36,102 nucleotides of DNA from Phycisphaerae bacterium (lineage in GTDB: Bacteria; Planctomycetota; Phycisphaerae; UBA1845). The DNA is taken from contig JAJDDX010000477.1 in assembly GCA_029260055.1 (NCBI GenBank), positions 1 to 36,102 of the forward strand, read 5' to 3'. A program made the translations under genes and the position numbers. The notes beneath the pieces are model-generated. The model had not been told where the DNA came from. It searched no databases and was given only the letters and a program-made list of their open reading frames with translations. Of the stretch, positions 1 to 36,102 are shown one piece after another. Position 1 is the first letter of the stretch. Each line of letters starts with the position of its first letter.

Positions 1-638
1 AAACCATACACGCAAAACTTATCGGCGACGCGGTAGTGCCTACTGTCGCTAATGTCGCTGCCTGTCAGTGGCCGGGGAAGCGCCCGGCGCACGCGCAGCG
101 CGGCTGCGCCCGGCTTCTTTCGCCCTCGCCGCGTCGTGACGCCTCGGCGAGCGGCCAGTTCATCCAGATACCCCCGGCGAACAGGGACAGCTCCGTGGCC
201 ATCACCCGCGTTCGATCGACGTCCGGAAACGCCACGCGCCAGCGCTACCGGGGCCGATCCGCCTTGCGCAAACCATACGCCAAAGACGTTTGCGTCGCTA
301 CGGGGCGCGGCTCACGACTTGGGTGATGCTGTGTGGAGAGACTTTGTGCAGTGAGGACGGAAATCGGGCCGGCCGACGGCTGTACGAAGGCCGCCGGGGT
401 GCCGCGCGCGTCTCCACAGTGACGAGCGAGAAGAAAAGCGGTCCAATTGACGAATCCAACGTCGGCTGCGCCCACAGTCGCGGCGCTACTCCGGCGGCCG
501 CGCCGGGCTCGCGGAGGGTGCATCGATGTCCGATAACTCCCGTGCGAGCGGAACCGCCGGGAAGTGCCGCGCCGCCCGGCGCCGCGCTAAAATCGGTTCT
601 TTTCTGACAGGCGGCTCGGGTGCCCGTCGTCTGTCTGG
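1..638. other. Left-edge stretch without a convincing gene
   Basis: No reading frame here has a credible start, ribosome site or recognisable protein. The open frames are arginine-rich or compositionally random, as expected in GC-rich non-coding DNA. Small structures are visible, such as the inverted pair CGCAAAC (267-273) and GTTTGCG (288-294). A TAAAAT hexamer at about 587 could be a -10 element for the sigma-factor gene downstream, but no matching -35 box is clear. Confidence 0.5.
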
Positions 639-1238
639 ATGCATATGACGATGGCCATGCCCAACGAGTTCGACCCTGAATTGCCGGTCATCGACGCCAT
701 CCGGTCCGGAGACCGTTTTGCGTTCGGCGAACTCGTGCGGCGCCACGATCAGTGGGTCCGCGGCGTGATCTACGGTGTCTTGGGCGATCACGATCGCGTG
801 GATGACGCGGCCTCGGAGGCATGGGCGGCTGCCTGGCGGCGAATCGGCGAGTTGCGGGACATCACCCGTTGGCGCCCCTGGCTCTATCGAATCGCTCGTA
901 ACGCAGCCATCGACGCCGGTCGCGATCTGACACGTCGGCGCCGCCGCGAGCCTCAGCGAGAGTTGGACATGGTGACGATGGACACGGTTTCAGCCGAGCG
1001 AATGGGCGACAGGACGCCCGACGGCGCCGTGTCCGGCAGCGAGCAGCACGGCGAGGTGCTGTCGGCGATCGAAGAGTTGCCGGCGCTGTACCGCGAGCCT
1101 TTCGTCTTGCGGCATCTGAACGGATGGAGCTACGCGGAGATTTCGGACGCGATGAGGATTCCGGTCGACACGGTCGAGACTCGGCTGGTGCGGGCGCGTC
1201 GCAAGTTGCGTGATTCCCTGAAGCACATGCTGGGATAA
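639..1238 (+). CDS. ECF-type RNA polymerase sigma factor
   Basis: A 199-residue sigma-70-family protein of the extracytoplasmic-function type, which directs RNA polymerase to a stress or envelope regulon. Region 2 spans about residues 25-95 (for example RWRPWLYRIARNAAIDAGRD). Region 4 spans about 140-195, where the helix-turn-helix reads WSYAEISDAMRIPVDTVETR, followed by LVRARRKLRDSL. Regions 1.1 and 3 are absent, as is usual for ECF factors. Four ATGs lie in frame (639, 645, 651, 657) and none has a good Shine-Dalgarno sequence, so the exact start is uncertain. The stop is 2 bases before the next gene, an anti-sigma-like membrane protein, which suggests the classic sigma/anti-sigma pair. The regulon is unknown; the exported PDZ protein downstream is a likely member. 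Confidence 0.88.
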   Translation: MHMTMAMPNEFDPELPVIDAIRSGDRFAFGELVRRHDQWVRGVIYGVLGDHDRVDDAASEAWAAAWRRIGELRDITRWRPWLYRIARNAAIDAGRDLTRRRRREPQRELDMVTMDTVSAERMGDRTPDGAVSGSEQHGEVLSAIEELPALYREPFVLRHLNGWSYAEISDAMRIPVDTVETRLVRARRKLRDSLKHMLG

Positions 1239-1240
1239 CG

Positions 1241-1849
1241 GTGATGGCAGGTAACGAACAGACAATTGAAGAGATGATCCTTCGGTCGCTGGACGGACGG
1301 CTGAGCGAGGAAGAGCAGCTCGAGCTCGATCGCGAAGTGATTCGCAACCCCGAAGCTCGGCGGCTGATGGATTCCTACCGGAAGCTGGACGAACTGGCGG
1401 CCGGCGCGCTTCAAGCGGCTGTGCCGCAGCGGGAAGCTTCGCTCGATCCCGAGGGCTGGATCGCAGGTGTCGATCAGAAAGCGCCGCGGTGGCGACATCG
1501 GAACTGGTGGCTCGCTCCCGGCGCCGTCGCAGCCGCCGTACTCGCGCTGGTGATCAACTATGCGACGCTGCCGCAAGTGGGACCGCGGGGATACGTGGAC
1601 GGCAACGACGTTGCCCGTCCGAAGGTCGTGATGCCGGGCGGTTCCGTCGGTGCGTTCGGGCCCGAGGGCCCGGTGCGCCGGGTGTCGAACGGCCCACAGG
1701 AGCGTATCAAGCGCGACACGGCTCGCGATTATTACGGGATTCAGGGAGAGGACGGGCGGATTTACTGGATCGAGGTTGACCGGACCCGCACGATCAAGAA
1801 GCCGACGGCCGAGTCGCTTTACCGCGCGGTGTCCAGAAACGAGTTGTAG
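1241..1849 (+). CDS. Membrane-anchored anti-sigma-factor-like protein
   Basis: A protein of about 202 residues starting at GTG 1241, or at the adjacent ATG 1244. The N-terminal 60 residues are a charged helical segment (LDGRLSEEEQLELDREV) resembling the zinc-less N-terminal part of planctomycete anti-sigma proteins. One transmembrane helix follows at about residues 89-107, then a periplasmic tail of about 95 residues with no domain I recognise. No HxxxCxxC zinc motif is present, so it is not a ZAS-type anti-sigma factor. The 2-base gap to the ECF sigma gene implies translational coupling, and the pairing is the main support for the function. The role in sequestering the sigma factor at the membrane is an inference. 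Confidence 0.65.
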   Translation: MMAGNEQTIEEMILRSLDGRLSEEEQLELDREVIRNPEARRLMDSYRKLDELAAGALQAAVPQREASLDPEGWIAGVDQKAPRWRHRNWWLAPGAVAAAVLALVINYATLPQVGPRGYVDGNDVARPKVVMPGGSVGAFGPEGPVRRVSNGPQERIKRDTARDYYGIQGEDGRIYWIEVDRTRTIKKPTAESLYRAVSRNEL

Positions 1850-1926
1850 CCCCATACGGGTCGACGGGTAGACGTGACTTAACAAGGCGATCTTTCGAGG
1901 CGCCGGAACCCATAACGGAGTGCGAA

Positions 1927-3552
1927 GTGATGAAGAAGATTCTAATAGGCATGCTGATGGCGGCCATGCCGCAATGGTTATCGTCGACGCTGGCGCTCGA
2001 TACGGATGACGACAACAAGGTGACTGTCCACGTCGCTCGCGTGGCGGACGGCGACGCGGTTGTCGAGATCAACGGCGAGCCCGCCGGCGAGGCACACGCG
2101 GGCCACGTGTACGTCACGAGAATCGGTGAAGGCGACGGTCACGCGCTCGTCAAGGTCGTCGAAGGCGACGGCGAAGCGCACGCGAACTGTAAGTTCGTCG
2201 TGAAGACGGCTGACGGCGAGGAAGACGAGCATGTCGTCATGATCGGCGGCCCAGGTGCCGGTGTCGTCGGCGCGAGCGCGTTCGTCGTGTCCACGACCGA
2301 TGAGGACGGCGAGGGTGAGCCGAAGGTGCTTCGCTGGGTGACGGAATCCGGCGAGCCGAAGGGCTGGCTCGGCGTTTCGATCGGCAAGGTCGAGGGCGCC
2401 TTGGCCGAGCAACTCGAGATGAGGGGCAAGGGCGTTGCCGTGGTGAACGTCGTGAAGGCGAGTCCCGCCGAGGTAGCGGGTATCGAGGCTCACGACATCA
2501 TCGTGTCGGTGGGCGGCGTGGTGGTGACCGGCGACGTGGCGAAGGTCGTCGAGTTGGTCGGGTCCCACGCCCCGGGCGATGAGATCGACGTGATCGTGCT
2601 GCGCCAGGGCAAAGAGAAGAACCTGACGGTCGAGCTCGGTACGCGCGCGGGGGCGAAGAACTTCGAATGGAAGTTCGACATCGAACCGCTGGCCGAGATC
2701 GAAGAGAACGTCTTTACGCGTGGCAAGATGATCCAGCGCGATGATGAGGGCAACTGGATCGTGAAGGAACTCGGCGACTTGCACGAGATTCCCGAGCTGG
2801 CGGAGAAGCTCAAGCTGATCATGCCCGGGGGCCACAGCCATTCCTCGCAACTGTTCGTCGACGGCAACCGCCAGACGATTACCATCGAGACCGAGGACGA
2901 CGGCGGTACCCTGATCATCTCGCAGGAAGACGGCGGCGAGATCAGCGTGACGCGCACGGACGACGGCGAGGAGACCACCGTCACGTACGACGACGAAGAG
3001 GCATTGGAGGCGGGCGACGAGGAAGCGTTCGTGCTGTTCAACCGCTCCGGCAAGCCGCTGGACATCCACATGGACCTCAGTCATCTCCAGGGTATCTCGG
3101 GTGCGAACTTCGACATCGAACTCGACCTCGACGATCTGCACGAGCACCTCGAGGGACTGGGCGAACACCTGGAACTCATCGGGGAACTCGACTTCGACTT
3201 CGATTTCGATCACTTCGGCGAGGCGGGCGAAGCCTATCGCGAAGCGATGGATCAGGCACGTGAGGCGTTTGAAGCGGCCATGGAACAGTGGAAGGACGCG
3301 AATCCGGACGGCCGCAGTGACGCGATGCCGTCGATGGAGCTTCCGTTCGCCCACGGCAAGGGCTTTGCGTTCGGCATCGGTGCCAAGCCGAAGCACTCGT
3401 TCAAGCTGAACGACGACGGGAGCATCGTGGTCAGCATTCGCCGCGGCGACTCGGAGCTGGTGCGTGAGTACACCGGCGAAGGTGACCTGGCGAAGCGTGA
3501 TCCGAAGTTGTACGACAAGTATGAAGCACTGAAGGCGGCCGACGACGAGTAG
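1927..3552 (+). CDS. Exported acidic PDZ-domain protein
   Basis: A 541-residue protein starting at GTG 1927, or ATG 1930, 7 bases after GGAG (1916-1919). The N-terminus (MKKILIGMLMAAMPQWLSS) is a signal peptide ending near LALD. One PDZ domain lies at about residues 146-240, with the carboxylate-binding-type loop GWLGVSIG and the segment SPAEVAGIEAHDIIVSVGG. No trypsin-like or other protease domain is fused to it, so it is not a DegP/HtrA enzyme. The remainder is strongly acidic and histidine-bearing (for example DLDDLHEHLEGLGEHLELIG), which may bind cations. It follows the sigma/anti-sigma pair by 77 bases in the same direction and ends at a strong terminator. An envelope adaptor or metal-binding role is a guess. 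Confidence 0.7.
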   Translation: MMKKILIGMLMAAMPQWLSSTLALDTDDDNKVTVHVARVADGDAVVEINGEPAGEAHAGHVYVTRIGEGDGHALVKVVEGDGEAHANCKFVVKTADGEEDEHVVMIGGPGAGVVGASAFVVSTTDEDGEGEPKVLRWVTESGEPKGWLGVSIGKVEGALAEQLEMRGKGVAVVNVVKASPAEVAGIEAHDIIVSVGGVVVTGDVAKVVELVGSHAPGDEIDVIVLRQGKEKNLTVELGTRAGAKNFEWKFDIEPLAEIEENVFTRGKMIQRDDEGNWIVKELGDLHEIPELAEKLKLIMPGGHSHSSQLFVDGNRQTITIETEDDGGTLIISQEDGGEISVTRTDDGEETTVTYDDEEALEAGDEEAFVLFNRSGKPLDIHMDLSHLQGISGANFDIELDLDDLHEHLEGLGEHLELIGELDFDFDFDHFGEAGEAYREAMDQAREAFEAAMEQWKDANPDGRSDAMPSMELPFAHGKGFAFGIGAKPKHSFKLNDDGSIVVSIRRGDSELVREYTGEGDLAKRDPKLYDKYEALKAADDE

Positions 3553-3602
3553 CCGCAATCCATAACCTCTCAGGCGGATGGACTGATCCGCGTGATTCCT
3601 CG

Positions 3603-3631
3603 AAACGCCGGCAAGTAGCCGGCGTTTTTTT
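3603..3631 (+). terminator. Rho-independent terminator after the PDZ gene
   Basis: A perfect 10-bp stem, AAACGCCGGC (3603-3612) with GCCGGCGTTT (3618-3627), has a 5-base loop and runs into a T tract ending at 3631. It closes the sigma/anti-sigma/PDZ unit and separates it from the Tad locus. Confidence 0.93.
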
Positions 3632-3994
3632 ATGGGCCGGGGTGCCCCGTCCTTTGGGTACTCCCGAAGGGTGGGGGACGAACGCCTTCGATTCCGTTCG
3701 TCGCCGCGGCACGTCTCGTGCCTCGACGTGCCCTACGACCTCAACGACGTGATCGCTGCGCCCGATCGCCACCCATCCGATAACTTCGCCCCGGACAATT
3801 CATCACCGTGCCGTGATCGGACGTGCGGCATAAGTCGAAGCGGTTCTGTCACGTGGGTAACCTGGGAAAGTTTTCGATTGCCCGGGCGCCATCTGTATTG
3901 GACGCTTGATACTCGGGGAACAGGTCGGGGCCGCGCCGAGGTTCCAGGGTGACGCCCGGGTGCGCCGTTTGGGCACGCCGTAAAGGAGGGACCC
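3632..3994. other. Upstream region of the Tad locus, no gene
   Basis: No convincing coding frame. The first part (3639-3680) is a repeat-like element described separately. The motif CCGATAA occurs at about 3777. The region must contain the promoter of the first flp gene, but I see no clear -35/-10 pair. Confidence 0.5.
3639..3680 (+). repeat. Single unit of a GGGTG...GTGGGGGACG repeat family
   Basis: The unit begins GGGGTGCCCC, has an internal fold (CTTTGGGTACTCCCGAAGG) and ends GTGGGGGACG (3671-3680). The same ending, and a similar GGGTGGCCC beginning, are seen at 26178-26209 and, inverted, at 26265-26298. It therefore looks like a dispersed intergenic element. Its function is unknown. Confidence 0.5.
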
Positions 3995-4177
3995 GTGAGA
4001 TTTGCATTGAAGAGATTGGTAACGTCTTTCCGGCACGACCACAGCGGGGTGGCGGCTACCGAGTATGCCGTCATGCTCGCCTACATCGCGCTGACCGCGA
4101 TCGTTTCTTTCGCCGTCTTCGGCGATCTGGTGCTGGGCATTTGGACGATCATTGCCGAGGCGGCCGGAACCATATGA
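3995..4177 (+). CDS. Flp-type pilin 1
   Basis: A 60-residue Flp prepilin, the major or minor subunit of a Tad pilus. It starts at GTG 3995, directly after a strong ribosome site (AAAGGAGGG, 3982-3990). The positively charged leader (MRFALKRLVTSFRHDHSG) ends in the expected glycine. The mature part starts VAATEYAVMLA, with glutamate at +5 and the following tyrosine, the hallmark of Flp processing by the TadV peptidase. A hydrophobic helix fills the rest. It is the first gene of the Tad cluster. The mature region is close to that of the second pilin at 4631 but differs in the C-terminal half, so the two are paralogues rather than copies. Confidence 0.9.
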   Translation: MRFALKRLVTSFRHDHSGVAATEYAVMLAYIALTAIVSFAVFGDLVLGIWTIIAEAAGTI

Positions 4178-4630
4178 CGCTCCGACCGCCGTTCTCGATC
4201 TTGTTTGGATCAGCGCCCGCTTTGCGGACGTGGAAGGTCCGCACGGTCGCAGACCGCCCGATAAGTGTGCCACGGAGTGGCACACTGAGGAAAAAGTACA
4301 CTAATTTCGGATCGTGGTTTGCTTGCGTGCGATCTGTTTCTTACATTGAATCTGTCGCGGCAAGGCGAAGCGATTCGCCGGGCGACATGAGGGAAGGCAA
4401 GCGATCACATCAACGCTTGACAGACACCCGAGACAGATCACGCAACGGACGCGCGGCGAAGAAGTCGCCGAGGCGAGCACGTTGCGATGAGTCATCGTTT
4501 GGACTCGCTACCCCAGGAGGTTCGGGTTTTGAAAAAAAGGGGGAGCTAGGCGAAGTATTACGCCACAGCCACCCTCAATTACAGTTTTGGGCTGCCCTAG
4601 TGCGCCCGACAACGGGAGAGGAGTCACCTC
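4178..4630. other. Long spacer between the two pilin genes
   Basis: About 450 bases without a credible gene. An open frame of about 340 codons runs across this spacer and both pilins in another frame; it has no protein features and is treated as an artefact. A perfect palindrome sits at 4264-4286, a CCGATAAG motif at about 4258 and a TTGACA hexamer at 4418-4423, though without an obvious -10 partner. The spacer probably contains the promoter and leader of the second pilin. Confidence 0.5.
4264..4286. promoter_or_regulatory. Perfect 10-bp palindrome upstream of pilin 2
   Basis: AGTGTGCCAC (4264-4273) is followed by GGA and its exact reverse complement GTGGCACACT (4277-4286). No T tract follows on either strand, so a terminator is unlikely. 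A dimeric regulator-binding site or an mRNA hairpin in the pilin leader fits better. Function is inferred from symmetry and position only. Confidence 0.5.
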
Positions 4631-4813
4631 ATGAATGCATTTTTGACGCGTGCGAAGAACTTCCTGAAGTCCGAAGATGGCCCGACCGCAACCGAGTACG
4701 CGGTCATGCTGGCACTGATTATTGTGGTCGCGATTGCCGCGATCGGCACGCTGGGTGGCACGGTGAACGAGATGTTCACGTCGGTAGAGACCGGCATCCG
4801 GGCCCAGCTCTAG
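4631..4813 (+). CDS. Flp-type pilin 2
   Basis: A second 60-residue Flp prepilin, starting at ATG 4631 with GGAGAGGAG just upstream. The leader MNAFLTRAKNFLKSEDG ends in glycine, and the mature part begins PTATEYAVMLALIIVVAIAA, with the conserved Glu-Tyr pair and a long hydrophobic helix. The EDG-PTATEY junction matches classical Flp pilins better than pilin 1 does, so this may be the major subunit. A strong terminator follows (4972-5012). That arrangement lets pilin be made in excess over the assembly proteins, as is common for Flp genes. Confidence 0.93.
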   Translation: MNAFLTRAKNFLKSEDGPTATEYAVMLALIIVVAIAAIGTLGGTVNEMFTSVETGIRAQL

Positions 4814-4971
4814 TACTGACTGCTTCGGTGGCACGCGCGTCCGGTCGGCGTGTGTTGCAACTCTTTGGGCATAGTGCGACCTGCCGGGACACCGGCGGGT
4901 CGCCGAGCCCAGACCGGCTATGTCGCTTGGCGCACGGTTTCGCCGGGCGCCGGCGAAGAGCCATCTAAATC

Positions 4972-5012
4972 CGGTGGGTGTTGCCGACGCGGCGGCACCC
5001 ACCGTTTTTTTT
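4972..5012 (+). terminator. Strong rho-independent terminator after pilin 2
   Basis: CGGTGGGTG (4972-4980) pairs with CACCCACCG (4996-5004). The stem continues inwards through two G-T pairs and GCCG/CGGC to a 3-base loop (4987-4989), giving about 15 pairs. Eight T residues follow (5005-5012). It isolates the pilin transcript from the assembly genes. Confidence 0.95.
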
Positions 5013-5094
5013 GGGTGGCGCTGAAGGGTTTGCGCGCCGCGGGACGCTGAATTGTAGAATCTGACAGCACGTCGCGATTGGACGCGGCGGCGCG

Positions 5095-5110
5095 TGGCAC
5101 TTTCAACGCA
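5095..5110 (+). promoter_or_regulatory. Candidate sigma-54-type promoter before the prepilin peptidase
   Basis: TGGCAC (5095-5100), five bases and ACGCA give the invariant GG-N10-GC spacing of sigma-54 promoters (GG 5096-5097, GC 5108-5109). The -12 box is imperfect (ACGCA rather than TTGCA). The element lies 33 bases before ATG 5142 and directly after the pilin terminator, where a new promoter is expected. No sigma-54 gene or activator is in the window, so this is only a candidate. A TAGAAT hexamer at about 5054 is a rival -10 box. Confidence 0.3.
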
Positions 5111-5141
5111 ACTGCGTGGGGTCGCTTGGAGCTGTAACGAG

Positions 5142-5696
5142 ATGGAACTGGGATTCTGGCAGGTAACTTGTGCGTTGTTGGTCCCCGGCGTCTTGCTGGC
5201 CTCATGGATCGACTACGCCGAGCGGCGCGTACCGAACTGGCTGAACCTGACGCTGATCGTGCTGGGCTTTGCGGTGCAATTCGCCTTCTTCGGCGTCGAG
5301 GGGCTGGCGATCGGCGGGGCAGGCCTGCTGACGGGGTTCGGACTGCTCATCGTCCCGTGGATGATGCACGGCATGGGCGCCGGTGATGTCAAGCTCATGG
5401 CGGCGATCGGCGTCTGGCTCGGTCCGCTGCTGACGCTCTACTCGTTCGGGCTGGGCGTGGTGATCGGCGGCGTGACGGCGGTCATCATGATCGTCTCGAG
5501 CGGCCGACTCCAGATGGCCTGTGCTAACCTCGGCGTGATCCTGACCAAGTGCTCGGACCGCAAGACGTGGTTCACCGAGTTCGGGTCCGCTAAAAGCTTC
5601 GGCAATACCTCGCAGTTGCTGCCGTACGGGGTCCCGCTCACCGGTGGGACACTCGTGATCCTGGCTGCGAAGACCTTCGGGTGGTGGGGGATCTGA
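5142..5696 (+). CDS. cpaA: Type IV prepilin peptidase, TadV/CpaA family
   Basis: A 184-residue multi-pass membrane aspartic protease that cleaves the leaders of Flp pilins and TadE-type pseudopilins at the inner membrane. The two catalytic aspartates are visible: D24 in SWIDYAERRVPN and D82 in the GMGAGDVKLMAAIG motif (GxGD family). The polypeptide is rich in hydrophobic helices and lacks the N-terminal methyltransferase domain of PilD, as in Tad-type enzymes. I chose ATG 5142, because an in-frame GTG at 5094 would add 16 residues with no family counterpart. The ribosome site is weak. The gene ends 2 bases before the TadE-like gene. Confidence 0.9.
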   Translation: MELGFWQVTCALLVPGVLLASWIDYAERRVPNWLNLTLIVLGFAVQFAFFGVEGLAIGGAGLLTGFGLLIVPWMMHGMGAGDVKLMAAIGVWLGPLLTLYSFGLGVVIGGVTAVIMIVSSGRLQMACANLGVILTKCSDRKTWFTEFGSAKSFGNTSQLLPYGVPLTGGTLVILAAKTFGWWGI

Positions 5697-5698
5697 TC

Positions 5699-6133
5699 AT
5701 GAAGCGCTCAATCATGGCGCGCCGGCGTCGTCGCGGTGACTCGCGACGGCTCGCAGGCGCGGTCGTCGAATTCGCGGTGGTTCTGCCGCTGCTGATTACG
5801 ATTCTGTTCGGAATCATCGAATACGGGTGGGTGTTCATGATCCGCCAGACGCTGCAGCACGCCGCGCGTGAGGGATGTCGCACGGCCGCCTTGCAGACGT
5901 CCACGGACGCCCAGATCGACCAACGGATCAACGAAGTCATGGCCACGACGAACGTGACCGGCTACACGATCGGGAAGACCCATGCCACGGGGCCGGACAA
6001 CCCGATCGAATCGGTCACTGTGTCGATTCCGTACAACGCGGTCTCGCTGCTGGGCGGCTACTTCGGTCCTCATGATTACGACCTCATCGGAAGTTGCAGC
6101 ATGAGGAAGGAGGGTATCGGCGGGGTGAACTGA
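5699..6133 (+). CDS. TadE-like pseudopilin
   Basis: A 144-residue protein. A basic leader (MKRSIMARRRRRGDSRRLAG) is followed by AVVEFAVVLPLLITILFGII, the typical TadE motif with glutamate five residues after the predicted Gly cleavage point, then the conserved EYG segment. The C-terminal about 100 residues form a periplasmic domain. TadE-type pseudopilins are processed by TadV and are needed for Flp pilus assembly. The ATG at 5699 follows GGTGGGGGAT closely, and the gene is coupled to cpaA with a 2-base gap. Confidence 0.88.
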   Translation: MKRSIMARRRRRGDSRRLAGAVVEFAVVLPLLITILFGIIEYGWVFMIRQTLQHAAREGCRTAALQTSTDAQIDQRINEVMATTNVTGYTIGKTHATGPDNPIESVTVSIPYNAVSLLGGYFGPHDYDLIGSCSMRKEGIGGVN

Positions 6134-6481
6134 CCTTTCTCCGTCGACAGAAAGAGGCTCAAACGGCTTTTCAATACTGGCAGCCGCATCGAGCAGCCCG
6201 CGCTATCGCGCAGGGGCTGCCGCTGTCGTATGGCCCGCGGGTGGAACTGAAGGCATTTGGCCGATGAATACCGATGGGCACGGGAAACAGATGCAGGACG
6301 GATTGACGTAAGTTTTCGCGACGGAGATGTCCACGCGGTCCGGAAACCTTCCGATAAGCGGTTAGGTTCTGATAAGTGGGGCGAACCGTCGTCTCCCGGG
6401 GTGCGTCACAGCCGTGACCGGCTTGCGAGACAGCGGACCCGTGGCGAGATGTAAGAAGGCCTGCAATGACAGGGGGCGACC
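6134..6481. other. Spacer before cpaB with a hairpin and GATAAG motifs
   Basis: No convincing gene. A GC-rich hairpin lies at 6193-6220: GCAGCCC, inner GCGC-TATC-GCGC, then GGGGCTGC. It lacks a T tract and may be an mRNA processing or pausing structure. Two GATAAG motifs occur close together (about 6352 and 6370), some 110-130 bases before cpaB. An internal promoter here is possible but not demonstrable by eye. Confidence 0.4.
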
Positions 6482-7546
6482 ATGAAGGGTAAGGCAATCA
6501 TACCGTTGGCACTCGGCCTGTGTATCGGGCTCGTCGCGGTCAAGTTCGGCGTGGACGCGATTAGAAAGGCGAGAGGAGAGGTTCAGGTCCAGACGACCAT
6601 CGAAGTTGTCGCCGCAAAGGTCGACATCGGTGCCTACCAGATCATCACACCGGAAATGGTGGACCTGATCGAGACGCCGGACTCGCCACTCGTGCCGGCC
6701 GCGGAACGGTTCACGTCGCTCGAGGATCTGACCGGACGGGTCACCGCCAAGGCGATCCCGCAGTTCTCTCCGGTCCTGGCGACGATGCTGGCACCACCCG
6801 GCACGCCCGGGGGTATGGTCGGCCGCATTCCGGACGGATACCGGGCGGTGTCGGTGAAGATCGACGAGGTCACCGGTGTGGCCTATCAGATCAATCCGGG
6901 CGACTGGGTCGACGTCATTGTCGTGATGGACGTGCAGCAGGGCGGTCGCGGCTCCAAGAAGCAGACGATCGCGGAAGTGATCCTCCAGAACGTACAGGTT
7001 GCCGCGATCGGGCAGGAGACCACGGGGCAACAGCAGACCGGCGGCGCGGCGAAGGTCAAGCCGGCCCGGTCCGCCACGCTGTTCGTGACGGATAGGGAAG
7101 CGCCGAAGCTGCACCTGGCGGCCACGCGGGGCAAAATCACGCTGGCGATGCGCGGTGACGAAGACAGATCGAAGTCCGCATCGCCGATCATGATGACCGA
7201 CGCACAGGCGTTCGAGTCGATCCATGGCGAACCGGAACCCGAGCCCGCGCCGGCGCCGGCGCCGGTCAAACACGCCGCGCCCCAAACCGAGGTGGAACCG
7301 GAACCCGAGCCGCACAGCGTCGTTGTGCATCGCGGCTCGACGGTGTCGAACGTTGCGTCGGCTATCGAACGGATCACATTCGAGAACGCGGATTCCTCCA
7401 ACGTCATCGGCGTCAGGGACGGGGTCGCTGGCGGGGCCGATGGTATTTTCAAGGCCAAGCAGCCCAAGCGCCTCCCGAGGTTCGAGCCTCCGCCGAGGGA
7501 CGATGACTACGGGACGGACGCGGACTCAGACATGGATATGGAGTAA
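6482..7546 (+). CDS. cpaB: Flp pilus assembly protein CpaB/RcpC
   Basis: A 354-residue protein with an N-terminal membrane anchor (about residues 4-22). A SAF domain follows at about 42-107 (DIGAYQIITPEMVDL to LTGRVTAKAIPQFSPVL), then an RcpC/CpaB domain to about 245 (MVGRIPDGYRAVSVKIDEV, INPGDWVDVIVVMD). Family members sit in the periplasm, partner the secretin and may contact peptidoglycan. Beyond the family core is a Glu-Pro/Ala-Pro linker (PEPEPAPAPAP, and later EPEPEP) and an acidic tail ending DADSDMDME, both unusual. The start is ATG 6482. It lies 14 bases upstream of the secretin gene. Confidence 0.88.
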   Translation: MKGKAIIPLALGLCIGLVAVKFGVDAIRKARGEVQVQTTIEVVAAKVDIGAYQIITPEMVDLIETPDSPLVPAAERFTSLEDLTGRVTAKAIPQFSPVLATMLAPPGTPGGMVGRIPDGYRAVSVKIDEVTGVAYQINPGDWVDVIVVMDVQQGGRGSKKQTIAEVILQNVQVAAIGQETTGQQQTGGAAKVKPARSATLFVTDREAPKLHLAATRGKITLAMRGDEDRSKSASPIMMTDAQAFESIHGEPEPEPAPAPAPVKHAAPQTEVEPEPEPHSVVVHRGSTVSNVASAIERITFENADSSNVIGVRDGVAGGADGIFKAKQPKRLPRFEPPPRDDDYGTDADSDMDME

Positions 7547-7560
7547 GGAGACCCACTACG

Positions 7561-9138
7561 ATGTTAACGAAAGTCAAGGATGACCGCCGCGGTTCGAGTC
7601 GGCTAATCACATTGCCGTTGATCGCCGTATTCGCCGTGTTTTCGTCCGTCGCGGCCGCGCAGACCGGCGCATCGGACACGCCGTTCAGCGCGAAAGTGTT
7701 GGACCTGTCGGACAGCACCACGCGCATCATGGTCCCGGTGGATCGTAGCGTCACGGTCGAGACGACCGTCGAGACGACGCGCGCCGACGTGATCGCCACG
7801 CACATCGTGGATGTGCAGGTGCTTTCTCCGACGCGCATCCTCCTCACCGGGCAACGCTACGGCAGCACGAGCATTGTGCTCATGGGGCCTGCCAACAAGC
7901 AGTATGTGTTCAATGTGGACGTGGAATTGGACCTAGAGCAGCTCAACAACACGCTCGCGACGCTCGACCCGCTCGGCCATGTCGAGGCGGTGTCCGTCCG
8001 CGGACACATCATCCTCTCCGGCACGGTCAGCAGTGCCGCACGGGCCGAGAAGATGGTCGAGCTGTCCACTTTGTTCCTGCCTACTTCCGACACCGGCGAG
8101 CCGGCGACAGGCGTCCAGAACCACATCGAGGTGGCCGGTGAGCAACAGGTTCTCATCCGCTGCCTGGTGGCGGAGATGAGCCGTACGGCCCTGCGACAAC
8201 TGAGCATCAACGGCTTCTTAGCCGGCGACAACTTCAAGGACGCGTTCTTCGTCAACCAGCTCGGTGGGGTCAACCCGATCAACATCGGCACCGCCGCCGA
8301 CGCGCTGGTGTCTGCGAACATGCCGTTTCTGACCGGGACCGAGGGTATCCCGCTCGGTCAGGCGTCGACGCTGTCAGCCGGGTTCCCCCGCGTACAGATG
8401 CAGCTCTTCCTCAAAGCGATGGCTGAGAACTCACTGCTCAGCATCCTTGCCGAGCCGAACCTGACCGCGATCAGCGGCGAGACGGCGACGTTCCTCGCCG
8501 GTGGTGAGTTCCCGGTTCCGGTGCCCCAGGGCAATCAGACCGTCACCATCGAATTCAAGAACTTCGGCGTGGAGCTGAACTTCACACCCGTCGTCAAGGG
8601 CGGGGAGATCATTCGCCTGCGCGTCCACCCGTCGGTCTCCGAGCTCGACTTCTCGACGGCTGTGCAACTCGAAGGTTTCGTGATTCCGGGTCTGACCTCG
8701 CGCACGACGGAAACGACGGTCGAACTGGGTAGCGGTCAGACGATCGCCATCGGCGGGCTCTTGAACGAACAAGTGCGTGGCATCGCGAGCCGCATTCCCG
8801 CGATCGGTGACGTGCCGGTGCTCGGGGCACTCTTCAGGAGCGTGGACTTCCAGCGCTCGCTGACGGAACTGGTGATCCTCGTGACGCCGGAAATCGTCGC
8901 GCCGCTGCACACACAACAGATTGCGCGTCTGCCCTTTGATGGGCGGACCGACCCGAGTGACTTCGAGCTCTACGGGCTCGGGTTGCTCGAAGGTTTGAAC
9001 TGCGAAGAAAATCAGGACCAGCCGGGCTGCGGTGAGCCGGATGGTGCTGTCGACGAACCTCCCGCATTAGGATCACAGCCTCAAGAGGCTTCGATCCACG
9101 GCCCGTGGGGGCTGGAGGGAATCGTCGAAGCGCGGTGA
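7561..9138 (+). CDS. cpaC: Tad outer-membrane secretin CpaC/RcpA
   Basis: A 525-residue outer-membrane channel through which the Flp pilus passes. A signal peptide ends near SSVAAAQ (about residue 34). The N-terminal pilus-secretin domain (about 45-120) has the characteristic VTVETTVE and ILLTGQRYGSTSIVL strands. A BON-like region lies at about 125-190 and the secretin domain at about 195-455, with EPNLTAISGETATFLAGGEF, IAIGGLL, GDVPVLGALFRS and LTELVILVTPEIV. The Cys- and Pro-containing tail of about 60 residues has no obvious function. No RcpB or TadD-type pilotin gene is seen nearby. Confidence 0.95.
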   Translation: MLTKVKDDRRGSSRLITLPLIAVFAVFSSVAAAQTGASDTPFSAKVLDLSDSTTRIMVPVDRSVTVETTVETTRADVIATHIVDVQVLSPTRILLTGQRYGSTSIVLMGPANKQYVFNVDVELDLEQLNNTLATLDPLGHVEAVSVRGHIILSGTVSSAARAEKMVELSTLFLPTSDTGEPATGVQNHIEVAGEQQVLIRCLVAEMSRTALRQLSINGFLAGDNFKDAFFVNQLGGVNPINIGTAADALVSANMPFLTGTEGIPLGQASTLSAGFPRVQMQLFLKAMAENSLLSILAEPNLTAISGETATFLAGGEFPVPVPQGNQTVTIEFKNFGVELNFTPVVKGGEIIRLRVHPSVSELDFSTAVQLEGFVIPGLTSRTTETTVELGSGQTIAIGGLLNEQVRGIASRIPAIGDVPVLGALFRSVDFQRSLTELVILVTPEIVAPLHTQQIARLPFDGRTDPSDFELYGLGLLEGLNCEENQDQPGCGEPDGAVDEPPALGSQPQEASIHGPWGLEGIVEAR

Positions 9139-9467
9139 CATAGGGCGCCGCGCGCGCGGGCTGCTACCGGATTAGTCCGTGGCGGACCCCGCGCCGGGCA
9201 GGGCTCGGCCCTGCCGGGGATTGGGGGAAAGCAAGTGTCACTCGTGAGGCACCCGTCTGAGGTGCGCGCAGCGGTCGTCAATCGGCCGCTTGTCGCGCTG
9301 CGCCGTAAACGACCCCGGGTTCGAGCCCAGTTTCGGGCTTTGGGGCGATTCCGCGCGCGCAGCGTCAATTCCACGACACATTCGAGCTTGGCAAATCGGC
9401 GCGATGGGGTTGGAACCGCGCCGTTAGTTCATTTTCTATTGGGACTTTCGTCCCGGGGGGTGGAATC
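9139..9467. other. Spacer between cpaC and the first tadG-like gene
   Basis: No credible gene. A perfect hairpin, GGCAGGGC (9197-9204), TCG, GCCCTGCC (9208-9215), lies 60 bases after cpaC. It lacks a T tract but could slow RNA polymerase or protect mRNA ends. A 78-codon Arg-rich frame (GTG 9235 to 9471) overlaps the next start by ATGA and has a purine-rich site upstream, but its sequence does not look like a protein. Confidence 0.45.
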
Positions 9468-11357
9468 ATGAAGCTGCTACGTAACCGGCGTTCGCGGGGT
9501 AGACCTGATCGTAAACGCGGAATCGTGGTTGTACAGGTGGTCGTCCTGCTCGTGGTCTTGGTCGGCTTTGCCGCGCTGACCGTCGACGTGGGGGCGATGT
9601 ACAACACGCGGGCGGACTTGCAGCGTACAGCCGACGCAGCCGCCATGGCATCGGCGGCGATGCTGGCTAACTACACGGACGGTGATCCGCTCGTCCTTGC
9701 CACGGACGCTGCGATCAACTACACGCAGCGGAATGCCGTGTTCGGCAAGGAGATGACGCTCGATGCCAAGACGGACGTGGAGTTCGGGCGTGCGTCGTAC
9801 AACGCCGGAAGAGGCGAGTACGTCTTCACGCCGACAAACGTGCTGCCCGATGCCGTGCGCGTCCGGGTCCGGCACACGGCGGATTCGACGAACGGCTCGG
9901 TGCCGCTCTATTTCGCCGGGATCTTCGGCATCAACAGCACGGAGATGAGCGCCGAAGCGATCGCCATGATGACACCGCGTGACATCGCGATCGTGGCCGA
10001 CCTCTCCGCCTCCCACAACGACGACAGCGAGCTGGGCGCCTACCTCGACACGCCGATCAACGTGTTCGACGTCTGGTCCGGGCTGCCCATACCGAAGGGT
10101 AACAACGGTGTCGGCAACGGCATCGATCCGCCGCCGCCGGGTAACCCCAACAGCCCGAACGACGGCCCGGGGACCGGTCCGGGAAGTCCGGGCAATCAGG
10201 GCGGAAACGGCGACCCGGGAGCCGATCCGCAAGGCGGTCAGGTCGGACCGACATGGGGATGGATGTACTACTGGGGTGATACGATCGACGAGAACTACGA
10301 TCCGGCGACCGACCCGGGCCTGATGCACTTCCCGCGCTATCAGAACTGGAACAATGCCGATCTGGAGACGTGGTACCAGGCGGTCGGATACTCGGCCGAC
10401 GAGATCGACGCGCTCACGGCGGACGCCTACGACGGCAGCCGTGACTCGTGGGGGCAGTACGGTTGGACCAACCGTGTGGCTGTCGCACTCGGTTTCGCTC
10501 GCTGGGACAGCGGCCTGCCCGGCGGACTCTGGGAGTCCATCCCGCGAGGACGACGGAACAACGGCAACAACAACGGCTGGGTCGCTGCCAGCGAGTTGAC
10601 GTGGCTCGTCGACTATCCGTTCGACTCCGGGTCGTGGGAAGACTACATCTACAATTACATTCGTCGCAGCAACTCGAGAATGGCTCGGGCCAACAGCGAC
10701 TTCCAGTACCGGTTCGGCCTCAAGACGTTCGTCAATTACACCATGGTGCGAAAGCCGTCGGCCGCCCAGACGCCGGAGCTGGCCGACACGCCGCATCAGC
10801 CGATGCAAGCGGTCAAGGACGCCGTCGATTTCATGGTGGCGTACGTCGACGATCAAGACACCAACGACCTGTTGTCGCTCGAAATCTACGGCACGATCGG
10901 ACGTCACGAAGTTGACCTGACCGACAGGTACACCGACGTGAGCGGGCGGCTCGCCGTGATGCAGGCCGGTCATTACGACGGTTGGACGAACATGGGTGCG
11001 GGGATCGAGCGGGCTATCGAGGAGCTGTCGAGCGGCCGAGCACGCGATATGTCCTCCAAGATGATCATCCTGCTGACCGACGGCAACGCCAACGTGAATG
11101 AGCAAGGTCAGGCCGGTGACTACGAAGGTGGTCCGGAATACGCGCTCGCGCAGGCCCAGGTCGCGGCTTCGCTCGGCATGAAGATCTTCGCCGTCAGCGT
11201 CGGTAGCGGCTCGAATCTGAGTCTGATGGATCAGATCGCGGCCATCGGTGGAGGCGAGCACTTCCACGCGGAGGGGACGATCGAACAGTACAGCGTGGAA
11301 CTCGCGCAGATCTTCGTGCGGCTCGGCGGGACCAGGACCGTGGAACTGATCCAGTAG
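9468..11357 (+). CDS. TadG-like protein with a split vWA domain, copy 1
   Basis: A 629-residue protein. The N-terminal TadE/G-like segment has a basic stretch, a membrane helix at about 21-38 and then DVGAMYNTRADLQRTADAAA, the usual Tad hallmark. A von Willebrand A domain starts with a MIDAS motif (D178-L-S180-A-S182). Its other metal-site elements come much later: T507 in TNMGAGIERA and the D in ILLTDGNAN at about 538. Some 280 residues are inserted between them: a Gly/Pro/Asn-rich linker (about 211-260) and a Trp/Tyr-rich region (YYWGDTIDENYDPATDPG, WLVDYPFDSGSWEDYIYN). It starts at ATG 9468 after a GGGGGGTGG site. Tip adhesion or pilus anchoring is the likely role. The downstream gene is a paralogue. 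Confidence 0.82.
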   Translation: MKLLRNRRSRGRPDRKRGIVVVQVVVLLVVLVGFAALTVDVGAMYNTRADLQRTADAAAMASAAMLANYTDGDPLVLATDAAINYTQRNAVFGKEMTLDAKTDVEFGRASYNAGRGEYVFTPTNVLPDAVRVRVRHTADSTNGSVPLYFAGIFGINSTEMSAEAIAMMTPRDIAIVADLSASHNDDSELGAYLDTPINVFDVWSGLPIPKGNNGVGNGIDPPPPGNPNSPNDGPGTGPGSPGNQGGNGDPGADPQGGQVGPTWGWMYYWGDTIDENYDPATDPGLMHFPRYQNWNNADLETWYQAVGYSADEIDALTADAYDGSRDSWGQYGWTNRVAVALGFARWDSGLPGGLWESIPRGRRNNGNNNGWVAASELTWLVDYPFDSGSWEDYIYNYIRRSNSRMARANSDFQYRFGLKTFVNYTMVRKPSAAQTPELADTPHQPMQAVKDAVDFMVAYVDDQDTNDLLSLEIYGTIGRHEVDLTDRYTDVSGRLAVMQAGHYDGWTNMGAGIERAIEELSSGRARDMSSKMIILLTDGNANVNEQGQAGDYEGGPEYALAQAQVAASLGMKIFAVSVGSGSNLSLMDQIAAIGGGEHFHAEGTIEQYSVELAQIFVRLGGTRTVELIQ

Positions 11358-11815
11358 CCGTACCGGGAGGTGACAGGAGCGCGGCGCAGGTCGTCGCGAT
11401 GACCGAGAGGAACGAACGCCCGCGCGCCAATCGCGTGCCGTGTCGCCGCGACCGTGGTTCCGAATGTAACCGGGTTGCGGCGGTGCGGCTGCGCTGCGTG
11501 ACGGCGGGTGATCCGTGGTCCGCGCGTCGCGCGGGCTGTGACGACAAGGTTTCAGGACCCGGGCGGAGCCATGCTCTTGTGTGGGAGTACGGTCTTTGCC
11601 CATTGATGGAGGACTCGGGGTAAGACAGTTTGGATGCCGTTTAAACTGAACGCAGTCGCGAAGGTCCGGTACGAAAGGAGCAGCAAGTGCCGGCCGCCAG
11701 CGCCCGGTTGACGGGCATGAGGGTCATGGAGCCCCCAGCCGACGTTCCGATCTCGTTCGGGATGCGGCGACACTCTTGTAGGGTGATTCTGTTCGTTTTT
11801 GGGGGGAAAGTAACG
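11358..11815. other. Spacer between the two tadG-like genes
   Basis: About 460 bases with no convincing gene. CAGTTT (11626-11631) and AAACTG (11643-11648) form a small inverted repeat that overlaps the palindrome GTTTAAAC. A long spacer inside an otherwise co-directional cluster suggests that copy 2 may have its own promoter, but I see no strong consensus boxes. Confidence 0.4.
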
Positions 11816-13693
11816 ATGATTCTACAGACCCGTACGCGGGGCGGAGCTCGAAAGAAACGAGCCGTCGTGGCGGTCCAGGTGGCCGTCCTGCTGATCGTAT
11901 TGATCGGCTTCGCCGCGCTGACCGTCGACGTCGGGGCGATGTACAACACCCGAGCCGACCTGCAACGCACCGCTGACTCAGCCGCTCTGGCGGCCGCAGC
12001 CATGTTGGCTAACGCTGATGGCGGCAATCCACTGGACCTTGCCCGCACTGCCGCAGTTTCCTACACAGGACGCAATGCTGTATTCGGTCGTGAAATGACG
12101 CTGGATACCGGCACCGATGTTATTTTCGGGCGGGCCACACTTAACGCGGAAACGGGGCAGTTCGACTTCGTGCCGACGACCGTCGCACCGGACGCGGTCC
12201 GTGTTGCCGTCCGCCATACCCGGCGCTCCGTGAACGGCTCGGTGCCGCTCTACTTCGCGAGTATCTTCGGGATCGGTTCCACGGAGATGACTGCGGAGGC
12301 CACAGCGGTGCTGCAGCCGCGCGACATTGCCGTCGTGGCGGATCTTTCCGCATCCCACAACGATGACAGCGAGCTGTTCGGCTACCGCAACGGTGACGTG
12401 AACTTGCTCGACGTGTGGGCCGCCGTGCCGGTCGAGCGCGGCGTCAACGGCGTGGGCGACGGCGTCAATCCTCCGCCGCCCGGCGATCCGCTCAATCCGG
12501 CGCCCGCGCCGGGGCGCGGACCGGGTTTTCCCGGTGACGGCGGACGCGACCCTGGAACAGCCGACACGGGCGGACAGCGCGGTCCGACGTTCGGCAGACT
12601 CTACTGGTGGGGTGACAGCCTGGACGACACGTACGACCCCGCGACCGATCCCGGGATGATCCATCTACCACAAAACCAGGACTGGTCAGACGAGGACATC
12701 AGGGTGTCGCTCAGGTACATCGGTTACACGCCGGACGAAGTCGCGGCACTGATGAGCGACAGCTTTGATGGTTCCCAGGATTCGACCGGGGAGTACGGCT
12801 ACACGAACCGTGTGGCAGTGGCGCTCGGATTGGCTCGCTGGGACAGTGGTCTTCCCCGCGGTTTGTGGCAGCAAGTCGGTGTCGACCCGACCGACGCCGG
12901 CAACGGCAACAACTGGGTTGGCGGCGGCGAGCTGACTTGGCTTGTCGACTGGCCGTTCAACGGCGGCTCGTGGAGTGACTACATCTACAACCACGTGCGC
13001 CGAGAGAACACGCGGTCGGTGCGTTCGAATCCGGACTTCCGCTACAAGTTCGGTCTCAAGACGCTCTATAACTACGCTCTGGATCGGCGAAGCTCGCATG
13101 CGGACGCGCCGGACCTGGCGAACACGCCGCATCAGCCGATGCAGGCCGTCAAGGATGCCGTGTCGTTCCTGGCCCGATATGTCGAGGCGTTGGATACGGA
13201 CGACCTGATGTCTTTGGAGATCTACGGCACGGTCGCGCGACACGAGGTCGACTTGACGCCCGAACATGTCCAGGTGTGGAGCCGTCTCGAGCACATGCAG
13301 GCCGGTCACTATGACTCATGGACCAATATGGGTGGGGGTTTGGAGCGAGCCATCGAAGAGCTCACGAGCCCGCGTGCCCGATCTGCGTCCGGTAAAATGA
13401 TCATTCTGCTGACCGACGGCATCGCGAATGTGGACGCTAACGGACAGACCGGTAACTTCCCCGGTGGCGCTGCGTATGCGCTGGAGCAGGCGCAGCGAGC
13501 TTCCGACCTCGGGCTGCGCATTTTCGCGGTCAGTGTAGGATTTGGCGCCGATCAGAGCCTCATGTCCCAGATTGCCGATATTGGACGGGGAGAGCACTTC
13601 CATGCGGAAGGCTCGATAGAGGAGTACAGCGCGCAGTTGGCGGAGATTTTCCGCCGGCTCGGCGGTACGCGACCAGTAGAGCTGATCCAATAA
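11816..13693 (+). CDS. TadG-like protein with a split vWA domain, copy 2
   Basis: A 625-residue paralogue of the preceding protein, collinear along its whole length. It has a membrane helix (QVAVLLIVLIGFAALTVDVG), DVGAMYNTRADLQRTADSAA, the MIDAS motif D176-L-S178-A-S180, a Pro/Gly-rich linker (PPPPGDPLNPAPAPGRGPG), the WGDSLDDTYDPATDPG insertion and the late elements TNMGGGLERA and ILLTDGIANV. The linker sequences differ strongly while the flanking blocks are well conserved, so the duplication is old and the linker evolves freely. I chose ATG 11816, preceded by GGGGGGAAAG. An open frame back to 11687 would add 43 residues before the membrane helix and lacks a comparable ribosome site. It ends LGGTRPVELIQ, almost as copy 1 does. 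Confidence 0.82.
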   Translation: MILQTRTRGGARKKRAVVAVQVAVLLIVLIGFAALTVDVGAMYNTRADLQRTADSAALAAAAMLANADGGNPLDLARTAAVSYTGRNAVFGREMTLDTGTDVIFGRATLNAETGQFDFVPTTVAPDAVRVAVRHTRRSVNGSVPLYFASIFGIGSTEMTAEATAVLQPRDIAVVADLSASHNDDSELFGYRNGDVNLLDVWAAVPVERGVNGVGDGVNPPPPGDPLNPAPAPGRGPGFPGDGGRDPGTADTGGQRGPTFGRLYWWGDSLDDTYDPATDPGMIHLPQNQDWSDEDIRVSLRYIGYTPDEVAALMSDSFDGSQDSTGEYGYTNRVAVALGLARWDSGLPRGLWQQVGVDPTDAGNGNNWVGGGELTWLVDWPFNGGSWSDYIYNHVRRENTRSVRSNPDFRYKFGLKTLYNYALDRRSSHADAPDLANTPHQPMQAVKDAVSFLARYVEALDTDDLMSLEIYGTVARHEVDLTPEHVQVWSRLEHMQAGHYDSWTNMGGGLERAIEELTSPRARSASGKMIILLTDGIANVDANGQTGNFPGGAAYALEQAQRASDLGLRIFAVSVGFGADQSLMSQIADIGRGEHFHAEGSIEEYSAQLAEIFRRLGGTRPVELIQ

Positions 13694-13706
13694 CCGCGCC
13701 CGGCGC

Positions 13707-13784
13707 GGAAGGGACCGGTGCGTTTGTCGCACGGGCTACCCGGATCGGCTGTGGCGCGGTGCCGCGGCGCAACCGGTCCTTTCC
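13707..13784. repeat. Inverted repeat before cpaE
   Basis: GGAAGGGACCGGT (13707-13719) pairs with ACCGGTCCTTTCC (13772-13784): 13 pairs, one of them G-U in RNA. The spacer of 52 bases holds its own small hairpin, GTGCG-TTTGT-CGCAC (13718-13732), which competes with the outer stem. There is no T tract. It lies entirely between the second tadG-like gene and cpaE, ending 24 bases before the cpaE start, so an effect on translation or mRNA processing is possible. Confidence 0.6.
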
Positions 13785-13807
13785 ACGCGGGGGCATTGGC
13801 ATCGTCG

Positions 13808-14995
13808 ATGGGGCGCGACGTTCGCTTTCTAATCTTGAATCGTGACGAGGGCTGCTCCAAGGAGCTTCAGGCCACGCTGCTGAAGGCTCCGCGAGCGAAG
13901 GTAGTAGCCGAACTCGACGAACCCGCCATGCTCGAGCAGGCGGTGCGCCAGTTCCACGTCGATGGGGTGCTGATCAATCTGGACCCCAATCCCGAGACCA
14001 TGTTGCCGATTATCGGGCAACTCGTCGAACAAGGCATCGAAGCCTCCATCTTCGCCACGTCGGAATCAACGGACGGGCCACTCATCCTCAAAGCGATCCG
14101 CATGGGCGTCAAGGAGTTCCTGCCCAAGCCGATCGACTCCGACACCCTGATCGAAGCGGTCGACAGGCTGGCTCAAAACCGCCTCGATACCGGGAAACAA
14201 GGCGACATCATCACCGTGATGGGTACAGCCGGCGGGGTGGGCGCCACGCTACTGGCGACCAACATAGCGGTGGAACTCGCCGACATGGTCGACGGCACCG
14301 TCGTCGTCATGGATCTGGATTATCGCTTCGGGCAGGTGGCGACCGTCCTGGACATCGAACCCACCTTCACCCTCGCCGACCTGTGCGAATCTCCGGAGCA
14401 GCTGGAGCCGCAGGTCATCGAGCGAGCACTGGTCAAGCACAGCTCCGGCGTGCGCGTGTTGAGCCGGCCCTCGAGCTTGGCCGAAGCGGACACGATGACC
14501 GCCGCCTCGTGCGTCGGGCTATTATCGGCCTTGGCGCAGTGCAGTGACTACGTGGTCATCGATGGGCCGCATCGCGGCGACCTGCGCGCCAAATCGGTAC
14601 TCGACATGGCGGATGTGAACCTGCTGCTGGTTCAGTCGCTGGTGCCGTGCGTGCGCAACGCAACGCGCATTCTCAACGGAATCAGGGAAGCCGGCGGCGC
14701 CCTCGACCGAACTAATCTGATTGCCAACCGTGTGGGACGCGGCTCGACCGACCTGACCAACGACGACGTAGCGACGACGCTCGATCTCGAAATGTTTGCG
14801 TCGATTCCGAACGATTGGGCGACCGTGAGCGGAGCCATCAATCTCGGGGAGCCACTCAAGACCTTTAGTCCGAAAAGCAAGGTGCGCTTGGCGATCCAGG
14901 AAATCGCCGAGCGGTTGCATCGCACCGAATCCGAGACCGATGAAACAGATGCACAGAAGAAGGGGTTGATAGGAAGGATCTTCGCGGCCGGCTGA
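13808..14995 (+). CDS. cpaE: Tad localisation ATPase CpaE/TadZ
   Basis: A 395-residue protein that places the Tad machinery in the cell. Residues about 5-120 form a response-regulator-like receiver domain (MGVKEFLPKPIDSDTLIEAV is its end). A ParA/MinD-type domain follows from about 133. Its P-loop reads GTAGGVGATLLATN (139-152). The catalytic lysine of GKT is alanine (A146), and the N-terminal signature lysine of ParA proteins is also absent (A141). Deviant P-loops are known in TadZ/CpaE, but loss of both lysines suggests weak or no ATP hydrolysis. The start ATG 13808 gives a protein beginning at the receiver domain. The open frame extends back to 13718 but there crosses an inverted repeat. 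It is followed by cpaF. Confidence 0.88.
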   Translation: MGRDVRFLILNRDEGCSKELQATLLKAPRAKVVAELDEPAMLEQAVRQFHVDGVLINLDPNPETMLPIIGQLVEQGIEASIFATSESTDGPLILKAIRMGVKEFLPKPIDSDTLIEAVDRLAQNRLDTGKQGDIITVMGTAGGVGATLLATNIAVELADMVDGTVVVMDLDYRFGQVATVLDIEPTFTLADLCESPEQLEPQVIERALVKHSSGVRVLSRPSSLAEADTMTAASCVGLLSALAQCSDYVVIDGPHRGDLRAKSVLDMADVNLLLVQSLVPCVRNATRILNGIREAGGALDRTNLIANRVGRGSTDLTNDDVATTLDLEMFASIPNDWATVSGAINLGEPLKTFSPKSKVRLAIQEIAERLHRTESETDETDAQKKGLIGRIFAAG

Positions 14996-15113
14996 CCGGC
15001 TGACCGCGTAGCTGCGCGTCTGGGAGCGGCCCACTCTCCTCACGCGACGGCCTGAAAAGTGCGATAAGGTCGGGTGAAAATGCCCGGCCCGTCGCAGGGA
15101 GCAGTTTGTACAC

Positions 15114-16553
15114 ATGTTTGGAAAACGTCTAACCGCTACTCCGGGCGCTACTCCGCCGCCGCCGGCGCCGGCCAAACTGCCGGGCACGTCGGGAGGTTCA
15201 TCCGGCGTGGTGGACCCGCCGCGCCAGACCGGTAAGAGCGCGCCGAAGGCCAAGGTTTCCGAGGAGAAGATCGAACAGATCAACGCGCTGAAGATGCGCT
15301 TGCACCGCAAGCTCATCGATAAGCTGGATCTGACGCGCATGGTCGGCGAGGAAGAGACCCTCCGCGCACAGGTCAAGGAAATCGTCGCCCAACTAGCGGA
15401 TCAGGAGAACACGCTGCTCAACTACAACGAGCGGCAGCGGCTCATCGACGAGGTGCTCGACGAGACCTTCGGCCTCGGACCGCTCGAGGTCATTCTGGCT
15501 GACACGTCGATCAGTGATATTCTGGTGAACGGGCCGAAGCAGGTCTACGTGGAACGTCGGGGCAAGCTCGAACTGACGGAAGTGCAGTTTCGTGACAATG
15601 CCCACCTCATGCACGTGATCGACAAGATCGTCAGCGCCGTCGGGCGGCGCTGCGATGAGACCTGCCCGCTCGTGGATGCCCGCCTGGCTGACGGCAGCCG
15701 TGTCAACGCGGTGATCCCGCCCCTCGCGATCGACGGGGCAAGCATGTCGATTCGCCGTTTCGGTGCCGACCCACTGCAGTGGGATGACTACATCAACTTC
15801 AAGTCGGTCACGCCGGAAATGCGTGACTTCCTCGCCGCGTGCGTCAAGGCGCACCTGAACATCCTCGTCATCGGCGGTACCGGATCGGGAAAGACGACGT
15901 TGCTCAACAACCTCTCGAGCTTCATCCCGATCTCCGATCGCATCGTGACCATCGAAGACGCGGCGGAACTCCAACTTCGACAGCCGCATGTCGTGCGGCT
16001 CGAAACGCGCCCGGCGAACATCGAAGGCAAGGGGCGCATCACGATTCGCGATCTCCTGATCAACAGCCTGCGTATGCGCCCGGACAGGATCGTGGTTGGT
16101 GAATGTCGCGGTGCCGAGACGCTCGACATGCTCCAGGCCATGAACACCGGACACGACGGGTCCCTGACGACGCTGCACGCCAACAGCACGCGGGATACCA
16201 CGGCTCGTGTCGAGACGATGGTCATGATGTCCGGTTTTGAACTTCCGGTACGCGCTATCCGGCAGCAGTTCGCCTCGGCGATCAACCTGATCGTTCAGGC
16301 TCAACGGCTGACCGGTGGTCCTCGAAAGATTATCAGTGTGACAGAGGTGACCGGCATGGAGGGCGAGGTCGTGACCATGCAGGACATCTTCGCGTTTGAA
16401 CAACTCGGCGTGGGCGGCAACGGCAAGGCATTCGGGCAATTCGTAGCTACAGGCATTCGTCCGAGCTTCCTCACTCGCCTCGAGTCCGCCGGATGCGCGG
16501 TGGACCCCGATCTGTTCACGCGGCAAGTGCTCATGACGGACAATGGTGATTAA
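15114..16553 (+). CDS. cpaF: Tad secretion ATPase CpaF/TadA
   Basis: A 479-residue hexameric ATPase of the type II/IV secretion superfamily that powers Flp pilus assembly. A Pro/Gly-rich N-terminal stretch of about 50 residues precedes a helical segment and the N-terminal domain ([20 protein letters not shown]). The P-loop is GGTGSGKTT (254-262). The Asp box follows ([10 protein letters not shown]), then the Walker B region ([19 protein letters not shown]) and the His box ([14 protein letters not shown]). All catalytic elements look intact. It lies 118 bases after cpaE, so a separate ribosome loading site is used, and it leads directly to tadB. Confidence 0.96.
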
Positions 16554-16576
16554 GCGGCCGGCGAAGAGGTGAATCG

Positions 16577-17578
16577 ATGATGCCAAGTCCATCCATACCA
16601 ATACTCGCCGCCAGCGACCTCCTGGTGCTCGCGCTTCCGGTCGTCGGGTCGATGCTGTTGTTCTACGGCATCTACCAGATGATCACGGAGACACGATCGC
16701 AGAAGCGGAAGAAGATCGAGGGACGACTCCAGGAGCGCAAGCCGGCTGTCGCCGACGGCGTGGCGCAGATCATGCGGCGCGGCGCCATGGGCGACACGAA
16801 GACGTTCGCCGACTCGGTCATGGGGAAGTTCAAATTCGTGCCGAAACTGCAGGGGAAGCTCGACCAGGCGGACCTGCACTGGTCGGCCGCCCAGACGCTG
16901 CTCAATCTCGCCGCCGCCGCGGCGCTGACCGCAGTCGGCCTGTTCGTGATACAGGTCAACATCGTCATCGCGGCACTGTGCGGCCTCGGCGTCTTCACCA
17001 TGCCGTTGCTCTGGATCAACATCCGGCGAAAGCGGCGGATGTCGAAGCTCGAGAATCAGCTTCCGGACGTGTTCGACATGATGGGCCAGGCCCTGCGGGC
17101 GGGCCATTCGCTCGGTGGTGCGATCCAACTCATCTACGAGCAGATGCCGCCACCGGTCGCCACGGAGTTTGCCCAGGTCTACCACGAGCAGAACCTCGGT
17201 GTGAAGATCGAGGATGCCCTGCAGGCCATGGCGAACCGCGTCGACTCGCTCGATGTGCGGTTCTTCGTGACGGCTGTCAACATCCAGCGCCAAACTGGTG
17301 GTGACCTGGCTGAGGTGCTCGACAATATCAGCGGTGTCATCAGAGAGCGGATCGAGCTTCGTGGCCTCGTGCGCGGCCTGACGGCCGAGGGACGCCTGTC
17401 GGGTTGGGTGTTGTTCGCGTTGCCGGCCGTGGTGTTCTGCGGCTCGCTATTCTTGAATCCTGACTACGGCATGGTTCTTCTTGAAGACCCCCTCGGGCAG
17501 ATCATGCTGATGGTCGCTCTCGGTTTGCAGCTCATGGGTATCGCGATGATCCGCTGGATCGTCAACATCAAGGTCTAA
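16577..17578 (+). CDS. tadB: Tad inner-membrane platform protein TadB
   Basis: A 333-residue GspF-type integral membrane protein. A transmembrane helix lies near the N-terminus (about 12-33), two hydrophobic segments at about 110-145, then the cytoplasmic T2SSF domain (about 160-285; LPDVFDMMGQALRAGHSLGG and RQTGGDLAEVLDNISGVIRE). Two C-terminal helices complete it. With TadC it forms the platform on which CpaF acts. ATG 16577 follows a GAAGAGGTG site. The gap to cpaF is 23 bases. Confidence 0.93.
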   Translation: MMPSPSIPILAASDLLVLALPVVGSMLLFYGIYQMITETRSQKRKKIEGRLQERKPAVADGVAQIMRRGAMGDTKTFADSVMGKFKFVPKLQGKLDQADLHWSAAQTLLNLAAAAALTAVGLFVIQVNIVIAALCGLGVFTMPLLWINIRRKRRMSKLENQLPDVFDMMGQALRAGHSLGGAIQLIYEQMPPPVATEFAQVYHEQNLGVKIEDALQAMANRVDSLDVRFFVTAVNIQRQTGGDLAEVLDNISGVIRERIELRGLVRGLTAEGRLSGWVLFALPAVVFCGSLFLNPDYGMVLLEDPLGQIMLMVALGLQLMGIAMIRWIVNIKV

Positions 17579-17666
17579 GGCCGTGCTCGCAGATGCCCAC
17601 CGTTTGGATGAGCGGCAGCGCGGCAGTCGAAGGAGCATGACGCAAGGCCCTTAGCGGAGCACAATC

Positions 17667-18611
17667 GTGTCATTGTACATCGTCGGCATCATGATCGTCT
17701 TCAGCGTCGCGCTGATGGTCTATGCGCTTTGGCCCAAGCAGAACCAAGAAGACGATATTATCAAGCGGCGCATGACCGGAAAGCGGGCACAGGACACCGT
17801 GGCCGCGCTCCGTCAACAGGCGAAAGAATCCGTGACGCAACGGGTGATGAAGTCGGTCGCCCCGATCGCCATGCGCCCGGTCATGATGAACAATCCGGAT
17901 GACGTATCCAAACTGCGGATGCGGCTGGCGACGGCCGGTTTCCGCAGCGATCGTGCATCGACGATGTTCCTGGCGAGCAAGACGGTCGTCGCTGTAGGCT
18001 GCGGGATTGTCGGGGCGATCTACGCACTGGCGAGCGCGACCCCCTTCATGGCGGGTCTCGGCATCGCGATGTGTGGCGCGGGTCTCGGTTTTCTGACACC
18101 CAACATCTGGCTCGGTATGGCGATCAACAAACGCAAGGCCCTGGTTCGCGACGGCCTGCCCGACGCGCTCGATATGCTGGTCATTTCGGTCGAGTCCGGC
18201 CTGGGCCTCGACGCCGCGATGCAGCGCGTCGGTGACGAGCTGAAACTCGTCCATGCGGTCCTCTCTGAAGAGCTGCAAATGGTCACCCTCGAGTCGCAGA
18301 TGGGAATCCCACGGGCCGAAGCGATGGGAAACCTGGCCAATCGAACCGATCTCGACGAGCTTCGCGCCGTCGTCGGCACCGTCAATCAGGCGGAGCGGTT
18401 CGGCACCAGTGTCGGCCGAGCGCTTCGCAATCAGTCGAACGCCCTGCGCATCAAGCGCCGCCAGGCGGCCGAGGAAAAGGCGCAGAAGACCACGGTCAAG
18501 TTGATGCTACCGCTTATTCTGTTCATCTTCCCGGCGATTCTGGTGGTGCTGGCCGGACCGGCAGCCCTGACCATGATCGAAGCCCTGGGAGATACGAAGC
18601 TCACCGGCTGA
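17667..18611 (+). CDS. tadC: Tad inner-membrane platform protein TadC
   Basis: A 314-residue second GspF-type platform protein. A first membrane helix lies at about 3-21 and two more at about 107-150. The T2SSF domain spans about 165-280 (LPDALDMLVISVESGLGLDA and NQAERFGTSVGRALRNQS), followed by a terminal hydrophobic hairpin (LMLPLILFIFPAILVVLAG). The start is GTG 17667, 88 bases after tadB. It is the last gene of the cluster and is closed by a long GC-rich hairpin. No tadD, tadF or tadG gene follows. Confidence 0.93.
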   Translation: MSLYIVGIMIVFSVALMVYALWPKQNQEDDIIKRRMTGKRAQDTVAALRQQAKESVTQRVMKSVAPIAMRPVMMNNPDDVSKLRMRLATAGFRSDRASTMFLASKTVVAVGCGIVGAIYALASATPFMAGLGIAMCGAGLGFLTPNIWLGMAINKRKALVRDGLPDALDMLVISVESGLGLDAAMQRVGDELKLVHAVLSEELQMVTLESQMGIPRAEAMGNLANRTDLDELRAVVGTVNQAERFGTSVGRALRNQSNALRIKRRQAAEEKAQKTTVKLMLPLILFIFPAILVVLAGPAALTMIEALGDTKLTG

Positions 18612-18636
18612 TCGCCGTACACGTACGTTCGCTACC

Positions 18637-18672
18637 GAACCTCCGGCGCGCCGCCTGGCGCGCCGGAGGTTC
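18637..18672 (+). terminator. Probable terminator of the Tad cluster
   Basis: A perfect 16-bp stem, GAACCTCCGGCGCGCC (18637-18652) with GGCGCGCCGGAGGTTC (18657-18672), and a 4-base loop lie 25 bases after tadC. The tail (GTTCTTGTCC) is only partly T-rich, so efficiency is uncertain. No other gene lies between this point and the Memo-like gene at 18884. Confidence 0.7.
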
Positions 18673-18883
18673 GTTCTTGTCCGCCGATCGATCCCCCTCC
18701 TTCGTCCGTTCGCGCCCTGTCCCCCGCTGCTTGGCTGGTGCCCGGTGCGCGTTGGCACTGGTGAGGGTCCCTTCCACAGGATAGACTGGACAACAGTGTG
18801 CGCCGTAGCCTCGCCGAGCGTACGGGCAGGCGCGCAGCCGAGCTGTGAATGCCGAGGGCTGAACCGATTCCGGGAATCCGCTG

Positions 18884-20095
18884 ATGGACTGGGATTCATC
18901 GTACAAGCCGTGTCTTCGACACCTGGAGGCGTTTCCACTGCCACCTGGGCAGGGGGCGGACGTGGGAGTCCGCGATCCTTCAGGCCTCTCCGATGTGGCG
19001 CTGACTCTCTCCCAGGCCGCGCTGCACGTTCTGGCGCTGATGGACGGCACCAGCACGTGCGAGCAGATCCGGCACAAGTTCCACGATACATTCGGCCAGG
19101 AGCTTGCCGAAGCCACGCTCCGTGGCATGCTGGATTATCTCGAACAGGCGCATTTTCTGGCGGGAGAGTCCTTCGACGCTTACTACCAGGGACTCTACGA
19201 CGAGTATCGCGCGCGACCCACGCGCGTGTTCCACGCTGCGGCCGACCTCGGCATCGTCGATGACTCGGGCGATCTGTTCGACGAGATGCTCGCGGGTGTA
19301 GAGCTGCCGCCACTTTCCGGTCCGGTGGTCGGGCTCGTGGCTCCGCACCTTGATTACGCGCGCGGAGCGCCATGTTATGGCAAGGCGTACCGAACGCTCC
19401 ACGGCCGCGCGACACCGCAGAGGGTCGTCATTCTCGGCACGAATCACTTCGGGCGGTCCACCTCGGTCGTGGCGACCACCAGTGATTTCGAGACGCCGCT
19501 TGGTGTGACGAGGAACGACACCGAGTTCCTGAAGCGTCTGGAGTTTCGGTGTGGTGATCTGCGGCCGTTTGAGTTCGATCACGCGCGCGAGCACTCGATC
19601 GAGCTTCAGGTGGCTTGGCTCCAACACATTTTCGGGCCGCGCACGTTTTCGATCGTGCCGCTGCTATGTCCCGATCCGTGCGGTCCGACCGGTACACTGC
19701 CCTACGACGGACACGGCGTCGACCTGAGGGAATTCGCCGTGGCGCTGGGCGAACTGGTCAAGTTGGACGCGGCTGACACGCTGATCGTGGCGGGGGCCGA
19801 CCTCAGCCACGTCGGCGGCGCCTTCGGCGACGAGCGCCTTCTCGACGAGGCGTTTTTGCACGAAGTCCATCAACGTGATCACAAGACCCTCGCCAGCTAC
19901 GCAGCACACGATCCCGAGGGATTCCTGGCGTGCGCGGCGGAAGATGACAACCCCACGCGCGTGTGTAGCTTCGGTTGCATGTTCGTACTCGCGACGGCGA
20001 TGGACGGAGCCAAACCGACGTTGTTGGGGTATCACCAGGCCGTCGACCAGCCTTCGCAGACATGCGTGACCTGTGCGGCCGTCGCGTTTACCTAA
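18884..20095 (+). CDS. Memo-family protein (AmmeMemoRadiSam protein B type) with N-terminal extension
   Basis: A 403-residue protein. Residues about 145-403 are a Memo domain, a fold related to non-haem iron dioxygenases. The metal-site residues are visible: H155 in APHLDY, H188 in LGTNHFG, D306 and H309 in ADLSH, and C361 in RVCSFGCM, with EHSIE at 236-240. An N-terminal module of about 100 residues (TLSQAALHVLALMDGTSTCE and LRGMLDYLEQAHFL) resembles a small PqqD-like or winged-helix domain. The usual partners (AMMECR1 and a radical SAM protein) are not in the window. Instead it begins an envelope operon with lpxK 6 bases later. The substrate is unknown. The ATG lacks a strong ribosome site. 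Confidence 0.8.
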   Translation: MDWDSSYKPCLRHLEAFPLPPGQGADVGVRDPSGLSDVALTLSQAALHVLALMDGTSTCEQIRHKFHDTFGQELAEATLRGMLDYLEQAHFLAGESFDAYYQGLYDEYRARPTRVFHAAADLGIVDDSGDLFDEMLAGVELPPLSGPVVGLVAPHLDYARGAPCYGKAYRTLHGRATPQRVVILGTNHFGRSTSVVATTSDFETPLGVTRNDTEFLKRLEFRCGDLRPFEFDHAREHSIELQVAWLQHIFGPRTFSIVPLLCPDPCGPTGTLPYDGHGVDLREFAVALGELVKLDAADTLIVAGADLSHVGGAFGDERLLDEAFLHEVHQRDHKTLASYAAHDPEGFLACAAEDDNPTRVCSFGCMFVLATAMDGAKPTLLGYHQAVDQPSQTCVTCAAVAFT

Positions 20096-20101
20096 CAGCC
20101 C

Positions 20102-21172
20102 ATGAGCGAACCATCGCTACATCGCCGGATCATCGCGGGCCGCGCCGGGGCGTGGTTCTCGCCCGTGCGGGGATTGCTGCGGGCGGCTTCCGTGCTGTAC
20201 GAAGCCGGCATCGCTCTTCGGAACAGGCGTTACGATCGCCCCGCGTCGGTGCGACGGGTGGCGATCCCCGTCATCAGCGTCGGGAACATCACCGTCGGCG
20301 GCACCGGGAAGACGCCGTTCGTGATCGAAATCGCGCGGCGTTTGGAGGCGCTAGACTACAATCCGGCCGTCGTGGCGCGCGGCTACAACGCGGCCCAAGG
20401 GGAGCCGAATGACGAGGAGCGTTTGATCCGACGGAATCGGCCCGGCGCGGCCTACGTGGCCGATCCCGACCGCGTCGCCGGCGCGATGAAAGCGTGCGAC
20501 GAGTTCGGAGCGAGCGTGATCGTGTTGGATGACGGCTTTCAGCACCGTCGGTTGGGGCGCTCGCTCGACATCGTGCTGATCGACGCGACGTGCCCGTTTG
20601 GCTACGGGTATGTACTACCGAGAGGCTTGTTGCGCGAGCCGGTGACTTCGCTCCGCAGAGCCGATGTCGTGGCGCTGACACGATGTGATCAGGTTCCGCG
20701 AGCCGAACTCGCGCGGATCACCGACAGGCTCCGTACCATCGCACCCAGAGCGAGGCACTTGCAGTGTACCCATCGCGTTTCCGCCATCGAACGCCTAGAC
20801 GGCACGGACGCAGACACGCCCGGCCCCGACCTGTCACAACGAACGGCCGTGCTGTTCGCCGCGCTGGGAAACGCGAGATCCTTTGAAACGACAGCCCGAA
20901 CACTGGGCGTCGAGGTGGTCGGCGAGCGGTGGTGGCCCGATCATCATCGCTACACCGAGCGGGACCTGTCCGGCCTTCTTCGGCCCGGCGCGTTTCCCGA
21001 GCATGACCTTCTTTTGACCACGGAGAAGGACGCCGTGAAGCTCGTCGACCTGCCCGCAGCCGCCGAAGCCGACATCTACGTGGTGAAAGTGGTAATCGAC
21101 TTCGTCGCCGATGGCGGTACAATCCTCGACGAAGTGCTATCGGAAGCTCTCGCGAAACGAACGACCACATGA
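20102..21172 (+). CDS. lpxK: Tetraacyldisaccharide 4'-kinase LpxK
   Basis: A 356-residue kinase that phosphorylates the 4' position of the lipid A disaccharide at the inner membrane. The family P-loop is complete: SVGNITVGGTGKTP with G66, K70 and T71. VARGYN (91-96) and DDGFQHR (143-149), the signature aspartate pair region, are also present. The N-terminal amphipathic stretch (LLRAASVLYEAGIALRNRRY) fits membrane binding. Length is close to that of known LpxK enzymes (about 330). The gene overlaps the next by ATGA (21169-21172), so translation is probably coupled. It shows that the organism makes a lipid A-type outer membrane. Confidence 0.95.
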   Translation: MSEPSLHRRIIAGRAGAWFSPVRGLLRAASVLYEAGIALRNRRYDRPASVRRVAIPVISVGNITVGGTGKTPFVIEIARRLEALDYNPAVVARGYNAAQGEPNDEERLIRRNRPGAAYVADPDRVAGAMKACDEFGASVIVLDDGFQHRRLGRSLDIVLIDATCPFGYGYVLPRGLLREPVTSLRRADVVALTRCDQVPRAELARITDRLRTIAPRARHLQCTHRVSAIERLDGTDADTPGPDLSQRTAVLFAALGNARSFETTARTLGVEVVGERWWPDHHRYTERDLSGLLRPGAFPEHDLLLTTEKDAVKLVDLPAAAEADIYVVKVVIDFVADGGTILDEVLSEALAKRTTT

Positions 21173-22140
21173 CACGACCGTACAAACCAATCGATCCGGC
21201 GCGAATCGAGACATACAGTGTGGGTAAGCGGCGACACAAGGCGGCCATTGGATCGTCGTCGCCGTTGCCGGATGTCGGCGCATCGGCGGCTGATCTGCTC
21301 GATTCGATGCCGGGCTACCTCGGGGCCGTCGCGTTTCGCAAGGTCGCCGCGGCGGTGGTCGAGGCGGTAAGGCACGATCGACCGGTCGTGGTGGCGTTCG
21401 GCGCCCATGTCATCAAGGTCGGGTGCGGCCCGGTCTTGATCGACCTGATCCATCGCGGCGTGATCAAGGCGATCGCCTGTAACGGTGCCTGCGCTATTCA
21501 CGATGTGGAACTCGCGACGGGCGGCGAGACGAGCGAGGAGGTGGCCGAGACGATCCGCGACGGTACGTTCGGCATGGTCGGTGAGACCATGGCGTTCTTC
21601 GACGAGGCGGCACAAACGGCCCACCGCGACAAGGTCGGCCTCGGCGCTGCGGTCGGGCAGCTACTCGTCAAGCGAGACGCGCCGTATCGAGAGCAGAGCG
21701 TCTTCGCCGCCGCCTTCGAGGCTTCGATTCCCGCGAGCGTGCACGTCGCGCTGGGGACCGACACCGTTCACGCGTCAGCCGGCGCCGACGGTGCCGCGCT
21801 CGGTGCGGCATCGATGCACGACTTTCGGTTGATCTGCGATGTCGTATCTGATTTGGGCGCTGTCGAAGGATCAGATGCGGGCGGCGTGTGGCTCAACATC
21901 GGCTCGGCGGTTCTCTTGCCGGAGGTGTTCCTCAAGGCGGTGTCGGTAGCGAGGAACCTCGGCGCGAACCTGGATAGGATGACGACCGCGAACTTCGACA
22001 TGATCCGTCATTACCGCCCGTCGCAGAACGTCGTGATCCGCCCCGTCGCTCCGGGTCGCGGCTTCGAGGTCATCGGGCATCACGAGATCCTTCTTCCGCT
22101 CTTGCGACAGGCGATCCTCGAGGGATTGGCGGCGACTTAG
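21169..22140 (+). CDS. Deoxyhypusine-synthase-like protein
   Basis: A 323-residue protein related to the deoxyhypusine synthase family, an NAD-binding Rossmann-like fold. Family-like blocks are VAFGAHVIKVGCGPVLIDL (76-94) and IACNGACAIHDVELATGG (102-119), then SVHVALGTDTVH and VWLNIGSAVLLPEVF. I do not see the GGG-x-PK-H segment holding the catalytic lysine of true deoxyhypusine synthase, and bacteria lack the eIF5A substrate. The reaction is therefore probably different. It overlaps lpxK by 4 bases and is followed 3 bases later by a HAD phosphatase gene, which suggests an envelope-related or sugar-nucleotide role. The function is not established. Confidence 0.6.
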   Translation: MTRPYKPIDPARIETYSVGKRRHKAAIGSSSPLPDVGASAADLLDSMPGYLGAVAFRKVAAAVVEAVRHDRPVVVAFGAHVIKVGCGPVLIDLIHRGVIKAIACNGACAIHDVELATGGETSEEVAETIRDGTFGMVGETMAFFDEAAQTAHRDKVGLGAAVGQLLVKRDAPYREQSVFAAAFEASIPASVHVALGTDTVHASAGADGAALGAASMHDFRLICDVVSDLGAVEGSDAGGVWLNIGSAVLLPEVFLKAVSVARNLGANLDRMTTANFDMIRHYRPSQNVVIRPVAPGRGFEVIGHHEILLPLLRQAILEGLAAT

Positions 22141-22143
22141 ACG

Positions 22144-23031
22144 ATGAAGAACAGGGCTGTTTTTCTCGATCGCGATGGAACGCTCATTGAGGATTGCGGA
22201 TACATCCGCGACCCCGACGACGTGCAACTCATCCCCGGCTGCGTCGAAGCCTTGCGCCGTCTCTGTGACGCGGGTTTCTTGATCGTTGTCGTGTCGAATC
22301 AGTCGGGCATCGCTCGCGGGCTCTTTGACGAAGAGACGCTCGACGAGGTGCATGCCCGGTTCGAGGAACTCCTCGCCGAGGGGGAAGTAGGGATCGACGG
22401 GGCGTACTATTGTCCCTATCTCGATGGCCCGGACGCGAAGATCAAGACCTATCGCCGCGACAGCGAACTCCGCAAGCCGAAGCCGGGCATGTTGCTTCAA
22501 GCCGCCCGCGAGCTGAACATAAGCCTGAAACGGTCGTGGATGATCGGCGACTCGCCGCGTGACGTGCAGGCCGGCCGGCGTGCGAACTGCCAGTCGATTT
22601 TGCTCTCCGGCGATTCCGATCCGCCCGATGCCCGGTCGGTCGAAGCCACCCATGTGGCTCTTGACCTTTGTGAAGCCGTCGACCTCATACTCGGCCCATC
22701 GAGGAGTAGTGCCAAATTGTCGACACCATCGAACCGAACCGAAGCGCCGCCGACGCGTCGCGGCGTACCCGCCGGCGATGATGAAGCGGTGCGGACACTC
22801 GGGCAGATTCGCGACCTACTCGAGCGTGCTCATCGGATGCGACGTCAGGACGACTTCTCCATCTTGCGTCTCTTTGCCGCTCTGCTGCAGATGTTCGCGA
22901 TCGTGTCGGCGGTGTGGGGCGGGTCCGCGCTATTAGACGAACAGGCCGACATGGCCACGGCTCGATTCGTGATGGCGTGTTTCCTGCAGCTTGCGTCACT
23001 CGGCGCGTTTGCGGTGGATCGTTTCCGCTAA
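22144..23031 (+). CDS. GmhB-like HAD phosphatase with a C-terminal membrane hairpin
   Basis: A 295-residue protein. Residues 1-190 are a histidinol-phosphatase/GmhB-type HAD domain: nucleophile and acid D9/D11 in FLDRDGT, SNQSG (51-55), K111 in RKPKPGM, and GDSPRD (135-140). GmhB removes the 7-phosphate from heptose bisphosphate in ADP-heptose synthesis. The Cys/His zinc loop that marks many GmhB enzymes is reduced to a single C90 (YYCPYLDGPD), so the family assignment is approximate. Residues about 195-295 are an unusual addition: a polar linker and two hydrophobic helices (about 241-262 and 273-291), which would tether it to the membrane. It is the last gene of the lpxK operon. Confidence 0.75.
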   Translation: MKNRAVFLDRDGTLIEDCGYIRDPDDVQLIPGCVEALRRLCDAGFLIVVVSNQSGIARGLFDEETLDEVHARFEELLAEGEVGIDGAYYCPYLDGPDAKIKTYRRDSELRKPKPGMLLQAARELNISLKRSWMIGDSPRDVQAGRRANCQSILLSGDSDPPDARSVEATHVALDLCEAVDLILGPSRSSAKLSTPSNRTEAPPTRRGVPAGDDEAVRTLGQIRDLLERAHRMRRQDDFSILRLFAALLQMFAIVSAVWGGSALLDEQADMATARFVMACFLQLASLGAFAVDRFR

Positions 23032-23046
23032 CCGGCCCTTCGCGCA

Positions 23047-23099
23047 GGAAAGAGGCGACGACAAGACGCGAGTCTTGCCGCCGCCACCGCTTTCTTTCC
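23047..23099. terminator. Hairpin between the convergent HAD and HU-like genes
   Basis: GGAAAGA (23047-23053) pairs with TCTTTCC (23093-23099). Inside lies a second perfect stem, CAAGAC-GCGA-GTCTTG (23062-23077). The pyrimidine-rich flanks are not pure T tracts. Position between convergent stops fits a bidirectional terminator. Confidence 0.55.
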
Positions 23100-23121
23100 G
23101 CACCAAGACGGGCAGGACTTC

Positions 23122-23457
23122 TTAGACCATGTCCTTGAGGCCCTTGAGTGCCAAGACCTTGACCACGTTGCGCGCGGGCTTGGCCTTGAACATCATCTCT
23201 TCGCCCGTAAACGGGTTGGTGCCCTTGCGTGCCTTCGTGGCGGGCTTGCGGACGACCTTGATCTTCATCAGGCCGGGTACGGTGAAGACGCCGGGGCCCC
23301 GCTTGCCGAGGTCCTTCTTGATCATGTCTCCGAGGCCCTCAAAGATCGTGGAGACCTGCTTACGGGTCAGTTCCGTCTTCTCCGAAAGCTCACCGAACAC
23401 CTGCGATTTGGTCTTGGCCTTCGCCGCTGTAACCGTCTTCGCTTTCTTCTTTGCCAT
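23122..23457 (-). CDS. HU/IHF-family DNA-binding protein
   Basis: A 111-residue basic nucleoid protein. The N-terminal Lys/Ala tail (MAKKKAKTVTAAKAKTK) precedes the helical dimerisation part (SQVFGELSEKTELTRKQVST). The beta-arm region contains FTVPGLMKIKVVRKPA and NPFTGEEMMFKAKPA, matching the GRNPxTGE-type arm of HU with local differences. Such Lys-tailed HU proteins are common in several phyla. The start on the minus strand is well supported by AAAGGAAC just upstream of the ATG, and a good promoter lies further up. It is transcribed alone and convergent with the lpxK operon. Confidence 0.88.
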   Translation of the reverse strand: MAKKKAKTVTAAKAKTKSQVFGELSEKTELTRKQVSTIFEGLGDMIKKDLGKRGPGVFTVPGLMKIKVVRKPATKARKGTNPFTGEEMMFKAKPARNVVKVLALKGLKDMV

Positions 23458-23510
23458 GAGTCTGTTCCTTTCAGTTTCATGGATGCCTGTCCATCGGCAA
23501 CTCGGCGCAG

Positions 23511-23539
23511 AATCTACGGTCGGTGGTTTACGAATTCAA
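23511..23539 (-). promoter_or_regulatory. Sigma-70-type promoter for the HU-like gene
   Basis: Read on the minus strand, TTGAAT (23534-23539) is followed after 17 bases by TAGATT (23511-23516). Both boxes are close to consensus and the spacing is ideal. The start of transcription would lie about 45 bases before the HU-like start codon. Confidence 0.65.
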
Positions 23540-24621
23540 GCACTTTTTCCCTATAAAATAGCTGGAAAGTTGCACCCCGGAATCGTGACCTTCGCGGGTG
23601 GCACGCCGCGCCGCGCGCCGACGGTCGCCCGACCACCGCGCGAACGTGTACCGGATCGCCTCCGAAAACGGGGCGATCCGCTCGCCGAACCGGGTAGCAG
23701 TCAGCCGGCGGCTAGGCCGCTGCGTGCGTCGACGGCGCCGCCGCCCATGGCCCTAATCGCGCGGATCGTTGCTCCCGCAGGAGCACCCGACGGTCAGCCC
23801 GGGCGGCGCCAACGGCGGACGCACAGCCCCCGGGTTGTCACCCATCGTCGTCGTTTGTGGGCCGATCGAACCGACGTCTTGGCGGGCCGGGGCACAGGAT
23901 GTCGAGAGAATTCGCGACGCTGCCGTGCCTGTGGTTTTCGCAGGTCCGGGGCCGGCGAGTCGGCTGTAAGTACTGTAAGAATAGGGGTTTCCGGCAGCTT
24001 TGAGCCCGCGGTGCGCGGCGATCAATTCGGGCGTGGCCGGACGTGATCGGAGCGGCAGCCGGGGGCGTCGAACCGAATGTCGGGCGCGCTGCGTCAGGCG
24101 CTGCCACGGCCTGCTGGCAAGCGGCGGCTGCGCGGCGATGCCCGGATTGCGTCCCGCCGGGTCTGGGCACTTCGGAGGGGCATACGGCCTTCTCGTCCGG
24201 TCATCGCCTCGCGCCGCGCCCATGGGCGATCGCTCGATCGAGGCTTGCCGATCGCGAGAAACCCTGCCGGGTAAACCCGTTGCATGATCTCACGTGGAAG
24301 CGCCATCGAGCCGGCGAGATGAGGCGATTCCCGGCCGATCCGCTCACCCGCGGTGCCGCGCGGCGGGGCGAAATGGGGCGAGCGGGGCCGAAAAAATATC
24401 TGCGTCGAAGGTCGGATTATTCGAAAATCACCCTGAATTCGCCCTCGCCGGTGCCGCCGGCGGCAGGCGTCCGGCGCGGGTGGGAGCGCCCGCCCGCGCT
24501 GTCTTTGCGGCCGAAATGGGTACAACTACAATTGGTCTTGCAGCGGGATCATGGCTTTACGCGGCGGGCGCACCGGGCGTTCGGCCTGCGGCTGGGGCAC
24601 ATTCGGACACGGGAGCAGCAC
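23540..24621. other. About 1.1 kb without a convincing gene
   Basis: Frames are open on both strands (for example 24043 onward on plus, 23753-24223 on minus), but their translations are Arg/Pro/Ala-rich with no domain or good start. I looked for RNase P RNA, tmRNA and SRP RNA signatures and did not find them. An isolated TATAAAATA sits at 23552-23560. The stretch may be a decayed gene, an unrecognised RNA or a long upstream region of the amylase-like gene. Confidence 0.4.
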
Positions 24622-26088
24622 ATGGGTCGATGTATCGAGGGACAAACCAGCGGCACGACGAGCGTGCCGTTACGTGTCACGCGAAGGAGGCTCGGGCTCG
24701 CCGGGTGCCGTCTGCCTGTCCTCGCGCTCGGGATCGTGTGGGCCTTGTGTACCGTTGCGTCCGTACCGGCGCGAGCCGGTGAACAGACCAACTCACCGAA
24801 GCCGGCCATCCCCTCCTGGGCGCGCGATGCGCGGTGGTACTGTGACGACGCTGTTTGGCTGCTAGACTCACCCGTGCTTCGTGTGGAAGGCGACCCGCAG
24901 AGGCTCGTGCCGAGGATGGACCGTCTCGAGCGGCTCGGGATCAACGCGCTTCTCCTTTCCTACATGCCATCGGGCGATGACTTGGTCGCGTTGTGTCGCC
25001 TGGCACACGGTCGAGGGATCCGTGTCGTTCCCTCGGCATTGCCGAAATCGGAATCCGGTGCTGCCGCCCAACGGGCGATAGACCTCGAAGGCGCAGTCGC
25101 GTGGTTTGACCCCAATGGCGATGGCGATCCGAGCGAGGGAATCGACGGCGTGCTCTGTTCCAGCGCCGATTTCGTGGCACTGATGGACGGCTTGAAGCGG
25201 CGCGACGAAACGTTAGCGAAGAAAGTTGCATCGCGAATCCTCTGGGTTGCAGAGCGACGGCTCTCGGCGGCTTGTCCCGACACCGATAGGACTGAGCCGA
25301 CCGCGAATACCCGAAGCGGTGTGGCGATGTGTCATGACGCAGGGGTGGCGATCCGTCTGTTCTTCGCCGGGCTCGGCGAGGACTACAAGCTCAAGAAGTT
25401 CGTCGATGATCTGGTCGCGTTTCGCGGACGATACTCGCTCGGCGCTCACGTGGCGATGTTGAGCCCGCTGGAAGGACCGGCACGCTCGCGGTTCCCCTTC
25501 GACGCAACGTTCGAACGGAGTGAGAACGCGGGCAAAGAACCCGGATCCGAGAGCGATCGAGACAAACTCCGTCTTGCGACCGTGTTTCACCACTTCTTCC
25601 TCGGCGCGCCGCTTACCTACTTCGGAACTGAAGGGGGCGTGCTATGGCCGACCGGTGTGGCTACCGATGGGGAGAAGCCAACGGAAGGCAAGGATGCAGC
25701 GCAAGAGGCGGGTGGCGACTACTACGAACTCCTCCGCCTACTGAACAACCGTCGCGACGAACATGCGGCGCTGCGGCATGGTGACTTTCGCCCCGTGATG
25801 CTCGACGAGGAGCGGAAGATTCTGGCTTTTGCGCGGTCGCTGCCCGGCGACGAGGTCATCGTGGTGATCAACTACGGCCCGGACAAGCATCGGATCAAGC
25901 TTCCGACAAGCTGGCCGCGGCAGATGGTCGGGCTGCTGTCGCTACAGATCCGCCCGACGCCGCACGGCGGTCCCGCGTTCCGCGTGGCCGGGGCGAGGCA
26001 AGAATCGGACCAATGGGGCGACGTGTTGTTCTGGATGAAGCCGATGTCGGTGCGGCTGATGCTCGTCAACGATGTAGAGCCGCGATAG
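24622..26088 (+). CDS. Exported alpha-amylase-like protein, probably catalytically inactive
   Basis: A 488-residue protein. An N-terminal signal segment (about residues 20-52, ending PARA-GEQ) directs export. The rest follows the GH13 TIM-barrel plan: LERLGINALLLSYMP early, LAHGRGIRVVPSA, then DPNGDGDPSEGIDG (from residue 163), late FLGAPLTYFGTEGGV, LLNNRRDEHAALRHGDF, and a C-terminal beta domain (FARSLPGDEVIVVINYG). The catalytic places look lost. Where active enzymes have GFRxD, this protein has GVLCSS, and the usual NHD segment reads LSPLEG. It may bind rather than cut glycan, or act as a regulator. ATG 24622 follows GGGAGCAG. The frame stays open upstream to 24043 without coding character. 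Confidence 0.65.
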   Translation: MGRCIEGQTSGTTSVPLRVTRRRLGLAGCRLPVLALGIVWALCTVASVPARAGEQTNSPKPAIPSWARDARWYCDDAVWLLDSPVLRVEGDPQRLVPRMDRLERLGINALLLSYMPSGDDLVALCRLAHGRGIRVVPSALPKSESGAAAQRAIDLEGAVAWFDPNGDGDPSEGIDGVLCSSADFVALMDGLKRRDETLAKKVASRILWVAERRLSAACPDTDRTEPTANTRSGVAMCHDAGVAIRLFFAGLGEDYKLKKFVDDLVAFRGRYSLGAHVAMLSPLEGPARSRFPFDATFERSENAGKEPGSESDRDKLRLATVFHHFFLGAPLTYFGTEGGVLWPTGVATDGEKPTEGKDAAQEAGGDYYELLRLLNNRRDEHAALRHGDFRPVMLDEERKILAFARSLPGDEVIVVINYGPDKHRIKLPTSWPRQMVGLLSLQIRPTPHGGPAFRVAGARQESDQWGDVLFWMKPMSVRLMLVNDVEPR

Positions 26089-26129
26089 TACATCCACGGG
26101 GCGCCGGCAGCTCGTCAAACGACCGATAT

Positions 26130-26326
26130 GGGTGGCATGGGCAAGCAGCAGCTTGCCCGTGTCCCTCGGGATTCGCCGGGTGGCCCGCCTCCTTCGGAGG
26201 TGGGGGACGCGATGCTCACCGACGGTTGGTGCGGAAGACGGCGGGGCTTCGGAATGCCTTTCATCGTCTCCCCCATGTCCAAAGGACATGGGCCACCCGT
26301 CCAAACTCGTTTGCCCATGCCGCCCG
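26130..26326. repeat. Nested imperfect palindrome of about 200 bp
   Basis: The outer arms are GGGTGGCATGGGCAA (26130-26144) and TTTGCCCATGCCGCCC (26311-26326). The inner arms are 26178-26209 (GGGTGGCCC to GTGGGGGACG) and 26265-26298 (CGTCTCCCCC to GGGCCACCC), which are inverted copies of each other. Each arm also folds on itself: GGGCAAGC-AGCA-GCTTGCCC (26139-26158), CCTCC-TTC-GGAGG (26188-26200) and CATGTCC-AAA-GGACATG (26274-26290). It lies between two convergent genes. It resembles REP/BIME or MITE-type elements; a single related unit is at 3639-3680. Confidence 0.8.
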
Positions 26327-26348
26327 TCAGATCAGCGTTGACGCAGCC

Positions 26349-27053
26349 CTAGTTCAGGTTCGGGTCGGGGCCGTCGAGGTGGTCCTTGTCCGTGCGGCGC
26401 TTTGCCTCGGAGATCCGTGAGCGCAGCCACCGCAGTAGTATTTGCGTGCGGATGCTCAAGGCCGGCTCTTCGAGGACGCGGTACTTGAGTCCGGAATCCT
26501 CAGCGGGCATGAGGTGGTAGGTCAGCAGGTCGACGACGGTGGGAAGGTCCGCTCCGCCGTCGAGCATTTCGTCGAACACCTTGCGAGCCGTCGACGAACC
26601 GTTGTCCAGGTCGTCAATCAGCGCGCGAACAATGTCGATGACCTCGGTGGAGCCCTGGTTCTCGAGATCGTCCCGCATCTTCACGGGTGCGAGGCGTGCT
26701 CGGCGGTAGGGGCGGCGGTGGTTCTCCATTTCGATCTTCGCGCGGGCGCAGCCCATCAGCATCAGGTTGTATCGGCCGTCGTCGAGCTTCTCGAAGTCGA
26801 TCAATCGACCGATGCACACGACCTGATGAATCGGCGCGCGCTTCGTGTCATACAGTTCCTCGTAGTCCTGCTTGAGCAACGCCAGCGCCAGGTAGCGCTT
26901 GTCTTGGCCTTCGGTCACGAGTCCGTCGACCATCAGCCGATACCGCGGCTCGAAGACGTGCAAGGGAATGACCACGCCGGGAAACAGGACGCACGACGGT
27001 AGCGGGAAGAGCGGGACCAGCGTCCGGTCGGATTGGTGCGGTGAATCGGCCAC
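26349..27053 (-). CDS. Lon N-terminal (LAN/PUA-like) domain protein
   Basis: A 234-residue protein made of a single Lon substrate-binding domain with no ATPase or protease part. The fold begins with VPLFPLPSCVLFPGVVIPLH and FEPRYRLMV. VVCIGRLIDFEKLDDGRYNL and MGCARAKI follow, then a helical C-terminal bundle with a charged end. Stand-alone LAN-domain proteins are widespread in bacteria and their role is not well defined; substrate recognition for proteolysis is one suggestion. The start is GTG 27053 on the minus strand, with no obvious Shine-Dalgarno sequence. It is divergent from the DUF4159 gene across about 150 bases. Confidence 0.88.
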   Translation of the reverse strand: MADSPHQSDRTLVPLFPLPSCVLFPGVVIPLHVFEPRYRLMVDGLVTEGQDKRYLALALLKQDYEELYDTKRAPIHQVVCIGRLIDFEKLDDGRYNLMLMGCARAKIEMENHRRPYRRARLAPVKMRDDLENQGSTEVIDIVRALIDDLDNGSSTARKVFDEMLDGGADLPTVVDLLTYHLMPAEDSGLKYRVLEEPALSIRTQILLRWLRSRISEAKRRTDKDHLDGPDPNLN

Positions 27054-27203
27054 ACCAAAGTGTAGTCATTACGCGAGTTGAATGTCCACATGCCGGCGAA
27101 CACGATGCAGATCTTTGACCGGCCGGTGTGACGTGGATACCATTCTTCTAGCCATGCTGTACCTGCAAGCACGATGTGCCGATCCGGCACAGGGTGGGAC
27201 CCC

Positions 27204-29657
27204 ATGACGATAACTCGAAAGCGATCGAACTCGGCTGCCGCGCTGTTCCTGCTTGCCCAGCTTGGCACGTTTTCAGCCAGCGGGCAGCCGCTTCCATTAC
27301 CGGGCGCGCCGGAACAGGTTACCCAAACACGCGAAGTTACCAACGCCGATGTTGAAAAAGCGATCGAGCGGGCGGTCATGGCCATCACTGCCAGGCAGGC
27401 GCGCGACGGTCGATGGCTCAGCCCCGCCCTCGACAAAGATTACCCCAATGCCCTGACCGCGCTGGTCGCATGGGCATTGCGCGAGTCCGGCGCCGAGGCG
27501 GCTGACTGGCGCATCGTGCGCGTGGCGGGTGCCTTTAGAGATCGAAGCCAGACCCGGACATCGTTTGCCCGCGCTTGTACGTTGTTGCTCTGGTGTTCGC
27601 TCGATCCGGTTCGCTACAAGCGTGAGATCGATGAGGACGTCAAGTTCCTCATGCGCAAGCAGTTGGATAGCGGCGGCTGGTCTGACGCGCCCGCTCCCGC
27701 CGGTGGGTCCGAGAAAGGCGCGAAGCCGCCGCAACCTCCGGCCGACAGAATCACGTCGACCCTCGTGACGCTTGCGCTATCAGAGGCCGCCAGAACCGGT
27801 ACTCGCGTGGGCGCGCGAATCTGGCGTCTCGAAGAGGAGTTGTGGCTCGGCGGAGTTGGCGCTGACGGCGGTTGGGGATTCGCGCCGCCGGCGGCGGACG
27901 GCTCGATATCTCCGATGCAGCTATCGAACGGTGCAGCGACGGCCGGCGGCGTGGCGACGCTCTATCTGATCTACGATCAACGTTACCTCGCCGCGAATCT
28001 GAAGTTCAATGGCCGTTTCAAGGCGAAGTGCGGTCAGCCGAGCGACAAGAACCGGTCGATCATCGCCACGATCGAGGCCGGTTGGGGTTGGCTCGGCGAG
28101 CACTTGTCCTCGGAGGGAATCCCCGGCCTGCTCATGCTTGACGGCACGGACATCCGCCTGGCGTCCGAACCCTATTACCTCTACGCCGTCAGTCGCATGA
28201 GTGCGGCTTCGGGTCGGAAACGTGCCGGATCGCTCGAGTTATCTCGCGAGATCGCTCGTCGCCTCGTGCGTTCGCAGGGTGTCGACGGGTCGTGGGGCAA
28301 CGTCTACGACACCTGTTTCGGCATCCTCGCGCTGTCCAACGTGCGGATGCCGGCTGTGTTCGGAAAGCTCACGCACGCAGGGCACGAGCCATGGCATACC
28401 GACCCGCGCGACGTGGCGAACCTGACAGAGCGATTGAGCCGGAAATATGGAAGCCGCGTGACCTGGCGCAGCGTCGGCCTCGACGAGCACATAGACGACG
28501 CATTCGATGCTCCGGTCCTGCTGATCAGTGGGCACGCCGCGCCGAAGTTGGATGAGGCTTCGACCACGAAGCTCCGGGGCTTCGTGGAGGCCGGCGGGAC
28601 GATTCTGGCGATGGCCTGCTGCAGCAAAGCGGAGTTCGGCGTCGAAATGCGGGAATTGTTCGCGCGCGTGCTGCCGCGTGCGATAGTCGGGCCGGTCGAC
28701 CAGAACCACCCGGTCTGGTCGATGGTGGAGAAGCTCAAGCCGGGAGAGGATCTACTAGGCGTTTCCAACGGTTGTCGGACGGTCGCCTTCCTACTCGATA
28801 CCGCGGCCTGCTGCGCCTGGCAGCAGGACCTCGTGCGGGAGCACGCTCGCTATTTCGACTTGGCCGCCAACGTGACGGTCTACGCCACGTACAACCGGGC
28901 GCCGTCGGGTGGGCTCGTGCCATATCTCGACTGGCCCGAGGGCGAGCCGGCGGTCGATCCGGATGCGACTCGTCTGAGCGTGGCGCGCCTCAGGCATAAG
29001 GGTGACTGGTGGAGTGGTGAGGCGGCGTGGCGGCGTTTCAGCCGAAAGCTCGCCGGTACCGCGGGTCTTGTCGTCGAGGTGAAGCAGCCGACCAACGCCG
29101 AGCAAGCGCGCCTGTCGGGTGCCGACGTGCTGTGGGTCACCGGCCATACCTTCAAAGCGTTCCGATCCGCGGGTCGAGCTGAAATCAAGGCCTTCCTGGC
29201 GCGAGGCGGGACGATTCTGGCAACCGCGTGCTGCGGCAGTGAGCAGTTCGACGCGGCGTTCCAGGCCTTCGGTTCGAGGCTTTTCGGCTCCGCCGCCTGG
29301 CAGCTCATCCCGGCCGACGATCCGCTCATGAGCGGGGCCTTCCTGCCCGGCGGGGAAAAGTCGCTTAGCGGGATGATGTTCCGGGTGCGGCACGGCGCGC
29401 CGCCGCCCGCCAAGGCTGCCTTCCCCGTTTTGTACGGCCTAAAGCGAGATGATCGATGGGCGGTGATCTACTCGCCCTACGACATCAACTGCGGCGTGGC
29501 CGGACATACATGCCTGCACTGTGTCGGGTATCGTCCCGCGGACGCGGCGACGCTGGTGACGACGGCCCTGCTGTACGCTGCCAAACCGCCGGCTGAGGAT
29601 GTAGAACAGGCTGACAGCCCGAGGCCGGCCGAAGAGGCCGCACCACTGACCGACTAG
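27204..29657 (+). CDS. Exported toroid protein with two DUF4159-like domains
   Basis: An 817-residue protein. A signal peptide occupies about residues 1-28 (AALFLLAQLGTFSASG). Residues about 40-400 resemble the alpha/alpha-toroid of prenyltransferase/squalene-cyclase folds, with repeated QxxGxW-like motifs (DSGGWSDAP, ADGGWGFAPP, VDGSWGNVYDTCFGI). Two DUF4159-like Rossmann domains follow: from about 436 (PVLLISGHAAPKLDE, then GGTILAMACCSKAEF) and from about 641 (VLWVTGHTFKAFRSA, then GGTILATACCGSEQF). Their shared GGTILA-ACC motif shows internal duplication. Planctomycete DUF4159 proteins often sit near MoxR/vWA systems; none is adjacent here. An earlier GTG/ATG start (27174) was rejected because the signal peptide begins at 27204. 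Function unknown. Confidence 0.75.
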   Translation: MTITRKRSNSAAALFLLAQLGTFSASGQPLPLPGAPEQVTQTREVTNADVEKAIERAVMAITARQARDGRWLSPALDKDYPNALTALVAWALRESGAEAADWRIVRVAGAFRDRSQTRTSFARACTLLLWCSLDPVRYKREIDEDVKFLMRKQLDSGGWSDAPAPAGGSEKGAKPPQPPADRITSTLVTLALSEAARTGTRVGARIWRLEEELWLGGVGADGGWGFAPPAADGSISPMQLSNGAATAGGVATLYLIYDQRYLAANLKFNGRFKAKCGQPSDKNRSIIATIEAGWGWLGEHLSSEGIPGLLMLDGTDIRLASEPYYLYAVSRMSAASGRKRAGSLELSREIARRLVRSQGVDGSWGNVYDTCFGILALSNVRMPAVFGKLTHAGHEPWHTDPRDVANLTERLSRKYGSRVTWRSVGLDEHIDDAFDAPVLLISGHAAPKLDEASTTKLRGFVEAGGTILAMACCSKAEFGVEMRELFARVLPRAIVGPVDQNHPVWSMVEKLKPGEDLLGVSNGCRTVAFLLDTAACCAWQQDLVREHARYFDLAANVTVYATYNRAPSGGLVPYLDWPEGEPAVDPDATRLSVARLRHKGDWWSGEAAWRRFSRKLAGTAGLVVEVKQPTNAEQARLSGADVLWVTGHTFKAFRSAGRAEIKAFLARGGTILATACCGSEQFDAAFQAFGSRLFGSAAWQLIPADDPLMSGAFLPGGEKSLSGMMFRVRHGAPPPAKAAFPVLYGLKRDDRWAVIYSPYDINCGVAGHTCLHCVGYRPADAATLVTTALLYAAKPPAEDVEQADSPRPAEEAAPLTD

Positions 29658-29736
29658 TCCCTTTGCGCAAAGGTTCCGAGGCGGTGGCGCGCAACGCGAG
29701 CCGGACGGTGATTGTCTGGGTATTTGAGCGGAATGG

Positions 29737-29760
29737 CCCGCGGAGCATGGCGTCCGCGGG
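29737..29760. other. Hairpin between the convergent DUF4159 and rplU genes
   Basis: CCCGCGGA (29737-29744) and TCCGCGGG (29753-29760) form a perfect 8-bp stem around an 8-base loop. No T tract follows on either strand. A bidirectional transcription end is possible from position only. Confidence 0.4.
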
Positions 29761-29774
29761 AAACGGTTGGCTGC

Positions 29775-30092
29775 CTACAGTTCGATCTTCTCGACGCGGA
29801 TCTGCAGGTGCTTTTGGCGATGGCCCTTGCGGAGGCGGTAGCCCTTCCGGCGGCGGATCTTCTGGATGATGATCTTGTCGGCCTTGATTTCGCCGAGGAT
29901 CGTGGCTGAGACCTTGGCACCCTCGACGACCGGCTGGCCGACCTTGGGCCCGTCCACCAGGTCGCCTACGAAGAGGATGCGATCGAATTCAACCGTCTTG
30001 GCGTCTTCGGGCAGGTCCTTTCGCTGGACCTCGAGGGTCTGGCCTTCCTCGACTCGGTACTGATGAGCGCCGTCACTGATGATTGCGTACAC
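29775..30092 (-). CDS. rplU: 50S ribosomal protein bL21
   Basis: A 105-residue ribosomal protein of the large subunit that binds 23S rRNA. The start is GTG 30092 (VYAIISDGAHQYRVEEGQTL), with GGAG 10 bases upstream, and the start matches where other L21 proteins begin. The open frame continues to 30158, but that extension has no family counterpart. The C-terminal signature KIRRRKGYRLRKGHRQ is intact. Usually rpmA (bL27) follows directly; here only about 118 bases separate the stop from a convergent gene, so rpmA must be elsewhere. Confidence 0.96.
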   Translation of the reverse strand: MYAIISDGAHQYRVEEGQTLEVQRKDLPEDAKTVEFDRILFVGDLVDGPKVGQPVVEGAKVSATILGEIKADKIIIQKIRRRKGYRLRKGHRQKHLQIRVEKIEL

Positions 30093-30211
30093 TTTGGTGT
30101 TCTCCAACGCCGCTAGCGGTCGTGATCGCAAGGTTACGGGCGTTGCCGCCGGCCCCATGCCGGAGGCCGCTCAGGCCCGATCCCACCGGCTCCAGAAAAG
30201 CCGAGCCGGGT

Positions 30212-30240
30212 AATCTGGCGGATTCCGCCGGGAAAGTCAA
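30212..30240 (-). promoter_or_regulatory. Promoter and leader of rplU
   Basis: On the minus strand, TTGACT (30235-30240), 17 bases and CAGATT (30212-30217) form a plausible sigma-70-type promoter. The transcript would have a leader of about 110 bases that contains GC-rich inverted repeats (for example CCGGC and GCCGG near 30150-30168). Such leaders can carry r-protein feedback sites. The promoter call is moderate and the regulatory role is speculative. Confidence 0.5.
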
Positions 30241-30519
30241 GCCCGGCGAGCGGCACAAGCGCTGGCAGGTGACGAATGTGTAGGGCGCGAGGGGCGTTTT
30301 TTCTCGGAGCGATTGTTACAGGCGCGGCGCTACCGAATGCGGCTGCGGGTTGACAAGTGCCGATAAACTCAGAGGATACGTCCGTTCAACATGTTACGTC
30401 ACAGGCGGGCGTACCCGTAACTCTTGTTTTGACAAGAGGATAGCGCGAAGTTAGAATGAAGATAGCTAAGCGTCATGTCCGGAACTAGCTTGCGCGTTGG
30501 GAAGCTAGGAGGCGGGTCA
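30241..30519. other. Upstream region of the unknown/HEPN pair
   Basis: No gene. A T6 run at about 30298-30303 and a TTGACA hexamer (30350-30355) are present, with AGGATA 17 bases later as a weak -10 candidate. Downstream DNA looks less GC-rich than the neighbourhood by eye. Confidence 0.4.
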
Positions 30520-30996
30520 ATGTCAGAAACGAAAGCCAAACGCGACCTGATTCAAATCAAAGCTGGCGAGGATGGGGACCGACAGGTCCTGATCCACCCG
30601 GCGGATGATGACCTTTTCGTGCGCACCGGCAAGGAGGTCATCAACGCGTGCCAACTCGACATAAGCATCGAGCTTTGGATGCGGGAGTTCGAATCAGCGA
30701 TGGAGTCTGTCCAGCAGTGGTCGGACGAGCGCGATGCGCAGGTAGCTTCGTGCCATTGCAGCCCCCAGGGCGGGAAAATCGCCTTTTTCTTTTGCCCCAC
30801 ATCCGACAAGTTCGACTTTGCTCTCGCCGATGACCTGGCTCAACTGAACCTTGACCTACGGCAAACGTTCAACATCGGGATGGTTGAGGTGCAGCAGATA
30901 CCTTGGGCGGAAACAGGAAGGTTCTTGCATCCTGGGATGGCGAGATGGGTCTATGGAAGGAAGCTCAAGCGCACATCGACGTCAGTGGAAGCATAA
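30520..30996 (+). CDS. Unknown protein, first gene of a HEPN-linked pair
   Basis: A 158-residue soluble protein that I do not recognise. ATG 30520 is well supported by AGGAGGCGGG just upstream; an upstream ATG at 30475 lacks such a site. The protein has no signal peptide or membrane helix. Visible features are a CHC cluster (residues 78-80) with a further C92 (FFFCPTSDKF), and an acidic, hydrophobic middle (FALADDLAQLNLDLRQ). Its 3' end overlaps the HEPN-like gene by 44 bases in another frame, so the two are probably made together. A regulatory or antidote role for the HEPN partner is a guess from the arrangement. Confidence 0.65.
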   Translation: MSETKAKRDLIQIKAGEDGDRQVLIHPADDDLFVRTGKEVINACQLDISIELWMREFESAMESVQQWSDERDAQVASCHCSPQGGKIAFFFCPTSDKFDFALADDLAQLNLDLRQTFNIGMVEVQQIPWAETGRFLHPGMARWVYGRKLKRTSTSVEA

Positions 30997-31414
30997 TCGC
31001 GGCTTCCTCGGTTCAATCCCGGCGGACTATCCAGATTGGATCGTTACCGTTGCCTTCTACACGGCGCTGCATGCCGTGGACACCCTGTTGGCAGCGGACA
31101 AAGTCAGTTCTGTCATCTCCCACGGGACCAGAAACGCGGTCCTGATGAACACCAATCGGTACAAGAGCATCTACTCGGCCTACCATCCCTTGTACGGGCT
31201 GTCGCGGACCGTCCGCTATTTGGCGGACCCGGCAAAGTGGGTCTCCGTGGAGGACATCGAGCGACATGTTCTTAAGGGCCATCTCTATCGGATCGAGCGA
31301 TCGGTCTTGAAACTCCTTGATGATGGCACAACCCTCGACGCTATTGCGATTGCACCCAAGACGGCCGAAACGCAAGCCGAGTCGACATCCCCCGCATCGC
31401 CGACCGCACGCTGA
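30953..31414 (+). CDS. HEPN-like protein
   Basis: A protein of about 153 residues if it starts at ATG 30953; the frame is open back to 30851. The core (WKHNRGFLGSIPADYPDWIV, then AFYTALHAVDTLLA, SHGTRNAVLM, YHPLYGLSRTVRYL) matches the helical HEPN fold, whose members often bind nucleotides or cleave RNA. A possible R-x5-H motif sits at R104-H110 (RHVLKGH), within the HEPN R-x4-6-H range. The N-terminus is uncertain: another frame reads MGLWKEAQAHID, which looks like the natural HEPN start, so a frameshift or sequencing error near 30980 is possible. The tail is Thr/Ser/Ala-rich and probably disordered. Confidence 0.65.
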   Translation: MEGSSSAHRRQWKHNRGFLGSIPADYPDWIVTVAFYTALHAVDTLLAADKVSSVISHGTRNAVLMNTNRYKSIYSAYHPLYGLSRTVRYLADPAKWVSVEDIERHVLKGHLYRIERSVLKLLDDGTTLDAIAIAPKTAETQAESTSPASPTAR

Positions 31415-31777
31415 GTGATCGGACAGCCGAGGTTGCAGGGGACTGCGTTCGGGAAGAGCGGCCTGCCGCTCTTGACTTGTGCCCTCCTGTGACTTACCTT
31501 CCGCGACTCGGCTGAGGTCGCAATAGCGGCTCCCAGCCGTGAAAGCCCGGAATCTCCGGGGCATCCTTGCCTCAAAGGGCGGTCAGGCTGCGAGGGATCG
31601 CAGGCGGGTCGGACCGGCAGGGAGTGGGCGCTTCTCTTCGCGGCGGAGCGCTTAGGCCTCGATTTCGGGCCTTCAGCCGCGTCCTTCCAGAAGATCTCCG
31701 CGGTCTTGCAGGACGAGGGCGGCCGCGGCTTGTCGTCACGGGTGTCGTCCGGGGCGCCAGCGCGATAGCCGGTTGAT
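31415..31777. other. Spacer upstream of tRNA-Gln
   Basis: No convincing gene. A 69-codon Arg-rich frame (31567-31776) has no homology I recognise. No repeat of the tRNA 3' end is visible on the far side of the HEPN module, so there is no attachment-site evidence for an integrated element. Confidence 0.4.
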
Positions 31778-31849
31778 AACCCGGTGGTGTAATCGGTAAC
31801 ACACCAGGTTTTGGTCCTGGCGTTTCAGGTTCGAGTCCTGGCCGGGTTG
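31778..31849 (+). tRNA. tRNA-Gln (anticodon TTG)
   Basis: All arms fold. The acceptor is AACCCGG (31778-31784) with CCGGGTT (31842-31848) and discriminator G. The D arm is GTGT/ACAC, the anticodon stem CCAGG/CCTGG with loop TTTTGGT and anticodon TTG at 31811-31813, and the T arm TCAGG-TTCGAGT-CCTGG. The anticodon reads CAA, hence glutamine. CCA is not encoded. Confidence 0.95.
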
Positions 31850-31867
31850 TTGCGGTGAATGACCACG

Positions 31868-31888
31868 GAGCGGTCTTGGCGACCGCTC
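31868..31888 (+). other. Hairpin between tRNA-Gln and the glmU-type gene
   Basis: GAGCGGTC (31868-31875), TTGGC, GACCGCTC (31881-31888) forms a perfect 8-bp stem about 20 bases after the tRNA. No T tract follows. It may aid 3' processing or partial termination of the tRNA transcript. Confidence 0.4.
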
Positions 31889-31934
31889 GGCGGGCTCTTC
31901 GGACCCGATACCACAGCTTGCGAGGATCACCGCG

Positions 31935-32909
31935 TTGGCGGAGACGGCTGCGATCATTCTGGCGGCGGGCAAGAGCACTCGGATGCGCTCCGATCTGCCG
32001 AAGGTGCTGCACGAGATTTGCGGGCGTCCGATGCTGGGTTACGTGCTCAGTGCGTGCCGTCTGGCTTGTGTGGACCGCATCATCGCCGTGGTGGGTCACG
32101 GGAAGGACCAGGTGATCGATCGGTTCAGTGCCGACCTGGACGTGACTTGGGTCGAGCAGGTCGAGCAGAACGGCACCGGCCATGCGGTACAGGTGTGCCG
32201 CGATGCCCTGGAAGGCTTTGACGGCAGCGTACTGGTCGTCGCCGGGGATATGCCGCTGCTGCGTCGTGAGACGGTGATCGAGCTACTCGAGTCTCGCGAG
32301 GAATCGGGTGACGCCTTGGCGCTTGCCACGACGGTTCTGGACGATCCGACGGGATACGGGCGGATCATTCGAGACGGTGACGGGAAGCTCGAAGCGATCG
32401 TCGAGCACCGGGATTGCTCGAAGGAGCAGCGCGAGGTTTTCGAGGTCAACCCGAGCTACTACTGCTTTGATGCTCGGCGACTGTTCGGCACGCTGGATGA
32501 GATCAAGCCCTCGGCGGACACCGGCGAGGTCTATCTGACCGACGCGGTCAAAGCTCTGCGGGACGGTGGCGAGGGTGTTTCGGCCGTTACGAGCGTGCCG
32601 GCTGAGGACGCGATGGGTATCAATACGCGGCTCGATCTGGCGAGGGCCGCTCGTGCCATGGAAGATAGAATTCAGCTTCGGCTGATGAATGAAGGCGTGA
32701 CGATCGTCGATCCGGACAATACCTGGATCGAGGCGGACGTGTCGATCGGGCGTGACTCGGTCGTCTATCCGTTCAGTTTCGTCGGCGTCGGGGCGACGAT
32801 CGGAGAGGGTTGTCGCGTAGGTCCGTACGCCTGCGTGGAGGCGGGCGAGGTCGTGGATGACGGCACTGCGGTCAAGCAGACGGCGTTTCAAGGAGTTGGC
32901 GCGTCATGA
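31935..32909 (+). CDS. glmU: GlmU-type N-acetylglucosamine-1-phosphate uridyltransferase, short form
   Basis: A 324-residue protein that should make UDP-GlcNAc for peptidoglycan and lipid A. The nucleotidyltransferase domain is complete: IILAAGKSTRMRSDLPKVLH, EQNGTGHAV, VVAGDMPLL, GYGRIIRDGDGKLEAIVEHR and TGEVYLTDAV. The C-terminal left-handed beta-helix is a stub of about 75 residues (NTWIEADVSIGRDSVVYPFS, IGEGCRVGPYACVEAG), whereas bifunctional GlmU runs to about 456. The acetyltransferase half is therefore missing and GlcN-1-P acetylation must come from elsewhere. The start is TTG 31935 with GAGG about 9 bases upstream. It overlaps prs by ATGA. Confidence 0.88.
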   Translation: MAETAAIILAAGKSTRMRSDLPKVLHEICGRPMLGYVLSACRLACVDRIIAVVGHGKDQVIDRFSADLDVTWVEQVEQNGTGHAVQVCRDALEGFDGSVLVVAGDMPLLRRETVIELLESREESGDALALATTVLDDPTGYGRIIRDGDGKLEAIVEHRDCSKEQREVFEVNPSYYCFDARRLFGTLDEIKPSADTGEVYLTDAVKALRDGGEGVSAVTSVPAEDAMGINTRLDLARAARAMEDRIQLRLMNEGVTIVDPDNTWIEADVSIGRDSVVYPFSFVGVGATIGEGCRVGPYACVEAGEVVDDGTAVKQTAFQGVGAS

Positions 32910-33880
32910 GTGCAGCTCGAAAAGCGACTGAATCGGGTTCCGACGGCATGGTTGTCTTCGGCGGGACCGCCGGTGCGGCGCTCGCTGACAAGATCTGCGC
33001 GTATCTCGACGTGCCGCGTGGTCGCGTCACGATGAGCCCGTTTCCCGACGGCGAGACCCTCGTCAAGATCGAAGACGACGTGCGCGGCAAGGACTGCTTC
33101 GTCGTGCAATCGACCTCGCCGCCGGTCAACGACAACCTGATGGAACTGCTGATCTTCATCGATTCGCTGAGGCGAGCCAGCGCCAAGCGCATCACGGCGG
33201 TCATACCCTACTACGGGTACGCCCGTCAGGACCGTAAGTCGGAGGGTCGGACGCCGATCACGGCGAAGCTGGTCGCGAACATGCTGGCGACAGCCGGCGC
33301 CGACCGGGCGCTGACGATGAACTTGCACGCGGATCAGATTCAGGGCTTTTTCGATATTCCAGTGGATCACCTGACGGCTGCACCGGTGCTCACGCGGCAC
33401 CTGCTGGATCACGACGTGAAGAACGCCGTGCTGGTGTCGCCGGACGTGGGCAACATCAAGTTCGGGAGCGATTTCGCCTCGCGATTGGGGGCGGAACTCG
33501 CGGTGATTCACAAGCGGCGCCTCAGCGGCGATTCGACCTTGGCCGTCAACATCATCGGAAACGTCGAAGGTAAGGACGTGTTGATGTTCGACGACATGAT
33601 CACGACTGCCGGGACCGTGTGCGAGGCGGCGAGGCTCGTTCGCGAGCACGGTGCCAAGCGCGTGTTCGTCGGGGCGACGCACGGCGTGTTCGCCGGTCCG
33701 GCGATCGAACGGCTTCGTCAGGCTGAGCTGGTCGAGATCGTCGTGACCGACACGGTTCCGCTTCGCGACGAGGTCAGCAAGGGTTTGAAGAACTTAACGG
33801 TATTGTCGGTGGCCGACCTGATCGGTGAGGCCATTCGGCGTATTCACGAACATAGGTCTGTCAGCGCGCTGTTCTTTTAG
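32906..33880 (+). CDS. prs: Ribose-phosphate pyrophosphokinase (PRPP synthase)
   Basis: A 324-residue cytoplasmic enzyme that makes PRPP from ribose 5-phosphate and ATP for nucleotide, His and Trp synthesis. Family motifs are in order: FPDGETLVKI, PYYGYARQDRK (the flexible ATP-binding loop), NLHADQIQGFFDIPVDHL, SPDVGNIKFGSDFASRLG, and the PRPP loop MFDDMITTAGTVCEAA. VSPDVG is followed by NIKFG instead of the more usual GVxRA, a modest divergence. The glmU-prs pairing is also seen in Firmicutes. The gene is translationally coupled to glmU and precedes rplY by 21 bases. Confidence 0.96.
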   Translation: MSAARKATESGSDGMVVFGGTAGAALADKICAYLDVPRGRVTMSPFPDGETLVKIEDDVRGKDCFVVQSTSPPVNDNLMELLIFIDSLRRASAKRITAVIPYYGYARQDRKSEGRTPITAKLVANMLATAGADRALTMNLHADQIQGFFDIPVDHLTAAPVLTRHLLDHDVKNAVLVSPDVGNIKFGSDFASRLGAELAVIHKRRLSGDSTLAVNIIGNVEGKDVLMFDDMITTAGTVCEAARLVREHGAKRVFVGATHGVFAGPAIERLRQAELVEIVVTDTVPLRDEVSKGLKNLTVLSVADLIGEAIRRIHEHRSVSALFF

Positions 33881-33901
33881 GCGGCGTGGGAGAGTATTGA
33901 C

Positions 33902-34558
33902 GTGGCGGAGACTTTGACACTCAAGGCCGAGGCTCGCGACCAAATCGGCACGCGGGCGGCTCGGGCGATTCGTGCGGCCGGTCGGCTTCCGGCGATCATT
34001 TACGGCCACGGCGAGGGCGTCCAGACGGTGACGTTGGAGCATCACGAGGTCGAGGTCGCGCTGGAACACGGCGCGCACACGCTCCACATCGAGCTTGCCG
34101 GCAAGAGCCAGCAGTGCCTGATCAAGGACGTGCAGTACGACCACATGAATGCGACGCCCGTCCATATGGACCTGACGCGCGTGGACCTCGACGAGCGTGT
34201 GAAGGTCACCGTGGGCATCGAGCTTCGCGGCACGCCCAAGGGTGCGACGCACGGCGGCCTGCTCGACCTGCACATGTCGGCCATCGAGCTGGAATGCCGG
34301 GTGACGGACATCCCCGAGGTCGTGCGCCCGATCGTGACCGAGCTCGAGGTCGGGGATTCGCTCTTGGTCAAGGACCTGGACCTTCCGGAAGGCGTTAATC
34401 CGACCGGTGACCCGAACGAGCGGATCGTGACTATCCACGCGCCGGTGACCGCGGTGTCCGACGACGAAGCGACCGAGGAATCGGAAGACGGAGGCGTCGA
34501 GCCCGAGCGGATCGGGCGCGTCCGCAAGGATGAAGAAGAAGGCAAGAGCGGATCTTAG
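33902..34558 (+). CDS. rplY: 50S ribosomal protein bL25/general stress protein Ctc
   Basis: A 218-residue 5S rRNA-binding protein of the long CTC type. The L25 domain covers about 1-93 (LKAEARDQIGTRAARAIRA, GRLPAIIYGHGEGVQTV, LIKDVQYDHMNATPVHMDL). The CTC beta domain covers about 98-185 (VGIELRGTPKGATHGGLLD). An acidic tail (DDEATEESEDGGVEPE) ends the protein. The start is GTG 33902, after GGGAGAG. It lies between prs and pth, the usual prs-ctc-pth order. Confidence 0.95.
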   Translation: MAETLTLKAEARDQIGTRAARAIRAAGRLPAIIYGHGEGVQTVTLEHHEVEVALEHGAHTLHIELAGKSQQCLIKDVQYDHMNATPVHMDLTRVDLDERVKVTVGIELRGTPKGATHGGLLDLHMSAIELECRVTDIPEVVRPIVTELEVGDSLLVKDLDLPEGVNPTGDPNERIVTIHAPVTAVSDDEATEESEDGGVEPERIGRVRKDEEEGKSGS

Positions 34559-34578
34559 GCTAAGGGCGGACTGACGCT

Positions 34579-35166
34579 GTGAAGCTGATCGTCGGTCTTG
34601 GCAACCCCGGTCCGAAGTACACCGGGACGCGACACAATGTCGGCTTCGCGGTCGTGGACGAGTTCGCGTCGCGATGGTCGATCGACCTGAAGACCGAGAA
34701 GTTCCACGCGTGGTTCGGTAAGGGCAGTGCTCACGGGGAGCAGGTGGTGCTCCTCAAGCCGACGACCTACATGAACCGCAGTGGTTCGGCGGTGCTCGCA
34801 GCCGGGCGGTTCTACAAGCTGGAACTGTCGGACTTGTTGGTCGTCTCGGACGACATGGCGCTTCCGGTGGGGCGGTTGCGGATGCGAGCGGGTGGTTCAC
34901 CCGGCGGGCACAACGGCCTGAGCGACGTGATGCGACACGTCGGCAGCGACGAGTGGTGCCGGCTGCGGATTGGGATTGGGGAGCCGCTGGGCGACGCGTC
35001 GAGTTACGTCACGTCGCGGTTCGGCGACGACGAACAGGCGGTCATGGAGCCCGCGACGCGGCGGGCGGCCGACGCGGTCGAGAGTTGGATCGAGCACGGC
35101 TGCGATCTGACGATGACGAGGTTTAACGGAGATCCGTCCCCGGAAGGCGGGCGGACCGATGAATAA
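34579..35166 (+). CDS. pth: Peptidyl-tRNA hydrolase
   Basis: A 195-residue cytoplasmic enzyme that recycles tRNA from stalled peptidyl-tRNA. The signature GLGNPGPKYTGTRHNVGF carries catalytic H19 and the substrate asparagine. TTYMNRSG, DDMALPVGRLRMR (catalytic Asp) and GGSPGGHNGL are present. Length is that of the family. The start is GTG 34579, 20 bases after rplY. The C-terminal extension (NGDPSPEGGRTDE) is short and polar. Confidence 0.96.
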   Translation: MKLIVGLGNPGPKYTGTRHNVGFAVVDEFASRWSIDLKTEKFHAWFGKGSAHGEQVVLLKPTTYMNRSGSAVLAAGRFYKLELSDLLVVSDDMALPVGRLRMRAGGSPGGHNGLSDVMRHVGSDEWCRLRIGIGEPLGDASSYVTSRFGDDEQAVMEPATRRAADAVESWIEHGCDLTMTRFNGDPSPEGGRTDE

Positions 35167-35211
35167 TGCAACGATGTGGGAATGCTCGATATCCATAGGA
35201 GTTGAGAGACG

Positions 35212-35712
35212 TTGAATCAATACGAAGCGATGTTCCTGCTCGACCCGACGTTCGGGGCTTCGTTCGATGATTGCGAGACCGAGATTCGCAGGCTCATGGA
35301 GCGTGCGGATGGTGAATTGGTCTTCTGCAAGAAATGGGACGAGAGGCGCCTGGCGTACAAGGTCAAGGGACGCAAACGCGGGGTGTACGTACTTACGTAC
35401 TTCAATGGCCATCCGGAGCGTATCGGCGGGATCGAACGTGACGTGAAGATCTCGGAGAACGTGCTGCGCGTGCTGATTCTGCGGGCCGATGGGGTCACGC
35501 AGGACATGATGGAGCGCGCGGTGGCGTCGCACGGTGCGGAGGACGAGGAGGGCTACGGCGACGACAGGCCTCGCTCGCCGAGGCCGGCCGCGGCCGCGCC
35601 CGCCGAGGCGCGACCTGCGCCTGCGCCCGAGCCTGCGCCCGCGGCGACCGCCGTCGCGGAGCCGGAGGCCGCGGGTGCCGAGCCGTCGGGCGATGCGCCG
35701 TCGGGCGAGTAG
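35212..35712 (+). CDS. rpsF: 30S ribosomal protein bS6 with a long Ala/Pro tail
   Basis: A 166-residue protein of the small subunit that binds 16S rRNA with bS18. The core (about 1-97) begins NQYEAMFLLDPTFG and contains CKKWDERRLAYKVKGRKRGV, the family signature. The start is TTG 35212 with AGGAG (35197-35201) at ideal distance. The tail of about 60 residues is rich in Ala, Pro and Glu (PAAAAPAEARPAPAPEPAPA) and is probably disordered, unlike standard bS6 (about 100-135 residues). It is followed by ssb, as usual; rpsR is not seen inside the window. Confidence 0.94.
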   Translation: MNQYEAMFLLDPTFGASFDDCETEIRRLMERADGELVFCKKWDERRLAYKVKGRKRGVYVLTYFNGHPERIGGIERDVKISENVLRVLILRADGVTQDMMERAVASHGAEDEEGYGDDRPRSPRPAAAAPAEARPAPAPEPAPAATAVAEPEAAGAEPSGDAPSGE

Positions 35713-35776
35713 GCACTCTTGCGCCAAGCGTGCGTCGTGATCGGGTCGAAAGTGCAACCGCAAACGAGGTGACGAT

Positions 35777-36102
35777 ATGGCTAGTTACAACCGCATCGTG
35801 CTGATGGGGAACTTGACCCGCGATCCGCAACTGAGCTACACGCCATCGAACACGGCGGTGTGCAAGTTCGGGATCGCGACCAACCGCAAGTTCAAGGATC
35901 GCGACGGCGGCGACCGCGAAGAGGTCTGCTTCGTGGACTGCACGCTTTTCGGACGCGGCGGCGAGGTCTTCAACCAGTATATGAGCAAGGGGAAGCCCGT
36001 GCTCGTGGAAGGGCGATTGAGCCTCGATCAATGGGAAAAGGACGGCCAAAAGCGCAGCAAGCACGAAGTCATCGTCGAGAACTTCCAGTTCGTCGGCGGC
36101 GG
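35777..36102 (+). CDS. ssb: Single-stranded DNA-binding protein, N-terminal part
   Basis: The first 108 residues of an SSB are present; the gene runs off the right edge. The OB fold begins MASYNRIVLMGNLTRDPQLS, continues NTAVCKFGIATNRKF, and includes VDCTLFGRGGEV and KGKPVLVEGRLSLDQWEKDG, the typical tetramer and ssDNA-binding segments. ATG 35777 follows GAGGTGACG. It lies 64 bases after rpsF, in the common rpsF-ssb order, so both may be one transcript. The acidic C-terminal tip that recruits partner proteins is outside the window. Confidence 0.95.
   Translation, partial: MASYNRIVLMGNLTRDPQLSYTPSNTAVCKFGIATNRKFKDRDGGDREEVCFVDCTLFGRGGEVFNQYMSKGKPVLVEGRLSLDQWEKDGQKRSKHEVIVENFQFVGG

Follow-up and report, generated by a model that had tools for sequence, protein, structure and literature searches.

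Several described systems resemble, in part, the gene pair analysed here. In type VII toxin-antitoxin systems (HEPN/MNT, or HepT/MntA; PMC7641770, PMC11586414), a small alpha/beta protein is encoded 5′ of a small HEPN protein, and the GSX10DXD motif of HepT/MntA is required for adenylylation, its loss lowering neutralisation (PMC7641770). In the AF0298-like and AbiV HEPN proteins, the arginine at the end of helix 3 is kept and the usual histidine is missing, with a conserved histidine placed in an insert between helices 2 and 3; that this alternative-histidine arrangement is a working RNase site is the proposal of the authors (PMC3710099). In Staphylococcus prophages, Tha/Ith is an established case of HEPN-based defence accompanied by a small inhibitor (PMC11087260). 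In addition, a 2024 study (PMC11437467) proposes that the HEPN protein of Thermus phage Tsatsa serves as effector in a defence system that operates during lysogeny, and proposes defence cargo for the site beside the phage integrase.

The pair described here lies in a 36,102-nucleotide stretch of a Phycisphaerae genome (assembly GCA_029260055.1, contig JAJDDX010000477.1), referred to as the window. Two co-directional genes, ORF1 and a downstream HEPN gene, overlap exactly as the original prediction described (Table 1). The reading that we favour, to which we would give about an even chance, is that they form a mobile two-gene toxin-antitoxin-like or abortive-defence module composed of a HEPN effector and a 5′ inhibitor that work by the mechanism set out further below, with ORF1 probably acting as a non-enzymatic 5′ inhibitor or sensor.

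Table 1. Features of the gene pair and its immediate surroundings, in window coordinates
Feature	Position	Strand	Basis or remark
Sigma-70-like promoter candidate, TTGACA-17-TAGAAT	30429..30457	+	11/12 consensus match; consensus match only
Shine-Dalgarno AGGAGG of ORF1	30507..30512	+	Direct reading; 7 nt ahead of ATG 30520
ORF1, 5′ partner, unnamed family	30520..30996	+	158 aa, ATG start
Predicted C-terminal core of ORF1, residues 50-146	30667..30957	+	AlphaFold2 model, fold matches
Two-gene overlap, 44 bases	30953..30996	+	Read from sequence
HEPN-fold protein (predicted), probable effector	30953..31414	+	153 aa, ATG start; AlphaFold2 and fold match
Codons of invariant H57 to R60, HEPN gene	31121..31132	+	33/33; between helix 2 and long helix 3
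Codons of invariant R88-Y89, HEPN gene	31214..31219	+	33/33; end of long helix 3 (helix 68-90)
tRNA-Gln(ttg), first of the conserved tRNA-Gln-glmU-prs block	31777..31850	+	Context, outside the module

The start assigned to the HEPN gene is supported by homologues that have H8 and N15 in common near their own starts. The promoter candidate is the sole one found within 30150-31800, where shuffled sequence averages 0.4. The patch was expected to be less GC-rich than its surroundings, and this is the case: positions 30520-31414 have a GC content of 57.0% compared to a mean of 63.3% (sd 2.0) for 895-nt windows over the 36-kb window, and only 7 of 705 such windows are as GC-poor. The GC3 values of the two genes (0.68 and 0.69) fall below those of most other window genes (0.72-0.85) but not below all of them, a few reaching down to 0.54.

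A tRNA gene had also been noted downstream, and the tRNA-Gln(ttg) begins 362 bases beyond the HEPN stop codon. About 24 further genomes of the same family share the block that it opens, and in all of them the pair is missing from the stretch ahead of the tRNA, roughly 1.1-1.4 kb. Either the pair was inserted in this lineage specifically, or it was retained here and lost elsewhere. The suggestion of an acquired patch stands as far as this lineage-specific position goes, but no sign of integration at the tRNA was seen: the pair is located 5′ to the tRNA, and 29900-32100 contains no direct repeats of at least 14 nt. Defining an empty site through rplU was rejected, since the neighbourhood of rplU is not conserved with glmU in relatives whereas the tRNA-Gln-glmU-prs side is. 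The rplU (bL21) gene itself, at 29775-30158 of the window, has no adjacent rpmA and is followed by a convergent 827-aa gene, an arrangement also present in G017 and G018. The glmU-like gene (31935-32909) encodes only 324 aa, with open frames of about 330 aa in relatives; most of the C-terminal acetyltransferase domain is therefore probably missing.

Judged by sequence searches, neither protein appears to belong to an established family in the libraries used (Pfam, NCBIfam, PADLOC and PHROGs). ORF1 and the HEPN protein had no match in Pfam, NCBIfam or PADLOC, and ORF1 had none in PHROGs either, in line with its earlier description as unrecognised. Homologues of both proteins gave weak scattered matches only against Pfam, PADLOC and PHROGs, and the Pfam model PF05168 (HEPN-T) did not match the HEPN protein. 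A weak PADLOC match to PD-Lambda-2_C (E 0.014) was below any reasonable threshold and was discarded. Sequence searches of solved structures (PDB) with either protein or its profile yielded nothing significant, and plasmid records contained no match to the window proteins or to the HEPN proteins of L023, L046, L061 and Tsatsa.

Of 60 near relatives, the own genome counted among them, 4 have a HEPN homologue; across the phylum, such homologues were detected in 12 of 392 genomes by single sequence (one of these, L020, spurious) and in 17 of 392 by profile. ORF1 homologues are present in 11 of the same 392 genomes, and by coordinates each of these 11 immediately precedes a HEPN copy of the same orientation. 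A scan of genome contigs yielded further loci from cultured and uncultured Planctomycetota, among the cultured ones Alienimonas chondri and Roseiconus nitratireducens (L031, L033), along with single ones from Chloroflexi and Poribacteria. With the exception of L019, profile searches detected ORF1 ahead of HEPN at all planctomycete HEPN loci collected to that stage. The gap between the genes ranges from -61 to +18 nt in 29 homologous pairs, 25 of which overlap. Distance matrices of the two families are correlated (Mantel r 0.73, 26 pairs; best of 20,000 permutations 0.52, p 5e-5), and the one close locus pair gives dN/dS values of about 0.15 for ORF1 and about 0.17 for the first 54 HEPN codons. 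The two families are one linked, overlapping and co-diverging genetic unit, and the functional link proposed in the original prediction is borne out by this constant adjacency and correlated divergence. As is general for two-gene toxin-antitoxin systems, the genes are small, co-directional and overlapping, and are inherited as a unit.

Divergent HEPN genes without a recognised ORF1 occur in 6 of the 17 genomes, plus as a second copy in a seventh (G225). Where the upstream sequence is readable, these genes again follow a small co-directional gene (that of G120 is not readable as a complete gene). Significant profile scores support homology of this partner to ORF1 only for L059, L066 and L040; the partners of L046/L048 and L019 show weak profile hints of the ORF1 core, and the other divergent partners have, by inspection alone, a shared helix-strand-strand-helix-strand look. 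In three draft loci (L016, L029 and L043), the HEPN gene is frameshifted or truncated next to an open ORF1, as is expected if HEPN is the harmful member, a reading that these broken genes fit, though L016 and L029 may be draft assembly errors. At L008, ORF1 is decayed and in pieces, without a clear HEPN gene.

Phage records contain relatives of the HEPN protein in one Thermus phage, Tsatsa (profile E 1.6e-14), and in two phages of Microcystis (1e-19). In these phages a small gene precedes HEPN and an integrase adjoins the other side, and in Tsatsa a LexA-like regulator flanks the block. Tsatsa_33 belongs to the same HEPN family by its profile match (E 1.6e-14) and has a small overlapping 5′ gene, but the sequence of this partner, Tsatsa_34, is not significantly similar to that of ORF1, and the sections of PMC11437467 considered here do not describe this gene as a conserved component. 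Phage-borne versions carry a further small gene (about 94-106 aa) ahead of the partner (L171:2302-2610, L046:3149-3430, L048:3193-3510), for which no match was found in Pfam (L046, L048) or PHROGs (Tsatsa) and which may be a third component. On L046, a viral contig of 27% GC, the divergent HEPN pair is flanked by NB-ARC/TPR (121-2733) and SEFIR/TIR (6524-8002) genes.

Around the other copies, neighbours are mixed and mostly ordinary genes, with no defence-island enrichment; among them are single RT, Cas1, portal and integrase matches and two HNH matches. Planctomycetota copies mostly neighbour housekeeping genes. In planctomycete genomes, third genes precede the partner and HEPN at L061:660-1064, where the gene is a DUF6941 gene (PF22091, E 4.2e-18), and at L062:2266-2667 and L064:1525-1920, where the genes are look-alikes.

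These surroundings bear on a reading that we regard as a serious though doubtful contender, in which ORF1 mainly serves as sensor or adaptor: by default HEPN would be quiescent, and ORF1 would activate it on meeting a phage component, like the prophage abortive system Tha, for which HEPN defence is established (PMC11087260). The divergent pairs located between a LexA-like regulator and an integrase (Tsatsa) or beside an integrase (Microcystis phage) are consistent with this, and the upstream parts differ among lineages as expected of a sensor, with extra domains in L042, L059 and L040, the DUF6941 gene in L061 and its counterparts in L062 and L064. However, antitoxin-toxin pairs have the same gene order and overlap, and most copies in Planctomycetota show no visible prophage around them. 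The resemblance to Tha/Ith (PMC11087260) is one of layout: a HEPN RNase in the lysogeny region of a temperate phage is accompanied by a small cognate inhibitor, but Tha, with its N-terminal region and canonical R265/H270, has about 300 aa, compared to 153 aa for the HEPN protein here, and Ith is antisense whereas ORF1 is a co-directional 5′ gene.

The HEPN-like core proposed for the second gene holds at the level of the fold. The AlphaFold2 model (pLDDT 93.7) has 2hsb (AF0298) as its top Foldseek match, and VIA-align superimposes 121 of its residues on 2hsb at 2.5 A with a Z of 14.5; sacsin HEPN and HepT toxins come next, and HEPN proteins make up most of the best-scoring VIA rows. A Z above about 13 is needed to stand out among helical bundles, and the value for 2hsb exceeds this. 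According to the model, the second protein has the four-helix HEPN fold. Comparison of its profile with those of HEPN genes adjoining MNTs in related genomes gave, from small sets, an hhalign P of 0.007 with 88 columns in register.

The conserved residues point away from the motif first suggested. An R-x5-H motif is present as R104..H110 but is not conserved, position 110 being histidine in only 4 of 33 homologues and arginine falling outside the six commonest residues at position 104, and it was rejected as the HEPN active site. Present in 33 of 33 sequences are W29, Y36, H57, R60, L80, R88 and Y89, all but L80 polar or aromatic. The canonical Rx4-6H at R88, with a histidine 5-7 residues after it, occurs in 2 of the 33, and the toxin motif RX4HXY is absent from the alignment of the family. 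In the model, H57 and R88 occupy the positions of the alternative AF0298/AbiV site, which the invariant residues fit, and this would be a working RNase site. The likeness to AF0298 (2hsb, PF05168) and AbiV comprises the best fold match and the histidine between helices 2 and 3 together with the arginine at the end of helix 3, the canonical histidine being absent. It contrasts with the lack of a Pfam match, an identity of about 12% to 2hsb, and the pairing with an unrelated 5′ gene.

The same residues weigh on the possibility, which we consider unlikely, that the pair is a regulator that binds RNA without being toxic, its HEPN domain being inactive and its partner regulatory, as has been proposed for MtlR. 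Scarcity of the canonical motif and the ordinary neighbourhoods would suit such a regulator, but invariance of H57, R60, R88 and Y89 is unexpected for a dead site, patchy spread (17 of 392 genomes) and differing locations indicate mobile cargo, and phage copies exist.

For ORF1, an MNT-like order of elements was guessed from the alignment ahead of the fold search. The model contains a core at residues 50-146 of helix, beta hairpin, helix, strand, helix and strand (pLDDT mostly 89-98). Its first six Foldseek rows hold MntA antitoxins and HI0073, the top one being MntA (E 0.017, TM by target 0.52). With VIA, two nucleotidyltransferases lead (2rff, Z 8.3; 1ylq, 7.8), effectively tied with KH-type ribosomal S3 (7.7) and MafI and CzrB (7.4); a search of the viral fold library with ORF1 was uninformative. 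The CHC cluster pointed out earlier is C78-H79-C80, but C-x-C occurs there in only 4 of 29 homologues, so the cluster is not a family feature and was dismissed as a family metal site.

That the pair is a divergent but working type VII system, with ORF1 AMPylating HEPN, is very improbable in our judgement, although the HEPN partner, the 5′ position of ORF1 and its best Foldseek matches are those of such a system. GSX10DXD, searched with a spacer of 9 to 11 residues, is missing in 29 of 29 ORF1 homologues and present in 26 of 26 MNT controls from related genomes, which had been picked by a looser form of the same motif, and the predicted hairpin of ORF1 (75-83/86-93) leaves no room for the motif loop. 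In addition, RX4HXY is lacking from the HEPN side. Profile comparison with the 26 MNTs was negative, by which ORF1 was rejected as a sequence-level MNT homologue; ORF1 had no match to PF01909 or MNT profiles, and no sequence-level link to any antitoxin was found. The pair resembles HEPN/MNT in its small 5′ alpha/beta partner, closest to MntA in predicted fold, and in its small HEPN protein, and differs in both motifs and in the sequence of ORF1. By the tests made, ORF1 falls outside the MNT enzymes, and it may act like an antitoxin. Finally, a chance adjacency or a spurious ORF, for which nothing speaks beyond the low copy number, is refuted already by co-occurrence in many genera, and with overlap, co-divergence and purifying selection also against it we regard its probability as negligible.

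Under the favoured reading of a toxin-antitoxin-like or abortive-defence module, HEPN would be an RNase effector that cuts RNA not through the canonical Rx4-6H but through an alternative site formed by H57 from the helix 2-3 insert and R88 at the end of helix 3. ORF1, made first, would bind the nascent HEPN protein and keep it inactive by contact instead of AMPylation, because it has no nucleotidyltransferase motif. Infection or stress would then free the effector and growth would stop. The antitoxin-first order, which is the same in HEPN/MNT systems (PMC3710099), the divergent relatives beside a phage integrase and the MntA antitoxins as best Foldseek matches of ORF1 support this module. Against it, the canonical motif is so rare (2/33) that the HEPN domain may be inactive, no clear defence island surrounds the Planctomycetota copies, and the broken HEPN genes may be sequencing errors in drafts.

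What is new is an unnamed conserved HEPN dyad, of which one distant phage member was known before as a HEPN effector candidate. More tentatively, and with considerable doubt, we propose that it is a third class of HEPN dyad, in which an alternative-site HEPN RNase is held in check by a partner that keeps the MNT fold but has lost its entire catalytic loop, and neutralisation has moved from AMPylation to binding or sensing; with exchangeable sensor parts upstream, this class would have spread among Planctomycetota, other bacteria and temperate phages. An unrecognised HEPN lineage gains a defined genetic partner and an active site, both of which can be tested. Searches for defence systems could find a module missed by Pfam, NCBIfam, PADLOC and PHROGs, including one proposed unpaired effector in Thermus prophages. 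If the partner is indeed a dead nucleotidyltransferase, the pair would show an enzymatic antitoxin turning structural.
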